Assembly (NCBI GenBank): GCA_018712245.1
Contig: DVHE01000022.1
Location: 1 to 64,000 of the forward strand
Direction: 5' to 3'
DNA: 64,000 bases
From: Candidatus Avoscillospira avicola
GTDB lineage: Bacteria; Bacillota; Clostridia; Oscillospirales; Oscillospiraceae
Below, one piece after another: positions 1-64,000 of the stretch. Each line of letters opens with the position of its first letter. Position 1 is the stretch's first letter. The notes beneath the pieces were generated by a model that saw only the letters and a list, made by a program, of their open reading frames with translations, made no database searches and was not told the DNA's origin. A program made the position numbers and the translations under genes.

Positions 1-130
1 ATTTCGCCGCTGCCTGCGCCCGCAGGCGCGTTTCGGAGCGCAACCGCCGCTTGCGGCGGCTCTTAGCGCGGAGATGCGGCGAAACTCTGCGAGGCTTGTT
101 TTCCGCTTCCGGAGGTTCTTCGACACGCTG

Positions 131-158
131 AAGCCCGGGCGTTTGCCCGGGCTTTTTT
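131..158. terminator. Rho-independent terminator hairpin
   Basis: AAGCCCGGGC-GTTT-GCCCGGGCTT followed by a T-run. Confidence 0.8.
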
Positions 159-347
159 GGAAAAAAACCGTTGCAGAGCGCGGCGCGTTTGCTGGGTGCA
201 GCAAAAATGACGGGAAAAGCGGTTATCTTGCAAGAATAAGCACGATATTGTGATTGATTATGTTGGTTTTTGTGAGATTGACGAAAAACTTATGAATTTT
301 GCATGAAATCTTGTCAGAACCGCAGGGCGTAACTGCGGTGAATTTAC

Positions 348-376
348 TTGACAATCAGTCTTTGAATATCTATAAT
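348..376 (+). promoter_or_regulatory. Sigma-A type promoter of the LysR gene
   Basis: TTGACA (348-353), 17-nt spacer, TATAAT (371-376). Confidence 0.75.
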
Positions 377-438
377 TAAATACCGATAACAAAATATCGA
401 AAACAGAGCAACTTACGGGTGAAAACGGGAGGAAGGCA

Positions 439-1350
439 GTGAACACCCAGCATTTTCAATATTTGGTGGAAATCGAACGAACCCGTTCCATTTCCCAGGC
501 CGCTAAAAATCTCTTTCTCAGCCAGCCAAATCTCAGCCGCGTGCTTCACGAACTGGAGGAGGATCTGGGATTTGCGATTTTTGAGCGGACAAGCCGCGGC
601 GTTACGCCGACAGACCGCGGCGCCCTCTTTTTGCAATACGCCAGGCGCATTCTGCGAGAGCTGGACAGCATCGAGGCGCTGGGCCGCAGCGGGCCAGTGA
701 AGAGCCGGCTCCGGATATGCTTTCCGCGGTCCGGGCGGTATTTGGATGCGACGGCCCGCTATCTGGCCCAGTGCTGCCAGAGCGGGTCGGTGGACGCGGA
801 AATCCGCGAGTGCCATGCCAGACAGACGCTGGAAATGCTGGATAAAGGCGATACGGAGCTGGGGGTAATCCGGTTCCGCTCGGAATATGAAGACTACTTT
901 CGGGATCAGGCAAGCCTCCGGAGCCTGCAATTTCAGGTGCTGAGGGATTATCGCTATCAGCTGATGATGCACCCGAACCATCCCCTGGCGCAAAAACCGC
1001 AGATTTTCCAATCGGACCTGGAGACGTTTGTGGAGATCGCCCATGGCGATACGTTCCGCCAGTCCGAATCCAGGGGCAGCGAACCGCGGCGGCGGATTTA
1101 CTCGGTGGACCGGCTGGCGCAGGTGTGCCTGCTGCATACCATTCCAGGATCATATATCTGGATTTCGCCGGCCTCGCCGGACGACCTCAGGCACTGGGGC
1201 CTGATTCAGCGGGACTGCTCCGATAATACCGACGTCTATCGAGACGCGCTGCTTCATCGAAAAAGCTATATCCCAACTGATATAGAGAATGGGCTGCTTA
1301 AGATTATTTCCCAGGGTTTCCAGGGAGATTCTATATCGGAAATGATATAG
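439..1350 (+). CDS. LysR family transcriptional regulator
   Basis: N-terminal HTH FQYLVEIERTRSISQAAKNLFLSQPNLSRVLHELEEDLGFAIFERTSRGVTPT; 303 aa. Confidence 0.93.
   Translation: MNTQHFQYLVEIERTRSISQAAKNLFLSQPNLSRVLHELEEDLGFAIFERTSRGVTPTDRGALFLQYARRILRELDSIEALGRSGPVKSRLRICFPRSGRYLDATARYLAQCCQSGSVDAEIRECHARQTLEMLDKGDTELGVIRFRSEYEDYFRDQASLRSLQFQVLRDYRYQLMMHPNHPLAQKPQIFQSDLETFVEIAHGDTFRQSESRGSEPRRRIYSVDRLAQVCLLHTIPGSYIWISPASPDDLRHWGLIQRDCSDNTDVYRDALLHRKSYIPTDIENGLLKIISQGFQGDSISEMI
1266..1350. promoter_or_regulatory. Two identical inverted-repeat operator candidates (CTATATC-N6-GATATAG)
   Basis: 1266-1285 CTATATCccaactGATATAG and 1331-1350 CTATATCggaaatGATATAG; centres 65 bp apart. Confidence 0.7.
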
Positions 1351-1443
1351 CGTTTCCAAAATAAGCATAACTGCTTCGGCAGATTTTTTGCTATACTATG
1401 TAAGATGTAAGAAAAATGTATGAAAACTTAGGAGGGTATTGCA

Positions 1444-2394
1444 ATGAGCAAAATCACAGTCATCGGTGCCGGCAGTGTCGGCGCGGCGATCGCCAACGAT
1501 CTGACCATTCAGGGTATTGCCTCTGAAATCGTCCTGGTGGACATCAACACCCAGAAGGCCAGAGGCGAGGCGCTCGATATTTACCAGGGCGCGCATTTCG
1601 GCACGCCTACCATCGTCCGCCCCGGCGACTATTCCGACGCCGACGGCTCCGATGTGGTCATTATCACTTCCGGCCTGCCCCGGAAACCCGGCCAGACCCG
1701 GCTGGAGCTGGCCCAGTCCAACGTGAACATCATCAAGCAGATCGCGCCGCAGATTGTAGCCCATGCGCCCAATGCCATTTATATCATCGTGTCCAACCCG
1801 GTGGACGTGCTGACTTACGTCTTCCACAAGGTGTCCGGCCTGCCCGAGAACCAGATCATCGGCTCCGGCACCATCCTGGATACCAGCCGTCTCCAGGCGC
1901 AGCTGGCCAGGCAGTTCCACGTGAGCCCCAAGAATGTCCACGCCCACGTCTACGGCGAACATGGCGATTCCTCTTTTGTTCCCTGGTCTCTTGCCCATAT
2001 CTCCAACAATCACATCGACTATTACGCCACCCATTCCCCGGATTCTGAGCGCATTCATTGGACCGGCGATGAGGCGGCCCGGGAGGAAGTGGAGGAATAT
2101 GTCCGCACCTCCGGCGCGCAGGTCATCAAGGACAAGGGAGCCACGTTCTTCGCTGTGGCCATGTCCGTGTGCCACATCTGCAAGTGCATCTTCTCCGGCG
2201 CCGGCACGGCCCTGACGGTCTCCACCATGATGCACGGCGAGTATGGCATCGAGGATGTCTGCCTGAGCGTACTGACCATCGTGGATCGCAACGGCGTCCG
2301 CGGCAAGATCATGAACGCGCTGACCGAGGATGAGGTAGCCAAGCTCCACAACAGCGCGAACCGGCTGAAAGAGGTCATCAGCAACATCGAGTAA
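1444..2394 (+). CDS. L-lactate/malate dehydrogenase family protein (malate specificity predicted)
   Basis: GAGSVGAAIANDL Rossmann motif; SGLPRKPGQTRLEL substrate loop; GEHGDSS catalytic motif; next to fumarase. Confidence 0.9.
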   Translation: MSKITVIGAGSVGAAIANDLTIQGIASEIVLVDINTQKARGEALDIYQGAHFGTPTIVRPGDYSDADGSDVVIITSGLPRKPGQTRLELAQSNVNIIKQIAPQIVAHAPNAIYIIVSNPVDVLTYVFHKVSGLPENQIIGSGTILDTSRLQAQLARQFHVSPKNVHAHVYGEHGDSSFVPWSLAHISNNHIDYYATHSPDSERIHWTGDEAAREEVEEYVRTSGAQVIKDKGATFFAVAMSVCHICKCIFSGAGTALTVSTMMHGEYGIEDVCLSVLTIVDRNGVRGKIMNALTEDEVAKLHNSANRLKEVISNIE

Positions 2395-2424
2395 TCCAAA
2401 ATTTGAGCATTGGGAGGAGTAGCA

Positions 2425-3801
<1,377 letters not shown>

Positions 3802-3811
3802 GGAGGACGCG

Positions 3812-4600
3812 ATGACATATTCCTATTTTCCCGGCTGCACCCTCAAGACCCGGGCCAAGGACCTGGATCGCTGGGGCCGCGAAGCCATGGAGGCGCTGGG
3901 GATTACCCTGGAAGAGCTGCCCGAGTGGCAGTGCTGCGGCGCGGTTTACCCCATTGCCCGGGATGAGATCGCTTTGCGCCTCTCCTCGGTCCGGGCGCTG
4001 GCGGCGGCACGGGATTTGGGCCGGCCCCTGGTCACGCTCTGCTCCGCCTGTCACCACGTCATTAAGCGGGTCAACGGCGATATGCAGCACGATGAGACCA
4101 TCTGCGACCGGGCCAACAATTACTTAAAGCTGGACAATCCCTACCACGGCGAAGCCCAGGTACTGCACTATCTGGAGGTCCTGCGGGACAGCGTGGGCTT
4201 TGACAAGCTCAAAGAAAAGGTGGTCAAGCCCCTGACCGGGCGGAAGATCGGCGCCTATTACGGCTGCCTTCTGCTCCGGCCCAGCAGCGAGCTGGCCTTT
4301 GACGACCCGGAAAATCCCACCATCATCGAGGACTTCCTCCGGGCCATCGGCGCGGAGCCGGTCATTTACGCCCAGCGCAATGAGTGCTGCGGCGGCTATG
4401 TCACCCTGGAGAACCGGGACTTTGCCAAAAAGCGGGTGGCCGCTGTGCTGGATAACGCCGCCGCCCTGGGGGCGGAAGCCTTGGTCACGGCCTGCCCGCT
4501 GTGTATGTACAATCTCAGAGAGAACGGCGGCACCATGCCGATCTATTATTTCACCGAGCTTCTGGCGGAAGCTCTGGGGATCAAGGAGGCGGAGGCATGA
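3812..4600 (+). CDS. hdrB: Heterodisulfide reductase subunit B-like (two CCG domains)
   Basis: YFPGCTLKTRAKD, WQCCGAVYP, CSACHHV, NECCGGYV, CPLCMYNL. Confidence 0.9.
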   Translation: MTYSYFPGCTLKTRAKDLDRWGREAMEALGITLEELPEWQCCGAVYPIARDEIALRLSSVRALAAARDLGRPLVTLCSACHHVIKRVNGDMQHDETICDRANNYLKLDNPYHGEAQVLHYLEVLRDSVGFDKLKEKVVKPLTGRKIGAYYGCLLLRPSSELAFDDPENPTIIEDFLRAIGAEPVIYAQRNECCGGYVTLENRDFAKKRVAAVLDNAAALGAEALVTACPLCMYNLRENGGTMPIYYFTELLAEALGIKEAEA

Positions 4601-4977
4601 GAGACTCCATCGAAACCATCCGCCGGATCTCCGGCGTCAATCCCTTGAAGTGCATGAAGTGCGGCAAATGCACCGCCACCTGTCCCGCTTACGACGAGAT
4701 GGAGTACCATCCCCATCAGTTTGTGGACATGGTGGTCAATGACCGCCTGGAGGAGCTGATGTCCTCCAAGGGAATCTATCTTTGCCTGAGCTGCTTTGCC
4801 TGCATCGAGCGCTGTCCCCGGGGCGTCAAGCCCGGCGCGCTGGTGGAGACCGTCCGGCTGAGCGTCATCCGCCAGCAGGATCAAAACCATCTCAAACCGC
4901 AGGATATTCCCGCGCTGCTGGAGGAGGCCCTGCCCCAACAGGCCGTCACCAGCGCGCTGCGCAAATATAGAAGGTAA
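4597..4977 (+). CDS. hdrC: Heterodisulfide reductase subunit C-like, 4Fe-4S
   Basis: CMKCGKCTATCPA and CLSCFACIERCPRGVKP; ATGA overlap with hdrB. Confidence 0.9.
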   Translation: MRDSIETIRRISGVNPLKCMKCGKCTATCPAYDEMEYHPHQFVDMVVNDRLEELMSSKGIYLCLSCFACIERCPRGVKPGALVETVRLSVIRQQDQNHLKPQDIPALLEEALPQQAVTSALRKYRR

Positions 4978-4988
4978 GGAGGAGAACC

Positions 4989-6980
4989 ATGCAGAGAATT
5001 GGCGTATTTGTGTGCTGGTGCGGCAGCAATATCGCCGCCACCGTGGACGTGGAGGCCGTGGCGGAGGCCCTGTCCCACGAGGCCGGCGTGGTGTTCTCCA
5101 CCAACTACCAGTATATGTGTTCCCAGGCGGGCCAGGAGCTGATCCAGGACACCATCCGCGAGCAAAAGCTCACCGGCGTGGTCATCTGCTCCTGCTCTCC
5201 CCGGATGCACGAGAATACCTTCCGCAAGACCTGTGAGCGGGCTGGCATCAACCCCTATATGGTGGAGATTGCCAACATCCGTGAGCAGTGTTCTTGGATT
5301 CACAAGGACAAGGCCGTCGGTACGGAAAAGGCCATTATTTTGGGCCGGGCCGCCATCGCGAAAGTCCTGCTCAACGCGCCGCTGACCGCCGGCACCAGCC
5401 CCGTGGTCAAGCGGGCGCTGGTCATCGGCGGCGGCATCGCCGGCATCCAGACGGCGCTGGACATCGCCGACGCCGGCTTCCCGGTGGACATCGTCGAGAA
5501 GGAGCCCACCATCGGCGGCAAGATGACCCAGATCGACAAGACCTTCCCGACCCTGGACTGCGCGGCCTGTATCCTCACCCCCAAGATGGTGGACGCCGCC
5601 CAGAACGAGAATATCAAAATCTACGCCTACTCCCAGGTGGAGGCCGTCAAGGGCTTCGTGGGCAACTTCACCGTTACCATCCGCCGCAAGGCCCGGTACG
5701 TGGATGAGACCAAGTGTACCGGCTGCGGCCTCTGCACTGAGAAGTGTCCCCAGAAGAAGGTGCCCAACGCCTTCAACTTAGGGCTGGACACCCGGCGGGC
5801 CATTTACATCCCCTTCGCCCAGGCGGTGCCGAAGATCGCCACCATCGACGCGGACTACTGCACCATGCTCAAAACCGGCAAGTGCGGCGTTTGCTCCAAG
5901 GTCTGCACCGCCGGCGCCATTGACTATAAGCAGCAGGACACCTTGGTGGAAGAGCAGTACGGCGCCATTGTTGTGGCGACGGGCTATAACCCCATCAAGC
6001 TGGACCAGTTCGACGAGTTCGCTTACTCCCAGTCGCCGGACGTGGTGACGTCCCTGGAGCTGGAGCGGCTGATGAACGCGGCCGGCCCCACCGGCGGCAC
6101 GCTGCTGCGGCCCTCGGACAAGACGCACCCCCACACCCTGGTGTTTGTGCAGTGTGTGGGCTCGCGCTGCGACGGCGGCGAGAAGGGCAAGCCCTACTGC
6201 TCCAAGATCTGCTGCATGTACACCGCCAAGCACGCCATGCTGATCCGGGAGAAGTACCCGGACACCGAGGTATACGTCTTCTACATCGACGTCCGTACCC
6301 CCGGCAAGAACTTCGACGAGTTTTACCGCCGGGCTGTGGAGGAGTACGGCGTCCACTACATCAAGGGCATGGTCGGCAAGGTCACGCCCCAGAACGGCAA
6401 GCTCTATGTCCAGGCCGCCGACCTCTTGGGCGGCCAGCAGCTGAAGATCGAGGCCGACATGGTGGTGCTGGCCGCGGCCATCGAGCCGGACAAGTCCGCC
6501 CGGCCTCTGGCGACGATGCTCACCGCCTCCATGGACACCAACGATTTCTTCACCGAGGCGCACCCCAAGCTGCGGCCTGTGGAGAGCCCCACGGCGGGTA
6601 TCTTCCTCTCCGGCGCTTGCCAGGGTCCCAAGGATATCCCCGAGACCGTGGCCCAGGCCGGAGCCGCCGCCAGCAAGGTCATCGGCCTCCTGGTGAAGGA
6701 TCACCTCACCTGCAATCCCTGCGTGGCCGAGAGCAATGAGCTGATGTGCAACGGCTGCTCCGCCTGCGAAAAGGTCTGTCCCTACGGCGCGATTTCCTAC
6801 ATCGACAAGGACTTCCGCGGCCCGGGCCGCACCACGCTCAAGCGGCGGGTGGCCCAGGTCAACCCGGCTGTCTGCCAGGGCTGCGGCGCCTGCACGGTGG
6901 CTTGCCCCTCCGGGGCCATGGACCTCAAGGGCTTCTCCAATGCGCAAATTATGGCGGAGGTGGATGCGATATGCAAGTAA
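4989..6980 (+). CDS. hdrA: Heterodisulfide reductase subunit A-like (FAD, multiple 4Fe-4S)
   Basis: GGGIAGIQTALDIADAGFPVDIVEKEPTIGGKM, CTGCGLCTEKCP, FVQCVGSR, CNGCSACEKVCP, CQGCGACTVACPSGAM. Confidence 0.95.
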   Translation: MQRIGVFVCWCGSNIAATVDVEAVAEALSHEAGVVFSTNYQYMCSQAGQELIQDTIREQKLTGVVICSCSPRMHENTFRKTCERAGINPYMVEIANIREQCSWIHKDKAVGTEKAIILGRAAIAKVLLNAPLTAGTSPVVKRALVIGGGIAGIQTALDIADAGFPVDIVEKEPTIGGKMTQIDKTFPTLDCAACILTPKMVDAAQNENIKIYAYSQVEAVKGFVGNFTVTIRRKARYVDETKCTGCGLCTEKCPQKKVPNAFNLGLDTRRAIYIPFAQAVPKIATIDADYCTMLKTGKCGVCSKVCTAGAIDYKQQDTLVEEQYGAIVVATGYNPIKLDQFDEFAYSQSPDVVTSLELERLMNAAGPTGGTLLRPSDKTHPHTLVFVQCVGSRCDGGEKGKPYCSKICCMYTAKHAMLIREKYPDTEVYVFYIDVRTPGKNFDEFYRRAVEEYGVHYIKGMVGKVTPQNGKLYVQAADLLGGQQLKIEADMVVLAAAIEPDKSARPLATMLTASMDTNDFFTEAHPKLRPVESPTAGIFLSGACQGPKDIPETVAQAGAAASKVIGLLVKDHLTCNPCVAESNELMCNGCSACEKVCPYGAISYIDKDFRGPGRTTLKRRVAQVNPAVCQGCGACTVACPSGAMDLKGFSNAQIMAEVDAICK

Positions 6981-7411
6981 ACGGACAGTTTCAACCGACC
7001 ATTGTGGCCTTTTGCTGCAACTGGTGTTCCTATGCCGGCGCCGATCTCTCCGGCACCAACCGCCTGCAATATCCCGCCAACGTGAAGATCATCCGCATTC
7101 CCTGCTCCTGCCGGCTGAACCCGATGTTCATTCTCCGGGCCTTCCAGCGGGGCGCCGACGGTGTGATCCTCTGCGGCTGCCACCCCGGCGACTGCCACTA
7201 CACCACCGGCAACTACTATGCCCGCCGGAGAATGACGCTCCTCTTCAATATGCTGGAGTATCTGGGCATTGAGCGGGACCGGACCAGGGTGGAGTGGGTC
7301 TCCGCCGCCGAGGGCGCCAAGTTTGCCGCCACCATGAACGACTTTGTCGAGACCATTACCCGTCTGGGCGAGAATAAGAGACTGGAGGATCTGCGATGCA
7401 AGAGCAAGTGA
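6971..7411 (+). CDS. MvhD/FlxD-like hydrogenase iron-sulfur subunit
   Basis: FCCNWCSYAGADLSG, IRIPCSCRLNPMFILRAFQRGADGVILCGCHPGDCHY. Confidence 0.92.
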   Translation: MQVNGQFQPTIVAFCCNWCSYAGADLSGTNRLQYPANVKIIRIPCSCRLNPMFILRAFQRGADGVILCGCHPGDCHYTTGNYYARRRMTLLFNMLEYLGIERDRTRVEWVSAAEGAKFAATMNDFVETITRLGENKRLEDLRCKSK

Positions 7412-8358
7412 GAGCAAAAGCCATTGAGCTGCTGCAAAGCGGAACCTGCGACCGGATTCTCGGCTGGAAAACCGGCGAGTTCTTCTATGACGTGACCCCG
7501 GCGGTGTTCACCACCGTGGAGGAGATCGAAAAGGACCTGGTCTACAACGCCTTTTGCGGCGCGAACTTTTCCAAGTATCTGATTGCCGAGAGCCGCAAGG
7601 GCGGCAAGATCGGCGCGTTCTTGAAGCCCTGCGACACCTACTCCTTCCAGCAGCTTCTGAAGGAGCATCGCATCTGGCGGGAGAATACCTACATCGTGGG
7701 CCTCAGCTGTCCTGGTATGTGCGACATGGACAAGATTCGCGAGGCCGGGATCAAGGGTGTCACCGGCGGCGATTTCACCGGAGAAACCCTCTCCTTTGAG
7801 ACGCTCTACGGGCAGCAGGAGATCGCCCGGGAGGCCGTGCTGGCTGAGCGGTGCAAGTTCTGTAAGAGCAAAAAGCTGGTGATTTTCGACGAGCTGCTGG
7901 GCGAACAGGGCGAAGAGCGGGAAACGGGCCGCTTCGACGAGGTGGAGCGGCTGGAGGCCATGACGGCGGAGGAGCGCTTCGCCTTCTGGCAGCAGGAGCT
8001 CTCCAAGTGCATCCGCTGCAATGCCTGCCGCAATGTCTGTCCTGCGTGCAGCTGCGAAAAGTGCGTCTTCGACAACCCAAAATCCGGCGTGGAGAACAAG
8101 GCTGCCGCCAACAGCTTTGAGGAGCAGCTGTTCCATGTGATTCGGGCTTTCCACGTGGCGGGCCGCTGCACCGACTGCGGCGAATGCTCCCGAGTCTGTC
8201 CGCAGCACATCCCGCTGCATCTCTTAAACCGCAAGTTCATCAAGGATATCAACGAGATCTACGGCCCCTACCAGGCCGGCGCCGATCCCGATACCCGCCC
8301 GCCGCTGCTGAACTTCAACCAGGGCGACCCGGAACCGAAGAGGGGGGATGTAGGATGA
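7396..8358 (+). CDS. FlxC-like / FrhB-like 4Fe-4S protein
   Basis: CIRCNACRNVCPACSCEKC and CTDCGECSRVCPQHIPL; position in Hdr-Flx cluster. Confidence 0.75.
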   Translation: MQEQVRAKAIELLQSGTCDRILGWKTGEFFYDVTPAVFTTVEEIEKDLVYNAFCGANFSKYLIAESRKGGKIGAFLKPCDTYSFQQLLKEHRIWRENTYIVGLSCPGMCDMDKIREAGIKGVTGGDFTGETLSFETLYGQQEIAREAVLAERCKFCKSKKLVIFDELLGEQGEERETGRFDEVERLEAMTAEERFAFWQQELSKCIRCNACRNVCPACSCEKCVFDNPKSGVENKAAANSFEEQLFHVIRAFHVAGRCTDCGECSRVCPQHIPLHLLNRKFIKDINEIYGPYQAGADPDTRPPLLNFNQGDPEPKRGDVG

Positions 8359-9374
8359 AGAAAATCGCCGTTTCCGCGCTGCCGCAGCTGCTGGAGGCCA
8401 TGGCCGCGCAGCAGGCGTTGTATCTGCCGGTCCAGCAGGGGAGAAGTGCCCAGTTCACCCGGTATGAGTCGGGCATGGAGCTTTCCGAAGCCCTCAACAC
8501 GGGCCGCAGTGCCAAGGACCTCTTCTTCCCCCAGGTGGAGAATCTGGTGGACTTCAAGGTGACGGGCAAGGCCATCGAAGTCATTGAGAGCCGGGACGTG
8601 GGCGAGGACTTCATCCTCTTCGGCGTCCGCGCCTGTGACTGCCGCAGCTTTGATATCCTGGATCGTGTCTTCCTGGGAGACCCCAAGGACACCTATTATG
8701 AGAACCGCCGCAGCCACGCCACGGTCATCACCCTGGCCTGCGGCGCGCCGGAGGAGACCTGCTTCTGCACCGTCTTCGGCATCGACCCGGCGGATCCCGC
8801 CGGGGACGTCACCGCCTGGAAGGCGGGCCAGTGGCTGTGCCTCCGGGCCAATACCAAGAAGGGTGAGAAGCTCCTGGCGTCTCTGCCCATGCTACAGAAC
8901 GGCGGCGAGGACGCCGTGGTGGCTGCTCAAGCTGCCATCCACGCCATCACGGAAAAGCTGCCCCTCAAGGACCTGAACCTCACCGGCTTTGACGGCGACC
9001 ACCTGATGGAGAAGTTCAATTCTCCCCAGTGGGCGCAGCTCTCCGAGAGCTGCCTGGGCTGCGGCAGCTGCACCTTCGTTTGCCCCACCTGCCAGTGCTA
9101 CGACATCAAGGACTTCAACACCGGCCATGAGATCAAGCGCTTCCGCTGCTGGGACAGTTGTATGTACTCTGATTTCACCATGATGGCCCACGGCACCAAC
9201 CGCCCCACCCAGCTGGAGCGGTTCCGCCAGCGGTTCATGCACAAGCTGGTCTACTTCCCGGCCAATAATGAGGGGATTTATGGCTGCGTCGGCTGCGGTC
9301 GGTGCCTGCAAAAATGCCCCATTTCCATGAACATCGTCAAGGTCATCAAAACACTGGGGGAGGGAGCGCAATGA
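8355..9374 (+). CDS. FlxB-like 4Fe-4S dicluster protein (hydrogenase/sulfite-reductase subunit A-like)
   Basis: FGVRACDCRSFDILDRVF, CLGCGSCTFVCPTCQCYD, CVGCGRCLQKCP; ATG 8355 overlaps the previous gene. Confidence 0.8.
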   Translation: MKKIAVSALPQLLEAMAAQQALYLPVQQGRSAQFTRYESGMELSEALNTGRSAKDLFFPQVENLVDFKVTGKAIEVIESRDVGEDFILFGVRACDCRSFDILDRVFLGDPKDTYYENRRSHATVITLACGAPEETCFCTVFGIDPADPAGDVTAWKAGQWLCLRANTKKGEKLLASLPMLQNGGEDAVVAAQAAIHAITEKLPLKDLNLTGFDGDHLMEKFNSPQWAQLSESCLGCGSCTFVCPTCQCYDIKDFNTGHEIKRFRCWDSCMYSDFTMMAHGTNRPTQLERFRQRFMHKLVYFPANNEGIYGCVGCGRCLQKCPISMNIVKVIKTLGEGAQ

Positions 9375-10204
9375 GTTTGAAACGAGATCCCCTGATTCCC
9401 ATGATCGGCGTCGTCACCGATGTCCGCACCGACACGCCGGACGTCAAGACCTTCCGGGTGGTGGGGCTGGACGGGAAAAAGCCCTTTGCGCATATCCCCG
9501 GCCAGTGCGCGATGCTGAGTATGCCCGGCATTGGCGAGGCGCTGTTCTCCATTACTTCCTCACCCACCAACGAGGATTACTTGGAGTTCTCCATCAAAAA
9601 ATGCGGCTGTGTCACAACCTGGCTCCATGAGATCGAGCCAGGCCAGCAGGTGACTATCCGGGGCCCCTACGGTAACGGTTTCCCGGTGGACACAGAGCTG
9701 AAAGGTAAGGATCTCCTGATCATCGCCGGCGGAATCGGCCTGGCGCCGGTTCGCTCCGTCATCAACTACGTCCGGGCCAACCGGTCAAACTACGGCACGC
9801 TGGATATCGTCTACGGTTCCCGGAGCAAGGAGGACCTGGTGGACTACCAGGAGATATTGGACGAGTGGATGGCCGAGGACGGCATCAACGTCCACTTGAC
9901 CATTGACCGGGAGCAGCCCGATTGGGACGGCCACGTGGGCTTCGTGCCCAACTACGTCAAGGAGCTGAACTTCGACACTTCCAAGACCGTGGTTATGTGC
10001 GGCCCGCCCATCATGATCAAGTTTACCCTGGCCGGCCTGGAGGAGCTGGGCTTTCAGCGGGATCAGGTGTATACCACCTTTGAGCTGAAAATGAAATGCG
10101 CCCTGGGCAAATGCGGCCGGTGCAACATCGGCGACAAGTACGTCTGCAAGGATGGCCCCGTCTTCCGCCTGGATCAGATGACAGAACTGCCGGACGAGTA
10201 TTAA
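9371..10204 (+). CDS. FlxA-like FAD/NAD(P)-binding oxidoreductase (AsrB/HydG type)
   Basis: IAGGIGLAPVRSVINY NAD site; RGPYGNGFP; C-terminal MKCALGKCGRCNIGDKYVCKDGPVF 2Fe-2S motif. Confidence 0.87.
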   Translation: MSLKRDPLIPMIGVVTDVRTDTPDVKTFRVVGLDGKKPFAHIPGQCAMLSMPGIGEALFSITSSPTNEDYLEFSIKKCGCVTTWLHEIEPGQQVTIRGPYGNGFPVDTELKGKDLLIIAGGIGLAPVRSVINYVRANRSNYGTLDIVYGSRSKEDLVDYQEILDEWMAEDGINVHLTIDREQPDWDGHVGFVPNYVKELNFDTSKTVVMCGPPIMIKFTLAGLEELGFQRDQVYTTFELKMKCALGKCGRCNIGDKYVCKDGPVFRLDQMTELPDEY

Positions 10205-10216
10205 GGAGAAATATCG

Positions 10217-10891
10217 ATGGAACAAATGGTGAATGTTTTTCTTTTCGGCAAGCGCTACCAGGTGCCGGCCAGCGCCACCATTATGGAGGCCATGGAGTAT
10301 GCCGGCTATCAGCTGGTCCGGGGCTGCGGCTGCCGCAATGGCTTCTGCGGCGCCTGTGCCACCCTCTACCGAATTGCCGGGGATCGGGAGCTGCACGCGT
10401 GTCTTGCCTGCTCCACCCAGGTGCAGGACAATATGTATGTGGCCACGCTGCCCTTCTTCCCCCTGGTGAAAGAGGTCTATGACATCGAGAAGGTCAAGCC
10501 CACCGAGCAGATTATGATGCAGCTCTATCCCGAAATCTATTCCTGCGTCGGCTGCAACGCCTGCACCAAGGCCTGTCCCCAGAGCCTCAATGTCATGCAG
10601 TACATTGCCTACGCCCAGCGGGGCGAATATGAAAAGTGCGCCGAGGAGTCCTTTGACTGCGTCATGTGCGGCATCTGCTCCTCCCGCTGCCCGGCGGGGA
10701 TTTCCCATCCCCAGGTGGCTATGCTGGCCCGCCGGCTCAATGGTAAGTATCTGGCGCCCCACTGCGACCATCTGGACGCGCGGATCGCGGAGATCGAACG
10801 GGGCGACTATGTGCCGCTGATTGAGGCGCTGATGGAGAAGCCTCTGGAGGAGATCCAGGCGCTCTACAACAACCGCGAGATTGAGAAATAA
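10217..10891 (+). CDS. Fumarate reductase/TfrB-like iron-sulfur protein (2Fe-2S plus two 4Fe-4S, no CCG domain)
   Basis: GCGCRNGFCGACATLYR; CVGCNACTKACPQSL; CVMCGICSSRCPAG. Confidence 0.8.
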   Translation: MEQMVNVFLFGKRYQVPASATIMEAMEYAGYQLVRGCGCRNGFCGACATLYRIAGDRELHACLACSTQVQDNMYVATLPFFPLVKEVYDIEKVKPTEQIMMQLYPEIYSCVGCNACTKACPQSLNVMQYIAYAQRGEYEKCAEESFDCVMCGICSSRCPAGISHPQVAMLARRLNGKYLAPHCDHLDARIAEIERGDYVPLIEALMEKPLEEIQALYNNREIEK

Positions 10892-10904
10892 GGAGGCTGC
10901 AACC

Positions 10905-12515
10905 ATGTATCAAGACGCAATCATGCGGGAATCCGCAGAAAAAGTGGCGGCGGCCCGGGCGGAAAACGTCAAGCTGGACCCTCGCCGCATGACGGCGGAG
11001 GAGAAGGACCAGCTTCTGAAAGAGTTCCACCCTGATTATCGGGCGGAGAAGTTCGCGGTTTTGCAGGTAGGTCCCAACAAGGGCGAAAAAGTGCCCACCG
11101 AGCTGGCGGCGCTGCTCCAGGCCAACTCCCGTATCACCGCCGGCCAGATCGATCTCGCCAAGCCCGATTACGAGTGCGATGTGCTGGTCATCGGCGGCGG
11201 CGGCGCCGGTACTTCCGCGGCGATCGAGGCCCACCAGAGCGGCGCCAAGGTCATGGTCGTCACCAAGCTTCGCATGGGCGACGCCAACACCATGATGGCC
11301 GAGGGCGGCATCCAGGCCGCCGATAAGCCCGGCGACTCTCCGGCTCAGCACTTCCTGGACGCCTACGGCGGCGGCCACTTCGCCGCGCAGAAGGATCTCC
11401 TCTGCAAGCTGGTTTCCGACGCGCCCGAGGCCATCCGCTGGCTCAGCGACCTGGGCGTGGAGTTTGACAAGGCGCCCGACGGCACCATGATCACCACCCA
11501 CGGCGGCGGTACCTCCCGCAAGCGGATGCACGCCGCCAAGGACTACTCCGGCGCCGAGATCATGCGGACGCTGCGGGATGAGGTTCTCAACCGCGAGATT
11601 CCCGTGGTGGATTTCACCGCCGCCATTGAGTTGGTGCTGGACCAGCAGGGCCGCTGCTGCGGCGCTGTCCTCCTCAATATGGAGACCAGAGAGCTGAAGC
11701 TGGCCCTGGCCAAGACCGTGATCCTGGCCACCGGCGGCGCCGGGCGGCTCCACTACCAGGGCTTCCCCACCTCCAACCACTACGGTGCCACCGCCGACGG
11801 CCTGATTCTTGCCTACCGTGTCGGCGCGCAGCTCCTGTATCCCGATACCCTCCAGTACCATCCCACCGGCGCGGCTTTCCCGGCTCAGATTTTCGGCGCG
11901 CTGGTCACAGAAAAGGTCCGCTCCCTGGGCGCTATGCTGATCAACGCCAACGGCGAGGCCTTTATGAACCCGCTGGAGACCCGGGACGTCTCCGCCGCGT
12001 CCATCATCCGGGAGTGTTCCGCCCGGGGCAACGGCGTCAAGACGCCCGCAGGCTACGCCGTCTGGCTGGATACGCCCATGATCGAGATCAAGAACGGCGA
12101 GGGCACCATTGCCAAGCGCATTCCCGCCATGATGCGGATGTTCGGCAAGTACGGCATTGACATCCGTAAGGAGCCGATTCTGGTCTATCCTACGCTCCAC
12201 TACCAGAACGGCGGTGTGAAGATCACGGTGGATGGCCAGAGTATGGTGGAGAACCTGTTCGTGGCCGGCGAGGCTGTCGGAGGCATCCATGGCCGCAACC
12301 GCCTGATGGGCAACAGCCTGCTGGACGTCATCGTCTTTGGTCGCAACGCCGGCAAGCATGCCGCGGCCAAGAGCCGCGATGTGGTGCCCGGCACGCCCAC
12401 GCTGGCGCATATCGATGCCTTCCGCAAGATGCTGGAGGAGGCCGGTATCGAGACCGACGCCGTCTCTCCTAAACTGCTGCCGGACTATGCCCGCAGAGAA
12501 AATGTGCTGAAATAA
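10905..12515 (+). CDS. Fumarate reductase / succinate dehydrogenase flavoprotein (TfrA-like)
   Basis: LVIGGGGAGTSAAIEA; THGGGTSRKRMH; QYHPTGAAFPAQIFGALVTEKVRSLGA; GGIHGRNRLMGNSLLDV. Confidence 0.85.
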   Translation: MYQDAIMRESAEKVAAARAENVKLDPRRMTAEEKDQLLKEFHPDYRAEKFAVLQVGPNKGEKVPTELAALLQANSRITAGQIDLAKPDYECDVLVIGGGGAGTSAAIEAHQSGAKVMVVTKLRMGDANTMMAEGGIQAADKPGDSPAQHFLDAYGGGHFAAQKDLLCKLVSDAPEAIRWLSDLGVEFDKAPDGTMITTHGGGTSRKRMHAAKDYSGAEIMRTLRDEVLNREIPVVDFTAAIELVLDQQGRCCGAVLLNMETRELKLALAKTVILATGGAGRLHYQGFPTSNHYGATADGLILAYRVGAQLLYPDTLQYHPTGAAFPAQIFGALVTEKVRSLGAMLINANGEAFMNPLETRDVSAASIIRECSARGNGVKTPAGYAVWLDTPMIEIKNGEGTIAKRIPAMMRMFGKYGIDIRKEPILVYPTLHYQNGGVKITVDGQSMVENLFVAGEAVGGIHGRNRLMGNSLLDVIVFGRNAGKHAAAKSRDVVPGTPTLAHIDAFRKMLEEAGIETDAVSPKLLPDYARRENVLK

Positions 12516-12527
12516 GATACAGCATCA

Positions 12528-12594
12528 GGGCGCGAGAAATGATTTGACGGCTTTTGCCTCCCTACAAGGAGGCAAAAGCCGTCAGACCGCGCCC
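12528..12594. terminator. Large two-tier hairpin downstream of the fumarate-reductase operon
   Basis: 17-bp perfect stem TGACGGCTTTTGCCTCC/GGAGGCAAAAGCCGTCA (12545-12561, 12568-12584) inside GGGCGCG/CGCGCCC; no clear U-tract. Confidence 0.55.
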
Positions 12595-12648
12595 ATTTGA
12601 CGGGGCTGATCGCTTCGCCAAATTACAGTATGAAAGGTTGAATGAACC

Positions 12649-12939
12649 ATGACTGTCGCTGAAATTCTCGAAACTCTGATGATTATTTCCTTTGGTATCT
12701 CCTGGCCGCTCAACATTCTCAAGTCCTACCGCAGCCGGACCACCAAGGGCAAGAGCCTTCCCTTTACGCTGTTCATCCTCTTCGGCTATATCTGCGGCAT
12801 TATTTCCAAAATTCTGTTGAAGAACTTCAATCTGGCCTTCTGGTTCTATATCCCCAATATCATCATGGTTTCCATCGACGTCTGCCTCTATTTCCGCAAC
12901 CTCAAGCTGGATCAGGCAGCCGACGCCGCCAAGCGCTGA
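12649..12939 (+). CDS. PQ-loop / SemiSWEET-like small membrane protein
   Basis: FGISWPLNILKSYRSRTTKGKSLPFTLFI; three predicted TM segments. Confidence 0.65.
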   Translation: MTVAEILETLMIISFGISWPLNILKSYRSRTTKGKSLPFTLFILFGYICGIISKILLKNFNLAFWFYIPNIIMVSIDVCLYFRNLKLDQAADAAKR

Positions 12940-13035
12940 ACCATATACGCAATTTTCATCCGGTGCAGTCTTCCTCACTGCACCGGATTTCTTTTAGGCT
13001 GGTCCATGATGATCCCGCCCACCCACAGGGGGCGG

Positions 13036-14370
13036 CTACGCCACTGCGCGCTTTTCCAGCTTCAGCGTCTTGACGAATACCAGCGACAGGAAGGTGGCAA
13101 TAGACCAGCCGATGGGCCAGGCGCACCAGATGCCGGTGGAGCCGAAGAGGGCGGAGAGGGTGGCTGCCAGCACCACCCGAAGAATCAGGTCTGTAAAGGT
13201 GCCGATCATAAACTGGGTCATGGCGCCGGTGCCCCGAAGGATGCCGTCGGCCACCAGCTTGACCGACACGGCGAAGTAGAAGGGCGACAAGATTCGCAGG
13301 AAGATCAGGCCTGTGTCCATGGCGGCCTGGGAGGGATTCTCCAAAAACAGCAGCAGCAGCCACCGACCGGCGAAGAAATAGGCCACAGCCAGCGGAACGC
13401 ACAGCGCCCAGACCATCTTGGTGCCGGCGCGGAAGCCCTGGCGGATTCGATCCAGCTTCCAGGCTCCCAGGTTCTGGGCCGCAAAGTTGCTGACGCCGTT
13501 GCCCAGGGTGGTGAAGGAGGTGACGACCAGGTTGTTGAGCTTCACCGCCGCGGAGTAGCCGGCGATGACGCCGGGTCCGTAGCCGTTGATGACGCCCTGG
13601 ATGATGATGTTGCCCACGGAAATAAAGCTCTGCTGCAAAATGCTGGGTACCGCAATTCTGCCGATGCGTCCCAGCATGGGCCAGGAGAAGAGCGGCACAG
13701 GCCCGGCCACGAGAATGGCCTTCAGCCGCCGCAGTACCACCACCACAGCCAGCACGCAGCTGATGCCCTGGCAGAGGAAGGTGGCCCAGGCCACACCGGC
13801 CACGCCCATTTGGAAGGCCGTGACGAACAGAATGTCCACCGCGATGTTGGCCGTGGAGGAGGCTGCCAGGAAGTAGAAGGGCGTCTTGGAGTCTCCCAGA
13901 GCGGAGAAAATGCCTGTCGCGATGTTGTAGAAGAACAGGAAGGGCAGTCCGTAGAGGTAGATGTTCAAATAGAGCAGGCTGTCAGCCATCAGCTCCTGGG
14001 GCGTCTGGATCAGCAGCAGGAGCTGCCGGCCCAGCAGCAGGCCCAGGGCCATCAGTACCAGGCAGAGGATGCCGCTGGCGATGCCCGCCGTGGAGACGGC
14101 AGTTTTCATCTCCCGATGCTCCTTCGCTCCGAAGAGCTGGGAGACAATTACGGAGCAGCCGATGTTGCAGCCGAAGGCGAAGGCCAGGAAGATCAGCGTG
14201 ATCTCGTAGCTGTTGCCCACCGAGGCCAGGGCGTTCTCGCCCACGAACCGTCCGGCTACCAGACTGTCGGCAATGTTATAGAGCTGCTGGAATACGATGC
14301 TGCCGAAGAGCGGCAGGCAGAATTTCCACAGAACGCTGCTGGGCTTTCCTGTGGTGAGGTCTTGATTCAT
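13036..14370 (-). CDS. MATE family efflux transporter
   Basis: MNQDLTTGKPSSVLWKFCLPLFGSIVFQQLYNIADSLVAGRFVG; about 12 hydrophobic segments. Confidence 0.9.
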   Translation of the reverse strand: MNQDLTTGKPSSVLWKFCLPLFGSIVFQQLYNIADSLVAGRFVGENALASVGNSYEITLIFLAFAFGCNIGCSVIVSQLFGAKEHREMKTAVSTAGIASGILCLVLMALGLLLGRQLLLLIQTPQELMADSLLYLNIYLYGLPFLFFYNIATGIFSALGDSKTPFYFLAASSTANIAVDILFVTAFQMGVAGVAWATFLCQGISCVLAVVVVLRRLKAILVAGPVPLFSWPMLGRIGRIAVPSILQQSFISVGNIIIQGVINGYGPGVIAGYSAAVKLNNLVVTSFTTLGNGVSNFAAQNLGAWKLDRIRQGFRAGTKMVWALCVPLAVAYFFAGRWLLLLFLENPSQAAMDTGLIFLRILSPFYFAVSVKLVADGILRGTGAMTQFMIGTFTDLILRVVLAATLSALFGSTGIWCAWPIGWSIATFLSLVFVKTLKLEKRAVA

Positions 14371-14505
14371 CGGTGTCATCTCCTGTCTGATGGCAAGAGG
14401 CTTGCGCCCCGCTGCCTCAGGTATTATACTAAGAGCAGCAAAATATGTACAATGTATATTTCTACTGGCTGGTATGTAATTTTGACATAGCAGGAGGAGA
14501 TGCCC

Positions 14506-15420
14506 ATGGCGGTATCCTACGATTTATACCGGATATTTTATGCCGTGGCCCAGGCGGGGAGCCTGACCCACGCGGCGCAGGCCCTCCACAGCAACCAGCC
14601 CAACGTGACCCGGGCCATTCAGAATCTGGAGCAAGAGCTGGGAACGGCGCTCTTTCTCCGGTCCAACCGGGGCGTGACGCTGACCGCTGAGGGAGAGCGG
14701 CTTTTCCACCATGTCCAGGCGGCGCAGGCGCACCTGGAAGCAGGGGAGCGGGAGCTGCTGAGCGGACGGCGCCTGAAGAGCGGGCTCGTCACCATCGGCG
14801 CCACGGAGACGGCGCTGCACACCATGCTTCTGCCGGTGCTGGGGCGGTTCCACCGGGCCTATCCCGGAATCCGGCTGCGGATCACCAACCATCCCACGCC
14901 CGAGGCCCTGGAGGAGCTGCGGGCCGGACGGGTGGAGCTGGCCCTGGTCAGCTCGCCGGAGCATTTGGGGCAGCTCCACAGAGAGACGCTTTCGGTCTTC
15001 CGGGACGTGGTGGTGGGGGACGCCGCCTTTGCACCGTTGGCGCGCCGGCCCCTGTCTTTGGAGGAATTGCTGGAGCAGCCCCTGGTCTTTTTGGGCCAGG
15101 AGACCCAGGCCTATGGGCTATACCAATCTTTTTTTGCGGCCCGGGGCTTGGTGTTCGCACCGGACCTCCAGGTGGATACCACCGGCCAGATTTTACCCAT
15201 GGTCCTGGGTGGCTTGGGCCTGGGTTTCCTGCCCCAGCGATTGGCAGCGCCGGAGCTGACAGCGGGCCGCGTGGTGGAAATCCGGCTGACGGAGCCGCTG
15301 CCGGAGCGAAACGTCTGCCTGGTGACGGACCCGGCCCGTCCCCTGAGTCCGGCGGCGGGAACCCTCTGCCAGATGCTGCTGGAAGAGCGGGACAGGCCCG
15401 GAAAGGAGAGAACGCAATGA
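14506..15420 (+). CDS. LysR family transcriptional regulator
   Basis: YRIFYAVAQAGSLTHAAQALHSNQPNVTRAIQNLEQELGTALFLR. Confidence 0.92.
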   Translation: MAVSYDLYRIFYAVAQAGSLTHAAQALHSNQPNVTRAIQNLEQELGTALFLRSNRGVTLTAEGERLFHHVQAAQAHLEAGERELLSGRRLKSGLVTIGATETALHTMLLPVLGRFHRAYPGIRLRITNHPTPEALEELRAGRVELALVSSPEHLGQLHRETLSVFRDVVVGDAAFAPLARRPLSLEELLEQPLVFLGQETQAYGLYQSFFAARGLVFAPDLQVDTTGQILPMVLGGLGLGFLPQRLAAPELTAGRVVEIRLTEPLPERNVCLVTDPARPLSPAAGTLCQMLLEERDRPGKERTQ

Positions 15421-16769
15421 ATCAGGATTTGACCCGGGGCCCCATCACCCGGGGGCTGCTGCGCTTTGCGTGGCCGTTTATGGTGGGAAATCTCTTGCAG
15501 CAGCTTTATAATGTGGTGGATACGCTGATCGTCGGGCGATACCTGGGCAGCGACGCCCTGGGAGCCGTGGGGTCCTCTTATACGCTGATGACCTTTTTGA
15601 CCTCCATTCTCCTGGGCCTCTCCATGGGCAGCGGCGTCTTCTTCTCCATCTGCTGCGGCCAGCGGCAGATGGAGCGGCTGCGGCGGGGGATGGTGCTGTC
15701 CTTTGGCCTGATCGCGGCGGTTACGGCGGTTCTCAACGCCGCAGTTTTTTTGCTGCTCCAGCCGATTTTGACGCTTCTGCAGGTGCCGGCTTCGCTGCGG
15801 GACTTGATGGGGACGTACCTCTTTGTCATTTTCTTCGGAATTGCTGCCACCTTTCTCTATAACTACTTCGCCTGCCTGCTCCGGGCCTTGGGCAATTCTT
15901 TGGCGCCTCTGATCTTCCTAGCGGTGTCGGCCCTGCTGAACATCGGCCTGGATTTACTGTTTGTGCTGGTGTTTTCCTGGGGCGTCGCCGGCGCGGCGGC
16001 GGCCACGGTGATTGCCCAGTATGTGGCGGGGCTGGGCCTGGCGGTCTATGCCTTCGTCTGCTGTCCTGCCATCCGCCTGCGGCGGACGGATTTTGCCTAT
16101 GACCGGCGGGATATGCGGGAGATTTTGCGCCTTTCCAGCCTCACCTCCGTGCAGCAGTCGGTGATGAACTTCGGTATTCTGATGGTGCAGGGCCGGGTTA
16201 ATTCCTTTGGCCCGGCGGTGATGGCGGCCTTTGCGGCGGCTGTAAAGATCGATTCCTTTGCCTATATGCCGGTGCAGGATTTCGGCAATGCGTTTTCCAC
16301 CTTCGTAGCTCAGAATTTCGGCGCGGGGCAGGAGAAGCGGATTCGCGCGGGAATCCGCAGCGCCGTGGCCACGGCGGCGATCTTCGGCGCCGCCCTTTCC
16401 CTGGCTGTGTTCCTGCTGGCCCGGCCGTTGATGCTGCTGTTCGTCCGGCCGGAGGAGACGGAGATTTTGGCCGTCGGCGTGGCGTATCTGCGCATTGAGG
16501 GGAGCTTTTACTGCCTGATTGGCTTTTTGTTCCTGCTGTATGGCTATTACCGTGCCATGGGACGGCCCGGAATGTCGGTGGTGCTGACGGTGATCTCCCT
16601 GGGCACCCGGGTGGCCCTGGCCTATGGCCTCTCGGCCATTCCCGCCATCGGCGTCACCGGCATCTGGGTTTCAGTGCCCATTGGGTGGCTGCTGGCGGAT
16701 CTGGTGGGCTTTGGAGGCGACCGGCGGCTGCTGGGCCGGACGCCCCGGCAGGATGCCCCGGCGCCTTGA
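15417..16769 (+). CDS. MATE family efflux transporter
   Basis: MNQDLTRGPITRGLLRFAWPFMVGNLLQQLYNVVDTLIVGRYLG; ATGA coupling with the LysR gene. Confidence 0.9.
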   Translation: MNQDLTRGPITRGLLRFAWPFMVGNLLQQLYNVVDTLIVGRYLGSDALGAVGSSYTLMTFLTSILLGLSMGSGVFFSICCGQRQMERLRRGMVLSFGLIAAVTAVLNAAVFLLLQPILTLLQVPASLRDLMGTYLFVIFFGIAATFLYNYFACLLRALGNSLAPLIFLAVSALLNIGLDLLFVLVFSWGVAGAAAATVIAQYVAGLGLAVYAFVCCPAIRLRRTDFAYDRRDMREILRLSSLTSVQQSVMNFGILMVQGRVNSFGPAVMAAFAAAVKIDSFAYMPVQDFGNAFSTFVAQNFGAGQEKRIRAGIRSAVATAAIFGAALSLAVFLLARPLMLLFVRPEETEILAVGVAYLRIEGSFYCLIGFLFLLYGYYRAMGRPGMSVVLTVISLGTRVALAYGLSAIPAIGVTGIWVSVPIGWLLADLVGFGGDRRLLGRTPRQDAPAP

Positions 16770-16859
16770 CCACTTGACGCCGCTTTTCCACCACTGGCCG
16801 GATTTGCCGCGACAACGCAGGACGTCTGTGCTATGCTGATGGCACAAGGAGGGAAAACC

Positions 16860-17309
16860 ATGAGAATTATCTTGGAAGAAGGGGCAAACCCGGAGCTGGA
16901 GTTGGTCATCCGCGGCGACCTCCAGGATCCACAGATACCGCGGCTGATGGAGGCGCTTCAGTGCTGCGGAGGAATGTCGAAGCTCTTCCTCTACGCGCAG
17001 GAGCGGGAATATATCCACCGGGCCGAGGAGATTGATTACTTTGAGGCCGCCGGAGACCGGGTCTACGCGCACCTGGGGAACCAAGTCCTGGAGGTACGCC
17101 ACAAGCTCTACGCATTGGCGGAGGGACTCTACGGGAAGGGCTTTGTCCAGATCAGTAAGGGCGTGGTGGTCAATACGGCCCAGGTAGCCTCCGTGGCCGC
17201 GGAGTTTTCGGGAAACTATGTGGTGCATCTCAAGAATCAGACCCGCCTTTCTCTCTCCCGTAAGTACGTCAAGCAATTTCGTCAGTATATTTTGGAGGTA
17301 GCGAAATGA
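16860..17309 (+). CDS. LytTR DNA-binding domain protein
   Basis: C-terminal FVQISKGVVVNTAQVASVAAEFSGNYVVHLKNQTRLSLSRKYVKQFRQYI. Confidence 0.85.
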   Translation: MRIILEEGANPELELVIRGDLQDPQIPRLMEALQCCGGMSKLFLYAQEREYIHRAEEIDYFEAAGDRVYAHLGNQVLEVRHKLYALAEGLYGKGFVQISKGVVVNTAQVASVAAEFSGNYVVHLKNQTRLSLSRKYVKQFRQYILEVAK

Positions 17310-17695
17310 ACTGGAAACAAGTATGGATCAGGGCGAGAACGGGGCTGTTGGTTGGAATGCTGGTGCAGCTGATTCTGCTGTGGTCTATGCAGGATACTTA
17401 TGGAAGCGCCCTGGAGATCACCGTCTGGATGGGCGCCTCGGTGATCTACGGCGTGGCCAGCGGCCTTTTTGACCAGGAGCGGCTGAACCTGCTGGCGGCG
17501 ACGGCGCTGCACTTCCTGCTCTCCTACGCTGTCACCGTGGCGGCGTGTATGGTACTCGGCTATGGGGAGACCCTTTTGGCGTGCGCCCTGGGCTGCCTTC
17601 CGCTTTTTTTGGTTCTTTACGTGCTGATCTATTTGGGCATCACCATTGCGGTGCGGATTCAGATGAAAAAAATCAATGAAAAGCTCCAGAAATAG
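17306..17695 (+). CDS. DUF3021-like membrane protein
   Basis: Four hydrophobic segments; translationally coupled to the LytTR gene, a classic pairing. Confidence 0.7.
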   Translation: MNWKQVWIRARTGLLVGMLVQLILLWSMQDTYGSALEITVWMGASVIYGVASGLFDQERLNLLAATALHFLLSYAVTVAACMVLGYGETLLACALGCLPLFLVLYVLIYLGITIAVRIQMKKINEKLQK

Positions 17696-17708
17696 CGAGC
17701 AAAACGGA

Positions 17709-17736
17709 AGCGCCGGACGCATTCGCGTCCGGCGCT
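17709..17736. terminator. Bidirectional terminator between convergent genes
   Basis: AGCGCCGGACGC-ATTC-GCGTCCGGCGCT. Confidence 0.75.
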
Positions 17737-17752
17737 GGCCCTTTATAACCGA

Positions 17753-19036
17753 TCAATAGCCGGGCTTGCCCAGCAGGTGGAACATATTCTTCTTGTAGGC
17801 TTCGACGCCGGGCTGGTTGAAGGGGTTGACGCCGGACATATAGCCCGACACGCCGCAGGCGAACTCAAAGAAGTAGATGAGCCGGCCCACTTCCTCGGCG
17901 CAGATCTTGGGCAGATGCAGGACGGACACAGGCACACCGCCGTCGATATGGGCGGCCCGGGTGGCCTCCATGGCCTTGGTGTTGACGTAGCTCAGCTCTC
18001 GGCCGGCCAGGTAGTTGAGACCGTCCAGGTTGGCCTCGTCGCCGGGAACCACCACGGAGGCGTCCACGTTGTCGAAGAAGACCACAGTCTCCTGGAGGAA
18101 GCGCTCGCCGTCCTGGATATACTGGCCCATGGAGTGGAGATCAGCGGTCAGATCCACAGAGGCGGGGAAGATGCCGACGCCGTCCTTGCCCTCGGATTCA
18201 CCGTAGAGCTGCTTCCACCACTCGGCCATAAACCGGAAGGCAGGCTCATAGGCGGCCAGCACTTCCACCTTCTTGCCCTGGCCATAGAGAGCCTGGCGCT
18301 GGGCGGCGTACTGCGCGGCTACGGAGTTGACGCCCTGGGCCATGCAGTCCTCCCGCTCTTTGGCGGCGCCTGCCATCAGGGCCTCGATGTCGATACCGGC
18401 CACGGCGATGGGCAGGAGACCCACGGCGGTCAGCACGCTGTAGCGTCCGCCCACGTCGTCGGGCACCACGAAGGTCTCGTAGCCCTCTTGGGTGGCCATG
18501 GTTTTCAGAGCGCCGCGAGCCTTGTCGGTGGTGGCATAGATGCGGCCCTTAGCGGCCTCTTTGCCGTACTTCTTCTCCAGCAGCTCCTTGAAGAGACGGA
18601 AGGCGATGGCGGGCTCGGTGGTGGTGCCGGACTTGGAAATGACATTGATGGAGAAGTCCTTGCCCTCCAGCATGGCGACAGTGTCCATCACGGCGTCGGC
18701 GGAGAGGCCGTTGCCGATGAAATAGACCTCGGGGTCGTCCTTGCAGAGAACGTTGTGGTTGGGCCCTTTGATCAGCTCGATCACGGCGCGGGCGCCCAGG
18801 TAGGAGCCGCCGATGCCGATGACCACCAGAGCCTGGGAGTCGCTGCGGATTTTCTGCGCGGCGGCCTGGATGCGGGCAAATTCCTCCTTGTCGTAGTTGA
18901 CCGGCAGATTGACCCAGCCGATGAAGTCATTACCGGCGCCGGTGCCGTTGACCAGGGTTTGGATGGCAGCCTCGCAGGCGGCCTGGTTGATGGCTGCGCC
19001 GAAGCTGGCGGCGCCGGTACGATCCAATTGCAGCAT
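17753..19036 (-). CDS. pgi: Glucose-6-phosphate isomerase
   Basis: [48 protein letters not shown]. Confidence 0.95.
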
Positions 19037-19066
19037 AATGTTATGATCCTCCTAAAGTGTTGTTGG

Positions 19067-20026
19067 TTACGAGTAGTGTTCCATGGCGTTGCTTCCCAGC
19101 ATGGCGGCGCCGATGACACCGGCGTCGTTGCCCATGACGGCGGGGACGATCTTGGCGAAGTCCCCGTAGAAGCACTTCTTGGCCACGTTCTCCCGGAGCG
19201 GGGCGAAGAGGAACTCTCCGGCATGGCATAGGCCACCGCCCAGGGCGATGACCTCCGGGTCCAGCAGATGGATCATGGAGATACAGGCGGAGCCCAGGTA
19301 GTCGATATAGCTGTTGAACACAGCCAGCGCGGTCTTGTCGCCCTCCTTGGCGCAGTCCACCACCAGCTTGGCGTCGATGGCAGAGGCGTCGCCGTTGGAC
19401 TTGGCGAAGAGCAAGCTCTTGGGATGCTCCTCCATGGCTTTGGCGCCGGCGCGGCCCAGAGCGGAGGCGGAGCAGTAGGACTCAATGCAGCCCAGGTTGC
19501 CGCAGGTGCAGGGGATGCCGCCAGCCACCAGTGGCATATGGCCCAGCTCCACGCCCTGGCCCTTGCCGCCGGTGAACATTCTGCCGCCCAGAATCAGGCC
19601 GCCGCCCACGCCGGTGCCCAGGGTAAAGAGAACGGCGGTCTTGCAGCCCCGGAAGGCGCCCTTGCCTAACTCCGCCAGACACGCGCCGTCAGCATCGTTG
19701 GCAAGGAAGACGGGGGTCTTGCAAAAGTGAGACTGGAGCTGTGCTTTCAGGGGAACGTTGTGAAAGTTGAGGTTGTAAGCGTTGAGAACCGTGGAGCCGG
19801 TGGCGTCGATACTGCCGGGGACGATAACGCCCACGCTGTCCAAGCTGTCCTCGGTCAGGCCTTTGAGGGCCAGCAGCTTGTGGCACTCCGCCGCGATGCG
19901 CTCAGCTACCTGCGCACCGTCCAGATGGGGGAAGGGGATGGAGATACGCGAGACGATTTCCAGCGCATCGTCCACCAGGCCGATTTTGATATTGGTACCG
20001 CCGATGTCCACACCGATTTGGTACAT
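19067..20026 (-). CDS. ROK family glucokinase
   Basis: IGVDIGGTNIKIGLVD; GKGQGVELGHMPL; CTCGNLGCIESYCS zinc motif. Confidence 0.92.
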   Translation of the reverse strand: MYQIGVDIGGTNIKIGLVDDALEIVSRISIPFPHLDGAQVAERIAAECHKLLALKGLTEDSLDSVGVIVPGSIDATGSTVLNAYNLNFHNVPLKAQLQSHFCKTPVFLANDADGACLAELGKGAFRGCKTAVLFTLGTGVGGGLILGGRMFTGGKGQGVELGHMPLVAGGIPCTCGNLGCIESYCSASALGRAGAKAMEEHPKSLLFAKSNGDASAIDAKLVVDCAKEGDKTALAVFNSYIDYLGSACISMIHLLDPEVIALGGGLCHAGEFLFAPLRENVAKKCFYGDFAKIVPAVMGNDAGVIGAAMLGSNAMEHYS

Positions 20027-20138
20027 ACAATCACTCCTTGCCTTGTGAATTCCATTGGTGTCTTTTCTATTATCCTCCAAAAGGCCACCCCCGTCAAGGA
20101 AAATGTTCCAGTGCCGTTGGCTTTTTCTCGGTTCTGTG

Positions 20139-20167
20139 GTAGAATAGCCGCATGGCGGCTATTCTAC
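20139..20167. promoter_or_regulatory. 29-bp perfect inverted repeat in a divergent promoter region
   Basis: GTAGAATAGCCGC-ATG-GCGGCTATTCTAC between glk(-) and pepD(+). Confidence 0.65.
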
Positions 20168-20266
20168 TTATCATTTCAAGTCCTTTTTCTCGCCCCTGGC
20201 GTGGCAAGAAAAGGATGGCTGATGATACCATACTTATATCCTGTCCATTTATGAGGAGGCAGAACG

Positions 20267-21733
20267 ATGTCTGTGCTTGATACGATGAACCCCCAACGGG
20301 TGATGCACTATTTTGCGGAAATTTGCGCCATTCCCCACGGCTCCGGCAACACCCAGGCCCTGAGCAACTACTGCGCGGCCTTCGGCAGAAGCCACGGCCT
20401 GGAGGTCTATCAGGACGAGGCTGGGAACGTGGTGCTGATCAAAGCGGCGTCGCCGGGCTATGAGGATGTCCCCGCTGTAATTGTCCAGGGCCACCTGGAC
20501 ATGGTCTGTGACCGGGAGCCGGGCTGTGACCTGGATATGACCCGAGAGGGACTGCGTCTGCGGACCGACGGGGCCTACGTCTGGGCCGAGGGAACTACCC
20601 TGGGCGGAGACGACGGCATCGCCGTGGCCATGGCGCTGGCGGCACTGGAGGCGGAGGATCTGCCCCATCCCCGGCTGGAGGTGGTGCTGACCACCGGCGA
20701 GGAGATCGGCATGCTGGGCGCCGTGGAGCTGGAACCCGCGATGCTGCAGGGCCGAATGATGCTCAACATCGATTCCGAGGTGGAGGGCGTCTTCACCGTG
20801 TCCTGCGCCGGCGGCGTGCGGGCCACCAGCCACGTGCCGGTGGCGTATGAGACGGTCAACGGCGTCTTCTGCGGCGTGATCATCAAGGGACTCATCGGCG
20901 GTCACTCCGGCGTGGAGATCCACAAGGGCCGGGCCAACGCAAACCTTCTGATGGGCCGCGTCCTCAGCGCCCTCACGGCCGAGCTGCCGGTCCATCTGGC
21001 CGCCGTCGTCGGCGGCCAGGCCGACAACGCCATTGCCAATGAGTGCGTCGCGACCATGGTGATCCGGGAGGCGGACGTGGAGCGGGCCGCGGCCATCGTC
21101 GCCGCTCTGGGCGAGGCCTTCCGCAGGGAGTACCAGACCGCCGACCCCGGGCTGACGGTGGAGTGGCGGCAGGACCCCCGGGCCGAGGACCACGAGGCCG
21201 TCACCACGGCGGAATCAGCCCGCCGCGTGGCCGACGCCCTGCTGCTCCTGCCCCACGGCATCCAGACCTGGAGCATGGATATCCCCGGCCTGGTCCAGAC
21301 CAGCCTGAACCTGGGTGTCGCCCGGATGGCTGCCGGGGAGCTGACCGCTACCTTTGCCGTCCGCAGCAGCCTGGCTTCGGAGAAGGCGTGGGTCTGTGAC
21401 CGCATCGAGCGCTTGACATCCCTGCTGGGCGGCCATGTCTCCTATGTGGGGGACTACCCGGCCTGGGAGTACCAGAAGGACTCGCCCCTGCGGGATTTGG
21501 TGACGGACGTCTACCGCCGCCAGTACGGCCGGGAGCCGGTGATCGAGGCCATCCATGCCGGCCTGGAGTGCGGCGTCTTCGCCGGAAAGCTGCCGGGCCT
21601 CCAGTGCATCTCCTTTGGTCCCAACCTCTTGGAGATTCACACTGTGCGGGAAAAGATGGACGTGGCCTCGGTCCAGCGGACCTGGACCATGCTCCAGGAA
21701 ATCCTGCGCCGGACTAAGGAGCTGAAGAGATGA
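20267..21733 (+). CDS. pepD: Aminoacyl-histidine dipeptidase (M20, PepD)
   Basis: VIVQGHLDMVCDREPG; LTTGEEIGMLGA; GLIGGHSGVEIHKGRANANLLMGR. Confidence 0.93.
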   Translation: MSVLDTMNPQRVMHYFAEICAIPHGSGNTQALSNYCAAFGRSHGLEVYQDEAGNVVLIKAASPGYEDVPAVIVQGHLDMVCDREPGCDLDMTREGLRLRTDGAYVWAEGTTLGGDDGIAVAMALAALEAEDLPHPRLEVVLTTGEEIGMLGAVELEPAMLQGRMMLNIDSEVEGVFTVSCAGGVRATSHVPVAYETVNGVFCGVIIKGLIGGHSGVEIHKGRANANLLMGRVLSALTAELPVHLAAVVGGQADNAIANECVATMVIREADVERAAAIVAALGEAFRREYQTADPGLTVEWRQDPRAEDHEAVTTAESARRVADALLLLPHGIQTWSMDIPGLVQTSLNLGVARMAAGELTATFAVRSSLASEKAWVCDRIERLTSLLGGHVSYVGDYPAWEYQKDSPLRDLVTDVYRRQYGREPVIEAIHAGLECGVFAGKLPGLQCISFGPNLLEIHTVREKMDVASVQRTWTMLQEILRRTKELKR

Positions 21734-22593
21734 CCAGAACGGAATTTGCCAAACGCATGACCTGTGGTCCGCTGCTGTTGGACGGCGCCACCGGGTCCAA
21801 TCTGATGAAGGCCGGGATGCCCAAGGGCGTCTGCGCGGAACAGTGGATTCTCGACCATCCCCAGGCGATTCTCAGGCTCCAGCGGGCCTATGTGGCCGCA
21901 GGGAGCCAGGTGCTGCTGGCGCCCACCTTCACTGCCAGCCGTGCTTATCTCGGACAGCACGGGCTGGAGGGAGAGCTGGCGTCCATCAACCGCCGGCTGG
22001 TGGCCCTGAGCCGGGAGGCGGCCCAGGGGAAAGCCTGGGTGGCCGGCGACGTGACCACCATGGGCCGGGCCGATGTGCCCTATGAGACCATGCTGGAATA
22101 CTACACCGAGCAGGCCAGAGCCTTGGTGGACGCCGAGGTGGATTTGATCCTCTGCGAGACGCTGATGGGCTTTGAGGAGGCCATGGCCGCCCTGGAGGGC
22201 TGCCGCATGGCCGGTGCGGACTTGCCTGTCTGCTGCTCCTTCTCTGTCACTGCCGACGGGATGCTCTACTTTGGCGGCAGTGTCTTTGAGGCGGCGCCGC
22301 AGCTAGAGGGCTTCGGGGCCGACGCCGTGGGCATCAACTGTTCCGTGGGCCCTGACCAGCTGGAGAGCGTGATCCGCTCCCTCCGGGAGAGCCTCACCGT
22401 GCCGGTCATCGCCAAGCCCAACGCCGGAATGCCGGAGATCGACGCGCAGGGAAATGCCCGCTATTCCATGAACGCAGAAGAATTTGGCCGCCATATGGCC
22501 GCGCTGCACCGGGCCGGCGCTGTGATTTTGGGCGGCTGCTGCGGTACGGAGCCGGCGTATATCCGGTCCCTTTGCGCGGCTCTTCAGGGTTGA
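21730..22593 (+). CDS. Homocysteine S-methyltransferase family protein
   Basis: LLLDGATGSNLMKAGMP; GINCSVGP; VILGGCCGTEPAYI zinc motif. Confidence 0.88.
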   Translation: MTRTEFAKRMTCGPLLLDGATGSNLMKAGMPKGVCAEQWILDHPQAILRLQRAYVAAGSQVLLAPTFTASRAYLGQHGLEGELASINRRLVALSREAAQGKAWVAGDVTTMGRADVPYETMLEYYTEQARALVDAEVDLILCETLMGFEEAMAALEGCRMAGADLPVCCSFSVTADGMLYFGGSVFEAAPQLEGFGADAVGINCSVGPDQLESVIRSLRESLTVPVIAKPNAGMPEIDAQGNARYSMNAEEFGRHMAALHRAGAVILGGCCGTEPAYIRSLCAALQG

Positions 22594-22618
22594 CAGGATT
22601 GCCCAGAGGCAGTATAAT
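22590..22618 (+). promoter_or_regulatory. Consensus sigma-A promoter
   Basis: TTGACA (overlapping the upstream stop codon), 17 nt, TATAAT. Confidence 0.75.
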
Positions 22619-22706
22619 ATGGATACGCAACCGGAAGGTTGCGTATTTCCAGACTTAATAATCCGTTTTTGCTATTATATAATCCGATTTTGCGGTAGGA
22701 GGTACC

Positions 22707-24350
22707 ATGGAATTTTATCAGCAGTTTGTCAAAGAGACCTATGATGCCGACGGCGTTCTCACGGAGTTTGCCATCCAGTGCCCGGAGCATTTCAACTTCG
22801 GCTATGACGTGGTGGATGCTCTGGCGGAAAAGGACCCGAAGAAGCTCTGCATGGTCTGGTGCGACCAGGAGGATCGGGAGCGGTATTTTACCTTTGGCGA
22901 AATGGCACGTCTGAGCAACCAGGCGGCCAATGTGCTGAAGGCCCACGGCATCGGCAAGGGAGACCGGGTGATGCTGATGCTCAAGCGTAACTATGAGTAC
23001 TGGTATATCATCGTGGCCCTTCACAAGCTGGGCGCCGTGGCCATTCCTGCCACCCATACGCTGATGGCCGCGGACATCGCCTACCGTATCCAGGCTGTGG
23101 ACGTCAAGGCCGTGGTGGTGACGGCGGACAACAGTGACGGCCCCCGGGAGCTTACGAAGTGCGACACGACCGGCGTGGAGAAATTTCTGATCCGCGGGCA
23201 GATGCCCGGCTTTGTGGACCTGAATGCCGAGATCGAGGCCGCCCCCGAGACGCTGGACCGGGTGGAGACCTGGGCCAAGGAGCCGATGCTCCTCTACTTT
23301 ACCTCCGGCACCACCGGTGAGCCCAAGGCAGTCATGCACGACCACTCCTACGCCCTCTGCCACATCCTCACCGCCAAGCACTGGCAGAACGTCCGCAAGG
23401 ACGGCCTCCACCTGAGCGTCTCCGACACCGGCTGGGGCAAGGCCGCCTGGGGCAAGCTCTACGGCCAGTGGCTCTGCGAGGCTCCCGTTATGGTCTATGA
23501 TTACGATCAGTTCGACCCCCGGGCGCTGATGGATGTGATCATGAAGTACCACGTCACCACCTTCTGCGCGCCGCCCACCATCTACCGCTTCTTCGTCAAG
23601 CGCGGCATCACCTCCGGCGCTTTTGATTCGGTCAAGGATGTAGTGACAGCCGGCGAGGCCATGAACCCCGAGATTGCCCGCCGCTTTGAGGCAGAGACCG
23701 GCCTCAAGCTCCGGGAGGGCTTCGGCCAGACCGAGTCCACGCTGATGATCGCCGACCTGGTGGGCCAGCCCCACCACCTGGGCACCATGGGCCGTCCCAC
23801 GCCCCTGTATCACATCGAGCTGCGCAAGGAGGACGGCACCGTAGCCGCCCCCGGCGAGACCGGCGAGATCGTGGTGGTGCCTCCGGCGGACGGCACCCAT
23901 TTCGGAATCTTCATGGGCTACTGCGGCGACCAGGCCGCCTATGATGAGGTCTGGGAGGGCGGCGTCTACCACACCCGGGACCTCGCGACCATGGATGAAA
24001 GCGGCTACATCACCTATGTCTCCCGTACTGACGACGTCATCAAGTCCTGCGGCTTCCGCGTCAGCCCCTTCGAGGTGGAGAGCGTGCTGATGCAGCACCC
24101 GGCGGTGCTGGAATGCGCCGTCACCGGCGTGCCGGACCTGGGCCGCGGCTTCCGCATCAAGGCCACCATCGTCCTCACCGACGGCTATGCGGGCAACGGC
24201 AGCCTCTCCCGGGAGCTGCAGCAGTTCGTCCTCCAAAACACGGCTTCTTACAAGTGCCCCAAGATTTTCGAGTACGTCTCTGAAATGCCCAAGACCATCA
24301 GCGGCAAAATCCGCCGCGTGGCCATCCGTGAGAAGGACAGCCGGAAGTAA
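22707..24350 (+). CDS. AMP-binding acyl-CoA synthetase
   Basis: LLYFTSGTTGEPKAVMHDHSYAL; FGQTES; RTDDVIKSCGFRVSPFEVES; PKTISGKIRR. Confidence 0.93.
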   Translation: MEFYQQFVKETYDADGVLTEFAIQCPEHFNFGYDVVDALAEKDPKKLCMVWCDQEDRERYFTFGEMARLSNQAANVLKAHGIGKGDRVMLMLKRNYEYWYIIVALHKLGAVAIPATHTLMAADIAYRIQAVDVKAVVVTADNSDGPRELTKCDTTGVEKFLIRGQMPGFVDLNAEIEAAPETLDRVETWAKEPMLLYFTSGTTGEPKAVMHDHSYALCHILTAKHWQNVRKDGLHLSVSDTGWGKAAWGKLYGQWLCEAPVMVYDYDQFDPRALMDVIMKYHVTTFCAPPTIYRFFVKRGITSGAFDSVKDVVTAGEAMNPEIARRFEAETGLKLREGFGQTESTLMIADLVGQPHHLGTMGRPTPLYHIELRKEDGTVAAPGETGEIVVVPPADGTHFGIFMGYCGDQAAYDEVWEGGVYHTRDLATMDESGYITYVSRTDDVIKSCGFRVSPFEVESVLMQHPAVLECAVTGVPDLGRGFRIKATIVLTDGYAGNGSLSRELQQFVLQNTASYKCPKIFEYVSEMPKTISGKIRRVAIREKDSRK

Positions 24351-24353
24351 ATC

Positions 24354-24391
24354 AAAATCCCTGGAGATCCTCGGATCTCCAGGGATTTTTT
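24354..24391. terminator. Rho-independent terminator
   Basis: ATCCCTGGAGATCC-TC-GGATCTCCAGGGAT with flanking A-run and T-run. Confidence 0.9.
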
Positions 24392-24414
24392 GCAGCGCGG
24401 GGAAGTTTTCCCGT

Positions 24415-25770
24415 TTATTCCGCCCGCTTGTAGACAAAAGCAGTGGGCAGAGGCCGGCCGTAAGGCAGGCTCTGGTTGGAACACTTGGTGATGTATTCGC
24501 CGTCAAACCACATCATGGCACTGGTGCCGCCGTCCAGGTTCATGGCCTGCATGCAGCCGTGGCGCTTGAGAATCTCGGCGCATTCGATGACGTGGGTGCC
24601 GGTGGAGCGAAGGGGCATCCGGCCCTCAATGACCAGCATCAAAATCTCGTATTTGTCCGACTGGCCGATGCAGGTCCGGGGCTGGAGCGCGGTCCAGCCG
24701 CAGTTGGAGTCCACCACGATGTTGCCGTCGATAATCAGCGCCGGCTGGAATTCCACGGCGTCGGTGGCGTCTTCAGAAACGGCGTCGCTGGCATCCTTGA
24801 TATAGAAGAGGTCGTCCTCGTGGAGTTCCAGGCGCTTGTAGCCCCAACCCATGTGGGCCGAGCCGTAGGCGGTGCCGTCGCAGAGGGCATAGCCGGCCAG
24901 GGTGCCGCCGTTGCCGTTTCCGTTGGGGTCAATAAAGCCGCTGGCGGCAATGCCGATGATGCCGTTGTGATTTTCGGCGATGGTGCCGGAGTATTCACCC
25001 GTGACGCCCAGCTGGCTGGAGGGGTACAGGCTCAGCCGCGAGGGATCCTTGGCGATGGCCAGCACACCCAGATAGCCCGAGCCGGAGACCCGCACCAGAA
25101 GAACCTGGTTCTTGGCGTCGATGGCCAGGACCTGCTCGCCGTGGATGGTCTGGATGGAAGTGCCGCTGTCGTCCAGGCCGGCCTCGTTGATGTAGAGGTT
25201 GTCCCAGCCGTTTTGCAGGGCTTCGGGATGCTCGCTCAGGTAGGCCTCCAAGGAGGGCTTGTCGATCTCATAGAAGAGGGTGTAGAAGTTTTCCTCCGCC
25301 ACCTCTTCCGGGTCCACCTGCGGCGGTACCTCCACGTCGGCCTCCATTTCGTCTGGGCCGGTCTCTTCTTCCACCGTCGCGGCGTCCTGCTCTTCGTCTT
25401 CTTTGTTCCAGCTGGAACTCATGCCGATCTGCTGCTCAATGGCCTGGCGGCGCTGATCCATCACGTCTTCGATGATGTCGGGGGGGATGATGGCTGTGGC
25501 CAGCCATTTGTGGCTCAGGGTGTCCATGGCGGTCTCGATGTAGATGGTGCGCCACTTGGAGATAAAGCTGTTGTCGGAGTAGATGGCAACAAAGTAGAGA
25601 ATCTCAATCAGCAGTAAGCAGCCCAGAAAGATGGCCAGACCCTTTAGGGGATTGCGCCGTTTGGCAGGGTAGGAGGCAACGGCGGAATCGCCCGCGGCGG
25701 CAGTGGCCAAAATGGCTTTGCGGTTTCGCGGCAGTCGGGAACCGGATCGCGTGGTACCAAATAGTTTCAA
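24415..25770 (-). CDS. Phosphodiester glycosidase (NAGPA domain) family protein, membrane anchored
   Basis: GIIGIAASGFIDPNGNGNGGTLAGYALCDG; MQAMNLDGGTSAMMWFDGEYI; N-terminal TM segment. Confidence 0.8.
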   Translation of the reverse strand: MKLFGTTRSGSRLPRNRKAILATAAAGDSAVASYPAKRRNPLKGLAIFLGCLLLIEILYFVAIYSDNSFISKWRTIYIETAMDTLSHKWLATAIIPPDIIEDVMDQRRQAIEQQIGMSSSWNKEDEEQDAATVEEETGPDEMEADVEVPPQVDPEEVAEENFYTLFYEIDKPSLEAYLSEHPEALQNGWDNLYINEAGLDDSGTSIQTIHGEQVLAIDAKNQVLLVRVSGSGYLGVLAIAKDPSRLSLYPSSQLGVTGEYSGTIAENHNGIIGIAASGFIDPNGNGNGGTLAGYALCDGTAYGSAHMGWGYKRLELHEDDLFYIKDASDAVSEDATDAVEFQPALIIDGNIVVDSNCGWTALQPRTCIGQSDKYEILMLVIEGRMPLRSTGTHVIECAEILKRHGCMQAMNLDGGTSAMMWFDGEYITKCSNQSLPYGRPLPTAFVYKRAE

Positions 25771-26065
25771 GTGAAATTACGCTCCTTTTCTTGAGTCCTG
25801 GTGCGAGGCGGCACTTGGCAGTGCTGCCCAATACGGAACATCGAAAAATAAAGAAAAGTGTTCCAATTCATTCCAAAATAGCGGACAATGTCCCGCCTAT
25901 TCTAGCACACTTTGTTGAGAAATGCAAATTCTAATCTAATATTTGGAAGTCCTTCTGTCAAACAGACGAAATTGAGGCGGAAAGGTTCCCGACACTTTAC
26001 TTTTTTTTGTTCAAGTCGTAAAATAGGTATGAAATATTTTCATCATGAACGAAGAGGAACGTGCC

Positions 26066-26995
26066 ATGATCATTACTGTCACCCTGAACCCTGCATTGGA
26101 TAAGACCGTGATTTTGCCGGGCTTTGCGGTCAATACGGTCAACCGAGTCAGTGCTACGCGCCTGGACCCCGGCGGAAAGGGCATCAATGTCTCCAAGGTC
26201 GTCAAGGCTCTGGGCGGTAAGACGTTGGTTTTGGGCGTCCTGGGCGGTGCTGCCGGCGGCTACATCCAGGCTTCTATGGATGAGATGTCCCTGCCCAATG
26301 ATATGGTCCTGACCGGCGAAGTCACGAGAACGAATATCAAAATTATCGATCCCTTGCTTCAGACCAACACGGATATCAACGAGGCCGGCAGTCCCATCAC
26401 CGAAGCTACGCTGGAAGCTGTATGGCATAAGCTGACACGCGCTGTCAAGGCCGGAGATACGGTGGTATTTGCGGGCAAGAACCCGCCGGGAATGTCGGAC
26501 AGCCGCTTGGCTGAATGGGTGACGCGTCTGCACGGCATGAATGTCTATACTTGTGTGGATACCGTCGGAGAACCCATGCGCCAGGCCATCAATGCACAGC
26601 CCGACATCATCAAGCCCAATCGGGAAGAGCTTTCCGAGCTGCTGGGCCGCCGCATGGTGACGGATACCGACGTACTGGACGGTGCCAGGGAGTTGGTGGA
26701 CCGCGGTGTGGGTTTGGTGGCTGCCTCCATGGGCAGTGAGGGCGCCGTGTTTGTCACCCGGAAGCAAACGTTCCGGGGCTATGCCCCCAAGGTGCCGGTG
26801 GTCAGTGTGGTGGGCGCCGGCGACGCCATGATGGCCTCTCTGGCCCATTACATCGCAGCCGGCTGCTCGCTGGAGGAGTCTGCCCGGCGGTCCATCGCCG
26901 TCAGCGCTGCCAGCGTCATGTGCAGTGGCTCCAATGCCCCGGAGCTGGATATGATCCTGCCGCTGATCGACCAGGTACGAATGGAAAAAATATAA
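26066..26995 (+). CDS. 1-phosphofructokinase family hexose kinase
   Basis: MIITVTLNPALDKTVILPGF; RLDPGGKGINVSKVVKALGG; VVGAGDAMMASLAHYIA. Confidence 0.92.
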   Translation: MIITVTLNPALDKTVILPGFAVNTVNRVSATRLDPGGKGINVSKVVKALGGKTLVLGVLGGAAGGYIQASMDEMSLPNDMVLTGEVTRTNIKIIDPLLQTNTDINEAGSPITEATLEAVWHKLTRAVKAGDTVVFAGKNPPGMSDSRLAEWVTRLHGMNVYTCVDTVGEPMRQAINAQPDIIKPNREELSELLGRRMVTDTDVLDGARELVDRGVGLVAASMGSEGAVFVTRKQTFRGYAPKVPVVSVVGAGDAMMASLAHYIAAGCSLEESARRSIAVSAASVMCSGSNAPELDMILPLIDQVRMEKI

Positions 26996-27005
26996 AATTG
27001 AACAT

Positions 27006-27041
27006 AAAACCGGGAACAGTTTTTGGACTGTTCCCGGTTTT
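27006..27041. terminator. Rho-independent terminator
   Basis: AAAACCGGGAACAGT-TTTTGG-ACTGTTCCCGGTTTT. Confidence 0.9.
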
Positions 27042-27063
27042 GTCTGTCAACAAAAGAAGCGCA

Positions 27064-27648
27064 TCACCCCAGCGCTGCCATCTCGGCGGCCACGGTGTCC
27101 TCGCTCTCGGCCATGGCGGCCAGGGTTTTTCCCAGCAGCTCGTCCAGCTCCCAGCCCAGGCGCTCCGCGCCCTGGCGAATCACATCCCGGGAGCAGCCGG
27201 CGGCGAACTTCTTGTCCTTGAACTTCTTCTTGAGGCTGGAAAGCTCCATGTCCTTACAGCTCTTGGAGGGGCGCATCTTGGCAGCGGCCCAGATGAGGCC
27301 GGTCAGCTCGTCGGCGGCGAAGAGGACCTTTTCCATCTCCAGCTCCGGCTCCACGTCGGAGCAGAGCCCGTAGCCGTGGCAGACCACCGCGTGGATGAGC
27401 TCCTCTGTGGCGCCTGCGGGGGCCAGCAGTTCCGGGGCTTTTTTGCAGTGTTCCTCCGGCCACTGCTCGAAGTCGACGTCGTGGAGCAAGCCCACGGTGG
27501 CCCAGAAATCCTCGTCTCCCTGGCCCAGCTCCCGGGCGAGAATGCGCATCACGGCCTCCACAGTGAAGGCGTGCTGCAGGTGGAAGGGTTCGGAATTATA
27601 TTGCCGCAGCAGAGCAAGTGCCTCCTGCCGATTCATGCCAGCGTTCAT
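27064..27648 (-). CDS. HD-domain hydrolase
   Basis: HLQHAFTVEAVMRILARELGQG; WATVGLLHDVDFEQWPEEHC. Confidence 0.8.
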   Translation of the reverse strand: MNAGMNRQEALALLRQYNSEPFHLQHAFTVEAVMRILARELGQGDEDFWATVGLLHDVDFEQWPEEHCKKAPELLAPAGATEELIHAVVCHGYGLCSDVEPELEMEKVLFAADELTGLIWAAAKMRPSKSCKDMELSSLKKKFKDKKFAAGCSRDVIRQGAERLGWELDELLGKTLAAMAESEDTVAAEMAALG

Positions 27649-27822
27649 GGCGGATACCTCCTAGAGAATTTTGTTCTATCTTATCGCGCCCTGGCGGAAA
27701 AATCAAGGTCTCCGGCCACAAGCGGCGGATTCTCGGATTCTGAGAGAGGTTCCAAGCCTTGGGCCTTCCATTCTCACTCTCATTCCGGTAGAATGGCCCT
27801 AGAAACACAAGGAGGGATACAC

Positions 27823-29057
27823 ATGGAAGCCAAGACTTTTGGGAGCTTTCTGGCCGCGCTGCGCAAGGCCCAAGGCATGACGCAGAAAGAGCTGGCGGAA
27901 CGGCTCCATATATCTGATAAGACCGTCAGCCGCTGGGAGCGGGACGAGGGAACGCCGGACCTGGCCATCATTCCGGTGCTGGCGGAAATCTTCGGCGTCA
28001 GCTGCGACGAGCTGCTCCGGGGAGAGCGCCGTTCGCCCGCCGACCGGGTGGACGCCGCCACCACGGCGAAAGGGGAGCGGGAACGGCGGCGTTTGCTCCA
28101 GGCCGGTCTATCCCGGTACCGCAGTCAATCGATGATTGCAGTGGGTCTTGACATGGCGGGCCTGATCGCGGCACTGATTTGCAATCTGGCTTTTTTGCAG
28201 GCCGTGCTGGGCTTTTTCATCGGCGCGCTGTTCCTGGTGGCCGGAGCCGTCTGCCAGGCGATATTTATGAACCAGGCCTTTTCCAGCGTCGCGGATTCGG
28301 ACTTACCGGAAGAGGCGCTGCAATCCTACCGGCAATCCGTTATCGGTCTGGCCTTCTGGTCCTTTGGGCTAACCTTGGTGCTGCTGGGCTTCAATGCGCC
28401 GCTGCTGCTGGTGGACGCCTATCTCGGCCTGTCCGCCGGGAGTGCGCTGCTGCTGGGCATTGTTGGAGGCGCAATAGGGTTGGTAATCTATGGCGTCGCC
28501 CGGTATTTTGTAAAGGCTGCCCTGGTGCGCCGCGGCGTTCTCAGCCTGGGGGCGCGGGAGGATATCTATTGGAAACGCCGCCGGCTGCAGGGAAAATGCG
28601 CCCTGGTGCTGGCGGCGCTGCTGCTGACCACGGCAGTGGTCCATTGGGCGGCAAACCAGTTTTTTGGCCCTTATCAGACCATGGTGGGAACCACCTTCAC
28701 GGACTTCGCAAGTTTTGCTGCCTATATGGAAGAAGATGTGCCGGTTTCGGCAGTGAGGCCAACCAGCAGGCGGCGCCGGAGGATACGTCGATTGCACCGG
28801 AGGAGATATCACCTTCTACCTTGGAAGACGAGAATGGCAATGTGCTGGTGTCATACCAGCGGCGCAATTACAGCGTGTTTCGGATTTCCTATGGGGGAGA
28901 GAACTATCTTCCCATCACGGTTTACACTTACAGCGATTTAGCGGCGGCAAAGCAGCGCGTGGCGCTTCGGAACTTCTGCTTTGTTGTGGCCTATGTGCTG
29001 GAAACTTCCGCTGTGGCGGCGGCATATCTTCTGCGGCGGCGGCAGGTCGCCGCTTGA
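27823..29057 (+). pseudogene. XRE-family HTH membrane protein, frameshifted
   Basis: HTH MTQKELAERLHISDKTVSRWERDEGTPDLAIIPVLAEIFGV; frame switches near 28720-28755, continuing as GSEANQQAAPEDTSIAPEEISPSTLEDENGNVLVSYQRRNYSVFRISYGG. Confidence 0.6.
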
Positions 29058-29298
29058 CGGCGCGGCTCCAGCGGGTCGAAAAAGTATTTTTGCCCCGCTG
29101 TCCCCTGTTTTTGCAACTTTAAGAAAGTTGCAAAAACGACCTTATTGAACGAGCATGGCCCAGGCCAGCTTCTCTTGCCCTGCTGGCAATTCACCTTCGG
29201 GGGCCCTTTGCCCCCTGCACACATCCCCCGCTGCTCTGTTGCAACGGCTTTTATCATAGTTTTTTGACAGTCTCAGGCCGCGGCTTGACGCCGCGGCC
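29048..29298 (-). repeat. Dispersed hairpin-flanked intergenic repeat, copy A
   Basis: Reverse complement contains GAGACTGTCAAAAAACTATGATAAAA...GCAACAGAGCAGCGGGGGATG...TTTTTGCAACTTT..AAAGTTGCAAAAA...CTTTTTCGACCCGCTG, shared with copy B. Confidence 0.8.
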
Positions 29299-29336
29299 CT
29301 TTGTTTGCTACAATAGCCCCAAAGGAGGGATGCCCC

Positions 29337-30392
29337 ATGGCACGTCTCGTCAGCCCGCCGCCCCTGCGTCGGGGAGACCGGGTGGCCATCGTCAGCCTCT
29401 CCAGCGGGATGCTGGGAGAGAATCCCCACAGCGTCAAGCTGGGCGCGGCGCGTCTGCGGGAGCTGGGCCTGGAGCCGGTCTTCATGCCCCACGCCCTGGA
29501 TGGCGCGGCGGCGCTGCACGATCACCCGGAATACCGGGCGGAGGATTTGAAAACAGCCTTTTTCGACGACTCCATCCGGGGCGTCTTCACGGCCATCGGC
29601 GGGGACGACACCTACCGGCTGCTGCCGTACCTGATGGAGGACGCGGCCTTCCGGGAACAGGTTCTGAGGACGCCCAAGGTGTTCTCCGGCTTCTCCGACA
29701 CCACCAACAACCACCTGATGTTCCACCGCCTGGGCCTCCAGACCTTCTACGGTCCCTGTTTCCTCTGCGACTTTGCCGAAGCCGGGAAGACCATGCTGCC
29801 CTATACCCGGGCGGCGGTGGAGACGTACTTCGGAAACCCTGCGCCCATCCGCCCCAGTGACACCTGGTACGAAGAGCGGACGGACTTCTCCGCTGCGGCG
29901 GTGGGCACCGAGCGGATTGCCCATCGGGAGACCCACGGCTTTCAGCTGCTCCAGGGGCCGGGCGTCTTCGAGGGTGAACTGCTGGGCGGCTGCCTGGAGA
30001 GCCTGTACGATATTTTGACCTCGACCCGCTATGCCGACCAGGCGGAACTTTCCCGGCGGTATCGCATTTTCCCGGAGCGGGAGGCGTGGCGCGGCAAGAT
30101 CATGTTCCTGGAGACCTGCGAGGAAAAGCCAGCGCCGGAGCTGGTGCGGACGGAGCTGGAGGCCATCGCGGCTACCGGGGCCTTCCGGGAGATCAGCGGC
30201 TTGATTGTGGGTAAGCCTCAGGACGAAGTGTTCTACGAGGAATATAAGGAGATCTATCGCCAGGTGATCGACGATCCGGCGCTGCCCATTCTCTATAACG
30301 TCAATTTCGGCCATGCTTACCCCCGCACGGTGCTGCCCTACGGCGCTTCGGTTCGGGTGGATGCGGCGGCGCAGAGCATCTCGTTTTTATAA
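29337..30392 (+). CDS. S66 family peptidase (LD-carboxypeptidase / MccF-like)
   Basis: RRGDRVAIVSLSSG; FTAIGGDDTYRLLPYL; GFSDTTNNHLM; FLETCEEKP. Confidence 0.87.
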   Translation: MARLVSPPPLRRGDRVAIVSLSSGMLGENPHSVKLGAARLRELGLEPVFMPHALDGAAALHDHPEYRAEDLKTAFFDDSIRGVFTAIGGDDTYRLLPYLMEDAAFREQVLRTPKVFSGFSDTTNNHLMFHRLGLQTFYGPCFLCDFAEAGKTMLPYTRAAVETYFGNPAPIRPSDTWYEERTDFSAAAVGTERIAHRETHGFQLLQGPGVFEGELLGGCLESLYDILTSTRYADQAELSRRYRIFPEREAWRGKIMFLETCEEKPAPELVRTELEAIAATGAFREISGLIVGKPQDEVFYEEYKEIYRQVIDDPALPILYNVNFGHAYPRTVLPYGASVRVDAAAQSISFL

Positions 30393-30402
30393 GGAGTATG
30401 CC

Positions 30403-30729
30403 ATGGCAAAACTGGAAAAGACGCTGCAAGAAAATTTTGACCACCTGCTCCGGCGGATTGAACAGGGGATTCTGGAGGGCAGCGTGTCCGCTTCGCTGGA
30501 GGATGCCAGCGATTTTCGCAGCGGCGATGCCCGGTGCAGCGTCCGGGTCTTTGAGCGATATAGCTACGCCGGCGGCAACCGAGTGAGCCTCAATGTGACG
30601 CTATTTCAATCCAGCGATGGCCCAGTGCATCTCTCTGCCATCACCGCCGGCGGAAGCCAGGCTTTGTTTTTCAAAATTAACACCTGGGGCGAGGAGGCCT
30701 TCCTCGAGAAGCTCCGGGAAATTCTCTAG
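30403..30729 (+). CDS. Conserved hypothetical protein
   Basis: ORF starts MAKLEKTLQENFDHLL; good spacing in gene series. Confidence 0.65.
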   Translation: MAKLEKTLQENFDHLLRRIEQGILEGSVSASLEDASDFRSGDARCSVRVFERYSYAGGNRVSLNVTLFQSSDGPVHLSAITAGGSQALFFKINTWGEEAFLEKLREIL

Positions 30730-30744
30730 CAGAAGGAGCAGATT

Positions 30745-31116
30745 ATGGATTTCTTCTTTGGCGGCGGCTTTCAGATCCTCTTTTTCCTGGTTTTTTTCTT
30801 GATTATCGGCGTGTTCCTTGCCACCATGATCCGCGGAATCGGCCAGTGGCACAAGAATAACCAATCCCCCCGGCTGACGGTGGAGGCCACAGTGGTGACG
30901 AAGCGGACCAATGTTTCCCGCCACCACCATCACAACGGCGCGGGCCACATGGGGCATACCTCCACGTCTACCACCTACTTCGTCACCTTCCAGGTTGCGA
31001 GCGGCGACCGGATGGAGCTGCGGATGGACGGCTATCAATACGGGATGCTGGCCGAGGGAGACCGGGGCAGACTTACCTTTCAGGGCACGCGGTACCTGGG
31101 CTTTGAACGGACATAA
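30745..31116 (+). CDS. DUF2500-like membrane protein
   Basis: N-terminal TM; TVEATVVTKRTNVS..HHHH..TSTTYFVTFQVASGDRMELRM. Confidence 0.7.
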   Translation: MDFFFGGGFQILFFLVFFLIIGVFLATMIRGIGQWHKNNQSPRLTVEATVVTKRTNVSRHHHHNGAGHMGHTSTSTTYFVTFQVASGDRMELRMDGYQYGMLAEGDRGRLTFQGTRYLGFERT

Positions 31117-31119
31117 AAA

Positions 31120-31333
31120 GGGTGCTGCGCACCGCGCAGCCCCCGAGACTGTCGAAAAACTATGATAAAAACCTCCGCAACAGAGCAGCGGGGGATGGGC
31201 GCAGGGGGCAAAGGGCCCCCTGCGCGTTCAATAAGAGTGTTTTTGCAACTTTTATAAAGTTGCAAAAAACTAAGGCAGCGTGGCGAAAACACTTTTTCGA
31301 CACGCTGGGGTGCTGCGCACCGCGCAGCACCCT
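31120..31333 (+). repeat. Dispersed hairpin-flanked intergenic repeat, copy B
   Basis: Same internal sequence as copy A in opposite orientation; flanked by GGGTGCTGCGCACCGCGCAGC hairpins on both sides. Confidence 0.8.
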
Positions 31334-31344
31334 TTGGCGTTCGA

Positions 31345-31905
31345 TCAGGAATCCAGCGCCGGGTTCGTAGCGTAGATGTTTTTCGAGTTGAGTCGCTGGC
31401 GCAGCAGCTCAATCGCCTCGCCGAAGCGCTGGAAGTGGACGATTTCCCGCTCCCGCAGGAAGCGGATGACGTCGTTGACGTCCGGGTCATCGCTCAGGCG
31501 GAGGATGTTGTCATAGGTGACACGGGCTTTCTGCTCAGCGGCCAGGTCTTCCGTCAGGTCGGCGATGGGGTCGCCCTTGACGGCCATGGACGCCGCGGAC
31601 CAGGGGGAGCCGGAGGCGGCGGTGGGGTATACGCCGGCGGTGTGGTCCACGAAGTAGGGCATAAAGCCGCTCTCCTCCATCTGCGCGTCGGTCAGCTTCC
31701 GCGTGAGCTGATGTACAATGGCGCCGATCATCTCCAGGTGGCCCAGCTCCTCAGTGCCGATGTCGGTCAGCAAACCCTTTAGCTCCGGATAGGGCATGGA
31801 GTAGCGCTGGCTGAGATACCGCAGCGAGGCGCCCAATTCTCCGTCTGGACCTCCATACTCCAATAGGCTATAAAATGGGCGAGGTTGTGGGAAGCGCAAA
31901 AACAC
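31345..31905 (-). pseudogene. cotJC: Manganese catalase / spore coat protein CotJC, 3' portion interrupted by the prophage
   Basis: EYGGPDGELGASLRYLSQRYSMP..LLTDIGTEELGHLEMIGAIVHQL; the 15 residues before it do not look like CotJC. Confidence 0.8.
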
Positions 31906-31931
31906 CGGATATTCTGAACTTTTCGGAGGGA

Positions 31932-31964
31932 AACAAGCGCGGCGGGGGCTGCGCTTGTTTTTTT
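31932..31964. terminator. Terminator between recombinase 3' end and attachment site
   Basis: AACAAGCGC-N10-GCGCTTGTT + T-run. Confidence 0.7.
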
Positions 31965-33441
31965 ATATGCTGGCGCGGTAGGTGATGGTGAGGAGGTTTG
32001 CCTCTTTATCGTAGGTGCAGCGCTCGACGAGGGAGCGGAAGGCGGCGTTTTTCATCTCCAGCGTGGCGCTGGGGGAATGGAAGGTGGAAAGCGCCTTCTT
32101 GATGTGGGAGCGGATGGCGGCGTTCATGGCGGTGGGATCGGTCTGGGCGGTGAGTTTCTTGATCTGGTATCGCGTGCTGTCCATATCCCTGACAATGGAC
32201 TCCCTGGCGGCGGAGAAATCCTCGAGGTCGATGACGCCGGCCAGGTAGGCGTCCTGGAGGCGGGCCTTTTTGGCTTGGAGGCTGCGGAGGGAGGCTTGCA
32301 GCGCCGTGATCTGCTGCATGGAGGGGGACGAGACGGCGGAAACCTGGAAGGAAAGGGACAGGCCGGACGCTGCGTCCTCCTCCAAGCGGGCCAGGATGGC
32401 GTCCTCCAGGGCATCGGGCAGGACGCGCTGGGAGTGCTGACAGCGGCCCTTGACATAGTTATTGCACAGGAAATAGGAATAGCCATGGGCGCGCTGATAA
32501 ATGAGCGTGGTGCCGCAGGAGGCACAGCGGACGACGCCGGAAAGCCAGTGCTTCAGCTCGGACGTGGGGCGGGCCTTGTAGCCAAACTGCGCTTTGAGCG
32601 CGTTCGTCCGGGCATTGGCGGCATCGAAAAGCGCCTGGGAGACCAGGGGCTGGTGGGGCGCGTCGGAGAGAATGATATTTTCGTCCGTGAAGTTCCGGCG
32701 GGTGCGGCCCGTGGGGTTCCACCGGAGTTTGCCGATATAGACGGGGTTTCGGATGATATACTCAATTGTACGACTTTCGAACGGGTTCCCCCGGTGGGTA
32801 CGGACACCGCGGGCATTGAGGGAGCGGGCGATGGCCGTATAGCCCTGGCCGTCCGCGAAGGACTGGAAAATCTCCTGGACCAGCGCAGCCTCTTCCGGGA
32901 CAGGGATCAGCATCCCGTCCTGCACACGGTAGCCGAAGGAGGGCGTGGCCTGCAGCTTGCCCTTCTGGGCGTTGACGGTCATGGACCTTTTGACCTCCTG
33001 GGAGAGGCGGATGGAATAAAATTCGTCCATCCACTCAATGATGCGCTCGATCAAAGAGCCGAACGGCCCGGCGATCAGCGGCTCGGAGATGGAAACGACG
33101 TCCACGCCGCACTTGGAGCGGAGGATGGATTTATAGAAAATGCTTTCCTCTTGGTTCCGGGCGAAGCGGGAAAACTTCCAGACCAGGAGAACGGAGAAGG
33201 GCGGGCTGGACTTGGCGGCGGCGATCATCCGCTGGAACTCCGGGCGGCGGTCGGCTTTCTTGCCGGAAATACCGGCGTCGATGTAGACATGGTCGGAGAG
33301 CAGAATGAGGTTATGGGTTTTGCAGTATTTTTGAATTTCCACCAGCTGAGACTCCGGGGAAAGTTCCGCCTGGTCATCGGTGGAGACGCGGATATAGGCA
33401 GCGGCGAACACGGGGGACTGGGGAGCGGGCATGGGGATCAT
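31963..33441 (-). CDS. Large serine recombinase (integrase)
   Basis: AAYIRVSTDDQAELSPESQ; LLVWKFSRFARNQEES; recombinase domain; zinc ribbon CASCGTTLIYQ..YFLCNNYVKGRC. Confidence 0.95.
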   Translation of the reverse strand: MIPMPAPQSPVFAAAYIRVSTDDQAELSPESQLVEIQKYCKTHNLILLSDHVYIDAGISGKKADRRPEFQRMIAAAKSSPPFSVLLVWKFSRFARNQEESIFYKSILRSKCGVDVVSISEPLIAGPFGSLIERIIEWMDEFYSIRLSQEVKRSMTVNAQKGKLQATPSFGYRVQDGMLIPVPEEAALVQEIFQSFADGQGYTAIARSLNARGVRTHRGNPFESRTIEYIIRNPVYIGKLRWNPTGRTRRNFTDENIILSDAPHQPLVSQALFDAANARTNALKAQFGYKARPTSELKHWLSGVVRCASCGTTLIYQRAHGYSYFLCNNYVKGRCQHSQRVLPDALEDAILARLEEDAASGLSLSFQVSAVSSPSMQQITALQASLRSLQAKKARLQDAYLAGVIDLEDFSAARESIVRDMDSTRYQIKKLTAQTDPTAMNAAIRSHIKKALSTFHSPSATLEMKNAAFRSLVERCTYDKEANLLTITYRASI

Positions 33442-33450
33442 CCTTTCGGG

Positions 33451-33478
33451 TTGACAGTTAACACATATATGTTATAAT
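33451..33478 (+). promoter_or_regulatory. Consensus promoter divergent from the recombinase, with internal palindrome
   Basis: TTGACA-N16-TATAAT; ACATATATGT palindrome between the boxes. Confidence 0.8.
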
Positions 33479-33484
33479 CAGAAT

Positions 33485-33580
33485 GTAGAGGATACGGCGC
33501 TTGTATCAGTTTTGGATGGTCTATACTTCAAATACTGGAAAGCGGCACCCGACGACTGGTACTCGTCGGGTGTTTTTTTA
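33485..33580 (+). ncRNA. Putative ~95-nt small RNA (promoter plus intrinsic terminator, no ORF)
   Basis: Starts about 7 nt after TATAAT; ends in CACCCGACGA-N7-TCGTCGGGTG-TTTTTTT. Confidence 0.55.
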
Positions 33581-33670
33581 TAGATAAATAGAACAACTGG
33601 CTAATTGAAATAAAAATTGTTATAACAGTTGATAAAACAGTTGCTGTTTAAAATAAGACGGGAAAAGGAG

Positions 33671-33790
33671 ACAACCCCTCAGTCAGCCTGCGGCTGACAG
33701 CTCCCCTTACACAGGGGAGCCTTTGGGGGGCCGGGGAAAACACCTCTCCGTCACGGCTGCGCCGTGCCACCTCCCCTCAAGGGGAGGCTT
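33671..33790. repeat. Two adjacent modular palindromic repeats
   Basis: ACAACCCCTCAGTCAGCCTGCGGCTGACAGCTCCCCTTACACAGGGGAGCC and CACCTCTCCGTCACGGCTGCGCCGTGCCACCTCCCCTCAAGGGGAGGCT. Confidence 0.85.
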
Positions 33791-33802
33791 TGGCGGGTCC
33801 GG

Positions 33803-34231
33803 TTATCGGTAGTACAGGTTGACGCGGCGGCGGGCGCAATGACGAAATATTTTCTTGAATTTTTCAAGGGTTTCACAAACAGATTTTCCACTATACGTAG
33901 TTGTATCAAGATCAAACTGAATGTCTTTGATTGCATTGTAAATTTTACGGCATTCATCAGGTGAGAACTGGCCGCGATCATCGGGATGGCAGATCAGTAT
34001 GTTCAGGTCATCATTGCTTTGCGAATTCCAGATGGACATATCTTCCTCTGTGAGCGGGCCGATGTATTTTCCGTCACAAAAACCGTCGCAACGTCCACGC
34101 CGAAAAATTTCTCTGCATTTTGTGCCGTAAACATGATTTATAAGTTCTTCTATGAATGCACTGTAACGGCCATAGGACCCGTGAAAATTATCTTCGTGAG
34201 AAAGACCTGTGGCGAATGTATCAAGTCCCAT
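33803..34231 (-). CDS. Hypothetical phage protein
   Basis: 142-aa ORF with AAAGGA RBS before the ATG. Confidence 0.6.
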   Translation of the reverse strand: MGLDTFATGLSHEDNFHGSYGRYSAFIEELINHVYGTKCREIFRRGRCDGFCDGKYIGPLTEEDMSIWNSQSNDDLNILICHPDDRGQFSPDECRKIYNAIKDIQFDLDTTTYSGKSVCETLEKFKKIFRHCARRRVNLYYR

Positions 34232-34254
34232 ATTGCATATCCTTTCTGAATAGA

Positions 34255-34288
34255 AAATAGCCGGTCCGACGCCAGGACCGGCTATTTT
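34255..34288. terminator. Rho-independent terminator
   Basis: AAAATAGCCGGTCC..GGACCGGCTATTTTTTT. Confidence 0.85.
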
Positions 34289-34289
34289 T

Positions 34290-34952
34290 TTATGCGTTGG
34301 CGGCGGGCGGTGAAGGAGAGGACCCGTCCGCCCCCTTTTCCTCGGCCATCAGCTCCTGGCGGTAGGCCTCCACGCGCTCTTCAATGGTGGAATTTGAGAT
34401 CGTTGATTGAACAGACCTCTTGAAATTTCCGGATGATACCAAGAAATCTGCATATTGTTTAAGGTTTTGTTTTCCAATATCATTTAACTTTCGATATTGG
34501 AGAAGCAAGGACAATTCATTATCGTTAAGAGTGGGGAGTGTAGAACCAATTGCCCATTCACGACCCAAGAGATGATCAGTTGAGAAAGATAAGGCTTCAG
34601 CAATATTGCTTAGTTCGACAGGGTCTGGAAAGTCTTCGAAATTTTCTAGTTCAATAAGTCTGGACTCGCTCATATGTGCAAGCTCGGCTAGATGCTTTGA
34701 ACTCCATCCTCTGCGTTCTCTCTCAGATTTGATCTTATCTGGAAATGGAAAATAGAAACTATCATCCGCCAATAAAGTAACTTTAACACCGAGTTTTTCT
34801 GCAAAAGAATTTACAGTCTTTATATTTGGTTCACGTTCACTATTTTCATAACGACTGATTGCTTGTTTTGTTGTTCCGAGTTGATCTGCTAATTCTTGTT
34901 GAGTAAGGTTAAGAGTAGTACGAATAAACTTAAGTTTTTCACCGAATTTCAT
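34290..34952 (-). CDS. CI-like repressor with two predicted HTH domains
   Basis: LTQQELADQLGTTKQAISRYENSEREPN; second HTH IKSERERRGWSSKHLAELAHMSESRLIELENFEDFPDPVELSNIAEAL. Confidence 0.85.
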   Translation of the reverse strand: MKFGEKLKFIRTTLNLTQQELADQLGTTKQAISRYENSEREPNIKTVNSFAEKLGVKVTLLADDSFYFPFPDKIKSERERRGWSSKHLAELAHMSESRLIELENFEDFPDPVELSNIAEALSFSTDHLLGREWAIGSTLPTLNDNELSLLLQYRKLNDIGKQNLKQYADFLVSSGNFKRSVQSTISNSTIEERVEAYRQELMAEEKGADGSSPSPPAANA

Positions 34953-34955
34953 ATA

Positions 34956-35051
34956 GTCCCTCCTTTAGGGACGATTATACACGATGTAATCAAAAAATGC
35001 AACAAGAAAAATCTCCAATATGTTGACAAAACGAAAAGTGTATGATATATT
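34956..35051. promoter_or_regulatory. Divergent CI/Cro-type promoter region
   Basis: Minus: TTGCAT-N17-TATAAT (34974-35002); plus: TTGACA-N17-TATATT (35023-35051); palindrome GTCCCT-N5-AGGGAC (34956-34972). Confidence 0.75.
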
Positions 35052-35091
35052 GATGATGTCACCAAAAGGATTACAGCAAAGGAGGGATAAA

Positions 35092-35292
35092 ATGGTTAAC
35101 GAACAGCTTAGAAGAGAAATCAAGAAAAAATTTAAGACAGATATGGAAATGGCAGAGAAAATGGGGTGGACCAAGCAGAAATTGAGCAAAACCATCCTTG
35201 GACAAAGATGCCCGAAAGTATCTGATATCAATGCGATGAGTAATGCTCTTGAAATTCCTGTAGAAACAGTGATTTCTTTTTTTATTCAGTGA
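35092..35292 (+). CDS. Cro-like HTH protein
   Basis: DMEMAEKMGWTKQKLSKTILGQRCPKVSDINAMSNALEIPVETV; strong RBS aaaggaggg. Confidence 0.75.
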   Translation: MVNEQLRREIKKKFKTDMEMAEKMGWTKQKLSKTILGQRCPKVSDINAMSNALEIPVETVISFFIQ

Positions 35293-35359
35293 GTCACCAA
35301 TAGGTTTACTTTCTGCCGCGGAGCGGGCGGGGGTGCAACGGGGAAGGGAGGTGAAGGGG

Positions 35360-35629
35360 ATGCCATTCATTTCGGAATTTTACAGGCAGCCAAAAGTAAA
35401 GCCCCTGGCGCTGGCGCTGATTGCGGCAGCGGCAGCGGAAGGGGCAAGTTTGCATGACCTGGAAGAAGCCTATACCGTGGTCATACAGGAGTACAGGCAC
35501 GTGATCAAGAAATCAGGAGAGATCATAACGCAGTTTCGCGGCGAGGTCGAGGGAAGCTTCGAACGTGCTGAGAAAGAAATCGAAGCGTTCCGAAGAGGAC
35601 GCACCGGGATTACGGGCGAGGAAGTCTGA
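35360..35629 (+). CDS. Small phage hypothetical protein
   Basis: ATG preceded by ggaggtgaagggg; 89 aa. Confidence 0.55.
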   Translation: MPFISEFYRQPKVKPLALALIAAAAAEGASLHDLEEAYTVVIQEYRHVIKKSGEIITQFRGEVEGSFERAEKEIEAFRRGRTGITGEEV

Positions 35630-35722
35630 AAAGACAGCGTGGGTATAGGTAAGTGCCACACGCTGCTCCAATTCAGAATAATCCCCGTCAAGGGTATACG
35701 GCGGCTTTGGCATCATTGACAT
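35513..35722 (-). CDS. Small phage hypothetical protein, antisense-overlapping the previous ORF
   Basis: ATG preceded by GAAAGGAGGTGATCTC; MSMMPKPPYTLDGDYSELEQRVALTYTHAVFSDFLARNPGASSSERFDFFLSTFEASLDLAAKLRYDLS. Confidence 0.6.
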   Translation of the reverse strand: MSMMPKPPYTLDGDYSELEQRVALTYTHAVFSDFLARNPGASSSERFDFFLSTFEASLDLAAKLRYDLS

Positions 35723-35793
35723 GAGATCACCTCCTTTCAATCCACATTCTACCATGGAATTGGAAGGGGTGCAATGGAGAAGGGGGAAAACCT

Positions 35794-36174
35794 ATGAATG
35801 CTGTTGAAGAGCTTATTGAGATGGGCTATCCGAAGAAGATCAAAGGGAACGGAGGATACGAAGCCGTGTTGGTAGGCGTTCAGCCGCTTTTGGATGGAGA
35901 GGTCGCTGGCGTGTATCGCTATCCTGGTGGAGACGCAGTCCATCACATTTCGGAAATCAATGCTTTCTTTGCGAAGGTGGATATTCGGGACAGCTTGAAG
36001 CTGTACTTGGATGCGCACGACGTGGTACAGGCGCAGCTGGCAGCAGCAGCCGGGATGACGCGGCAGAAGCTGAACGCGGCGCTGCACAAGCAGCGGAAGC
36101 TGGATGCCAACGAGCTGCTGCGGATTTGCGATGTGCTGGAGATCAGCGCGGACGATCTGTGGTGCCAGACATAA
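35794..36174 (+). CDS. HTH-containing phage regulator
   Basis: C-terminal QAQLAAAAGMTRQKLNAALHKQRKLDANELLRICDVLEISADDLW. Confidence 0.7.
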   Translation: MNAVEELIEMGYPKKIKGNGGYEAVLVGVQPLLDGEVAGVYRYPGGDAVHHISEINAFFAKVDIRDSLKLYLDAHDVVQAQLAAAAGMTRQKLNAALHKQRKLDANELLRICDVLEISADDLWCQT

Positions 36175-36213
36175 ACATACCGCCAGGGCGGGAAGCCGAG
36201 GCGGTACGTCCGG

Positions 36214-36381
36214 TCAGTCCGGCATATCAGGGAAGAGACGGTGCGCTTCCTCTTTGTGGGGTTCGTCATAGCCGAAATTCAGAAGCATCAGCCGGCGTTC
36301 TTCATCTGACACGGCGCGATTGAAATCGTGGAGTTCCGATTTAATCCAACCGTCCGGCCTGAAAAACGGGTACCTGTCCAT
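36214..36381 (-). CDS. 55-aa phage protein (below the ORF-track cutoff)
   Basis: GAAAGGAGGTGACCAATATG; MDRYPFFRPDGWIKSELHDFNRAVSDEERRLMLLNFGYDEPHKEEAHRLFPDMPD. Confidence 0.6.
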   Translation of the reverse strand: MDRYPFFRPDGWIKSELHDFNRAVSDEERRLMLLNFGYDEPHKEEAHRLFPDMPD

Positions 36382-36520
36382 ATTGGTCACCTCCTTTCGC
36401 GGGGGAGGGGAGCAACGGGACGAGGCGCGGGGAGGGACAGCAAGGCAATGCCTTGCAAAACGAGTATATCACGAAATGTATCGAATAACAAGACGAGCGG
36501 ATAGAGGGAGGGGACGGGCA

Positions 36521-36856
36521 ATGGCACGGAAACGGGTAACGGCCCGGGGGCTGGAGCAGATGGGATACCAGGGGTTCCAGCAGACGAGCAGCGGAGAGGC
36601 GGTGGAGGCGCCGTGGGCGCTGGAATTCATCGCCATGGCGGCCAACAGCTGCCCGGGGTCGCTGCGGTTCAGCCGGGACACGGAGGCGCGGCAGGTTCGC
36701 GTGGACTACACCCAGGAGAACGAAGAGAAGGGCGTGACGGTGCGGTTTTTCGCCGTGCGGAAAATGCTGGAGCATGAGGTAAAGAGAGGAGGTGAGGAGC
36801 ATGGAGCAGCTGACGGAGCGGGGGAAGAAGTTGGTGGAGGATATTCTGAGCGCTAG
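36521..36856 (+). CDS. Phage hypothetical protein
   Basis: MARKRVTARGLEQMGYQGFQQTSSGEAVEAPWALEFIAMAAN. Confidence 0.55.
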   Translation: MARKRVTARGLEQMGYQGFQQTSSGEAVEAPWALEFIAMAANSCPGSLRFSRDTEARQVRVDYTQENEEKGVTVRFFAVRKMLEHEVKRGGEEHGAADGAGEEVGGGYSER

Positions 36857-36959
36857 CAAAAAGCTGCCGGAGGAGCGGCAGTACACGCTATTGGGTGTGG
36901 CCATCGGCATGGGGCTGGAGCCGGTGCAGAAGGAGACGATGGAAGGCAAGAGCGCATGA
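36801..36959 (+). CDS. Small phage hypothetical protein
   Basis: GGAGGTGAGGAGCATG start; MEQLTERGKKLVEDILSASKKLPEERQYTLLGVAIGMGLEPVQKETMEGKSA. Confidence 0.6.
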   Translation: MEQLTERGKKLVEDILSASKKLPEERQYTLLGVAIGMGLEPVQKETMEGKSA

Positions 36960-37088
36960 GTTATGGATACCACGCTACCATCCGAGCGGATTGGCCGGGC
37001 GTTGGTGCTTTCGGGGCGCTGATGGCCAGGCTGATCCGCCGGGGGCGGCGGGGCGAATACAAGGAAATGCTGGAAAGGAGCATGAAAC

Positions 37089-37346
37089 ATGAAACACACA
37101 GGGATGACCAGACCGGTGGATGATTTGGGACGGATTGTCATTCCCAAGGAGCTGCGGGACAGCATGGACATCCGGCCGACGGATCGGATGGAATTCTGGA
37201 TGACGGATGCGGGCATGGTGCTGCGGAAGGCGGAAGAGCGGTGCGCGGTGTGCGGCGGCGTGCATGGCGATATGCTGGACGTGGACGGCATGAAGTTCTG
37301 CCGGGTATGCGCCAGGAAGATTTCCAAGAAGCTAAGAACCGAATAG
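37089..37346 (+). CDS. AbrB/SpoVT-like DNA-binding protein with Cys-rich C-terminus
   Basis: MTRPVDDLGRIVIPKELRDSMDIRPTDRMEFW; CAVCGG..CRVC. Confidence 0.8.
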   Translation: MKHTGMTRPVDDLGRIVIPKELRDSMDIRPTDRMEFWMTDAGMVLRKAEERCAVCGGVHGDMLDVDGMKFCRVCARKISKKLRTE

Positions 37347-37391
37347 GACGAACCGGCGGCGGAATAGGATGGACCGAAAGGGGTGTTGACC

Positions 37392-37700
37392 ATGGCAAGG
37401 AAGCAAGAGCCGATCCGCACGGTATCGTATGTACATATGGGCGATCAGCTGGTATGCACGGACGATTTGACGCCGGAGCAGAAGCAGCGGCTGGGGACCT
37501 GGATCAAAAAAACATGGCTCAACGAACTATTCCGCGGCCAGGCAGAATTCTTCGAGGAAGGAGCGGAACGGCATGGAGCAGAAAGCGGCGAACGGGTTCC
37601 GGGCGAACACCGTGGCGCAGTTCAAAATCGGGATATGGCTGGACGAGATGGGGATCTCCGTGGAGGACTTATGGGCGCTGGAGCCGACGGCGCCCAATGA
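37392..37700 (+). CDS. Phage hypothetical protein
   Basis: MARKQEPIRTVSYVHMGDQLVCTDDLTPEQKQRLGTWIKKTWLNELF. Confidence 0.5.
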   Translation: MARKQEPIRTVSYVHMGDQLVCTDDLTPEQKQRLGTWIKKTWLNELFRGQAEFFEEGAERHGAESGERVPGEHRGAVQNRDMAGRDGDLRGGLMGAGADGAQ

Positions 37701-37785
37701 GGTACGGGTTGTCAACGCCATCGGCCAGCGCATGGTGGTACGGTGGGAGGACGATCACGCGAGGATCATCCCGCAGGCACGATAA
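37573..37785 (+). CDS. Phage hypothetical protein overlapping the previous ORF
   Basis: MEQKAANGFRANTVAQFKIGIWLDEMGISVEDLWALEPTAPNEVRVVNAIGQRMVVRWED. Confidence 0.5.
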   Translation: MEQKAANGFRANTVAQFKIGIWLDEMGISVEDLWALEPTAPNEVRVVNAIGQRMVVRWEDDHARIIPQAR

Positions 37786-37790
37786 TTCGG

Positions 37791-37866
37791 GCAGGGGAGG
37801 CGCGTACGGATGCGCGGCGGCGTGAAGAACCGACGGCAGATGGTTCGAATCCATCCCCCTGCACCA
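37791..37866 (+). tRNA. tRNA-like, anticodon GAA (Phe) by position; degenerate anticodon stem
   Basis: Perfect 7-bp acceptor GCAGGGG/CCCCTGC + A + CCA; D stem GCGC/GCGC; T stem GATGG/CCATC with TTCGAAT; 76 nt; A8/G14 atypical. Confidence 0.6.
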
Positions 37867-37891
37867 TGGATCAAATTCAAAGGAGGACAGG

Positions 37892-38185
37892 ATGATTAAG
37901 GCAATCATAGAAAGAAGCGACGGGGAAGTAACTGTCAATGTGGAATTTGAAGGCAGTATGACAGAACTCCTATCTGATACGACATTCCTGGCCCGGGCAA
38001 TCGCGAAGGATTTGGAAAAGCAGAAGCCGGGATACGGCAGGGCGTATTTGGACGGGCTGCGGATGGGAATGCGCCTGGGCCTGTTCAGCCTGGAACTGCC
38101 GGAGGACCCGCCGGCGGGGCCTTGCCCGCAGGGGCCGGAGGGAGAACCGGGGGGACTGGAAGAGAAGGAAAACACGGGCGGCTGA
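37892..38185 (+). CDS. Phage hypothetical protein
   Basis: aaaggagg RBS; MIKAIIERSDGEVTVNVEFEGSMTELLSDTTFLARAIAKDLEKQ. Confidence 0.6.
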   Translation: MIKAIIERSDGEVTVNVEFEGSMTELLSDTTFLARAIAKDLEKQKPGYGRAYLDGLRMGMRLGLFSLELPEDPPAGPCPQGPEGEPGGLEEKENTGG

Positions 38186-38252
38186 CAGCCGCCCGGACGG
38201 GTAAGAGAATTGCGGGCCGATGTGGGCATCGGCCCCTACAAGACGAAGATAT

Positions 38253-38326
38253 GCGGATATGGTGTAATGGCAGCACAGCAGCTTCCCAAGCTGCGGGCGC
38301 GGGTTCGATCCCCGTTATCCGCTCCA
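38253..38326 (+). tRNA. tRNA-Gly(CCC)
   Basis: Acceptor GCGGATA/TATCCGC + TCCA; anticodon arm GCAGC-TTCCCAA-GCTGC; T loop TTCGATC. Confidence 0.9.
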
Positions 38327-38427
38327 CCGCCGGTTGGGCATGGCCGGCGGCCCTTTCCAAACGCCCCAGCCGCGCCGGAGTGACGGGGTGTGCGCCGAAA
38401 GGCGTGGACCGGTGCGGACTAGCATAT

Positions 38428-38502
38428 GCGCGTGTGGTGTAGGCGGAAACACGGCGGCCTTCCAAGCCGCCTTCGCGGGTTCGAGGCCCGTCACGCGCTC
38501 CA
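38428..38502 (+). tRNA. tRNA-Gly(TCC)
   Basis: Acceptor GCGCGTG/CACGCGC + TCCA; anticodon loop CTTCCAA; T loop TTCGAGG. Confidence 0.88.
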
Positions 38503-38656
38503 CCGCCGGCGTGGACAGGCCGGCGGGTCCTCCCTTACTTGCATGAACGTCCCGGGGAACGAGGCGATGGGACGTGCGCTGCGGACACAGTGTGGATCGT
38601 TCCCACCCCGGCCCCTGCGGGGGCCGGGAGATAGATCGTGCATACAACCCAGAGGA

Positions 38657-38742
38657 ACAACCCCTCAGTCAGCCTTCGGCTGACAGCTCCCCTTTCACAG
38701 GGGAGCCAGGCGGGCGGCTGATAGCCGCCCCTACGAGGTGCG
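38657..38742. repeat. Modular palindromic repeats
   Basis: ACAACCCCTCAGTCAGCCTTCGGCTGACAGCTCCCCTTTCACAGGGGAGCC followed by GGGCGGCTGATAGCCGCCCCTACGAGGTGC. Confidence 0.85.
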
Positions 38743-38843
38743 AGGCATTTATGTGGGCGCATAAGGTGCGGTGGGAGGCAGAACAGAAATATTGAGAATA
38801 ACGCAGTCCTGGTGGGCTGCGATTTTTTGAAAGGAGCTTTGCT

Positions 38844-39149
38844 ATGACGGATGTGGAACGGATCACCATGGAGAACCAGGAGCGGGTGCGCTTTGCGCGG
38901 GAGATCGATTGGAACAACCGGCGGGAATATCTGCTGGAGGTGAAGCGGCAGAAGGAGATGCGGAGGCGGCGCGTCGAGCAGAGATTTCGGCGAGGCATGG
39001 AGATCGCGGCATGGGCGTTTGTGGGAGCCGGTGCTGCCATGGCTGGGGTTGCAGTACACGCCGAGGCCTGGGGGCTGATGACGGCGGCAGGCGTGTGGTT
39101 TGCGCTGGCGGCCATCGCGGCCATGTTTACCGGGAAGGGTACGGACTGA
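38844..39149 (+). CDS. Small membrane protein
   Basis: MTDVERITMENQERVRFAREIDWNNRREYLLEVKRQKE; two C-terminal TM segments. Confidence 0.6.
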   Translation: MTDVERITMENQERVRFAREIDWNNRREYLLEVKRQKEMRRRRVEQRFRRGMEIAAWAFVGAGAAMAGVAVHAEAWGLMTAAGVWFALAAIAAMFTGKGTD

Positions 39150-39269
39150 TGGGCAGCGCGGCGCGGCTGGTGCGCGGGGATCAGCAAAAGCAGATTGTAA
39201 AGCGCATCGAAGGGATGGCCGGGATTGCTGGGCGTGGAGGCAGATATTCAGTATGGGAGGGAAACACAG

Positions 39270-39448
39270 TGAGCAGGCAGAAAAATATGCGTAGGATTTC
39301 GGTTTTAGTAACGGCGCAGACGGCGCACAACCTGGGGAGGCTGGCGGCCATGGACGGCGGGAATGAGGGCCGCGTGATCGACAAACTTGTCCGGGACAGG
39401 ATGGTGATGCTCAAAGAGGCGGAGCGGATGGTGCGGCGGCATGAGTAA
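39270..39448 (+). CDS. Ribbon-helix-helix-like small protein (GTG start)
   Basis: RRISVLVTAQTAHNLGRLAAMDGGNEGRVIDKLVRDRMVMLKEAERM; RBS gggaggg. Confidence 0.5.
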
Positions 39449-39725
39449 TGGGAATTGGAAACTGCTGTACAACGACAAACGGCGATGCAGGATTTTTGCC
39501 TGCAAAAAGGAGAGGGGCGGTTTATGCTGCGCGGACTGCGCACGGGAAGACTGCAACAAGCGGTGTTTGAATTCGCCGGATCGGTGCGGGCAGGTAATCC
39601 GGCGGCAGCCGAAGGAAAAGGACGCGGAACAGCAGACGAAGACCGCTGCGGCACGGGAACATTTTTACAGTGAAAAAGACGATGCCTGGGAGACCAGGGC
39701 GTACACGAGAAAAAGGAGAATCTGA
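39441..39725 (+). CDS. Cys-rich small phage protein
   Basis: WKLLYNDKRRCRIFACKKERGGLCCADCAREDCNKRCLNSPDRCG. Confidence 0.6.
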   Translation: MSNGNWKLLYNDKRRCRIFACKKERGGLCCADCAREDCNKRCLNSPDRCGQVIRRQPKEKDAEQQTKTAAAREHFYSEKDDAWETRAYTRKRRI

Positions 39726-39727
39726 AA

Positions 39728-39985
39728 ATGTCATACCTAAAAGAAAAACACGGGATCATTCTTCTGGGAAAGACCCCTGAGGGGACGTGTCCAATGTGTG
39801 CTGTGGCACACGATAAAGAAATGCCTCACAATCGGGACAGTTTAGTGTATCAATATAAGTTTTATGACGAAAATGGGAGATGGCCTACATGGCGGGATGC
39901 CATGGCCCATTGTCCGGAAAATATTAAGGCATATTGGACACAAGCACTTGAAGCGCGCGGCGTCAACGTAGATGGAGGAAGTTGA
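39728..39985 (+). CDS. Phage hypothetical protein
   Basis: MSYLKEKHGIILLGKTPEGTCPMCAVAHDKEMPHNRDSLVYQYKFYDENGRWPTWRDAMAHC. Confidence 0.6.
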   Translation: MSYLKEKHGIILLGKTPEGTCPMCAVAHDKEMPHNRDSLVYQYKFYDENGRWPTWRDAMAHCPENIKAYWTQALEARGVNVDGGS

Positions 39986-39987
39986 GC

Positions 39988-40308
39988 ATGGACGAGCTGA
40001 CCATGGAACAGTGGGAAATGGGCATCTATGAGGATGCCGTGGAGACCTGGGGCCGGGAAGCCCAGCTGATGAAAGCCGCCGAGGAGCTGAGCGAACTGGC
40101 GGCGGCGATCAACCGCCTCCTGTGCTGCGAAAAGTCTGGGTACCGGAGCCGGGAAGAGGTCATGGCGGAGCTGCAGGGAGAGTGGGCCGACGCTGAGATC
40201 ATGCTCAACCAGCTCCATGTGATGCTGGATATGGACGACGAGGTCTATATCGGCAAGCTGGAGGCGCTGGAGGAGAAGATCCGGAAGGCGCGGGAGAATG
40301 CGGGATGA
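39988..40308 (+). CDS. MazG-like nucleotide pyrophosphohydrolase-type phage protein
   Basis: LMKAAEELSELAAAINRLL..EVMAELQGEWADAEIMLNQL. Confidence 0.6.
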   Translation: MDELTMEQWEMGIYEDAVETWGREAQLMKAAEELSELAAAINRLLCCEKSGYRSREEVMAELQGEWADAEIMLNQLHVMLDMDDEVYIGKLEALEEKIRKARENAG

Positions 40309-41126
40309 AAGCCGTGTTCCGATATCCAGGAAGCAAATGGTCCATAGCAGAGTGGATCATCAGCCATTTCCCGGAAGGGTACGAGAAAATGGTGTATCTG
40401 GAGCCGTTTCTTGGGAGCGGGGCTGTGTTCTTCAACAAACAGCCCGGGGCAGTGGAGACGATCAACGATCTTGACGGAGATGTGGTAAATCTATTCCGCG
40501 TTTTACGGGAGCGCCCGGAAGAGCTGAAACGGGAATTAGAATTGACTCCATACAGCCGGGAGGAATATGACAGCGCTTTTGAGCCTTGCGATGATGAACT
40601 AGAACGGGCAAGACGGTTTATGGTTCGCACGACGCAGGCAATTGGAGCCAAGATGAACGGGAAATGCGGCTGGAGAAACCACAAACAGATGAAAATCGGT
40701 GGAACTGCCTGCAAGTGGGCTGGGATTACGGACGTGATTGACGAGGCAGCCAAACGGCTGCGAGGGAATACATCGAACTTGGTTCAAATTGAGCGGATGG
40801 ACGCGCTTCGGCTCATAGAGCGATACAACAATCGGGATGTGCTGATGTATGTCGATCCGCCATATGTGAGATCGACCAGGAAATCCGGTAGGCTTTACCG
40901 GAATGAGATGGACGATGCCCAGCAGGAAGAACTTCTTCGGATATTGTCAGAGACAAAGGCAAAGGTTGTATTGTCCGGCTATGACAATGCACTTTACAAT
41001 GATGCGCTCAGCGGGTGGCGAAAGGATCAGACGATGTCACAGACTACGTCAACAGTTATGGCTGTAGAGACGATATGGATGAACTACGAGCCGCCGGCGG
41101 AGCAGATGGAGGTGGACTTCGGATGA
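40305..41126 (+). CDS. DNA adenine methyltransferase (Dam family)
   Basis: FRYPGSKWSIAEWI; LEPFLGSGAVFFNK; VLMYVDPPYVRSTR. Confidence 0.92.
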   Translation: MKAVFRYPGSKWSIAEWIISHFPEGYEKMVYLEPFLGSGAVFFNKQPGAVETINDLDGDVVNLFRVLRERPEELKRELELTPYSREEYDSAFEPCDDELERARRFMVRTTQAIGAKMNGKCGWRNHKQMKIGGTACKWAGITDVIDEAAKRLRGNTSNLVQIERMDALRLIERYNNRDVLMYVDPPYVRSTRKSGRLYRNEMDDAQQEELLRILSETKAKVVLSGYDNALYNDALSGWRKDQTMSQTTSTVMAVETIWMNYEPPAEQMEVDFG

Positions 41127-41195
41127 AGTTTTCCAATGTGGCCGCTGTGGCGGCGCAGTATCGGAGAAAAGCGGAGCGGGATGGAGGGAAACGGC

Positions 41196-42410
41196 GTGGC
41201 GCTGACGCATTTAAGCCTGTTCACCGGGATCGGCGGCCTGGACCTGGCGGCGGAAATGGCCGGGTTTCGGACCGTGGGGCAGTGCGAGTGGGCAGACTAT
41301 CCGACAAAGGTGCTGGAAAAGCACTGGCCGGCGGTGCCGCGGTGGCGGGACATCCGGACGCTGACGTCGGAGAGTTTCTATGAGCGGACTGGGTTACGAA
41401 CAGTTGACGTTGTTTCCGGCGGATTCCCGTGCCAGCCATTTAGTCTTGCCGGGAAGCGAAGAGGCAAGGACGATGACCGCTACCTCTGGCCGGAAATGCT
41501 TAGAGTTATACAGGAAATCCGGCCCGCTTGGGTCATTGGTGAGAATGTTGGTGGGTTCGTCTCAATGGGTCTCGACCAGGCGCTATCTGACCTGGAGGCC
41601 GCAGGCTACGAAGCGGGGGCGATTGTATTTCCGGCTTGTGCCGTTGACGCCGCCCACAGACGTGATCGATGCGCGATTATGGCCCACCGTAACTGCGACG
41701 ATTGCGGACCACGGGGGACCAAATCAGAGAGACAGCAGTGGGCGGCCTGGCTTGGAAATGGCTGCGAGAATGTGGCCGACTCCAAGAGCGAACGATGCGG
41801 AAAAACGAGGGAACATATCCAAAGATCCGAGGAATGGGCTTCCGGGCGTTGTGCTTTGGCCGACACCGAGCGCATCAGATGCCGGGAGAACGAAAATAAA
41901 CCCGCATATGACCAAGAATGGAACGGTCCAGCATATCGGGAAAACGGGCGGGCAGAGCTATGCGAGACTGGACCAGGTTGTGGCGATGTTTCCAACGCCG
42001 AGGGCGAGCGATGGAAAGGACACGATTACGATCCCGCCGAGCAGAGTGAGCGAACCGGGAAAGGACTCGCTTTCAACCAGAATTGCAAGAGATTTGCTTC
42101 CGACGCCGAAAGCGAACTGCGGGACGGGACCGAGCAACTGCGAGACAAGGCAGGGGTCGCCGGATTTGCAGACGGTCTGCAGCGGGACGCTGAACCCGGA
42201 TTGGGTGGAGTGGCTGATGGCGTTCCCGCCTGGATGGACCGATATTGGATAGACGAGCCGGATATTCCGAGGATCACGGCGAAAAAGGACCACTGGGCGG
42301 ATCGGCTGCGGGCGCTGGGGAACGCGGTGTACTGGCGGCAGTTTTACCCGATATTCCGGGGGATCATGGAGATAGAAATGATGGGGGATTTGAACAATGC
42401 GGTACAGTGA
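41196..42410 (+). CDS. DNA cytosine-5 methyltransferase
   Basis: [94 protein letters not shown]. Confidence 0.92.
41380..42252 (+). CDS. Overlapping +1-frame ORF nested within the cytosine methyltransferase
   Basis: 290 uninterrupted codons, [16 protein letters not shown] start, WPTP[RS]A[NS]DA repeats, C-terminal [20 protein letters not shown]. Confidence 0.6.
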
Positions 42411-42789
42411 ACAGACATACAAAAAAGCGCTCGTCGAGCTGGCCAGACTCAGAGAAACGCTGGGGGAGCATGAGCGCGCCGCAGTAGATTTTGTAGCTGA
42501 GGCAATCGCGGAAAAGGCCGACCGGGAATACAACACCAAGCTGGGCGATTGGGTGAGCGTGGAAACACCTCCGACAACGCAGGGGTGGTATCACGTCGCA
42601 ATTTTAGACCTGAAAACTGGAAAATATACGGTGGAACAAGACCTTTACTCCATCGAACTGGCAAAAACGTACGGTCATGAACCGGGTTTCTGCAAAGCGA
42701 ACAGATGGGAGGAACGGGAGCGAATTGATTATTGGTGCAGATTTCCAGACCCGCCATACCGCCGACCGCCGGAGGGAGAAAATGCCTGA
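42397..42789 (+). CDS. DUF551-like phage hypothetical protein
   Basis: [44 protein letters not shown]. Confidence 0.55.
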
Positions 42790-43573
42790 ACACATCCTAT
42801 CTCTCAGCTACGGGAAAGACAGTCTGGCCTGCCTGGGCGCCATCGAGGAGCTGGGGTGGCCGCTGGACAGGATCGTTCATGCGGAGGTATGGGCAACGGA
42901 CAAAATCCCGGCAGACCTTCCGCCGATGGTGGAGTTTAAGAAGAAGGCGGACAAGATCATCAAAGAGCGGTGGGGGATTGAGGTTGAACACGTCAGGAGC
43001 CGTAGGACATATCAGGACTGCTTTTACATGATATGCGGGAAATCTGGGAGGCAAGCAAAAAGCAAGTGCGCAGGGAGTATTTACGGATGGCCGTTTCAAC
43101 GTGGGCCGTGGTGCAATTCACGGCTGAAGCAGCACGTGTTAGAAAAACTGCCAAAAGATGCAATGCAATATGTGGGAATAGCAGCAGATGAGCCTGGGCG
43201 GTTCCATGTATTGAGAGGGAATAAAACTTCCCCGCTTGTAGAGGCAGGATGGACTGAGCGTGATTGCTGGGAGTGGGATGAGAAGAACGGGCTGCTTTCT
43301 CCTACGTATACCACCGCGACCCGCGGCGGGTGCTGGTTCTGCCATAACCAGGGCGTGGGGCAGCTTCGGCTCCTGCGAAAGCACTACCCGGATTTGTGGG
43401 CGCTGATGCTCAAATGGGACAATGACAGCCAGGTCACATTCAAGGCGGACGGCCACACGGTCCACGACTTTGACCGGCGGTTCCAGTTGGAGGACGATGG
43501 GCTGATATCGCCGGATGACAGCGTATTCCGGTGGGAGATGCTGGACGCGGAACTGAATTACAGGTGGTTTTGA
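42782..43573 (+). CDS. PAPS reductase / ATP-pyrophosphatase-like phage protein
   Basis: ILSLSYGKDSLACLGAIEELGWPLDRIVHAEVWATD (SxGKDS P-loop); CWFCHNQG. Confidence 0.85.
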   Translation: MPEHILSLSYGKDSLACLGAIEELGWPLDRIVHAEVWATDKIPADLPPMVEFKKKADKIIKERWGIEVEHVRSRRTYQDCFYMICGKSGRQAKSKCAGSIYGWPFQRGPWCNSRLKQHVLEKLPKDAMQYVGIAADEPGRFHVLRGNKTSPLVEAGWTERDCWEWDEKNGLLSPTYTTATRGGCWFCHNQGVGQLRLLRKHYPDLWALMLKWDNDSQVTFKADGHTVHDFDRRFQLEDDGLISPDDSVFRWEMLDAELNYRWF

Positions 43574-43602
43574 CACTTAAAAACACGACAGGAGGATATG
43601 AG

Positions 43603-43794
43603 ATGAAACCAATGACACTTGGAAGAGCGATTGCAGTTTGCAAGAGCATCAATTCGCCGGACCCTTTTGCAGACGTGGAGGAGAAGCGGGAGGCGATCCG
43701 CACGATCCTGGGTGCGGCCACGCTGAACTCCATGACAAAGCATGACCTTCTGCGGGTGATGCGCTGGATGTGGGAGCAGAGGTTTGCAAAATGA
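43603..43794 (+). CDS. Small phage hypothetical protein
   Basis: MKPMTLGRAIAVCKSINSPDPFADVEEKREAIRTILGAATLN. Confidence 0.6.
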   Translation: MKPMTLGRAIAVCKSINSPDPFADVEEKREAIRTILGAATLNSMTKHDLLRVMRWMWEQRFAK

Positions 43795-44366
43795 GCAAGG
43801 GAGGTATTTCGGTGAAGGTGTATATTGCCGGGGAAATTACTGGAGACAGGAATTATCGGGAGAAATTCTCTTGTGCGCAAGAGGATTTAGAGGGGCAGGG
43901 ATTTACTGTTCTAAACCCGGCAAAACTGCCGGAGGGCTTGCTGTCTGAAGACTATATGCGGATTTGCATGGCGATGATGGACAGCGCTGACATTGTGGCA
44001 TTTCTTCCGGATTACGAGCAAAGCCGTGGCGCTCAGATTGAATGGGCATGGTGTCAGTATGTGGGCAAGCAGACCATGTACCTGGAGAGCATGAGTTTTT
44101 ATCGTGCATATCCGAAGGGGGACGATCATAAGACCGCCCACATCGACCGGGAGGCGTTGAAGCCGTGCAGCAGGTGCAGACCCCAGGAAAACTCGCTCGA
44201 CCGTTTTTCGGGCCATGAGTTTTTAATTGATGACGCTGAAATTTATTTTTACGACAGCGAAGATGGATGGGAGGGCGAAGAAATCAGGTTTTGCCCGTGG
44301 TGTGGCCGGCCGTTGACTGAGGAAGCATGGGCGGAACTGGAGAAGCGGGTGAGGGGGTGTAATTGA
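43791..44366 (+). CDS. DUF4406/nucleoside deoxyribosyltransferase-like protein
   Basis: KVYIAGEITGDRNYREKFSCAQEDLEGQGFTVLNPAKLPEG..ADIVAFLPDYEQSRGAQIEWAWCQYVG. Confidence 0.8.
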   Translation: MSKGGISVKVYIAGEITGDRNYREKFSCAQEDLEGQGFTVLNPAKLPEGLLSEDYMRICMAMMDSADIVAFLPDYEQSRGAQIEWAWCQYVGKQTMYLESMSFYRAYPKGDDHKTAHIDREALKPCSRCRPQENSLDRFSGHEFLIDDAEIYFYDSEDGWEGEEIRFCPWCGRPLTEEAWAELEKRVRGCN

Positions 44367-44666
44367 GTGGCAACAAATTGGTGCATTCAAAAAGGTGTGA
44401 TATGTGACAGAGTAGCCGCTTCTGGATATTGTGCGCAGTCCGCTTGCACAAAAGTTTTTCAAACTGGAACAGCCAGGCAGACCAACGCCGACCGCATCCG
44501 CGCCATGAGCGACGAGGAGCTGGCAGACCAACTTGTAATCAGAATTGATGGGTTGGAAGAGTGCAGACTGTATCTATCGGCGCCGACTGGGAAACTGTTT
44601 ATTCCACGGAAAGAGGCTGTGCGAGTGACGCTTGAATGGTTGAGGAAGCCGGCGGAGGAGGACTGA
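44367..44666 (+). CDS. Phage hypothetical protein
   Basis: GTG start; NADRIRAMSDEELADQLVIRIDGLEECRLYLSAPTGKLF. Confidence 0.55.
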   Translation: MATNWCIQKGVICDRVAASGYCAQSACTKVFQTGTARQTNADRIRAMSDEELADQLVIRIDGLEECRLYLSAPTGKLFIPRKEAVRVTLEWLRKPAEED

Positions 44667-44667
44667 C

Positions 44668-45498
44668 ATGGACTATAAGGAACTGGCCGAAAAGGCAAGA
44701 GAGATAGACGCAAAGGCAACCCCTGGACCTTGGATGTGGGATTTGCGCGAGTGCAACCATCAATGTCTTCTGACCACCACGCACAGCGGAAAATACTATG
44801 TCATGGGGTTTCAAAGGTGGGGGCTTCAAGATGCGCTGCCATCTTTCCAGGTATATGATCGATATGAAGGACAGATGAAAGACCGCGGAAGCCATGGAAT
44901 GGTCCGGGCTGATAAACTTTCAAAGTCATATCCAGGGCAAGAACACCACTACGGATTTGATAACTTTATCGACCACCCGGACGCAAGGTATATTGCAGAG
45001 TCAAGAGAATTGTTCCATCAGATGGCAACCGCAATCACTGAACTGCTTGCCAGAGCAGAGGCGGCGGAGGCCGCACAGGAGACCTTGCAGCGCGCTATGG
45101 CTGAGTATAAGGAGCGGGCTGAAAAGGCGGAGCAACGCGCCAAGAAGCTGGACGAGGCAATGGAATGGGCTAAGTACGCGTCGGGCACTTGGGAAAGAGC
45201 GTACTATAATGCGATGGCGCGGGCGGGAAAGGCGGAGCGAGAAGCAGAAGAAGAAAGACAGGAAGCAACTTTATGCAGAAATGGGTGGAAAAAGGCGGAG
45301 AAAGAGCTGGCGGCGGCGGTAAGTGACTTGGAAACCGTTATGGCATATGGAACGGGGAACTTGGACACCTGCATCTTCTGCAAGAACGCACAGTGCTATG
45401 CAAGGGGCGGGACAAAACCATGCCTGCCGAAGTGGCGCGGGACAACCCCTCAGTCACGGCGAAGCCGTGACAGCTCCCCTTACACAGGGGAGCCATGA
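44668..45498 (+). CDS. Ead/Ea22-like phage protein with a repeat-derived C-terminal tail
   Basis: KATPGPWMWDLRE..DHPDARYIAESRELFHQMATAITELL; last ~20 residues encoded by the palindromic repeat. Confidence 0.7.
   Translation: MDYKELAEKAREIDAKATPGPWMWDLRECNHQCLLTTTHSGKYYVMGFQRWGLQDALPSFQVYDRYEGQMKDRGSHGMVRADKLSKSYPGQEHHYGFDNFIDHPDARYIAESRELFHQMATAITELLARAEAAEAAQETLQRAMAEYKERAEKAEQRAKKLDEAMEWAKYASGTWERAYYNAMARAGKAEREAEEERQEATLCRNGWKKAEKELAAAVSDLETVMAYGTGNLDTCIFCKNAQCYARGGTKPCLPKWRGTTPQSRRSRDSSPYTGEP
45441..45494. repeat. Modular palindromic repeat within the CDS 3' end
   Basis: GACAACCCCTCAGTCACGGCGAAGCCGTGACAGCTCCCCTTACACAGGGGAGCC. Confidence 0.85.
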
Positions 45499-45518
45499 AG
45501 TGAAGGAGTGAAACAAAT

Positions 45519-45749
45519 ATGTTTGAAAACAAAGACCTATGTGCCTGGATGGAAGATGCGGTGCGGCACATCATGGAGCATGAAACGGACGGGATTGCGA
45601 TCGTGGCGCAGAGCAGGGATGGGGAACTGTTTACGGCGCATTTCAACGTCGGATGCTGCCGGAAGATGGAGTTTGCCTCGCACATCCAGATCGACGCGGT
45701 ACATGATGTATTGGAGGCCAATGGGTACGTCAAGGAGGACGATGATTGA
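45519..45749 (+). CDS. Phage hypothetical protein
   Basis: MFENKDLCAWMEDAVRHIMEHETDGIAIVAQSRDGELFTAHFNVGC. Confidence 0.6.
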   Translation: MFENKDLCAWMEDAVRHIMEHETDGIAIVAQSRDGELFTAHFNVGCCRKMEFASHIQIDAVHDVLEANGYVKEDDD

Positions 45750-45997
45750 GCTGCGCGGGGTGCGAGTGCGCGGTGGAGGAGGCTTGGCCCAGAGGGACGG
45801 CGGCGCTGCGGTGCGCTTTCCGGGGGCTGGGCGAGGAACTGCGCGGGTCGATCACGCCGGAGGAGGCCAGGGCGCCGCAAACGCAGGCAGGGCGGGTGGT
45901 GCTGGTGTATCCAGTGGGGCGGCGCCGGTGCTTTGACGGGGCAGAGCCGCCGGTGTGGTGCCCGAAAATGGTGATAAATGTAAGAGACAAAGCGTAA
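45746..45997 (+). CDS. Phage hypothetical protein
   Basis: ATGA overlap with upstream ORF; 83 aa. Confidence 0.45.
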   Translation: MSCAGCECAVEEAWPRGTAALRCAFRGLGEELRGSITPEEARAPQTQAGRVVLVYPVGRRRCFDGAEPPVWCPKMVINVRDKA

Positions 45998-46345
45998 CGG
46001 GCCGATGTGGGCATCGGCCCCTACAAATGGAATGGAACGATGGAGAGGATCGACAGGAGCGCCGCGGGCGCGGCGTTGCTGTAGGCACTCTGCGGACAAC
46101 CCCTCAGTCACGGCAAAGCCGTGACAGCTCCCCTTACACAGGGGAGCCTTGCGGGAGGCGGATCGCCGCCCCTACGAAGGGCCGGGAAAACAGACGCGCG
46201 ATGCGCGCCCCTACGGGGTGCGGTGGGGCCGGCGGTGTTGCTGCCGATGCGGGGAAAACAACCCATCAGTCACGGCAAGGCCGTGACAGCTCCCCTTGCA
46301 CAGGGGAGCCTTGCGGGAGGCGGATCGCCGCCTTGCGGGGTGCGG
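45998..46345. repeat. Cluster of modular palindromic repeats
   Basis: GGGCCGATGTGGGCATCGGCCCCTAC; two ACAACCC(C/A)TCAGTCACGGC copies; GGAGGCGGATCGCCGCCCCTACG; GACGCGCGATGCGCGCCCCTACGGGGTGCG. Confidence 0.85.
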
Positions 46346-46449
46346 CAGATACATTATATATAGAACGCGCGCGCGTTTCTGGCGGGAGTTCTTTTAGGCC
46401 TAGAGTTACGACCATTTTTCAAAAGAGGGGAGAGAGCGAGGTGAGAGTC

Positions 46450-47223
46450 ATGGAGCGGATGTACATAAGCCGGAACGGCGTGGTGGAAAAAACGCGATTT
46501 GTCGTGCCCGAGGGTACGAGGGAACGCAAATGGCGGAAGGTCAAGGGCCGAGATCGGAACAGACGGAAGGAAAACGACAGGAATGCGGTGCGGCAGCTGG
46601 CCAGGTTCCTAAACTGCAACGCGGACAGCACCGGGTTTCTGGTGACGCTGAATTTTTCGGACCAGGCGATGGAGAAGATTTTTGCCGGCATGGATGAGAA
46701 CCAGGCGCTGGAGGAATGCCAGCGGCAGGGCAGTTTATTTTTCCGGCGGCTGAAGCGGCGGCAGTCTGGCCGTCAGCTCTGCTATGCGTTCGTGGCGTCG
46801 GACATGGATGGGAAGACCGGAGAGCTGGTGCGGCGGCACGTTCACGCTGTGATTATGGGCGCGGACGCCGAGGCGATCCGGCAGAGCTGGAAGCTGGGAG
46901 ACTGCACAGACATTCGGCATCTCTGGAGCAAGGTGGATTTTACGGGCCTGGCGGCGTATCTCATCGAGCAGGTGCGGGAGGTGCCGGGCATGATGCGGTT
47001 TATCCCGAGCCGTGGGGCAAACAAGCCGGAAATTCGGGAGCGGGTTGTGGAGGGCTGCGTGGATGACGAAATCAAAGTGCAGCCGGGAGCCAGGGTGCTG
47101 GACCGGTCATCGTACACGGCTGGCAGCGTGGTGCAGTATGTGCGGTATTTGAGACGTCCGCCCAAGAAGAAGCGGGGCGGACACAAGGAAGGAGCAAAAG
47201 ACGATGAAAAATTCACAACGTAA
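46450..47223 (+). CDS. HUH-type replication initiator-like protein
   Basis: HxH motif RRHVHAVIMG and downstream LAAYLIEQV tyrosine motif. Confidence 0.65.
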   Translation: MERMYISRNGVVEKTRFVVPEGTRERKWRKVKGRDRNRRKENDRNAVRQLARFLNCNADSTGFLVTLNFSDQAMEKIFAGMDENQALEECQRQGSLFFRRLKRRQSGRQLCYAFVASDMDGKTGELVRRHVHAVIMGADAEAIRQSWKLGDCTDIRHLWSKVDFTGLAAYLIEQVREVPGMMRFIPSRGANKPEIRERVVEGCVDDEIKVQPGARVLDRSSYTAGSVVQYVRYLRRPPKKKRGGHKEGAKDDEKFTT

Positions 47224-47446
47224 AATCGGGAAGGTCGGGCCGCTGCGCCTGGGGGAGTTGGTATGGCGCGTGCCGGACACCTTCGGGCCGGATTTTTACA
47301 GGAGCAAGGAGGGCGGGAACATGGTGAAGCGGAAGCCAATCTGCGGCGTTGTGGTTTACATACATCCCCGGGGCAGATTCCACGTGGTGGAGTTCGCGGG
47401 TCGTTCCGGTGCGCCCCGAGAGGCGTTTTTCGGCGTGGATCGGTAG
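47204..47446 (+). CDS. Phage hypothetical protein
   Basis: 80-aa ORF overlapping the Rep 3' end. Confidence 0.5.
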   Translation: MKNSQRKIGKVGPLRLGELVWRVPDTFGPDFYRSKEGGNMVKRKPICGVVVYIHPRGRFHVVEFAGRSGAPREAFFGVDR

Positions 47447-47454
47447 GTGGGAGC

Positions 47455-47727
47455 GTGTACAGGTACAAGCGGGGTATCCGGTGCAGCTATGACCGGCAGG
47501 GGTATATTTATTTCACGTCTCGGCAGTATCGGTTTCTGCCGGCGGAGAAAAAGGAAAAGATCCGGAAGCTGTGCCGGGAGGCAGGCGGGGAAAACAGCCA
47601 GGCGCTGCTGGCGTTCGTAACCAGCGACAAAAGCGCCACGGAGGTGTGCATGGCGCATTTTATCAGCAAGGCGACGCTGTACCGGGCCGTGCAGCGGTAC
47701 TATGAGGCGTTCCCGAAGTGGCTGTGA
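47455..47727 (+). CDS. Phage hypothetical / regulatory-like protein (GTG start)
   Basis: CSYDRQGYIYFTSRQYRFLPAEKKEKIRKLCREAGGENSQALLAFVTSDKSATEVCMAHFISKATLYRAVQRYYEAFPKWL. Confidence 0.6.
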   Translation: MYRYKRGIRCSYDRQGYIYFTSRQYRFLPAEKKEKIRKLCREAGGENSQALLAFVTSDKSATEVCMAHFISKATLYRAVQRYYEAFPKWL

Positions 47728-47778
47728 GTGCGGGGCCTTTGACGGTGCGGAGATTGGCGGTGTATACGACGCGGAGGA

Positions 47779-47832
47779 ACAACCCCTCAGTCACGGCGGA
47801 GCTGTGACAGCTCCCCTTACACAGGGGAGCCT
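47779..47832. repeat. Modular palindromic repeat
   Basis: ACAACCCCTCAGTCACGGCGGAGCTGTGACAGCTCCCCTTACACAGGGGAGCC. Confidence 0.85.
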
Positions 47833-48110
47833 TTGGGGCGCAGGTATTCAAGGGGAGGCTTTTGGGTGCGCAATGTTGGAAATTGATTTTTGTGAAAAAC
47901 GGTGAATATGTTCTTGATTTGCCAGCTACATTCGGAAGAATGCGGCTGGCGCTTTTTATATGTTTGAAAATTCACGTAAAACAGGTTGAGACTCAGAGAC
48001 ATTGCTTTGAGAGTAGCATATAGAAAACGAATTATTTCCCACGGAACGGGCGCGGGTGCGGGCGCGCGGGCGCGGGAATCCATATAGCGCCGGGGAGAGG
48101 AGGCGGCGGG

Positions 48111-48653
48111 ATGCAGCAGGAACTGGCGAAAACCGAAAAAACCATGGAGAAGAAAAAGCGCGGTCCGAAAGGCAAATACAGCGCGAAGGGCCTGGAGGAG
48201 GCGGTGGACGCCTATTTCCGGCGGATATCGAAGCTGGTACAGGTGACGCTGCCGGATGGTTCCCTGGCAACCAATGCGGACGGGGAATGCGTGTGGAGGC
48301 TGGTGTACTTCGTCCCGCCCAGCATCACGGCGCTGTGCCTGGAACTGGAGATCGACCGGCGGACCTGGGCCAACTACGCGGCGGACAAAACCAAGGGGCC
48401 GGTTGTGGAGCGGGCCAGGGCCAGGATCGAGGCATATCTACAGGAGCAGCTGCTGACGCGGGAAAAGGGCGTCCAGGGCGTGATTTTCAACCTGACGGCC
48501 AACTACGGATGGAGGGACAGGAAGGAAGTGGCGCTGAGCGAGGAAACCCGGAAAAGCCTGGAGAAGCGGCGGGAGCCGATGACCATGGAGGAGAAGCTGG
48601 CGCTGCTCCAGGAAGCGGAGGCCATTGTGAGAGACCATGGCGCGGAGGAATGA
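48111..48653 (+). CDS. Terminase small subunit
   Basis: Position before TerL; SITALCLELEIDRRTWANYAADKTKGPVVERARARIEAYLQEQLL. Confidence 0.8.
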   Translation: MQQELAKTEKTMEKKKRGPKGKYSAKGLEEAVDAYFRRISKLVQVTLPDGSLATNADGECVWRLVYFVPPSITALCLELEIDRRTWANYAADKTKGPVVERARARIEAYLQEQLLTREKGVQGVIFNLTANYGWRDRKEVALSEETRKSLEKRREPMTMEEKLALLQEAEAIVRDHGAEE

Positions 48654-50187
48654 AAGCCGCCTGGACCAGGCCGTGGAGGCGGCGCAGTGGCTGAAGGAGC
48701 TACGGGAGACCAACAACGACACATTCCTTCCCCTTTTTTGGGACAAGCACCGATACCTGGTTTTGAAAGGCGGCGGCGGCAGCGGGAAGAGCATTTTTGC
48801 CGGGCGGAAAATCCTGGAGCGGGCGGCTACGGAGCCGGGGCACCGGTTTCTGGTGGTGCGGAAGGTGGCCAAGACGCTGCGAACCAGCTGCTTCAATCAG
48901 CTGAAAAGCCAGGCCTATGAGTACTACGAGGACCAGGTGGAGAAGATCCCGAAGGGCGAGAGCAGCGATATGTACATCACGTTCCGAAACGGGAGTCAGA
49001 TCCTGTTCGCGGGGCTGGATGACGTGGAGAAGCTGAAATCCATCTTTGACATTACGGGCATCTGGATCGAGGAGGCCAGCGAGGTACTGGAGAGCGACTT
49101 CAACCAGTTGGACATCCGGCTGCGGACGCAGTGCCCGTATTATCTCCAGTTCATCATCAGTTTTAACCCCATCAGCATCACGCACTGGCTGAAACGCCGG
49201 TTCTTCGACCTGGATATCTCAGACACGACGGAGCGGGAGAACTTCCGGGCGCTGACCAGGACGCATGAAAGCACGTACAAGGACAACCGATTTCTCAGAC
49301 TGGAGGCCATTCGGACTCTGGAGAATTTCAAACACACAGACCCTTACTACTACCGGGTGTACTGCCTGGGCGAGTGGGGCGTGACGGGTACCAGCGTCTT
49401 TGACGCCGAGAAGGTCACGGCCCGGCTGCTGGAGAAGATCAAGCCGGCGGCCATGGGGGATTTTACATACAGCTACGACGGGATGCGCGTGACGGACATC
49501 CGATGGACCGACAGCAAGGCCGGCGGCATCAGCATTTACAAGCCGCCGGAGGCCGGTGTGCCGTATGTCATCGGGTGCGACACAGCGGGAGACGGCAGCG
49601 ACTCCTTTGTGGCCCAGGTACTGGACAACCGGACCGGAGAGCAGGTGGCGGTGCTGCGGCAGACCTACGACGAGGACCTGTTTGCCAAACAGGTATTTTG
49701 CCTGGGGATGCACTACAACACGGCGCTGATCGGCGTCGAGACCAACTACTCCACGTTCCCGGTGATGGAGCTGGAGCGGCTGCGGTATCCGAAGCAATAC
49801 GTCCGGGAGAGCATTGACGACTACACTCACAAGGTGAAAAAGTCCTATGGATTCCAGACCAACAGCAAGACCAGACCGGTGATTATCGCCGGGCTGGTGG
49901 AGGTGGTACGGGAGAGCGTGGAGCTGATATGCCACACCACAACGCTGGAGGAAATGCTGACATTCGTCCGAAATGAGGATGGACGGGCGGAGGCAGAGGC
50001 GGGCGCCCACGACGACTGCGTGATGGCACTGGCCATCGCCCACTACATCCGTCCCAAGCAGCGGTATTTACAGGAGCTGCCGAGCGAAGAGAAGCGGAAA
50101 TGGACGGCGGATATGTGGGAGGACTACCGGCGGGCCAGCACGGAAGTGCAGGCGTATCTCCGAAAAAAATGGGGGGAGCCGGGATAA
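48637..50187 (+). CDS. Phage terminase large subunit
   Basis: RYLVLKGGGGSGKSIFAGRKILERA Walker A; IWIEEASEVLESDF Walker B; VIGCDTAGDGSDSFV nuclease motif. Confidence 0.93.
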   Translation: MARRNESRLDQAVEAAQWLKELRETNNDTFLPLFWDKHRYLVLKGGGGSGKSIFAGRKILERAATEPGHRFLVVRKVAKTLRTSCFNQLKSQAYEYYEDQVEKIPKGESSDMYITFRNGSQILFAGLDDVEKLKSIFDITGIWIEEASEVLESDFNQLDIRLRTQCPYYLQFIISFNPISITHWLKRRFFDLDISDTTERENFRALTRTHESTYKDNRFLRLEAIRTLENFKHTDPYYYRVYCLGEWGVTGTSVFDAEKVTARLLEKIKPAAMGDFTYSYDGMRVTDIRWTDSKAGGISIYKPPEAGVPYVIGCDTAGDGSDSFVAQVLDNRTGEQVAVLRQTYDEDLFAKQVFCLGMHYNTALIGVETNYSTFPVMELERLRYPKQYVRESIDDYTHKVKKSYGFQTNSKTRPVIIAGLVEVVRESVELICHTTTLEEMLTFVRNEDGRAEAEAGAHDDCVMALAIAHYIRPKQRYLQELPSEEKRKWTADMWEDYRRASTEVQAYLRKKWGEPG

Positions 50188-50382
50188 ACAACCCCTCAGT
50201 CAGCCTGCGGCTGACAGCTCCCCTTACACAGGGGAGCCAAGCGGACGCGCAATGCGCGCCCCTACGGGGTGCGAGGCGGACGTGGAAGGTGCGGGAAACA
50301 CCGATCCGTCACGGCTGACGCCGTGCCAACTCCCCTCGAGGGGAGGCTTGCGGGCGGCTGATAGCCGCCCCTACGGGGTGCA
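50187..50382. repeat. Four modular palindromic repeats in tandem
   Basis: ACAACCCC.., GACGCGCAATGCGCGCCCCTACGGGGTGCG, CCGTCACGGCTGACGCCGTGCCAACTCCCCTCGAGGGGAGGCT, GGGCGGCTGATAGCCGCCCCTACGGGGTGC. Confidence 0.85.
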
Positions 50383-50417
50383 GGACGGGAGAAGGAAGTT
50401 TGCAGATTGGAGGCAGC

Positions 50418-52457
50418 ATGAAAAAACAGGATGAACAGAAGCTGCGGCTTTGGCAGGAGCGGCTGAGCGTCAACGAGTCGGCCTATGAGGATGAACAGGC
50501 GCGTATGACGCTGCGGGAGGAGCTGTACGCCGGAAGCAGCACGATCCGGGCCATTGTGGCCAAGGATCAGAAAACCGAGACGCCCCACGTGCGCAACATC
50601 TGCGCGGAGCTGATTGAGGCCCAGGTGGACAGCAACATTCCGGCGCCGAAGGTCACGGCCCGCCGAAAAGAGGACGAGCTGAAGGCCAAACTGATTGAGG
50701 ATATGCTCCGAAACGAGCTGGACCGGCTGCCGTTTGAGCAGATCAACGACATGATGGAGCGCACGGTGCCCATCCAGGGCGGCGCGGCGTTGCTGCTGGA
50801 GTGGGACAACAGCCTCCGCACCCACACTACCGTGGGAGAGCTGGCGATCCGGGTCCTGCACCCGCGAAAAATCGTGCCGCAGGACGGCGTTTACACCGGC
50901 GTGGAGGACATGGACTATATCATCCTCAAAATGCCGCAGACCAAGGCGTACATCCAGCGGCGCTACGGCGTGGACGTATCCGATGAGAGCGAGGACGATC
51001 CCGAGATCAAGGGGGACGATGGCGGACCGAGCGACGACATGGTCACGCAGTACATGGCGTACTACCGGAACCAAAACGGCGGGATCGGCCTGTTTTCCTG
51101 GGTTTCGGACTATGTGCTCATCGACCTGGAGGACTACCAGGCGCGGCGGCTGAAGAAGTGCGCCACCTGCGGCGCCATGGAGCCGGCGGAGGATCTGGAG
51201 AGCCTGGACGCACCGACCATGGACGGCACGCCGCCGGGCGGCCCGGGAACGATGACGCGGAAGGGGCGGAAGGCCTGCCCCTACTGCGGCGGGACAAAAT
51301 GGGAGAGCGAGGCGCAGGACAGCGAGGAGATGCCGAATCCGGTGACGCGGTCAGACGGCTCGACCATCGGCGGCATGGTGGAGCGGGTGGTGCTGGATGA
51401 GACCATGGTGGACGCCATGGGGCTGCCGATGCCCATGACAACGCTGGAGCCGATGCGCGTGCCGTACTACAAGCCGAATATCTACCCCGTGATTTTGCAG
51501 AAAAACGTCAGCGTATACGGGAAATTCCTGGGCGACTCCGACCTGGACAAGATTGCAGACCAGCAGAACAGCACCAACCGGCTGGAGGCAAAAATCCTGG
51601 ACAAGCTGCTGAAATCCGGCAGTTTTGTGACGCTGCCGTCGGCGGCGCACATTGACAACAACGCCGAGGACATGAAAACCCTGCGGCCGGACAGCCCGGC
51701 AGACATGGCCATGATTGGGGTTTATACCCTGGAGGGAGATGTCCAGCAGGACATGGCGTACTTGGCGCAGATATACGAGGAGGCGCGGCAGGTCATCGGG
51801 ATCACCGACAGCTTCCAGGGCCGGGCGGATCGGACAGCCACCAGCGGGAAGGCAAAAGAGTTTGCCGCGGCGCAGAGCGCCGGACGGCTGGAGAGCAAGC
51901 GCGTGATGAAAAACGCGGCCTATGCGGCGCTTTTTGAGGCGATGTTCAAGTTTAAGCTGGCATACTGCGACGAGCCGCGGCCTGTGACGGCCCACGATGA
52001 CCAGGGAAACCCGGTGTATGAGGAGTTCAACCGGTGGGACTTCCTGGAGCAGGACGAGGCCGGGGAGTGGTACTGGAATGATCAATTCCTCTTCTCCACC
52101 GACGACACCGCGCCCCTGGCCAACAACCGGGAGGCCATGTGGCAGGAAGCGCGGATGAACTTGCAGACCGGGGCGTTCGGCGACCCAACTAATTTGCAGA
52201 CGCTGATTCTGTTCTGGAGCCAGATGGAAACGCTCCACTATCCCATGGCAGCGGAGGCAAAGCAGTATCTGGAGCAGCAGCTGGAGCAGCAGCAGGCCAT
52301 GCAGATGCAGCAGATGATGCAGATGCAGCAGGCGCAGGCCCAGCAGATGGACCATGCAGCCGCCGGATTGGACCAGGGAACGGCCAACGCAGTGGTGCAG
52401 CAGGCGAGAGCCAAGGCGGCACAGGATGTGATGGCGGGTGCGGGCGGACAGGGATAA
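50418..52457 (+). CDS. Phage portal protein
   Basis: Position after TerL; ~680 aa; ITDSFQGRADRTATSGKAKEFAAAQSAGRLESKR; Q/M-rich C-terminus. Confidence 0.8.
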   Translation: MKKQDEQKLRLWQERLSVNESAYEDEQARMTLREELYAGSSTIRAIVAKDQKTETPHVRNICAELIEAQVDSNIPAPKVTARRKEDELKAKLIEDMLRNELDRLPFEQINDMMERTVPIQGGAALLLEWDNSLRTHTTVGELAIRVLHPRKIVPQDGVYTGVEDMDYIILKMPQTKAYIQRRYGVDVSDESEDDPEIKGDDGGPSDDMVTQYMAYYRNQNGGIGLFSWVSDYVLIDLEDYQARRLKKCATCGAMEPAEDLESLDAPTMDGTPPGGPGTMTRKGRKACPYCGGTKWESEAQDSEEMPNPVTRSDGSTIGGMVERVVLDETMVDAMGLPMPMTTLEPMRVPYYKPNIYPVILQKNVSVYGKFLGDSDLDKIADQQNSTNRLEAKILDKLLKSGSFVTLPSAAHIDNNAEDMKTLRPDSPADMAMIGVYTLEGDVQQDMAYLAQIYEEARQVIGITDSFQGRADRTATSGKAKEFAAAQSAGRLESKRVMKNAAYAALFEAMFKFKLAYCDEPRPVTAHDDQGNPVYEEFNRWDFLEQDEAGEWYWNDQFLFSTDDTAPLANNREAMWQEARMNLQTGAFGDPTNLQTLILFWSQMETLHYPMAAEAKQYLEQQLEQQQAMQMQQMMQMQQAQAQQMDHAAAGLDQGTANAVVQQARAKAAQDVMAGAGGQG

Positions 52458-52473
52458 AAACCAATCAGTCAGG

Positions 52474-52622
52474 ACACCTCTCCGTCACGGCTGACGCCGT
52501 GCCACCTCTCCTCAAGGAGAGGCTTACGGACGCGCGATGCGCGCCCCTACGGGTGCGGCACAATGATTGATGGTGCATTCAACGCGGGGGCTTGCGGGCC
52601 GATGTGGGCATCGGCCCCTACG
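52474..52622. repeat. Modular palindromic repeats
   Basis: CACCTCTCCGTCACGGCTGACGCCGTGCCACC.., GGACGCGCGATGCGCGCCCCTAC, GGGCCGATGTGGGCATCGGCCCCTAC. Confidence 0.85.
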
Positions 52623-52740
52623 AAACATTCAGATATTCAGAAACTCCGGGGGGATGCCCCGGCCAGGGGAGCGACGGACGCCACGCGGGCAGCGGACGGC
52701 GGGAGACTGGATCAAAAACCACCAGAAAGGCGGTGAGACG

Positions 52741-52890
52741 ATGGACAAGAAGAGCGGCGGGAAGCCCAGCTATGCCGGACGGATCGGCAACAGCGGCGCC
52801 CAGATGGTCAAGGCTCCGTTCCCGGCCAATGGGCCGAAGGGCAAGACCACTAGCAAAACCGGAGACGATCTTCGGAGCGGGAAGAAGTGA
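52741..52890 (+). CDS. Small basic phage protein (49 aa)
   Basis: MDKKSGGKPSYAGRIGNSGAQMVKAPFPANGPKGKTTSKTGDDLRSGKK; RBS aaaggcggtgag. Confidence 0.55.
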   Translation: MDKKSGGKPSYAGRIGNSGAQMVKAPFPANGPKGKTTSKTGDDLRSGKK

Positions 52891-52931
52891 CAGAAGCGTT
52901 ACACGGGGAGATTTGCGAAGACAAAGGGTTC

Positions 52932-52990
52932 TGATCCCCTCCGTCATGGCTTCGCCATGACACCTCCCCTTGGGCAGCAAGGGGAGGCAT
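52932..52990. repeat. Modular palindromic repeat
   Basis: CCCCTCCGTCATGGCTTCGCCATGACACCTCCCCTTGGGCAGCAAGGGGAGGC. Confidence 0.8.
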
Positions 52991-53048
52991 AGCCCGCAAA
53001 AATCGCAGGAACAGCGAAAAAATCCGACGGAAGGAGACAAACGAACAT

Positions 53049-53969
53049 ATGGAGATCGACTATGGAGCATTATTTGGCGTCGAAGTGGCCCAAGGCGCAG
53101 AAGGGCAGGAGGTCGCCGAACCTGCTGAAAACCGGGAAGACGCTGACAATGCAGGCGCAGAAGAGCAGGAGGTCGCCGAACCTGCCGCGGCCGATGGCCA
53201 GGAGCAGACTGTGGCCAAGGAGGCTGCAGGAGACCAGGATGGGCTGAGTTCTGAGCAGCCGGGGCAGAGCGCGGAGGAAAACGCCCGCTATGCGGCGGCC
53301 AGGCGAAAAGCGGAACAGGAGCGGGACGCGGCCATCGCGCGGGCCAGGGCAGATGCGCAGGCGGAGGCCCAGCGCGTGCTGGATGATGCGTTCCGTGGAA
53401 GCGGGCTTGTAGACCCGTACACCAAGAAGCCCATCACAAGCAAAGCGGATTTCGACGCCTACAAACAGGCGTTTGAAGCGGACCAGAGGGCCAAACTTCT
53501 CAAACGGAGCGGGATGAACGAGGCGCAGTTTGACGCATTCATTCAGAGCATACCGGAGGTCCGACGGGCCAAAGAGGCGGAGACCGCCGCCAACCGTGCC
53601 AGGGCTGAAATCAAGGTCCAGGAGCAGCTGGCGGAAATCCGCAAACTCAATCCGAACATTCAGAGCGTCCGGGATTTGACCACCATGGAGAGCTATCCGC
53701 AGCTCTACGCCATGGTACAGCGGGGATATGATCTGGCCGACGCGTACCGGCTGGCCAACTTTACGGAGCTTTCCAAGCGGGAGGCTGGGGCGGCGCGGCA
53801 GAGCGCGATTAACGCCGTAAAGAGCAAGAGCCACATGGTGCCGGCGGCGGAGCGAAGCGGCGCTTCGGAGGTCGTGGTGCCGGAGGAAACAAAGCAGCTA
53901 TACCGGCAGCTCAACCCGGGCGTCACGGACGACGAAATCAAGCGGCATTATGCCAAGAGCCACAGATAG
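53049..53969 (+). CDS. Phage scaffold / capsid assembly protein
   Basis: Acidic N-terminus, coiled-coil KAEQERDAAIARARADAQAEAQRVLDDAF; position before capsid genes. Confidence 0.75.
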   Translation: MEIDYGALFGVEVAQGAEGQEVAEPAENREDADNAGAEEQEVAEPAAADGQEQTVAKEAAGDQDGLSSEQPGQSAEENARYAAARRKAEQERDAAIARARADAQAEAQRVLDDAFRGSGLVDPYTKKPITSKADFDAYKQAFEADQRAKLLKRSGMNEAQFDAFIQSIPEVRRAKEAETAANRARAEIKVQEQLAEIRKLNPNIQSVRDLTTMESYPQLYAMVQRGYDLADAYRLANFTELSKREAGAARQSAINAVKSKSHMVPAAERSGASEVVVPEETKQLYRQLNPGVTDDEIKRHYAKSHR

Positions 53970-53987
53970 GCTCAGAAAGGAGAAACT

Positions 53988-54380
53988 ATGGGATTTTTGA
54001 TCCACAGCGTCGATGACAACCGCGTCCTCGGCCTGGAATATCTGCCCTGCTCGGCCATCACGCCGAAGGTGGGCATGGCGCTGGTGCAGACCAGCGGCAA
54101 CCTGGCACTGGCCAGCGGCACCACGGCGCCGACGTATATCAGCATGTGTGAGCGGGATACGGCTTGCACGGCCGGGGAGCTGATCCCCGTGGTGCGGGTG
54201 CAGAAGGACATCATCTTCGGCGTCCCGGCTCAGGCGGCCATGACCAGCGTCAAGCTGGGCGACAAGGTGACGATCCACACCGACGGTCTGCAGGTGACGG
54301 CGACGACCGCCAGCGGCGTGGCCGAGGTGGTCGGCATGGACGGGACTGCCGCCGGCAGCACTGTGCTGGTGCGGTTCTGA
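53988..54380 (+). CDS. Capsid decoration-like protein
   Basis: 130 aa, beta-rich; position between scaffold and major capsid. Confidence 0.6.
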   Translation: MGFLIHSVDDNRVLGLEYLPCSAITPKVGMALVQTSGNLALASGTTAPTYISMCERDTACTAGELIPVVRVQKDIIFGVPAQAAMTSVKLGDKVTIHTDGLQVTATTASGVAEVVGMDGTAAGSTVLVRF

Positions 54381-54401
54381 GAAAGAAAGGAGGGTACATA
54401 A

Positions 54402-55412
54402 ATGGCGAATATTACGTTTCTGGAGGGTTCCGGGCTGAACGACAGCATCTTCGGCAAGAGCCAGGAACCTATCAAAATGTTCATCGAAAAGCGGGGCGAG
54501 GCCTTTGAGCAGGCCTCGATGATTAAAGAGCTGTTCCTGATGGTCAGCTCCAACAACTGGGCCGAAAAATACACCACCATGACGGCCATGCAGGGCTTCC
54601 AGCCGGTGGGCGAGAACGGCAACTATCCCGTGGACGGGATGCAGGAGAGCTTCTCCAAGACCATCGAGAACATGACCTGGAAGGACTCTTTCTCCCTCTC
54701 CCGCGAGATGATCGACGACGGAAAGCTGATGGACCTCAAAAAGCAGCCTGCCGCCTTTACGGCTGGCTATTACCGGACCCGGGAGCGGTTCGGCGCGGCG
54801 CTGCTGGCCGGGGCGGCCGGTGGTGCGGCGTCCGTCAAGTTTGGCGACAAGACCTTCTCCACCATCGGCGCCGATGGGAAGGGCCTGTTTGCCAAGGATC
54901 ATCCCAGCAAGCTGGGCAAGAAGGCGCAGAGTAACCAGTTTTCCGACGCGTTCAGCAATGACGCGCTGGCGGCCATGGAGAGCGCCATGCAGGACTTCCG
55001 GGGCGACGCCGGCGAGGTGCTGGACGTGGTGCCGCAGACCATCATCATTCCCAACGACTACAAGCTGAAGATGGACGTTTTCGCCGCCATCGGCGCGGAC
55101 AAGGACCCGGACACCAGCAACAACGGCTTCAACTTCAACTTTGGCCGCTGGAACGTAATCGTTTGGCCGTACCTCAACGAGTTCCTGGCCGCCGGGCTGA
55201 AGCCCTGGATCCTCATGGACAGCCGGTATAACCAGGAGAACGGCTGCGCAATCTGGCAGGACCGGGTAAACCTGGAGGTGCGCAGCGAACTGGCCGGCAA
55301 CGACGCGAACATCTGGAAGGGCTATGCCCGGTTCAGCGCTGGCTTCAACGACTGGCGCGGCTTTGCCATCGGCGGCATTTCCGGCGGCACGACGCTGGTC
55401 AGCGGCGGCTGA
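54402..55412 (+). CDS. Major capsid protein
   Basis: 336 aa; position; MTWKDSFSLSREMIDDGKLMDLKKQPAAFTAGYYRTRERFGAALLAGA. Confidence 0.8.
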   Translation: MANITFLEGSGLNDSIFGKSQEPIKMFIEKRGEAFEQASMIKELFLMVSSNNWAEKYTTMTAMQGFQPVGENGNYPVDGMQESFSKTIENMTWKDSFSLSREMIDDGKLMDLKKQPAAFTAGYYRTRERFGAALLAGAAGGAASVKFGDKTFSTIGADGKGLFAKDHPSKLGKKAQSNQFSDAFSNDALAAMESAMQDFRGDAGEVLDVVPQTIIIPNDYKLKMDVFAAIGADKDPDTSNNGFNFNFGRWNVIVWPYLNEFLAAGLKPWILMDSRYNQENGCAIWQDRVNLEVRSELAGNDANIWKGYARFSAGFNDWRGFAIGGISGGTTLVSGG

Positions 55413-55593
55413 CGCCAACCGCTGCGGTCGCTGCATCCGCCACTGGCGGCGCTCCCTTGCGGGCCTCCCCTCCAGGGGAGGCTTGGGAAGGTGCGTTGGA
55501 TGGGGCGCGCAGAGCGAATAGGCTTACGGACGCGCGATGCGCGCCCCTACGAAAAGACAGGAAACAAACGTCAATCACGGCGAGGAGGAGAAC

Positions 55594-58059
55594 ATGGCGA
55601 CATTGCAGGGCGTTCTGGAGCTGATCGACGACATCAAGCCCAACGCATTTTCGGACGAGGTGAAAACGGCCTGGGTCAACGAGGTCGAGGGACTGGTGCA
55701 GACCGAAGTTTTCCTCCTGGCCGTGGAGGATGTGGTGCAGTATCAGTGGCCGGCGGACAGCGGCGCGACGCTGCTGGCCAAGCCGCCCCACGATAAAATT
55801 TACTGGGTTTATCTGAGCGCCATGGTGGACTTCGGGAACGGCGAGTATGACAAGTACCAGAACACCATGCAGATGTTCAACCAGTTTTTCGGCGAGTATA
55901 TGCGATGGTACGCCCGCACCTACAACCCGGCGGACGGCGAGGCGGAGGTAAAGGGGTACTATCTCAGTGCCTATGCCATTGCCGTGGCCCACGGATTTGA
56001 AGGGACAGAGGCGGACTGGCTGGCCAGCCTCAAGGGCGAACCGGGAGACCAGGGAACCGGCCTGGATCTGCGAGGCCTTATAGCCAGCACCGATGAACTG
56101 CCGGAGCCGGAGAACTCCACACCGGGGCAGGCGTACCTGGTGGGGACAGAGGACGACAACGAGCTTTGGATTTTTGACGAGGCGCAGAACCAGTACGTGC
56201 CGGCGGGGCCGCTGCGGGGAGAAACTGGACCGACGGGACCGAAGGGCGACACGGGAGCCACCGGCCCGCAGGGGCCGAAAGGTGACACCGGCGCCACGGG
56301 CGCGGCGGGGCCGCAGGGTCCACAGGGCGAGACAGGCCCCCAGGGGCCGCAGGGTGCGGCATTTACCTATGCAGATTTCACGGCGGAGCAGTTGGAGGCG
56401 CTGACTGGCCCGCAGGGGCCGAAGGGTGACACCGGCGCCACAGGCCCGCAGGGGCCGAAAGGTGACACCGGCGCCACGGGCGCGGCGGGGCCGCAGGGGC
56501 CACAGGGAGAGACAGGCCCCCAGGGGCCGAAGGGTGAAGCGTTTACCTACAGCGACTTCACACCGGAGCAGCTGGAGGCGCTGACCGGCCCCCAGGGGCC
56601 GAAGGGTGACACGGGCGCGACGGGACCGGCGGGTCAGAAGGGCGACACCGGAGCCACCGGCCCCCAGGGGCCGAAGGGGGACACGGGGCCGCAGGGCATC
56701 CAGGGAGACCCAGGGCCGACGGGGCCAAAGGGTGATACAGGACCGCAGGGAGACCAAGGGCCGCAGGGACCGGCGGGACCGAAGGGTGACACGGGCGCCA
56801 CAGGCCCGGAGGGACCGCAGGGACCGAAAGGGGAGCCGGGGAAGGACGGCACCTCCTTCACGGTAAAGGACCGGTATGAAACGCTGGAGGAGCTGAAACA
56901 GGCCCATCCGACAGGCAAGGAGGGCGACGCCTATGCCGTGGGGACGGAGGATGACAACGTCATCTATCTCTGGTCGGAGTCGCAGCAGGATTACACACCA
57001 ATCGGAAAGCTGCAGGGGCCTGCTGGGCCGACAGGACCCCAGGGTCCGAAGGGCGACACCGGAGAGCCGGGCGCAACAGGCCCCCAGGGGCCGAAGGGTG
57101 ACACAGGAGCCACGGGACAGACAGGCCCCCAGGGGCCGCAGGGAGACCCGGGGCAGACGGGACCGGCGGGACCCCAGGGAGACCCGGGACCGCAGGGTGA
57201 GACTGGCCCACAGGGACCGGCGGGTGCTGCCGGCGAGAATGGAGGATACTATCAGCCCAGCGTTGACGACAACGGGGATTTGAGCTGGATGGGGTCCAAA
57301 GTCGGGATGCCGTCCGTACAGACAAAAAATATCAGAGGCCCGCAGGGTCCACAGGGCGCGACGGGTCCCCAGGGGCCGAAGGGCGATCCGGGCGAGACGG
57401 GTCCACAGGGACCTACCGGGCCGAAGGGAGACCCGGGAGAGACCGGCCAGGCAGGGCCGAAAGGCGATCCGGGTGAGACAGGGCCACAGGGTCCTGCGGG
57501 CCAGGACGGCGCCCAGGGGCCGAAAGGCGATCCGTTTACCTACGATGACTTTACGGAGGAACAACTGGCGGCACTGACAGGCCCACAGGGGCCGAAAGGT
57601 GATCGGGGTGAGACTGGGCCACAGGGGCCTGCGGGACAGGACGGCGCTCAGGGGCCGCAAGGACCGGCGGGTAAGGATGGCGCCAAAGGTCCCGCTGGCC
57701 CTGCCGGGCGCGGGATCACGGGGGTCACATACTCCAGCGCCACGAACAAGTGGACGATATCCTATTCAGACGGAAGCAGCGAGCAGGTGGAAGGTCCGGC
57801 TATTCCCACGCAGCTGAGCCAGCTGACCGGCGACAGCACACACCGCACCGTGACGGACGCGGAAAAATCCAGCTGGGATACCGCCGCAGACCAGGCCGCC
57901 GCCGCGATGCCGAAATCGGGCGGGACATTCACGGGGACGGTCAAGGCCGGCGGGGCCAGTTATGAAAGCCCTACGACGTATCTTCTCCGCAATACGCGGC
58001 TGGCGTCGTCTGACACCACGCCGACGGTCAACGGAGAAATCTGCTGGACATATGGGTGA
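55594..58059 (+). CDS. Adaptor-domain/collagen-like fusion protein
   Basis: N-terminal [38 protein letters not shown]; long G-X-Y repeats [20 protein letters not shown] interspersed with FTYxDFTxEQLxALTGPQ modules. Confidence 0.85.
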
Positions 58060-58067
58060 GGTGAAAC

Positions 58068-58499
58068 ATGGCACACGGTACATTGATTGGCGGTGCCTCA
58101 TACGGAATTTCCGGTGGTAAATGTCTGGTGGACGGTACGGAGTACGGGATCAAAAAAGGCCGGACGCTGGTGGACGGAACTGGGTATGATGTCAAATTTA
58201 CACCATCTCTCACCGTTAGAGTAAAAGTCGAATATCACGTTTATGGGGCAGACAATGAAGAATTACAAATCTACCTGGACGGGCATAGCTATTACCAAGT
58301 CGTGCCCGTCCATGGGATAAGCGTCGGAGAAACCAAAGATTACAATTTCGAGTATAGCACTGGAATAAAGGTGGGATTCAGCGCGAGGAAAAATCGCACC
58401 GATGTTTTCAGCTTAGCTCCAGCTGAGTATTCGCACGTTAGCTCGATCACCTTAATTTTACAAAGTTTTGCGACGAGAATAGAGGAGGGACTCGCGTAA
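58068..58499 (+). CDS. Phage tail/fibre-associated protein
   Basis: GTLIGGASYGISGGKCLVDGTEYGIKKGRTLVDGTGYDV internal repeats. Confidence 0.6.
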   Translation: MAHGTLIGGASYGISGGKCLVDGTEYGIKKGRTLVDGTGYDVKFTPSLTVRVKVEYHVYGADNEELQIYLDGHSYYQVVPVHGISVGETKDYNFEYSTGIKVGFSARKNRTDVFSLAPAEYSHVSSITLILQSFATRIEEGLA

Positions 58500-58852
58500 T
58501 GACGCAGATCACGTTAAACAACCAAACCTACGACGCCACAGTCTCCGGCACCTCCCGGGACACGGCGTGGGGCAACCGAGAGAGTAAATCCATCACACTG
58601 GCTATGGACTACGAAACGGCCATGGCAACGTTTGTGGACGACGTACCGTGGAGCATCCTATACCAGGGGCCGGACTACTACGACCCGGAAACACAGCAGA
58701 TGGTCACGCCGCCGGTTAAGGAATACGACAACAGCGACTACTGCCTGGCCGGTGACGTCACAGACCACCGGGACGGCACCATCACCGTGAAAATGGGCAA
58801 GCCCACGGCGGCGGAGATCAACCAAATTCTGATGGAGGCGATGACGCGATGA
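58499..58852 (+). CDS. Phage hypothetical structural protein
   Basis: Overlapping TAATG start; 117 aa. Confidence 0.6.
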   Translation: MTQITLNNQTYDATVSGTSRDTAWGNRESKSITLAMDYETAMATFVDDVPWSILYQGPDYYDPETQQMVTPPVKEYDNSDYCLAGDVTDHRDGTITVKMGKPTAAEINQILMEAMTR

Positions 58853-59286
58853 ACGAGATGCAGCGGGCACGGGCGTTGGCAGCGTCGGTTGTGGCATTAA
58901 AGACGTCGGCCACGGACCAGCAGGCGCTGGCAGCGTCGGCGCTCTATCCGACATATGAGGACCTGGTGGCGCGGCAGTACGCGGCGGAAAACGCCGGGTA
59001 CCGGTTCCAGTATGGAGGCGGACTCTGGAAGACCTTGCAGCCGGGGTACACCTTCGACGGGGTGTATGCCCCCGGGCCGGGTACCGAAAGCGTCTATACC
59101 CGCATCGACGAGAGCCACGCCGGAACACTGGAAGACCCCATCCCCTATGAGGGCAACATGGAGCTTTTCAGCGGGAAATACTACACCCAGGACGGCGTGG
59201 TATACCGATGCACCAGAGACAGCGGGCAGCCGCTTTACCACAAGCTGAGCGAGCTGGTGGGCCTCTATGTGGAGGTGGCAGCCTAG
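58849..59286 (+). CDS. Phage tail hypothetical, carbohydrate-binding-like
   Basis: MELFSGKYYTQDGVVYRCTRDSGQPLYHKLSELVGLYVEVA. Confidence 0.6.
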   Translation: MNEMQRARALAASVVALKTSATDQQALAASALYPTYEDLVARQYAAENAGYRFQYGGGLWKTLQPGYTFDGVYAPGPGTESVYTRIDESHAGTLEDPIPYEGNMELFSGKYYTQDGVVYRCTRDSGQPLYHKLSELVGLYVEVAA

Positions 59287-59288
59287 GA

Positions 59289-59720
59289 ATGGAATTGAGG
59301 GAGATTTTGCTGAGCGGCGGCGGTGTCCTGGCTCTTGTGATGACGCTGGTGCAGATCGCGCCGGTGCAGGTCAACCCGTGGAGCTGGCTTATGAAAAAAT
59401 TGGGGCGGGCCATCAACGCCGAGGTGCTGGAGCAGGTGCAGACCACCCAGAGAAAGCTGGATGAGCATATCGAGCGAGATGATGCCGGGCGGGCCGATCA
59501 GGTGCGGGCAAACATCCTGGCATTCAACCGGCAATTGATGGCCGGGGAGCGGCACACCCGGGAGGAGTTCTGGGACATCCTTTCCGCCATAGACAGGTAT
59601 CACAAATACTGCGAGAGCCATCCGCAGTATCCAAACGAACGGGCCGTCCACGCCATCCACAACATCGGGCGGGTGTACGACGAGCGCCAGAAGAAAAACG
59701 ACTTTTTGCCGGACCGGTAG
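59289..59720 (+). CDS. Membrane-anchored phage protein (spanin/holin-accessory-like position)
   Basis: N-terminal TM; QVQTTQRKLDEHIERDDAGRADQVRANILAFNRQLM. Confidence 0.6.
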   Translation: MELREILLSGGGVLALVMTLVQIAPVQVNPWSWLMKKLGRAINAEVLEQVQTTQRKLDEHIERDDAGRADQVRANILAFNRQLMAGERHTREEFWDILSAIDRYHKYCESHPQYPNERAVHAIHNIGRVYDERQKKNDFLPDR

Positions 59721-59722
59721 AC

Positions 59723-59777
59723 GACAACCCCTCAGTCACGGCGAAGCCGTGACAGCTCCCCTTACACAGGGGAGCCT
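59723..59777. repeat. Modular palindromic repeat
   Basis: ACAACCCCTCAGTCACGGCGAAGCCGTGACAGCTCCCCTTACACAGGGGAGCC. Confidence 0.85.
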
Positions 59778-59805
59778 TTAGAGGGTGCGTGAAAGGAGCA
59801 TACAT

Positions 59806-60051
59806 ATGGAAATTCTGAAGAAGTTCAAGTCGAGGAAGCTGTGGGTGGCCGTCATCGGCGTGCTGATGGGCGTGGCCATGATTTTCGGCGTCGATCCCAA
59901 CGTGGCTGAGACCGTGAGCGGCGCTGTGGTGGCCGTGGTGTCGGTGGTGGCCTACATCGTCACCGAGGGCAAGATCGACGCCGCTGCCGTCGGAGACGCG
60001 GCGCAGAAGGTCCAGGACGCCGTGGATGCCGTGACCGGGCAGGAGGATTGA
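59806..60051 (+). CDS. Holin
   Basis: KSRKLWVAVIGVLMGVAMIFGVDPNVAETVSGAVVAVVSVVAYIVTEGKIDA; followed by lysozyme. Confidence 0.75.
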   Translation: MEILKKFKSRKLWVAVIGVLMGVAMIFGVDPNVAETVSGAVVAVVSVVAYIVTEGKIDAAAVGDAAQKVQDAVDAVTGQED

Positions 60052-60053
60052 GT

Positions 60054-60974
60054 ATGAGCAAGCTGGTCATTGACGTAAGCCAATTCCAGGGAACCATCGA
60101 TTGGGCCAAGGTTGCGCCGCAGGTGTCGGCGGCCATCATCCGGCTGGGATACCGCGGGTACGGCGCCGCCGGGACGCTCTGCACGGACCCGATGTATGAG
60201 CGTAACATGCGGGGAGCTATCGCCGCCGGGCTGCCGGTGGGCGTGTACTGGTGCAGTCAAGCGCTCAGCGACGCAGAGGCGTTGGAGGAAGCCCGGTACT
60301 GCGTGGACAAGCTGCGGGGTTATCAGCTGACGTATCCGGTGCTTTTGGACTCCGAGCATATGGGGCCGGGAGCCAGCGGACGGGCGGACAGGATCGGAAA
60401 GGCCAGGCGCACCCAGTACGGCCTGACCTGGGCCAGAGCCATGCGGGACGCGGGGTACACCGTGGGCCTCTACTGCTCTGAGAGCTGGTACACCGCCGAG
60501 ATCGACGGCGCACGGTTCGACGCGGAGGGGTTTGATATCTGGCTTGCCAAATACGCCAGCCAGCCGCCGGCCTACCGCTGCGACGCCTGGCAGTTTACGT
60601 CCACCGCCCGGATGGACGGGATCACGACAAACGTGGATCAGAACCACGTCTACAAGGACTACGGGTCGTCCGGCGGCATCGCCGATACCATCGCCCACGG
60701 CGTGGAGGACATCGGGCTGGATGCAGCGTACTGGACCCGCGTCCTCAGCGGCCAGGCCGTCGCCAGCGGGCAGAATATCAAGGCGCTGATGGACAAGTAC
60801 CATATCGCCATGCTGGGGCCGGACGACACCGTGGAAAACGCCGTAAACGAGTGCAGCCTGGACAGCCCGGAATACTGGCTGGACGTCATCGAGGGCCGCC
60901 GGGAGGCCAGCGCCGCCAACGTGAAGGCGCTCATGGACAAGTACCACACCGCGCTGGCGGAAGTGAAGAAGTAA
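60054..60974 (+). CDS. GH25 lysozyme endolysin with two C-terminal repeats
   Basis: LVIDVSQFQGTIDWAKVA; YWCSQALSDAEALEEARYCVDKL; duplicated NIKALMDKYH/NVKALMDKYH. Confidence 0.9.
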   Translation: MSKLVIDVSQFQGTIDWAKVAPQVSAAIIRLGYRGYGAAGTLCTDPMYERNMRGAIAAGLPVGVYWCSQALSDAEALEEARYCVDKLRGYQLTYPVLLDSEHMGPGASGRADRIGKARRTQYGLTWARAMRDAGYTVGLYCSESWYTAEIDGARFDAEGFDIWLAKYASQPPAYRCDAWQFTSTARMDGITTNVDQNHVYKDYGSSGGIADTIAHGVEDIGLDAAYWTRVLSGQAVASGQNIKALMDKYHIAMLGPDDTVENAVNECSLDSPEYWLDVIEGRREASAANVKALMDKYHTALAEVKK

Positions 60975-61020
60975 AAAACGGGCGCACGATGGCGCCATGC
61001 GGGGTGTGGGAGACTATGGA

Positions 61021-61178
61021 CAACCCCTCAGTCAGCCTGCGGCTGACAGAACCGGGTTGCCACTAAGCCTTCCCGTCCCGCGCTGCGGTCCGCCAAGGCA
61101 AGTGGCTGCCCAACCGCTGCGGTCGCTTACTCTGCCACTGGCAGCGCTCCCTTGCGGGCCCCTTACACAGGGGAGCCA
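61021..61178. repeat. Palindromic repeat interrupted by a second repeat unit
   Basis: CAACCCCTCAGTCAGCCTGCGGCTGACAG ... ~110 bp ... CCTTACACAGGGGAGCC. Confidence 0.75.
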
Positions 61179-61262
61179 TTCGGGCGAACGGTTTGCGTAA
61201 TTACAAGTATCACAAATTGGGCCGGTGCAAACCGGCCTATTTTAGAACATGGAGGTGAGAAC

Positions 61263-62249
61263 GTGCCGACCAGCTTACTGGACGCGGATTTGAAATTTGC
61301 CAACCTGGGGAAAAAGCAGGACTTAAAGAGCCGCGTGGACGGCATGGAGAGCTATCTCTATCAGCTGCTGGAGCAGCTGCGGTACAGCTTCGGGAACCTG
61401 GACAGGACGAATTTCAACGACGCCGGGTTCGCGGAGATCACCGGGATCATCAACCAGCCGATCATCGCGGAAATCAAGGGCATTGACGGGCAGCTTACAC
61501 AGATCACGGCCACCTCCGCCGCGCTGACGACCCGCGTGGAGGATGCAGAAGGGAATATCACCGCCCTATACCAATTCGCGGATGAGATCACCCAGCAGGT
61601 GGAGGACGCGGAGGGAAATATCGCCACGCTGACAATCCAGGCAAACAGTCTTTCCTCCAGGGTGACGAGCGCAGAGGGGAGCATCACCACGCTGACGCAG
61701 TCGGTGGACAGCATCGCCCTGGGCGTCACGAACGGCAGCACAAGCTCCACGATCCGGCTCTATAAGGACGGCGTCTCCATCAGCTCCGCAACTGTGAGAT
61801 TTACGGGCGTCGTGACGTTCAGCGACCTGGAGAACAGCGGAAACACCGTCATCAACGGCGACAACATCACTACAGGCACCATCCGGGCGGTGGACTATGT
61901 GGCCGTGGGGCAGATTGGAGACAACGACTATTCCGTATTTGCGGTGGAGGACGGAGCAGACAACAGAATAGGATACATCGGGTACCAGTTTATTGACGAA
62001 GACGATAATTACGCCGATAAGCTGTGGATCAGGACAGAGGCATTCGGAGATTGGAAACCGTGCATCAAGATCGAGGCCGCGGGCCGCGTATCACTGGAAT
62101 CGACAGACGTTTCGGATGGACTAATCTACATGAGATCAGCAAACGCAATCACGCTGTCTGCGGACCATTTTGTACAAATCGAAGTAAATGGTACAGAGTG
62201 GTCGTTTGAGGAGGACGGACTACATAAAAATGGAGCAAAAGTCCTATGA
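61263..62249 (+). CDS. Tail / host-specificity-like protein (GTG start)
   Basis: Repeated TTRVEDAEGNITALYQ/QQVEDAEGNIATLTI/SRVTSAEGSITTLTQ coiled-coil; GVVTFSDLENSGNTVINGDNITTGTI. Confidence 0.7.
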   Translation: MPTSLLDADLKFANLGKKQDLKSRVDGMESYLYQLLEQLRYSFGNLDRTNFNDAGFAEITGIINQPIIAEIKGIDGQLTQITATSAALTTRVEDAEGNITALYQFADEITQQVEDAEGNIATLTIQANSLSSRVTSAEGSITTLTQSVDSIALGVTNGSTSSTIRLYKDGVSISSATVRFTGVVTFSDLENSGNTVINGDNITTGTIRAVDYVAVGQIGDNDYSVFAVEDGADNRIGYIGYQFIDEDDNYADKLWIRTEAFGDWKPCIKIEAAGRVSLESTDVSDGLIYMRSANAITLSADHFVQIEVNGTEWSFEEDGLHKNGAKVL

Positions 62250-62265
62250 CAATACAGGAGGAGCT

Positions 62266-62640
62266 ATGAAGTTATCGAAATGTTCTTACGCATATCGGGC
62301 GCTGCTGGAGCTGGGGAAGGAACCGTGCAGCTTTCAGACGGCCCACGCGATGATGAAGCTGAAGCGGAAACTCCAGGAGGAAGCGGAGTATCTGGCAGAG
62401 CAGGAAATGAAGCTGGCACAGAAGTACGCCGTGCTGGACGACCAGGGGAAGATCATCTGGACGGGGGAGAATAGGTTTCAGCTGCGGCCGGGACAGGCGG
62501 AAATATACCGCGCGGAGGTGGAAGAGCTGGTGAATATCGACGTTTCCATCACGCCGGAGGAAGCGGCAGCGCCGCCGGAAAGGATCACAATGGAGCAGCT
62601 GGAGGCGCTGGAAGGGCTGCTGATTTTTAAGGAGGTGTGA
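62266..62640 (+). CDS. Phage hypothetical protein
   Basis: ggaggagct RBS; MKLSKCSYAYRALLELGKEPCSFQTAHAMMKLKRKLQEEAEYLAEQEMKLAQKYAVLDDQGKIIW. Confidence 0.65.
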   Translation: MKLSKCSYAYRALLELGKEPCSFQTAHAMMKLKRKLQEEAEYLAEQEMKLAQKYAVLDDQGKIIWTGENRFQLRPGQAEIYRAEVEELVNIDVSITPEEAAAPPERITMEQLEALEGLLIFKEV

Positions 62641-62643
62641 GCC

Positions 62644-64000
62644 GTGGCATGGCTGCCGGAAATGGTGTATGCGGACCGCATCCGCAAAAAGACGCAGATC
62701 AAATTCGGCGGATATGACCACCGCGTCGGCGCCGAGGACGGGAGTATCTGGAACGAGCAGAACATTTCCAGCCGGGTGTATCCGGTTCTGGAGCCGCGGA
62801 AGCCGCGCTACACCGTGCGGCAGATCACCACGCCAAACGGCTATTACATTCACGACGGCGTCCACTACTGGGCGGACGGGACGGGCCTATACAAGGACGG
62901 GCAGAAGATCGGGGACGTGGAGAACAGCGAAAAGGTGTTCGCGTCCCTGGGCAAGTACATCGTCATCTGGCCGGACAAGCTGGTTTACCACACGCTGGAG
63001 GGGACGCTGGAAACGGTGGAACAGAGCTGGACCGGCGCGGCGAAAATCCAGGATGGGACATATTTGGACGTGGAGGCGGCCGCCAACACCATCCAGGCGT
63101 CGGGCGTGGATTTTGCCGAATACTTCCGGCCCGGGGACGCCGTGACCATCAGCGGGGCGACGGTTCACGAGAAAAACAACACCTCCATCATCATCCGAGA
63201 GGTGGACGGGGATGAACTGCGGTTCTATGAAAATTCCTTCGTCATCGAAGAGGGAGGAGACAGCGAGGCGGCGCTGACGATTAGCCGGGAGGCGCCGGAC
63301 ATGGACTTCCTATGCGAGAACGAGAACCGGCTGTGGGGCTGCAAGGGGGACACGATATTTTCCTCCAAACTGGGGGACCCATTCAACTGGAACTGCTTCG
63401 ACGGGCTGGCGACAGACAGCTACAGCGTGGACGTCGGCAGCGAGGGAGACTTCACCGGGGCGGTCAGCTATCTGGGGTACGCGGTGTTCTTCAAGCCGGA
63501 GCAAATCTACAAGGTGTACGGCAGCCAGCCCAGCAACTATCAGGTGATGGGCAGCGCGGCCCTGGGCGTGGACATCGGGAGCGGGAAGAGCCTGGCGGTG
63601 GCCGGAGAGACGCTTTTTTATCTATCCCGGGGTGGTGTGATGGCCTACACAGGCGGGCTGCCGCAGAATGCCTCTGAGGCCTTTGGGACGGAGCAATACC
63701 GAAACGGCGTGGCAGGATCCGACGGCATCCGGTACTGGATATCCATGGAGGACGCGGCCGGCGCAAGCCATCTCTTCTGCTTCGACACGCGAAGCGGCTT
63801 GTGGGCCAGGGAGGACGCAACAAAGGCCGGCGCGTTCGGATGGGACAGGGGCGTCTACATGGTCAAAAGCGACGGGGCGGTGCTGCTGATGGGGGACGCG
63901 CTCCAAGTGCCGCCGGAAGCCAGCGCAGAGGGCCAGGTGGCAAGCTGGGTGGAGTTCGGAGACTTCACGGACGAGGACCCGAACAAAAAAGGCGTAAGCA
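62644..64000 (+). CDS. Podovirus stabilization/tail-knob-like protein, truncated by window end
   Basis: GTG start, open to the window end; VAWLPEMVYADRIRKKTQIKFGGYDHRVGAEDGSIWNEQNISSRVYPVLEPRKPRY; not in the ORF track. Confidence 0.7.
   Translation, partial: MAWLPEMVYADRIRKKTQIKFGGYDHRVGAEDGSIWNEQNISSRVYPVLEPRKPRYTVRQITTPNGYYIHDGVHYWADGTGLYKDGQKIGDVENSEKVFASLGKYIVIWPDKLVYHTLEGTLETVEQSWTGAAKIQDGTYLDVEAAANTIQASGVDFAEYFRPGDAVTISGATVHEKNNTSIIIREVDGDELRFYENSFVIEEGGDSEAALTISREAPDMDFLCENENRLWGCKGDTIFSSKLGDPFNWNCFDGLATDSYSVDVGSEGDFTGAVSYLGYAVFFKPEQIYKVYGSQPSNYQVMGSAALGVDIGSGKSLAVAGETLFYLSRGGVMAYTGGLPQNASEAFGTEQYRNGVAGSDGIRYWISMEDAAGASHLFCFDTRSGLWAREDATKAGAFGWDRGVYMVKSDGAVLLMGDALQVPPEASAEGQVASWVEFGDFTDEDPNKKGVS

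Follow-up and report, generated by a model that had tools for sequence, protein, structure and literature searches.

Sporulation intervening elements have so far been known as a handful of single cases. In skin, which occupies sigK of Bacillus subtilis and Clostridioides difficile (PMC5025042), phage-derived DNA with a large serine recombinase lies in a mother-cell sporulation gene, and its precise excision restores the reading frame. SP-beta is a complete prophage in the spore-envelope gene spsM of B. subtilis, placed there via a large serine recombinase (PMC4191935). The gin element in gerE of B. cereus (PMC5595907) and the yin element in yabG of C. botulinum (PMC10747680) likewise split a sporulation gene and encode their own serine recombinase; gin, as is true of the small cotJC elements described below, is not phage-like. 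At a CotJC-family locus, prophage phi027 of C. difficile lies by the cotJC-like gene cotG (PMC11222575, PMC12122855).

Here we describe a cotJC gene of Candidatus Avoscillospira avicola that is interrupted by a prophage, as the original prediction for this DNA had claimed: the 3’ part lies in the window, the 5’ part lies past it, and phage genes lie between them. The window is the whole stretch of DNA analysed, 64,000 nucleotides (C35:1–64000 of a 90-kb contig; genome label G000). As in skin, the insert is phage DNA with a large serine recombinase in a sporulation gene; the joining of the cotJC parts was read from the sequence.

The interrupted cotJC gene and its prophage

The ORF at 31345–31905(−) encodes the 3’ part of CotJC, a Mn catalase. 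A profile search matched it to PF05067 positions 24–198 (E 1.5e-43), and the likeness begins only at the motif YGGPDGE, as predicted; the residues ahead of this motif are derived from the insert. Judged by PF05067, by rejoining and by alignment to the congener G260, the gene’s own portion runs from the attachment core on and comprises CotJC residues 28–198 (31345–31859(−)). The missing 5’ part had been expected past position 64,000 with cotJB upstream, and it was found at C35:74542–74640(−) (from the core: 74,549–74,640; PF05067 positions 1–33, E 5.3e-7). There it sits within the cotJ operon, with a fused CotJA-CotJB ORF directly upstream (C35:74644–75102(−)).

Both junctions carry a copy of a 10-bp core, AGTATGGAGG on the coding strand, followed by A/T and then by CCAGAC. 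As the word common to the two junctions, the core was placed at 31850–31859 in the window (where it reads CCTCCATACT) and at C35:74549–74558 beyond it. These positions agree with the original prediction, which put the junction near 31848–31862, with the recombinase stop codon (here at 31963) about 100 bp away, and anticipated a matching core at the far end. A perfect 13-bp inverted repeat, ATAGCCTATTGGA / TCCAATAGGCTAT, flanks the core at the element ends; the arm TCCAATAGGCTAT lies at 31859–31871 and its partner at the opposite end of the element. This is laid out as in the attP of serine integrases, and we treat it as the predicted attP. Three viral contigs from one metagenome contain an intact attP with the same core and design, so site-A phages do exist in circular or free form. 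The exact predicted attP of the G000 prophage had no match in our search of viral contigs.

Joining the two parts at the core gave a 198-amino acid CotJC with no stops and the frame exact, and this protein aligned across the junction with the unbroken CotJC of G260. The original prediction held that an intact cotJC elsewhere, with no 5’ fragment at the far end of the element, would speak against it; the fragment is present, and a PF05067 search of the G000 genome (84% complete) found no second full-length CotJC. Four features of skin- and SP-beta-type elements were found here as well: a split coding region, a recombinase at the junction, end repeats with a restored frame, and no intact copy in the genome as assembled.

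The insert is 42.7 kb long, carries phage genes that include one for an internal virion protein (PHROGs matches), and looks like a whole podovirus-like prophage. Its portion in the window, delimited by the junctions and phage genes, spans 31860–64000 and continues to C35:~74,548. PHROGs matches included the integrase, repressor, terminase, portal and tail genes of a temperate phage. The integrase is a large serine recombinase (31963–33441(−); PHROG 95, E 6.9e-112) with Resolvase, Recombinase and Zn-ribbon domains in Pfam; it is oriented like cotJC and adjoins the 3’ part, its stop lying ~100 bp from the core. A phage-type transcriptional repressor follows at 34290–34952(−). On the plus strand are two DNA methyltransferase genes (40305–41126 and 41136–42410), a phosphoadenosine phosphosulfate reductase-like gene (42677–43573), the terminase large subunit (48637–50187), the portal protein (PHROG 156; 50418–52457) and a tail fibre protein (55537–58059), all assigned with PHROGs.

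A phage ORF of 2,966 amino acids (L003:5561–14461; contig 65,560–74,460) ends just within the attR end of the element; it has a HELTH metalloprotease-like motif and only a partial PHROG match, for which PHROGs gives no function. To the left of the window’s junction, two similar intergenic repeats (28991–29260 and 31122–31330) flank genes, and the second copy comes right after cotJC. Their translation reads NYDK..RNRAAGD..RGQRAP.

The G000 host encodes Spo0A, SpoIVA and sigma E/K-type factors. In a promoter scan, the conserved CATANNAT element that precedes cotJA served as the positive control, occurring in 37 of 60 cotJ operons versus 4.2 expected by chance; the G000 sequence at this place is GCATACGATGA. 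The conserved element would be compatible with a mother-cell promoter. Sigma-E/K-like motifs upstream of the recombinases numbered 14 versus 7.1 ± 2.7 by chance. With counts near chance against the strong cotJA control, we dropped mother-cell promoters of the recombinases as a line of support.

Split cotJC genes and their recombinases in other genomes

Of 301 genomes from the Oscillospiraceae, the family of G000, 239 matched PF05067. Complementary cotJC pieces were present in 58 of the 239 (15 split at site A, 28 at site B, 10 at site C, and five in three parts), as counted by hand among the 80 genomes that had partial PF05067 matches only. In 32 of the 58 the pieces shared one contig and strand, and the elements ranged from 3 to 43 kb. 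The split points recur near codon 30 (A), codon 63 (B) and codon 134 (C), and these three were seen in other families of the phylum too. A fourth, D, near codon 176, emerged from C-terminal pieces detected by DNA pattern; in three genomes its pieces lie on the same contig and strand, 16–29 kb apart. Comparison with solved Mn catalases showed that sites A–D coincide with conserved metal-ligand motifs; the assignment of metal-binding residues within these motifs follows what is generally known of the family. The G000 insertion is at site A, codons 28–33, in the YGGPDGE motif. For control we searched SpoIVA in 151 genomes of the family, matched it in 127, and found none split by an element; the few two-part matches resemble a frameshift, contig ends or weak side matches. 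We had tried sigK (TIGR02846) as the control gene, and it was insufficiently specific.

Some genes are in three pieces. In a Defluviitaleaceae bin, breaks at sites A and C leave three pieces inside 8 kb, all on the same strand (L098:2394–10181). At G144:C1 (L073, L074) the last of three pieces lies ~17 kb off on the opposite strand, an arrangement that resembles an inversion of the region.

When site-A recombinases were searched against GTDB genomes, 61 of the loci of the 80 best relatives had a cotJC piece, and the recombinase stop lay 0–79 bp from cotJC in 42 of the 50 loci where the gene could be parsed. Another 11 of these best 80 had other sporulation genes as targets: eight SleC-like genes and one each of cwlD, pdaB and spoVD. 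The SleC-like genes encode SpoIID and peptidoglycan-binding domains; from these domains and general knowledge we presume their identity, for two of the eight (L083, L118) from sequence likeness only. In a FastTree phylogeny of 155 recombinases the enzymes grouped largely by target site, those of site C forming one clade, and eight changes of target were counted across the five main ones. The four cotJC sites are served by at least four types of recombinase. In Ruminococcus bromii ATCC 27255 (L146), the site-A recombinase beside a cotJC piece has a match limited to residues 12–350 and is possibly a truncated enzyme.

No recombination directionality factor was recognised for the site-A recombinases, that of G000 included. 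Conserved ORFs of 54–81 amino acids lie directly before the type B and type C recombinases, overlapping or abutting the recombinase start, and are candidate directionality factors. The type B family, which had no match in Pfam or NCBIfam, is upstream in L046, L047, L048, L042, L060, L061, L072 and others, and the type C family in L053–L056; sequence examples from the two families are ...AFLYHLKKALLLALKEQGQLNAMQ... and CKSIF...TRIWLELVRRAA....

The elements themselves differ widely in content. Site-B elements of G098, G167 and G261 are ~3 kb long and hold little beyond the recombinase and a pyrimidine-nucleoside phosphorylase (L051, L045 and L044, respectively), and the site-C element of G242 (L055) carries ogt- and tag-like DNA-repair genes (O6-methylguanine methyltransferase, methyladenine glycosylase). 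Elements in cotJC span full phages to 3-kb vertically inherited units.

Proposed rejoining, selection and competing explanations

Joining the pieces gave an in-frame, stop-free CotJC reading at all 33 junctions analysed. The joins were found by shared junction words searched in register, and three site-C cases were redone by hand. Some rejoined readings stop short at site D, where the gene is broken again. Two three-part loci were also reconstructed: G151 was fully joined, and the pieces of L098 continue one another at both junctions.

The G000 prophage has no vertical relative, and the evidence on selection comes from insertions shared by its relatives. Each of three species pairs shares an insertion, colinear across gene and element: G053/G199 (87.9% identity over 7.8 kb), G215/G089 (88.8% over 10.9 kb) and G167/G261 (79–81%). 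Pooled over the cotJC parts of these pairs there were 173.5 synonymous and 12.5 nonsynonymous changes (omega ~0.02), where the nonsynonymous share expected without selection is 77%. Split cotJC is under strong purifying selection in the three vertical pairs, and their recombinases are conserved as well (omega 0.08–0.16).

We consider it likely that the G000 element is a phage integrated at a fixed cotJC site, that it exits precisely with cotJC whole in the mother cell, and that it belongs to a large class in gut Clostridia. A temperate podovirus-like phage would integrate via its own large serine recombinase at codons 28–33 and, judging from relatives, would leave precisely, in the way that skin exits sigK and SP-beta exits spsM. 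The gene would be whole when the mother cell builds the spore coat, and the spore chromosome would retain the element. For the class, rejoining of cotJC appears well supported by the relatives with vertically inherited insertions, and to this extent the skin-like rejoining of the original prediction is supported. Its timing we infer: since the elements persist in the line of descent, excision is expected in cells that leave no descendants, i.e., mother cells. The part that the G000 prophage itself plays is likewise extrapolated from its relatives.

The same data can be set against ordinary lysogeny, in which cotJC would be chosen as a conserved gene dispensable in growth and would stay dead until the prophage is lost. 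Loss of CotJC-type proteins gives mild mutant phenotypes in B. subtilis and C. difficile (PMC11222575, PMC12122855), many of the insertions could be recent, and the G000 element is a complete phage; lacking a vertical record, it may on its own be explained by simple lysogeny, as an ordinary lysogen merely using the same site. For the class we find lysogeny unlikely. A dead gene would decay, and vertically inherited split cotJC has not: both of its parts, together with the recombinases, have been held by purifying selection over long divergence. That the other targets of these recombinases are likewise sporulation genes also argues against it. Conservation of both parts would equally be expected if each were translated by itself and the two polypeptides came together as a functional CotJC, but only one of 33 3’ pieces had a Shine-Dalgarno sequence and a start codon, so separate production is improbable. 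In G215/G089 the 3’ part is preceded by only six open codons, none of them a start, and the 5’ ORF of G053/G199 ends in an element-encoded tail that evolves fast, unlike the gene portion. We give separate polypeptides very little credence. Conserved parts, a conserved recombinase and a missing start make rejoining the simplest reading.

Chimeric contigs or mixed strains could in principle mimic a split, and metagenome bins make up many of the genomes. The two conflicting contigs of G219, which we had weighed as two states of one gene, are 80% identical and rather come from two organisms; this bin is probably a mixture, and other bins may be mixed as well. Nevertheless, split cotJC was found in the single-contig complete genome G098, in a 3.16-Mb contig (G292) and in isolates of Pseudoflavonifractor (P. 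gallinarum DSM 107456, P. phocaeensis An569), Petroclostridium (sp. X23) and Ruminococcus bromii (ATCC 27255), and the same cores, sites and recombinase types recur. An artefact of assembly or binning is hardly conceivable as the source of the pattern.

Beyond this locus, we lean towards the view that gene interruption with rejoining at sporulation is a common lifestyle of mobile DNA in gut Clostridia. Sporulation genes, chiefly the four metal-ligand motifs of cotJC, would be the dedicated targets of several integrase lineages, and some elements would have become permanent and vertically inherited, with host metabolic genes, leaving a working coat catalase solely to the doomed mother cell.

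Comparison with known intervening elements

In a major gut family, roughly one in four sampled species has a split cotJC, at four fixed sites and sometimes in three pieces. Many gut Clostridia would be misannotated as having no coat catalase. Comparison can now be used to test what draws mobile DNA to mother-cell genes, and isolates with split cotJC have been identified. Our literature search on interruption of cotJC and sporulation genes by integrases, with most subscription journals and preprints outside its coverage, found no prior description of split cotJC. At the phi027 locus the cotG gene is described as downstream of attR, and PMC11222575 and PMC12122855 do not report its interruption or rejoining.

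Unlike skin, the element described here is a whole phage, and its target is a late coat gene rather than a sigma factor. SP-beta shares with it the complete prophage in a spore-envelope gene, but differs in phage type and in the gene that is hit; moreover, cotJC is entered at four sites by different recombinase types and sometimes carries two elements at once. Whereas gin and yin are single reports from few strains, elements in cotJC occur across many genera, and the small ones include some that are vertically inherited and carry host-type genes.
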